10,983 bases of DNA from Candidatus Altimarinota bacterium (GTDB taxonomy: Bacteria; Patescibacteriota; Gracilibacteria; UBA1369; LOWO2-01-FULL-3), in NCBI GenBank assembly GCA_029939035.1, contig JAOZTS010000033.1, forward strand, positions 1 through 10,983, read 5' to 3'. A model generated the notes under the pieces. That model saw only the letters and a program-made list of their open reading frames with translations. It was not told the DNA's origin and made no database searches. A program made the position numbers and the translations under genes. This document shows, one piece after another, positions 1 to 10,983 of this stretch. Numbering within the stretch: position 1 is the stretch's first letter; each line of letters begins with the position of its first letter.

Positions 1-822
1 TTCGCTACCATCTGTTCCATCCCACCAAACGTAGTAATCCCCTGCTTCAACGTCTTTGTCTGAAAGTAATTCATAGACTGTTACTCCTGTGTGATCGATG
101 ATTTTGATATCGATCTTTGCATCTGCAGAGATTTCGTATGAGATTTTTGTATCGTTTGTTAATGTGTTGAATTGAGTTGGGAAAACGTCGTGGTCTGTGA
201 TTTCGATAGCTGATTCGTCATCGTCGTCATCATCGTCGTTGGCTGTGTCGTCACCATCGTCGTCTGGATCTGGATCAGGGTCTGGATCTGGATCTGGGTC
301 TGGGTCTGGGTCTACTGGTGCGACTCCTGATGTGAATGTTATGACAATTGGACTATCCATTGGTTCTGTAACATTCGAGATTGTTGCTGGTGGAACGGTA
401 AGAGTATATGCGGTGCTCCCTTCCAGGTCTGCATAATTTATAGTCAATACTTTGTTTTCATATGTTGTTGGTCCGACTTGCTTGTCGGCTGTGCTTCCTG
501 ATTTCAAAATTGTTATGTCCAGGTTTGGGTCAAATATAAGACTGTCTTCATCAAAAACTATTAGAAACCGTCCGGATTCTGTAGACAGGCCTGTTGCCCC
601 ATCATCTGGGGTTCTAGAAACAATTGTTGGAGGAAATTCTGACCCTGGAATTGATGGAAAAACAGATCCCTGTAAAAGAGATCCTGCTCCACCGGTAAAC
701 AGAAAATATCCTGTAATCAGTACCGCAGCACCCACGAAGATAAGGAAATAATTCCTTATTTTCGTGCTTAGTACTTTTCTCATTGTGTCTCGATCATCTG
801 GATCGATTTCATTTTCTGCCAT
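1..822 (-). CDS. Membrane-anchored Big_5 / FlgD-like Ig surface protein (3'-truncated)
   Basis: An open frame of 274 codons starts at ATG 822-820 and runs off the left edge with no stop. The N-terminus is acidic then basic (RKVLSTKIRN), followed by one membrane helix (about 25-43) and a juxtamembrane AGSLLQGSVF. Residues about 64-165 match the Big_5 (SbsA-type Ig-like) pattern: PPTIVSRTPDDGATGLS, then FLIVFDE, LTINYADLEGSTAYTLTVP and a final VITFTSG. A linker of (DP)8 (171-186) and poly-Asp follows. From about 207 the sequence resembles a FlgD-type Ig domain: FPTQFN, an IDIKIIDHTG strand, then EAGDYYVWWDGTDG at the edge. Both domain types are extracellular structural modules. The rest of the protein is outside the window. 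It has its own promoter and an 82-base gap from the preceding gene; the leader is almost free of G and has no Shine-Dalgarno. The specific role is unknown, but the anchor design matches its neighbours. Confidence 0.9.
   Translation of the reverse strand, partial: MAENEIDPDDRDTMRKVLSTKIRNYFLIFVGAAVLITGYFLFTGGAGSLLQGSVFPSIPGSEFPPTIVSRTPDDGATGLSTESGRFLIVFDEDSLIFDPNLDITILKSGSTADKQVGPTTYENKVLTINYADLEGSTAYTLTVPPATISNVTEPMDSPIVITFTSGVAPVDPDPDPDPDPDPDPDPDDDGDDTANDDDDDDDESAIEITDHDVFPTQFNTLTNDTKISYEISADAKIDIKIIDHTGVTVYELLSDKDVEAGDYYVWWDGTDGSE
265..312 (-). repeat. Hexanucleotide tandem repeat coding for (Asp-Pro)8
   Basis: Eight 6-bp units (tggatc / tgggtc / agggtc variants in plus-strand form) encode an alternating Asp-Pro linker. 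It is followed in the protein by DDDGDDTAN and a run of seven Asp (217-237 in the DNA). Slippage would change linker length by two residues at a time without loss of frame. Confidence 0.85.
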
Positions 823-857
823 TGTTTTTTGTTTTTGTTTTATTTTGCTATCGGTAT

Positions 858-886
858 ATTATACCATGTTCTTGACGCTCTTGCAA
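858..886 (-). promoter_or_regulatory. Sigma70-type promoter with extended -10 for the left-edge gene
   Basis: On the minus strand the -35 box is TTGCAA (881-886) and the -10 box is a perfect TATAAT (858-863), with a 17-base spacer and TGG just before the -10 (extended -10). The predicted start is near 851, giving a leader of about 29 bases. The -10 box is embedded in GGTATAATATACC (853-865), a palindrome with one central base, which could be a repressor site. Confidence 0.78.
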
Positions 887-904
887 CCTGCCGGTTATGT
901 TTTT

Positions 905-2371
905 TTATAATGGATCTCCGCATTCTGCTCTTACATCGTCTAATGAAACATAGATACCATTCCAAAATGTAACCTGCGGATAATCAGGAAATTCTGTGTC
1001 ACATGAAACTCCTATATCACCCCAAGCAGTATTATTTGTACCTTTGGACTCGATCGCTAAACATTTTCGTTCCATTGAAGCACATGCGTCACCTCCTGTA
1101 TTGAATGCCATAACAGATTTTAAACCAGAATTTGGTACTGTGACTGAGGCACCTGTTACACATGCGTATTTATCGCCGGCTCCAAAACTACATGGAGCAC
1201 AATATGCTCTGATATTTAGAGCATTCCCATTAAAATAAGACTCAGAAAAATCGTCATATACTGTTTCTACAGTTGGCGTGCATGAGTTGTACTTTGTTTC
1301 ATATTTCACACCATCTTTCTCCTTCACTTCAATAAAGGCACACGTATCTCCAGAATCGCAATCATACCCGAGTGTTGTCAAACAAACATGATATTTGTCT
1401 TCATCTGAGGCGGTGCAGTGATTTATCTTCTCTACAGCATCATCAGCTGCGTCATCTGCGTCGTCAGTATCGTCTCCGTCTGCTAACGTCATTCCATTCG
1501 CACCTATAACACCATTTGTTGCTAAAACTGCTTTTTCTTCACCCAATTTCAACCAAACCATATATTCACCTGCAGAAAAATCTGCGTCTTGGACTGCTCC
1601 GCTAACGATTGGTGCTTCTGTAAATGAATTCATATCTGCGCCGGTTTTGTAGAACACTTTTTCCACTCTGTCGGCAATGCGAGATGTGTTTAAATAGTCA
1701 GTCAATTGAGTTCCGTCTGATGTACCAACAAGCCCTATCCATCCGCTTGCAACAGTGTTATCGGCATCATAAATGTCGTTTACTGAGCCATATACATCAC
1801 CTTTATTAAATGGATTCTGAGGCGGTGCTAGGAAGCTAAGATCAAGGACAGGTTCTTCTTCTATTACATACGGCAGTGGTTCTTTTATGCTGTATATTTC
1901 TCCCATCTTTGTTGCGTCTTTTGATTTTATAATAAAAGTTGTATTCGCCAGTATGGTTAGATCATTTGTGTCACCTAATGTAGTAGTTTCGTTGTGAACA
2001 GCTTCTGGCCAACTGTAAAAAGTCTGCGTTTTTGGATCTTTGTACATAATTCTAATTTTGTTGAAAGGTTCACACTTTATTCTATCAACTATTTGTTTAA
2101 CGGTGAGATCTTCTCTTACATAATAATAATGCTCTCCTGAGCTCAAGGTAGTTTCTGCTAAGCCGCTATCTGGTGTACAAGTATCATCAGCCTCATATTG
2201 CTTATATCCTCCAGGATCGGTGAACATGCCCTTGAAAGTGCTTCCTCCAAATGATAGCTGAGGTGGTAGGTCATCTTTGTCCACTCTAGTCATTGTTGAA
2301 TAGACCAAGAATGCACCTCCCAGAACAGCAACTAGAATAATTGCCGAGATTAACATTTTTTTTCTATTCAT
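905..2371 (-). CDS. Membrane-anchored protein with two six-cysteine modules (paralogue of its upstream neighbour)
   Basis: A 488-residue protein built like its upstream neighbour but shorter. Residues 1-6 are basic and about 7-26 form the membrane helix. The juxtamembrane motif is LPPQLSFGGSTFKGMF (35-50). A first domain at about 55-155 has cysteines 65 and 100, and conserved words such as ETTLSSG, QIVDRI and YKDP. A second domain at about 186-278 contains SGWIGLVGTSDGTQ and EYMVWLKLG. A linker follows with an Asp/Ala-rich run (299-312). Two six-cysteine modules span C319-C391 and C394-C484, joined by RAYCAPC, which matches MAECSPC between modules 3 and 4 of the neighbour. The pair of genes therefore arose by duplication, with module gain or loss afterwards. 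Function is unknown; an exposed surface role is inferred from the anchor and the disulfide-type cysteines. It is probably the last gene of the operon; no convincing terminator follows, and the next promoter lies immediately downstream. Confidence 0.93.
   Translation of the reverse strand: MNRKKMLISAIILVAVLGGAFLVYSTMTRVDKDDLPPQLSFGGSTFKGMFTDPGGYKQYEADDTCTPDSGLAETTLSSGEHYYYVREDLTVKQIVDRIKCEPFNKIRIMYKDPKTQTFYSWPEAVHNETTTLGDTNDLTILANTTFIIKSKDATKMGEIYSIKEPLPYVIEEEPVLDLSFLAPPQNPFNKGDVYGSVNDIYDADNTVASGWIGLVGTSDGTQLTDYLNTSRIADRVEKVFYKTGADMNSFTEAPIVSGAVQDADFSAGEYMVWLKLGEEKAVLATNGVIGANGMTLADGDDTDDADDAADDAVEKINHCTASDEDKYHVCLTTLGYDCDSGDTCAFIEVKEKDGVKYETKYNSCTPTVETVYDDFSESYFNGNALNIRAYCAPCSFGAGDKYACVTGASVTVPNSGLKSVMAFNTGGDACASMERKCLAIESKGTNNTAWGDIGVSCDTEFPDYPQVTFWNGIYVSLDDVRAECGDPL
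920..1417 (-). repeat. Pair of six-cysteine modules (coding repeat)
   Basis: Modules lie at about 1417-1199 and 1192-920. Cysteine spacing in the first is 10, 7, 5, 19, 26 and in the second 9, 25, 6, 19, 26 residues. The short second gap in the first module and the long one in the second repeat the pattern of modules 3 and 4 of the upstream paralogue (8 and 26 residues), so the order of the pair is conserved. Confidence 0.78.
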
Positions 2372-2395
2372 ACTATTTGGATTATTATTTTATAT

Positions 2396-4312
2396 TTATT
2401 GGCATTCTGCTCTAATTATATAAGAGAAATGTGCAGCTCCATTTATTACAGCCATCCCACGAGCATCTGAGACAAAATCGTCACATTCAATTGATCCACT
2501 ACCTACTTCTACTCCAAGACCGTCAGACCATGTCGTTCCATGGTTAGTGCTTACTTGCAATTGATTACATGATAGTCCCATTGCTTCACATGCAAGATCT
2601 CCTTTTAGGTATGCCTGTTTAGACCAATAACCAGCGTTGTTTGTTAATATATCTTGATCGCTAGTAACGCATGCATGAGTGCTGTCTGCGAACCCACAAG
2701 GGCTACACTCAGCCATAATACTCCAATCGATTTCACTAACAAGGGAGTCGAAATAATCTCCTATTGGTCTATCGCATCCTCCTCCCATAAAATGATTCAC
2801 ATGATCATTATTTGGATAATTTTCATCTCTTACTCCTACAAATAGGCAAGTTCGACCTATGCTTGAACATGCATCATTTCCAGTGCTTTCCACACATTTA
2901 CTGTCATCGTCTTCGTAAGTTGCACTGCAGAAATTCACGTCTGCTTCGGGTAGCATATATCCTTCTACTTCAATTGGTGCTAACTGAAAACTGCTACAAA
3001 CTGCTCTAAAGGCCCAATTTTTTGTATATGCTATGTCCTTGTATTCGAAGTCTTGACCTTGGTCACTACACGATTCACCTGTTGATATCCAGCCTACTGC
3101 CTCTCCATCAATATTATGATTACTTGCTTCTATTCCTGTGCAGATAGCACATGCTTCGTCACCTGTTTGAAAGAATACGGCTGGGTTGTTTCCATCGGTT
3201 AAGCATGAGTGAGTTGCATCCTCTCCCCCACAAGTTGATAAATCTATCGTTTGTTCTCCGCAAACTGCTCTAAACACACGACTACTTGAGAATGTGGTCT
3301 CTGTACATGAGGACATTGAACCTCCCCATGATGGGGTTGGATCTTGGCCTTCAACGTTGTGAACACTTACTTCTACCCCGATACATGCATCTGTTCCACA
3401 GGCGTCTTCGCCTGTTTGGATAAATGTTGATGGGTAATTGCTGTCTGTTATGCATTTGTGAGTTGGATCATCTCCTCTACAAGTTGATAAATCTATCAAT
3501 ATTTCAGGCAATTCCACTCCTAATTTCAGCCAAACCATGTATTCTCCATCGCTGAAATCAACATCAGCTACTGCGCCGCTTGTGATTGTAACGTCTTGAA
3601 AATCGTCAGCGCCTGCTCCATTTTTTGAGAATACTTTTTCAACTCTACCTGCTATATCAGAGGTGTTTAGGTCGTCACTAAATTGAGTGCCATCCGTTGT
3701 TCCAACAATACCTACCCACCCACTTGTCATATCGTTTACAAATTCATATGGTCCTCCAGTATTGAAAGGATTTACTGGTGGTGACATAACTGGAGCTGGA
3801 GGTAAAGGTGTGTTCACATTATAGATCTCCCCCATTTTGGTTGAGTCCTTGGAGTCAATCATGAATACTGTATTTGCTTTTATAGTAAGACTAGTTGGAT
3901 CGGCCAGCTCTTCTGTTTCGTTGTGTGCTTTTTTTGGCCAACTATAAAATACTTGAGAAATTGGATCTTTGTATAAAATCCGCATTCTGTTTTGTGGCTC
4001 GCAGTCAATTCTATCTACAATTTCCTGAACAGTCAGATCCTCGGTTACATAGTAGTAATTTAGTCCTGAGCTAAGAGTGGTTTCTGTCAGACTTGTTGAA
4101 TGCTCGCAATTGTCTCCTGTTTCATATTGCCAATATCCTCCTGGATCTGCGAAATATCCTTTAAATGTAGATCCAGCTTCGTATGACAATGCTGGGAATG
4201 AGTCTTCGTCAACTTCTCCTTGGGAAAGATATACTATTACTCCAACTGCTAGTATCAATGCAACTCCTACATATGCAATTATCCATTTTTTGTTTTGTAA
4301 TTTATTTTTCAT
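2396..4312 (-). CDS. Membrane-anchored protein with four six-cysteine modules
   Basis: A 638-residue protein of no family I recognise. A basic N-terminus and one uncleaved helix (about 10-29) anchor it with the rest outside. Next comes the juxtamembrane motif FPALSYEAGSTFKGYF (39-54), a domain at about 60-155 with a probable C69-C104 disulfide, and a second domain at about 181-266 containing SGWVGIVG and YMVWLKLG. Residues 273-638 are four modules with exactly six cysteines each: C278-C351, C361-C439, C462-C536 and C539-C637. Recurring words are (T/S)(H/K)xC(V/I/L)T near the second cysteine, G(D/E)xAC at the third, and (F/I)(R/M)A(V/E)C at the sixth. All 26 cysteines are accounted for by this scheme. 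Disulfide-rich modules fit an exposed, stable surface protein, perhaps binding something (inference). The closest relative in view is the 488-residue protein 24 bases downstream, which has the same front end and two modules. No Shine-Dalgarno is seen before the ATG. Confidence 0.93.
   Translation of the reverse strand: MKNKLQNKKWIIAYVGVALILAVGVIVYLSQGEVDEDSFPALSYEAGSTFKGYFADPGGYWQYETGDNCEHSTSLTETTLSSGLNYYYVTEDLTVQEIVDRIDCEPQNRMRILYKDPISQVFYSWPKKAHNETEELADPTSLTIKANTVFMIDSKDSTKMGEIYNVNTPLPPAPVMSPPVNPFNTGGPYEFVNDMTSGWVGIVGTTDGTQFSDDLNTSDIAGRVEKVFSKNGAGADDFQDVTITSGAVADVDFSDGEYMVWLKLGVELPEILIDLSTCRGDDPTHKCITDSNYPSTFIQTGEDACGTDACIGVEVSVHNVEGQDPTPSWGGSMSSCTETTFSSSRVFRAVCGEQTIDLSTCGGEDATHSCLTDGNNPAVFFQTGDEACAICTGIEASNHNIDGEAVGWISTGESCSDQGQDFEYKDIAYTKNWAFRAVCSSFQLAPIEVEGYMLPEADVNFCSATYEDDDSKCVESTGNDACSSIGRTCLFVGVRDENYPNNDHVNHFMGGGCDRPIGDYFDSLVSEIDWSIMAECSPCGFADSTHACVTSDQDILTNNAGYWSKQAYLKGDLACEAMGLSCNQLQVSTNHGTTWSDGLGVEVGSGSIECDDFVSDARGMAVINGAAHFSYIIRAECQ
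2399..3496 (-). repeat. Array of four six-cysteine modules (coding repeat)
   Basis: Modules lie at about 3496-3260, 3247-2996, 2944-2705 and 2698-2399. The spacing is C-x(8-10)-C-x(8-26)-C-x(2-6)-C-x(23-27)-C-x(14-26)-C. Modules 1 and 2 are the most alike (both start IDLSTC and share an FIQTGE/FFQTGD word), suggesting a recent duplication; modules 3 and 4 are more diverged and match the two modules of the downstream paralogue. Confidence 0.8.
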
Positions 4313-4350
4313 AAAATGAGGGTTATGTCTGTCGCAATGATATCAGTAAT

Positions 4351-4788
4351 TTATTTTTTTGACACCTTCTTGAATGCGTACCCAAGGATAAGACTTGGGA
4401 TTAGTAGCACTCCTGCTGCTGGACCAGTTTCAGAAATTCCACCTGTACTTCCTGGAGAACCACTTGTTCCTCCAGTTGTACCTGAACCTGTACCAGATGT
4501 TCCACCAGTGTCGTCATCGTCGTCTCCGTCAATTACAGGGAGATATCCTCCGCCTGTAGTTGCGCCAGATGAATCGTCGGCTGGCGTATCGTCAGCTGGT
4601 GTATCGTCAGCTGGTGTGTCACCTGCACCATCTAATGATGGCGGATCCGTATCATCATCATCTCCAATTGCTGGAGGGTCTGAGAACGGAGATGAGAGAC
4701 CAGGTGGCTCTGCTGCGAACGCAACGAATTGTGCTTGTAGCGCTACTATTGCAATTAAGAACAGTAGAGATAGTATTTTTGTTTTCAT
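4351..4788 (-). CDS. Small secreted low-complexity protein with sortase-signal-like C-terminus
   Basis: A 145-residue protein. Residues 1-26 form a classical Sec signal peptide (MKTK, a Leu/Ile/Ala core, cleavage near AFA-A-EPP). The mature part is almost entirely low-complexity: an Asp/Pro stretch, DTPADDTPADDTPADD (57-72), a poly-Asp run (about 88-93), then a Gly/Ser/Thr-rich stretch (94-118). The C-terminus is SETGP (119-123), a hydrophobic segment of about 15 residues (124-138) and a lysine tail KKVSKK. This order, motif then hydrophobic stretch then positive tail, is that of LPXTG-type cell-wall sorting signals, with ETGP in place of LPXTG. The flexible Gly/Ser/Thr part would suit a wall-spanning stalk. 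It could equally be a plain C-terminal membrane anchor; no sortase is in the window. It is the second gene of the probable operon, 27 bases after the 1004-residue gene. Overall function is unknown. Confidence 0.85.
   Translation of the reverse strand: MKTKILSLLFLIAIVALQAQFVAFAAEPPGLSSPFSDPPAIGDDDDTDPPSLDGAGDTPADDTPADDTPADDSSGATTGGGYLPVIDGDDDDDTGGTSGTGSGTTGGTSGSPGSTGGISETGPAAGVLLIPSLILGYAFKKVSKK
4574..4618 (-). repeat. Three tandem 15-bp repeats coding for DDTPA
   Basis: Units at 4574-4588, 4589-4603 and 4604-4618 (plus-strand form tcgtcagctggtgta) differ by only one or two bases each. They encode the pentapeptide repeat in the 145-residue secreted protein. The near-identity suggests recent slippage, and copy changes would stay in frame. 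Confidence 0.85.
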
Positions 4789-4815
4789 GTATGTTTTTTG
4801 TTATTGATTGGTGTT

Positions 4816-7800
4816 TTAATACTGAGTAGTCAGGGTCGAATCTATTGATACCCAACTACCGTACATGCCATTAATATTTGCAGACACAGCTAGAACTGCA
4901 TCTAATATAGCTGCAGCATCTAGCGTTCCTAGCTCAGCTATGATGAGCGAACGAACAACTCCTGTGAGTGTAGCAGTATTTGAAAGACCCATAAGGTCGT
5001 TATATAGACCCATAAGGTCCTCCATTGCTTGAAGATCAATACTAACCTCAGCATCAAGATTAGCTAGTTCAGCTGCAGCGATTATAGCTTCTGCGTTATT
5101 TTTTATCTTTTCTCCTTGTGCTTCTCTTAGAGCAACAAATGCCTCAACAGCAAATTTTATATCTTCCACAATAAATGCTAGTCCAGCGTCCACATTTGCT
5201 TTTATGGTTTCAAGCTGAGCTAATGTAGATTCTGTATTGTCGTTTCTTAGACTATCTACAGCAGTAGCAGCACCATCAATAGTAAAACTATCAGTATTAG
5301 CACCATCGGCAGGAGAAAATCGATCAAATGCAGAGTTTGCATATTCAATAACAGCTATATACAAAGAGGCATCTTGGTGAGAATCATTATAAAGAGTCCC
5401 TTCGAAATAGAACCTATTTTCATTATTAAACTCAGTTAAATCAATTAAAACATTCTGTAACAAATCCCTGAGTTCATAAGCATATGCAATTGATCCATCA
5501 ATCTCATTGATGATCGCTGTGTGAGCAGATCCATCTGCTTTACACTCTCCGGCTTCATTAAGGCTAAATCCTGAATCACATCCTAATTCATTTCCTCCAG
5601 CTACTGCTCTTTCTGCCCCAAGTGGAACACAAGTTGCTCTGAATTCAGGTGTGGCGTCTCCTGTGTTTGTGAATAAGTATGTCTGAACGATTCTTTTTGC
5701 ATTGTTAGCGTCTGTGTTATTTGAGAATTCTTCCTTTAGGAGGTCTGAAAAATCGATTTCTTCTATGATATCTCCTGTACCATCTCCATCACTGTCCAGG
5801 TCGATATAGGCGAAGAAGATTTTTTCTCTAACTCCTTCATCCATCATTAGTACATAATCTTTCACTCCATCTGGGTCTGTACATTCCTGTACTGATCCAA
5901 ACTCATTAAAGTTACCAATCATCTGTGAATCAGGATTGAAATTAAGAGGCTGATATCCCACAGTGTCCAAAGTGTGCTGTTGATCAGTCACATCAAATCC
6001 TAAACCATTTCCTAAAATCACATATTCGTGAAGTGCATCATAAAAGTGATCGATTAATCCATCAGATACATATGCTTGAAATATTGGAACCAATGCGTCT
6101 AGAAAACCTGCTACTGCTGATGCTTTTACGCCTTCTGAAACTGTAGCGCCTACTAGTCCATCCACAAAAATCTGTTTCTTTGCGTCATCGAGATAATCAA
6201 AGTCTCCTCTGTAGCAACCATCTGCATCTGTAATTAGAGTAACATCTAATTCCAAAAACTGATCACCTTGTAAGAATGAATCTGTTCCGATCATTCCATC
6301 ATTTTTTGCTAATACTTTTACGTTTCTTTTGTCATTTAGCAGATCAGTAACATTGAACTCTAATTCGTTTAATATTACGTTTCGTGTATCGTTTATATTA
6401 GTTTCAGCTACTACGAATGCTGGGTTTACTGCTGCCCAGTTTGAGATATCATTTACTAAGTATTCTAGTAATTCATCTACCTCAAGTAGATAGTTTTCGA
6501 TTTCCACTCCGCTTTCACTCATATCTTTCACACTTGCAGAAACTCCTCCAATTGTATTAGTTAAACTTGATAAATATAGTTTTGTGTTTACAGAATAGTC
6601 ATCGTACCATGTATCAATACCTATTAGTGCAGGAATTGAAGGCTCTAGCGTAACAGCTATTAACGTCAATAGGTCCTTGTTATTTACAATTGTATTAAGG
6701 GGTCCTGAAAGTTGTTCTAGGGCTCCTGCTAATTCGTTGATTGCAAGTCCATCATTTGCATATTGTATAGCTGCATACATTTCTCCCACCAATGATCTGT
6801 CAACATCAGCTAGCAAACCGTACACATCGTAACTTTTTAGGTTACCGACTGATTGTGCAAATGCATCATAGTAATCTTCTTCTGTAGTTGCACAAATATA
6901 TGGTGGCAAAGTTTCTACTGGATCTGGATCTGGATCTGGGGTTGTAGCAACTATTACTGGATCATTTTCATAATATACCCATCCAACAGTTGGAGCGGTG
7001 ATTTCAGAAAGTGATAAAACTTCGTTATATATGAATCCTTTTTGCAAGTCTGTCATTTCTGCCTCAGGAACCATCATATATACATTTGTTGGTACACATT
7101 CTTCTAGTCTTTTAGCAACATCTGGAGTTAACATTGTTAGTGTCCATCCTTCTTTTGCAGTTGTACATGGATCATAAGATTCTGTTGAAGTGTATGCTTC
7201 TACTCCTGGTAAGAATATGTGATCGTTATATATGTCTATTTTGTTTGATGTAATGATCACTCCAACTTCAAATGGGTCAAAGACAATGTCTCCCCATGTA
7301 GCGTCGTCAGTGTGAATTATTGCAGCATCTGAACCGTAATAATCTTCTGGAGTTAGGATGTATCCTTTTCCATCATAATATGCCAAGGCACCTGGATCGA
7401 CATTAGAAATGTCCCAGCTTGCTGGTGGTGTCTTAAATGCAACGAGTGCTATTTCTCCAATTGTTGATGGATCAATACTCTTCATAACGTCATCAAAAGA
7501 CATTGCTATATCAGAGTAAAATGGAACTAGTCCAATTCTTCTGTTAGTGTAATCAGCTTGTACAAGTTTTTCACTTTTCACTGTATCATCCCAGTTATCA
7601 ATATCTAGTTGAGTTGGGCTCATAAGTGATCCAGCTTCTTTTATGAATCCTTGATAGAGAGAATCGCTTGCTCCTAGAGAAGGAGGCGTAGCTTGATCTT
7701 GTCCAAAGACGAAGTAATATACTCCACCGAATACTAGTGCTACCGCAAAAACAGCAGCAAAAATTGCCTTCATTTTAGAAGGTTTTCCAGAAGCGTTTTT

Positions 7801-7830
7801 AGCTTCAGGGTTTACATCCATGTTTTCCAT
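4816..7830 (-). CDS. Large membrane-anchored ectodomain protein of unknown function
   Basis: A 1004-residue protein with a short basic N-terminus, one uncleaved membrane helix (about 21-43) and a long outside region. I do not recognise the family. Just outside the membrane is TPPSL...SLYQGFIKEAG (49-67), matching the two cysteine-rich proteins downstream. Two similar domains follow at about 90-201 and 217-296, each beginning with a GL/GW-type strand and ending in a hydrophobic G-V-x-(I/Y) strand. An acidic-proline linker TPDPDPDPVET (297-307) leads to a mostly helical region (310-500). A mixed region contains IDLDSDGDGTGD (676-687), a likely calcium loop, and CDSGFSLNEAGEC (751-763), which resembles the end of an EGF-like domain. 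The C-terminal 235 residues are helical and Ala/Leu/Asp-rich, possibly coiled coil. There are eight cysteines, at about 222, 245, 313, 539, 650, 734, 751 and 763. It is the first gene of its probable operon and has an A-rich leader without a Shine-Dalgarno. Confidence 0.92.
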   Translation of the reverse strand: MENMDVNPEAKNASGKPSKMKAIFAAVFAVALVFGGVYYFVFGQDQATPPSLGASDSLYQGFIKEAGSLMSPTQLDIDNWDDTVKSEKLVQADYTNRRIGLVPFYSDIAMSFDDVMKSIDPSTIGEIALVAFKTPPASWDISNVDPGALAYYDGKGYILTPEDYYGSDAAIIHTDDATWGDIVFDPFEVGVIITSNKIDIYNDHIFLPGVEAYTSTESYDPCTTAKEGWTLTMLTPDVAKRLEECVPTNVYMMVPEAEMTDLQKGFIYNEVLSLSEITAPTVGWVYYENDPVIVATTPDPDPDPVETLPPYICATTEEDYYDAFAQSVGNLKSYDVYGLLADVDRSLVGEMYAAIQYANDGLAINELAGALEQLSGPLNTIVNNKDLLTLIAVTLEPSIPALIGIDTWYDDYSVNTKLYLSSLTNTIGGVSASVKDMSESGVEIENYLLEVDELLEYLVNDISNWAAVNPAFVVAETNINDTRNVILNELEFNVTDLLNDKRNVKVLAKNDGMIGTDSFLQGDQFLELDVTLITDADGCYRGDFDYLDDAKKQIFVDGLVGATVSEGVKASAVAGFLDALVPIFQAYVSDGLIDHFYDALHEYVILGNGLGFDVTDQQHTLDTVGYQPLNFNPDSQMIGNFNEFGSVQECTDPDGVKDYVLMMDEGVREKIFFAYIDLDSDGDGTGDIIEEIDFSDLLKEEFSNNTDANNAKRIVQTYLFTNTGDATPEFRATCVPLGAERAVAGGNELGCDSGFSLNEAGECKADGSAHTAIINEIDGSIAYAYELRDLLQNVLIDLTEFNNENRFYFEGTLYNDSHQDASLYIAVIEYANSAFDRFSPADGANTDSFTIDGAATAVDSLRNDNTESTLAQLETIKANVDAGLAFIVEDIKFAVEAFVALREAQGEKIKNNAEAIIAAAELANLDAEVSIDLQAMEDLMGLYNDLMGLSNTATLTGVVRSLIIAELGTLDAAAILDAVLAVSANINGMYGSWVSIDSTLTTQY
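6924..6944 (-). repeat. Short (Asp-Pro) hexamer repeat
   Basis: About three copies of the 6-bp unit ggatct (plus-strand reading) encode the DPDPDP linker between the paired N-terminal domains and the helical region of the 1004-residue protein. The same hexamer, expanded to eight units, occurs in the left-edge gene. Gain or loss of a unit keeps the frame and only changes linker length. Confidence 0.55.
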
Positions 7831-7866
7831 AGTTGTTTGTTTTAATTTTTATTTTATATATTTATA

Positions 7867-7884
7867 AGTGATTCTTTTTTCACT
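7867..7884 (-). promoter_or_regulatory. Stem-loop at the predicted 5' end of the operon mRNA
   Basis: On the minus strand AGTGAaaaaagaaTCACT forms a 5-bp stem with an 8-base A-rich loop. It begins one base after the transcription start predicted from the promoter at 7892-7920. Hairpins at the extreme 5' end of an mRNA are known to slow decay in other bacteria. The rest of the leader (7831-7866) is A/T-rich and unstructured. The stem is short, so this is a modest call. Confidence 0.4.
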
Positions 7885-7891
7885 CATATAT

Positions 7892-7920
7892 ATTGTACAA
7901 TAATTTGACCGTTGCGTCAA
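7892..7920 (-). promoter_or_regulatory. Sigma70-type promoter for the four-gene operon
   Basis: Read on the minus strand, a -35 box TTGACG (7915-7920) and a -10 box TACAAT (7892-7897) are separated by exactly 17 bases. The predicted transcription start is near 7885, giving a leader of about 55 bases before the ATG at 7830. The -35 box lies inside the inverted repeat TTGACgcaacgGTCAA (7905-7920), which could be an operator. The boxes are close to consensus, but the start site has not been measured. Confidence 0.75.
7905..7920. promoter_or_regulatory. Inverted repeat over the -35 box (possible operator)
   Basis: TTGACcgttgcGTCAA has perfect 5-bp arms and a 6-base centre, and overlaps the -35 box of the operon promoter. 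The left-edge promoter has a looser version at the same position: in minus-strand reading GGTTGcaagagCGTCAA compared with GGTTGacgcaaCGGTCAA here. A shared regulator is possible but unproven; five-base arms also occur by chance. Confidence 0.35.
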
Positions 7921-7938
7921 CCTTGGTCGTGAAGATTT

Positions 7939-10317
7939 TTATTCCTTAGTTACTGTAATTGTAACTTCAGCTTTTGAGATGTTGTTTTCGGCATCAGAAA
8001 CTTCTAGAGAAGCTGAGTAACTACCTGTGTCTGAATAGACATGAGAAGGTTTTACGTCAGTAGAGGTACTTCCGTCACCAAAATCCCAGAAATAGCTAGA
8101 AATTGTGCCTGTAGCGCATCCAGGATCGAATGATGTCTCCAATGGAGCCGGTCCTTCTTCGAACACTGATACGAAACATGCTTCTAGTGGTATTTCTCGC
8201 ACTGTAATGAGGATTTCATCTGTTTCCATGCTACCATCTGCGCCTACAACTGTAACTTTGGCTGTATATGTGCCAATTGAAGTGTATTTGTGTGTAATTG
8301 AGGCCGTACCGATCTTTGGGCTGGTGCTGTCACCAAAATCCCATTGATAACTGGTGATCTGCCCTTCGTCGTATGAAGAGCCGCTAGCGTCGAATTCAAC
8401 AGTTAGAGGAATGTTTCCTTCTATTCTGTCGGCTTCGATGACTGCTTCGATTCCTTTTGGCAGTACTTTAATTGCGATGCTTTCAGTACCGACATTTCCA
8501 TTTGCATCAATAACAGTAAGTTTTGTTGTATATGTGCCGTCATTTAGGAAGGTGTAAGCGGTTGTTTCTCCATATTCTTGTACTTCTCCGTCTCCATTAA
8601 AATCCCATTCGTAATCTACGATATTGTTGTCGCTGTCAGTTGTTCCTGAAGCATCGAATGTTACTTTTAGCGGAACTGTTCCTTCTACCCAACCAAGTCC
8701 TTCTTCTGCTACTGGAGTTGTGCTTATAACTGGTTTTGGTGTTCCTTGTGGAGCTCCGATAGTGATCACCATTGATGTTTCACCCTCGTTGTCTTCTTCG
8801 TCAGTTACTTTAAGAGTGACTTCGTATGTTCCTGAATTTAGGAAAACGTGTGAGACTGATTTTGTGTTTTCTGTTGGTGTTCCGTCTTTGAAATCCCATT
8901 CATAGCTTTCTATATCTCCTGTTGGAGCCGTAGACTCGTCTCCTTTAAACACGTAGTTTAAGCCGGAAATGAATGTTTCAGGTTCACCTACCACTGTAAT
9001 TACAGCTTCTGGTTCTTTTGCTTCTTCTACTACTATTTCTTTTTCGCTAATTTCGAAATCTCCGATAGTTGATGTAACCCTGAGGGAAACAGTGTATCTG
9101 CCAATTTTGTCGAATTCATATTCTGCTGTGACTCCTTCTGCGTCGTCAAATTCTCCATCTTCATCGAAATCCCATTCGTAGGTATCAATTGTTCCATCTG
9201 GATCTACTGATTCGCTAGCATCAAATTCTACTTCTAACGGAGCTTCTCCTGATTGAGGAGTTGCTGTAAATGTAGCTGTTAATGCTTGGTCTGCGACACT
9301 TACCGTCACACCGTATTCTGCTGGCAATTCTTCGCCAGTTTTCTTGTCCTGGAGTGTTACCTCGAGGATAACGTCGAATTTCCCTTTCTTTTCAAACCTG
9401 TGTGAAATGATTTGTCCTGTTCCCTCTTCTCCATCTCCAAAATCCCATTCGTAGAAAATTATTTTGTATTTTGACGAATCTACTGGGAGATTTGATGCAT
9501 CGAATTTTATTTCTATTGGGGCTTTTAAATTAATAGTATCCTCTGGTTCTGTGACAATCGGATCAGTGAGCTCTGGGGCTACGCTGATTCTCTTTCCGTC
9601 CAGATACGCATAGGCAAAAACCCATATTATAAGGATGAAAATGAGTACTACTCCCGAAATTAGTGCGCTTTTTAGGCCCTGTTTCTTTGCAAATTTGTCG
9701 TCTTTTTTCGCCATACTGGCCTTGAATAGGCCAACCATTGTAAATGTGAATGCAACTAACGCCACGAGGATAAATACGACGTGGATTAGCGTGATCAGGC
9801 TGTTTACGAATGAAGCTTCGTTTACGCCCATAAGCTGTGCTATTGGACTTTCCCCTTCGCCAGTTTGACCAACAAAAACGAAGGCTAATACGATGAATAT
9901 AATCGAAATTGCTCCAAATCCTCCTAAACATCCAAGAATTGCTTTTCTTCGAGCTTCTGGGTTTGCAACTTTCTTTGTTCCAGGTTTTACAACTGCTTGA
10001 GCAGGTGCTGAACCTATTTTTACTTGTCCTATGGTTTTACCTTCGACTTTTGGAGCTTCAGGTTTTGCAGGTTCTGGCTGTGGTTCAGGTTGCGCTGGTG
10101 CCTCCGGTTTTGGTGGCACAATGTCCTGCTCTGCTTTTGGAGCTTCTGGAGCCTCTGCATGTGGATTGACCTCAGGTTTTGTCTCCTGTGAAGGTTTAGT
10201 GTCTTCTGGTTTCTTAATATCGTTCATGTAGTTGTTAATCTTTGGAGTTTCTTCTTCTGGCGCGCTGCCCATTTCTAAATCTTCCGGAATATTTTTAGGA
10301 TCATTTTGGTCATCCAT
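7939..10317 (-). CDS. Three-helix membrane protein with Pro/Glu-rich cytoplasmic tail and six PKD domains
   Basis: The 792-residue protein has three parts. Residues 1-125 are hydrophilic and rich in Pro, Glu, Ala and Lys (repeated PEAP and KPEAP words at about 55-90). Three membrane helices follow at about 127-150, 171-198 and 215-238. RRK before helix 1 and a Lys-rich loop (about 199-216) between helices 2 and 3 place the N-tail and that loop inside and the remainder outside. Residues 247-790 form six PKD domains, with the WDF motif at about 291, 382, 474, 571, 659 and 744 and each ending in a GxYxxxLxVxD-type strand. Domains 2 and 4 have an acidic DxDGE-type loop directly after WDF, probably calcium-binding. 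The last domain has two cysteines (714 and 734) well placed for a disulfide. PKD arrays are typical of extracellular stalks and adhesins. The three-helix base is unusual for a simple anchor and suggests a complex partner or signal across the membrane (inference). No Shine-Dalgarno precedes the ATG. It follows the truncated PKD gene by 11 bases. Confidence 0.93.
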   Translation of the reverse strand: MDDQNDPKNIPEDLEMGSAPEEETPKINNYMNDIKKPEDTKPSQETKPEVNPHAEAPEAPKAEQDIVPPKPEAPAQPEPQPEPAKPEAPKVEGKTIGQVKIGSAPAQAVVKPGTKKVANPEARRKAILGCLGGFGAISIIFIVLAFVFVGQTGEGESPIAQLMGVNEASFVNSLITLIHVVFILVALVAFTFTMVGLFKASMAKKDDKFAKKQGLKSALISGVVLIFILIIWVFAYAYLDGKRISVAPELTDPIVTEPEDTINLKAPIEIKFDASNLPVDSSKYKIIFYEWDFGDGEEGTGQIISHRFEKKGKFDVILEVTLQDKKTGEELPAEYGVTVSVADQALTATFTATPQSGEAPLEVEFDASESVDPDGTIDTYEWDFDEDGEFDDAEGVTAEYEFDKIGRYTVSLRVTSTIGDFEISEKEIVVEEAKEPEAVITVVGEPETFISGLNYVFKGDESTAPTGDIESYEWDFKDGTPTENTKSVSHVFLNSGTYEVTLKVTDEEDNEGETSMVITIGAPQGTPKPVISTTPVAEEGLGWVEGTVPLKVTFDASGTTDSDNNIVDYEWDFNGDGEVQEYGETTAYTFLNDGTYTTKLTVIDANGNVGTESIAIKVLPKGIEAVIEADRIEGNIPLTVEFDASGSSYDEGQITSYQWDFGDSTSPKIGTASITHKYTSIGTYTAKVTVVGADGSMETDEILITVREIPLEACFVSVFEEGPAPLETSFDPGCATGTISSYFWDFGDGSTSTDVKPSHVYSDTGSYSASLEVSDAENNISKAEVTITVTKE

Positions 10318-10328
10318 AGGAGTAAGTT

Positions 10329-10983
10329 TTATTGAAATTTTATTTCTTGAGTTGTGGAATGGTCGTTTCCATATATATCAGTTACAGTCAATTTTACAAC
10401 TGTTTTTCCCCATTCCTTCTCAAAATTTGTCTTCCATGTTCCTGGAAGACTTGTCTTGAAATCTTGGTCATCATTTTTCACTCCATTTCCATCTGTATCG
10501 AAGTGAATATTCTTGTCTAAAATATAATATGCGATTGCGCCTTCTGATTGTGAGAAGTCGAATGTCACTGACCCCTCGTCACCTGATAGATATACTATAT
10601 CATCGTTTGCAGGGATTATGTCCGCAAGGAGGATAGCAACGAGTCCAGTGACAGGTTCCGCGCCTTCTCCCACTTCTATAGCTTTTACGATTGTGCCTAT
10701 CCCTCCTCTGTTGTCAGTTACAGTTAGTTTTACCTCGTAGGTTCCTGAAGCCTCATACGTGAATGTAGGGGCTTCTAGAATTGAGTCTTGATCGTTTGTT
10801 GGATCTCCATCTCCATCGCTGTCTGCTAATGTGAGATCAGATGAAGTGTCGAAGTCCCAAACTAGGCTTTCTACTACAGTACCCTTTTCAGAGTCAGCAG
10901 TTGAATCTGATCTGAATAGCACCATGTCGTCTACAATTTCATACGAAAATGCAGCTTCTGGTGGTGCCGACAATGGAATGCTC
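10329..10983 (-). CDS. PKD-domain surface protein, 5'-truncated (C-terminal 217 codons)
   Basis: The reading frame is open to the right edge, so only the C-terminal end is present; a TTG at 10971-10973 could serve as a start but is most likely an internal Leu codon. Two PKD-like beta-sandwich domains can be read. The first has WDFD followed by an acidic loop DSDGDGDPTNDQD (10785-10823) and ends with the typical GTYEVKLTVTDNRG strand. The second is degenerate at the WDF position (YYILDKNIHF), has a second acidic loop DTDGNGVKNDDQD (10461-10499), and ends with VVKLTVTDIYGN. Both loops resemble EF-hand/thrombospondin-3-type calcium loops. No cysteine is present. PKD domains are extracellular binding or spacer modules; the N-terminal anchor and any further domains lie outside the window. 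The stop is TAA, and the next gene starts 11 bases on, so the two are probably co-transcribed. It may be a paralogue of that neighbour, which also combines PKD domains with acidic loops. Specific function is unknown. Confidence 0.88.
   Translation of the reverse strand, partial: SIPLSAPPEAAFSYEIVDDMVLFRSDSTADSEKGTVVESLVWDFDTSSDLTLADSDGDGDPTNDQDSILEAPTFTYEASGTYEVKLTVTDNRGGIGTIVKAIEVGEGAEPVTGLVAILLADIIPANDDIVYLSGDEGSVTFDFSQSEGAIAYYILDKNIHFDTDGNGVKNDDQDFKTSLPGTWKTNFEKEWGKTVVKLTVTDIYGNDHSTTQEIKFQ

Follow-up and report, generated by a model that had tools for sequence, protein, structure and literature searches.

The window analysed here, an entire contig of 10,983 bases, encodes two adjacent proteins, A and B, that together carry six copies of a six-cysteine module, and our searches indicate that this module represents a new domain family, of narrow distribution and familiar kind. 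We consider it probable, at roughly 0.6, that the module is a disulfide-stabilised unit with a predicted binding function, which CPR-type surface proteins carry at their tip and which has been diversified by divergence and shuffling. In this model each module would form a small domain outside the cell, about 75-105 residues long and stabilised by three disulfide bonds; variants would have two to four. One to five copies would lie at the C-terminal end of proteins kept in the membrane by an N-terminal helix, with the N-terminal stalk setting the array away from the cell, and the modules would contact another surface as rigid units for binding or adhesion. The sequence and number of modules would vary between genes and the stalk would be more constant.

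The genome amounts to 1.1 Mb in 133 contigs and is 89% complete. Absence of the ribosomal protein uL30 is a CPR trait, and uL30 was found in none of the family's 30 genomes, which include G251, a second genome of the genus (0 of 17 near-complete genomes), versus 13 of 14 controls. In the order of transcription, the minus strand of the window carries first a fragment that matches PKD. It is followed by the genes of a 792-aa protein containing six PKD stretches, of proteins of 1004 aa and 145 aa (the latter of low complexity), of B and A and, truncated where the window ends, of a Big_5 protein. The main genes all lie on this strand, separated by roughly 10-110 bases, and so look like a single surface-protein cluster. 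A scan for promoters and terminators was uninformative (27 and 7 sites versus 29.0 and 7.6 in shuffled sequence). Protein A (905..2371, minus strand, 488 aa) consists of an N-terminal membrane helix recognised by eye, a conserved stalk, an Asp-rich linker and two C-terminal modules. Protein B (2396..4312, minus strand, 638 aa) has an N-terminal membrane helix, placed at residues 5-30 with low confidence by a full-length model, a conserved stalk and four C-terminal modules; its helix and stalk together span residues 1-274 (3491..4312, minus strand) and include the pair C69/C104. With one N-terminal membrane helix each and with PKD and Big_5 proteins as neighbours, A and B are likely to be located at the surface, and their modules would be exposed there.

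A sequence-only reading of this DNA had proposed four modules in B and two in A with a shared cysteine order, and all spacings fit that pattern (26 cysteines in B, 14 in A). It was also right that only one cysteine pair in each protein, A65/A100 and B69/B104, lies outside the modules. Its motif R-A-x-C at the sixth cysteine holds for five of the six modules and fails in B module 3, which has M-A-E-C. Measured between their outermost cysteines, the six modules cover 920-3481 on the minus strand. Each was scored in bits with a profile from which the tested protein had been left out, and compared with the maximum of 100 shuffles of that module with the cysteines fixed; spacings are the residues between successive cysteines. 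B module 1 (3260..3481, minus strand, C278-C351, spacing 8,17,4,25,14) scored 53.8 bits against a shuffle maximum of 14.5, and B module 2 (2996..3232, minus strand, C361-C439, spacing 8,17,2,23,23) scored 83.6 against 11.1. For B module 3 (2705..2929, minus strand, C462-C536, spacing 10,8,6,23,22) the values were 40.0 and 8.1, and for B module 4, which stands at the protein C-terminus (2402..2698, minus strand, C539-C637, spacing 8,26,6,27,26), 49.6 and 10.1. A module 1 (1199..1417, minus strand, C319-C391, spacing 10,7,5,19,26) was the weakest of the window's six at 14.9 against 8.5, and A module 2 (920..1192, minus strand, C394-C484, spacing 9,25,6,19,26) reached 45.9 against 10.6.

Searches of 5.8 billion proteins identified P0002, P0003, P0004, P0006 and P0007 as relatives besides A and B, and the whole module collection comprises 26 modules from nine proteins, one of them a fibronectin-III protein. 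In the leave-one-protein-out test all 22 modules examined, from eight proteins, outscored every one of their own 100 cysteine-fixed shuffles. Module 1 of P0006 was among the weakest (11.4 versus 8.1), and the score of module 1 of the G251 protein was inflated because its close relative P0004 was kept in the training set; when P0004 was left out, the two-module G251 protein was excluded too. The four modules of P0007 were found later and stand outside the 22. Modules 1-2 of A also matched modules 3-4 of B by BLASTP at E 1.6e-11 to 1.7e-11. The modules are homologous beyond their cysteines. The family was defined by six cysteines, a glycine before C3 and an alanine two residues before C6, and the modules were found to have these features: an alignment of 17 rows shows no variation at G27, A80 or any of the six cysteines, and in one of 26 rows C3, C4, C5 and C6 are invariant and C1, C2, G27 and A80 are at least 90% conserved. 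A tree of the modules had 2 of 19 inner branches starred and its support was too poor for use.

The proposal that the domain is undescribed survived the sequence tests. No common known family was found in Pfam at E<=1 for 14 modules, the window's six and eight from relatives. YL1_C (E 0.023) and BNR (E 0.025) each matched one of these 14 weakly. When the whole proteins were searched against Pfam and NCBIfam, the only rows overlying modules were BNR in B (E 0.64 in Pfam, far below the cut-off) and, in A, phenol 2-monooxygenase at E 0.092, whose 11 bits fall far short of the cut-off of 560. EGF, TSP1, WSC and Kazal domains are, like the module, small, disulfide-rich, extracellular and repeated. 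None of these four matched at E<=1 in Pfam, either with both whole proteins or with 14 of the 26 modules including the window's six, as the earlier reading had expected. Module profiles compared with the sequences of the PDB gave 0 matches in one search and two at E 7.5 in another. A known domain family for the module was thus ruled out at the level of sequence in Pfam, NCBIfam and the PDB, the rows obtained being far below cut-off or isolated and no profile match rising above chance. A literature search did not find a description of the module among the titles and abstract openings listed. These searches support the view that the module is an undescribed domain.

An AlphaFold2 model of B module 2, built with 17 module rows, reached a pLDDT of 78.3 and a pTM of 0.71. 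In this prediction one strand surrounds C2 and a second, short strand follows; a short helix (27-30) precedes C3, another strand (34-40) runs from C4, and the last strand ends at C6. A model of the full-length protein was poor (pLDDT 58.5, pTM 0.27). Since the module model is moderately confident and the full-length model poor, no fold argues for binding. The module model found no significant fold match among PDB or viral structures, and this absence is not proof of a new fold, given a model of middling quality and small size. We also weighed whether the module could be a far-diverged known disulfide domain, for example a PAN/apple-like one, beyond recognition by sequence profiles. The PAN/apple fold is a helix packed on a five-stranded sheet with a first-to-last disulfide, and coagulation factor XI contains apple domains. 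A helix followed by a strand around the close cysteine pair C3-C4, as the model predicts, resembles PAN, and a structure search with the poor full-length model listed coagulation factor XI at rank 19 with E 2.0. PAN/apple profiles are absent from the Pfam matches of whole proteins A and B and of the 14 modules including the window's six, the structure searches gave no significant match to such a fold, and the bond between C1 and C2 proposed below would not fit a PAN domain. Such a descent appears quite unlikely to us.

The number of cysteines is even in 26 of 26 modules (20 with six, five with eight and one with four), although this partly follows from module boundaries that we chose. In all five eight-cysteine modules the two extra cysteines occur together, one of them six residues beyond C4 and the other five residues ahead of C6, and never one alone. 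If the gains were independent, pairing by coincidence would have a probability of 1.5e-5, with the limit that two of the five modules are 89% identical, so that there were fewer independent events. Conversely, module 2 of P0006 is without both C1 and C2. This joint gain of cysteines 4a and 5a and joint loss of C1 and C2 points to disulfides 1-2 and 4a-5a, which would be the simplest disulfide map. In the model the strands 34-40 and 77-82 end and begin beside the extra-cysteine positions 41 and 76, and this placement would fit the needs of a cross-strand bond. The genome also has two DsbA-like matches, one of them an intact protein (L034, 237 aa) that has CPYC and a hydrophobic stretch at its N-terminus. 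No match to VKOR, which could re-oxidise DsbA, turned up in this genome (89% complete), a point against the proposed disulfides.

These cysteines might instead bind metal or serve redox chemistry. The spacing C3-x2-C4, which is like a metal knuckle, is seen in four of 22 modules (B module 2 and module 1 of P0002, P0004 and the G251 protein). However, the C3-C4 spacing ranges from 2 to 8, gains and losses of cysteines involve pairs of distant positions, and the proteins look extracytoplasmic, and we regard a metal or redox role as highly improbable.

Like A and B, the complete relatives have an N-terminal membrane helix and a stalk, and their two to five modules lie at the C-terminus or close to it; P0002 and the two-module G251 protein are fragments, and complete carriers range from 479 to 728 aa. 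The stalks of A and B are 57% identical over 270 columns and those of B and P0006 are 82% identical over 274 columns. When B and P0006 were compared in blocks of 40 residues, identity was 62-90% in the stalk and 25-40% in the modules, with a sharp fall at the module border; the best single module pair among the matches listed was 43% identical. The stalk is thus constant and the modules variable. P0007 looks, by its sequence, like a mosaic: the first part of its stalk is 86% identical to P0003 and 52% identical to P0006, and for its modules 3 and 4 the identity to modules of P0006 is 65% and 58%. This pattern is poorly explained by a single tree, which makes segment exchange or conversion likely. 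Weak constraint can also give rise to high module divergence.

A purely structural coat is the main rival to a binding role. The module would then bind no ligand and would be a rigid disulfide bead of a surface coat or fibre, together with its PKD and Ig-type neighbours. Tandem repetition and the genes for PKD and Big_5 proteins alongside would agree with this, as would the cysteine-rich large extracellular proteins of Peribacteria, for which the passages of that account available to us suggest rigidity and/or attachment (PMC4736985). A bead should, however, be conserved at least as well as the stalk, and the opposite is seen; the number of modules also ranges from one to five. We think the structural reading rather doubtful. 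A contact role for the module would fit its terminal position, its variability and its neighbours. As to the putative ligand, our guess is the surface of another microbe, which would suit a small-genome, CPR-like cell.

At E<=0.01, matches to the module profile came from 2 of the 353 genomes of the class, the window's own genome and G251, which belong to the same genus. A third genome of the genus, 76% complete, gave no module match. G251 has two module-bearing proteins, and its fibronectin-III protein ends in one module and adjoins a small protein and an N-terminal piece of a B-like protein. Because the module is found on a fibronectin-III protein too, it is a mobile unit with at least two kinds of carrier. 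Among the class genomes searched, the module is known from a single genus; five proteins from metagenomes add to this spread. Strong matches in only 2 of 353 class genomes indicate that the module is no general CPR attachment device. The homologue lists are lower bounds, as known relatives are missing from two of them: P0003 is missing from the list of a search whose query held P0003, and P0001-P0004 are missing from another. Protein B had no match at E<=0.01 among phages and plasmids, and viral contigs gave no match to an alignment of four modules.

Weaker matches were also inspected. In a sample of the phylum 5 of 379 genomes matched at E<=0.1, one of them the window's own. A membrane-anchored protein of 320 aa (L013, E 6.7e-4) was judged unrelated, as only the C3-C4 word matches and there is no cysteine at C5, and L014-L016 have stops inside the match. 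Within the class 11 of 353 genomes matched at E<=1, two strongly (the window's own and G251) and nine weakly. Of the weak ones L033 is a different cysteine-rich repeat, L027 is antisense to a frame named by eye as DnaB-like, L030 lies within a short repeat frame and L026, L028, L029, L031 and L032 are in frames of less than 50 aa; all of these were called chance matches. L025 is the sole plausible exported relative among the nine.

The L025 family consists of secreted-looking cysteine-rich proteins in 5 of 353 class genomes. Its members share with the module the word TG-x-E-x-C-x6-C, followed by two more cysteines that correspond in place to C5 and C6, and differ from it in being without the C1-C2 part; C4 is phenylalanine in two of the five. 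The first link had an E of 0.0045, of which about 1.6 would be expected by chance in 353 genomes, and L025 was chosen as the best of many weak hits. A local comparison of the L025 and module profiles over 26 columns gave probabilities of 88.7% and 78.2% in the two directions, whereas the 100 column-shuffled controls run for each direction did not exceed 4.7% and 1.7%; with the global option the probability was 2.3%. The reverse search with the L025 profile found A module 2 at E 0.097, in row 18 of its list. Kinship of L025 with the module is suggestive on these comparisons. One tentative scenario builds on it: the proteins may be stalk-and-tip adhesins of an episymbiont, with a constant stalk and cassettes of disulfide modules swapped between genes and strains, the set of modules choosing the host that is gripped, and the modules may have arisen when a more widespread CPR fold, the one of the L025-type secreted proteins, gained a C1-C2 hairpin. 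We offer this as a possibility well short of probable.

In the parts of the published account available to us, Candidatus Peribacter is described as having cysteine-rich large extracellular proteins of 1,655 aa on average (PMC4736985). The likeness is that small-genome CPR-type bacteria have exported cysteine-rich proteins for which, in those same parts, attachment is proposed, and the predicted contact role of the module agrees with this proposal for other cysteine-rich CPR surface proteins (PMC4736985). In contrast, the units here are six-cysteine modules of ~75-105 aa on carriers that measure 479-728 aa when complete. The narrow distribution of the module limits its generality, and the module would add one domain family to the catalogues. 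How CPR-type bacteria recognise other cells is a question that is largely open, and a small, disulfide-rich, expressible domain whose stalk is conserved and whose tips vary would be a concrete, testable candidate.

Upstream of the stalk proteins, the minus strand of the window carries a 145-aa low-complexity protein (window 4351-4788; also listed at L012 608-1042). It is kept at the same position in G251, the second genome of the genus with the six-cysteine module. By eye, its middle part is rich in Asp and its C-terminus is an ETG-hydrophobic-Lys tail that resembles a wall sorting signal. The adjacent 1004-aa protein (window 4816-7830, minus strand) gave no match in a Pfam scan, and at the corresponding place G251 encodes the fibronectin-III protein that ends in a module. 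The N-terminal part of the 1004-aa protein resembles, by eye, the stalk of proteins A and B. Pfam places six PKD stretches in a 792-aa protein (window 7939-10317, minus strand), which on inspection has a Pro/Glu-rich start and membrane segments.

The full-length Big_5 neighbour in G251 lies at L021 1051-2160, and its C-terminal end, a hydrophobic stretch followed by RKKK, looks by eye like a sorting signal. The L021 record is titled Nitrospirota CSMAG_680 and is the same as G251, with identical positions and match scores. G251 is a genus-mate of the window's small genome, and this title is probably a mislabel.

As assembled, the window's genome has a single in-frame stop inside its second DsbA-like match (L035, about 1501-2016). 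The cysteine-rich L025 protein (L025 700-1716, minus strand) matched nothing in either Pfam or NCBIfam. Its family of cysteine-rich proteins (further loci L036-L041), which look secreted, is present in 5 of the 353 class genomes.
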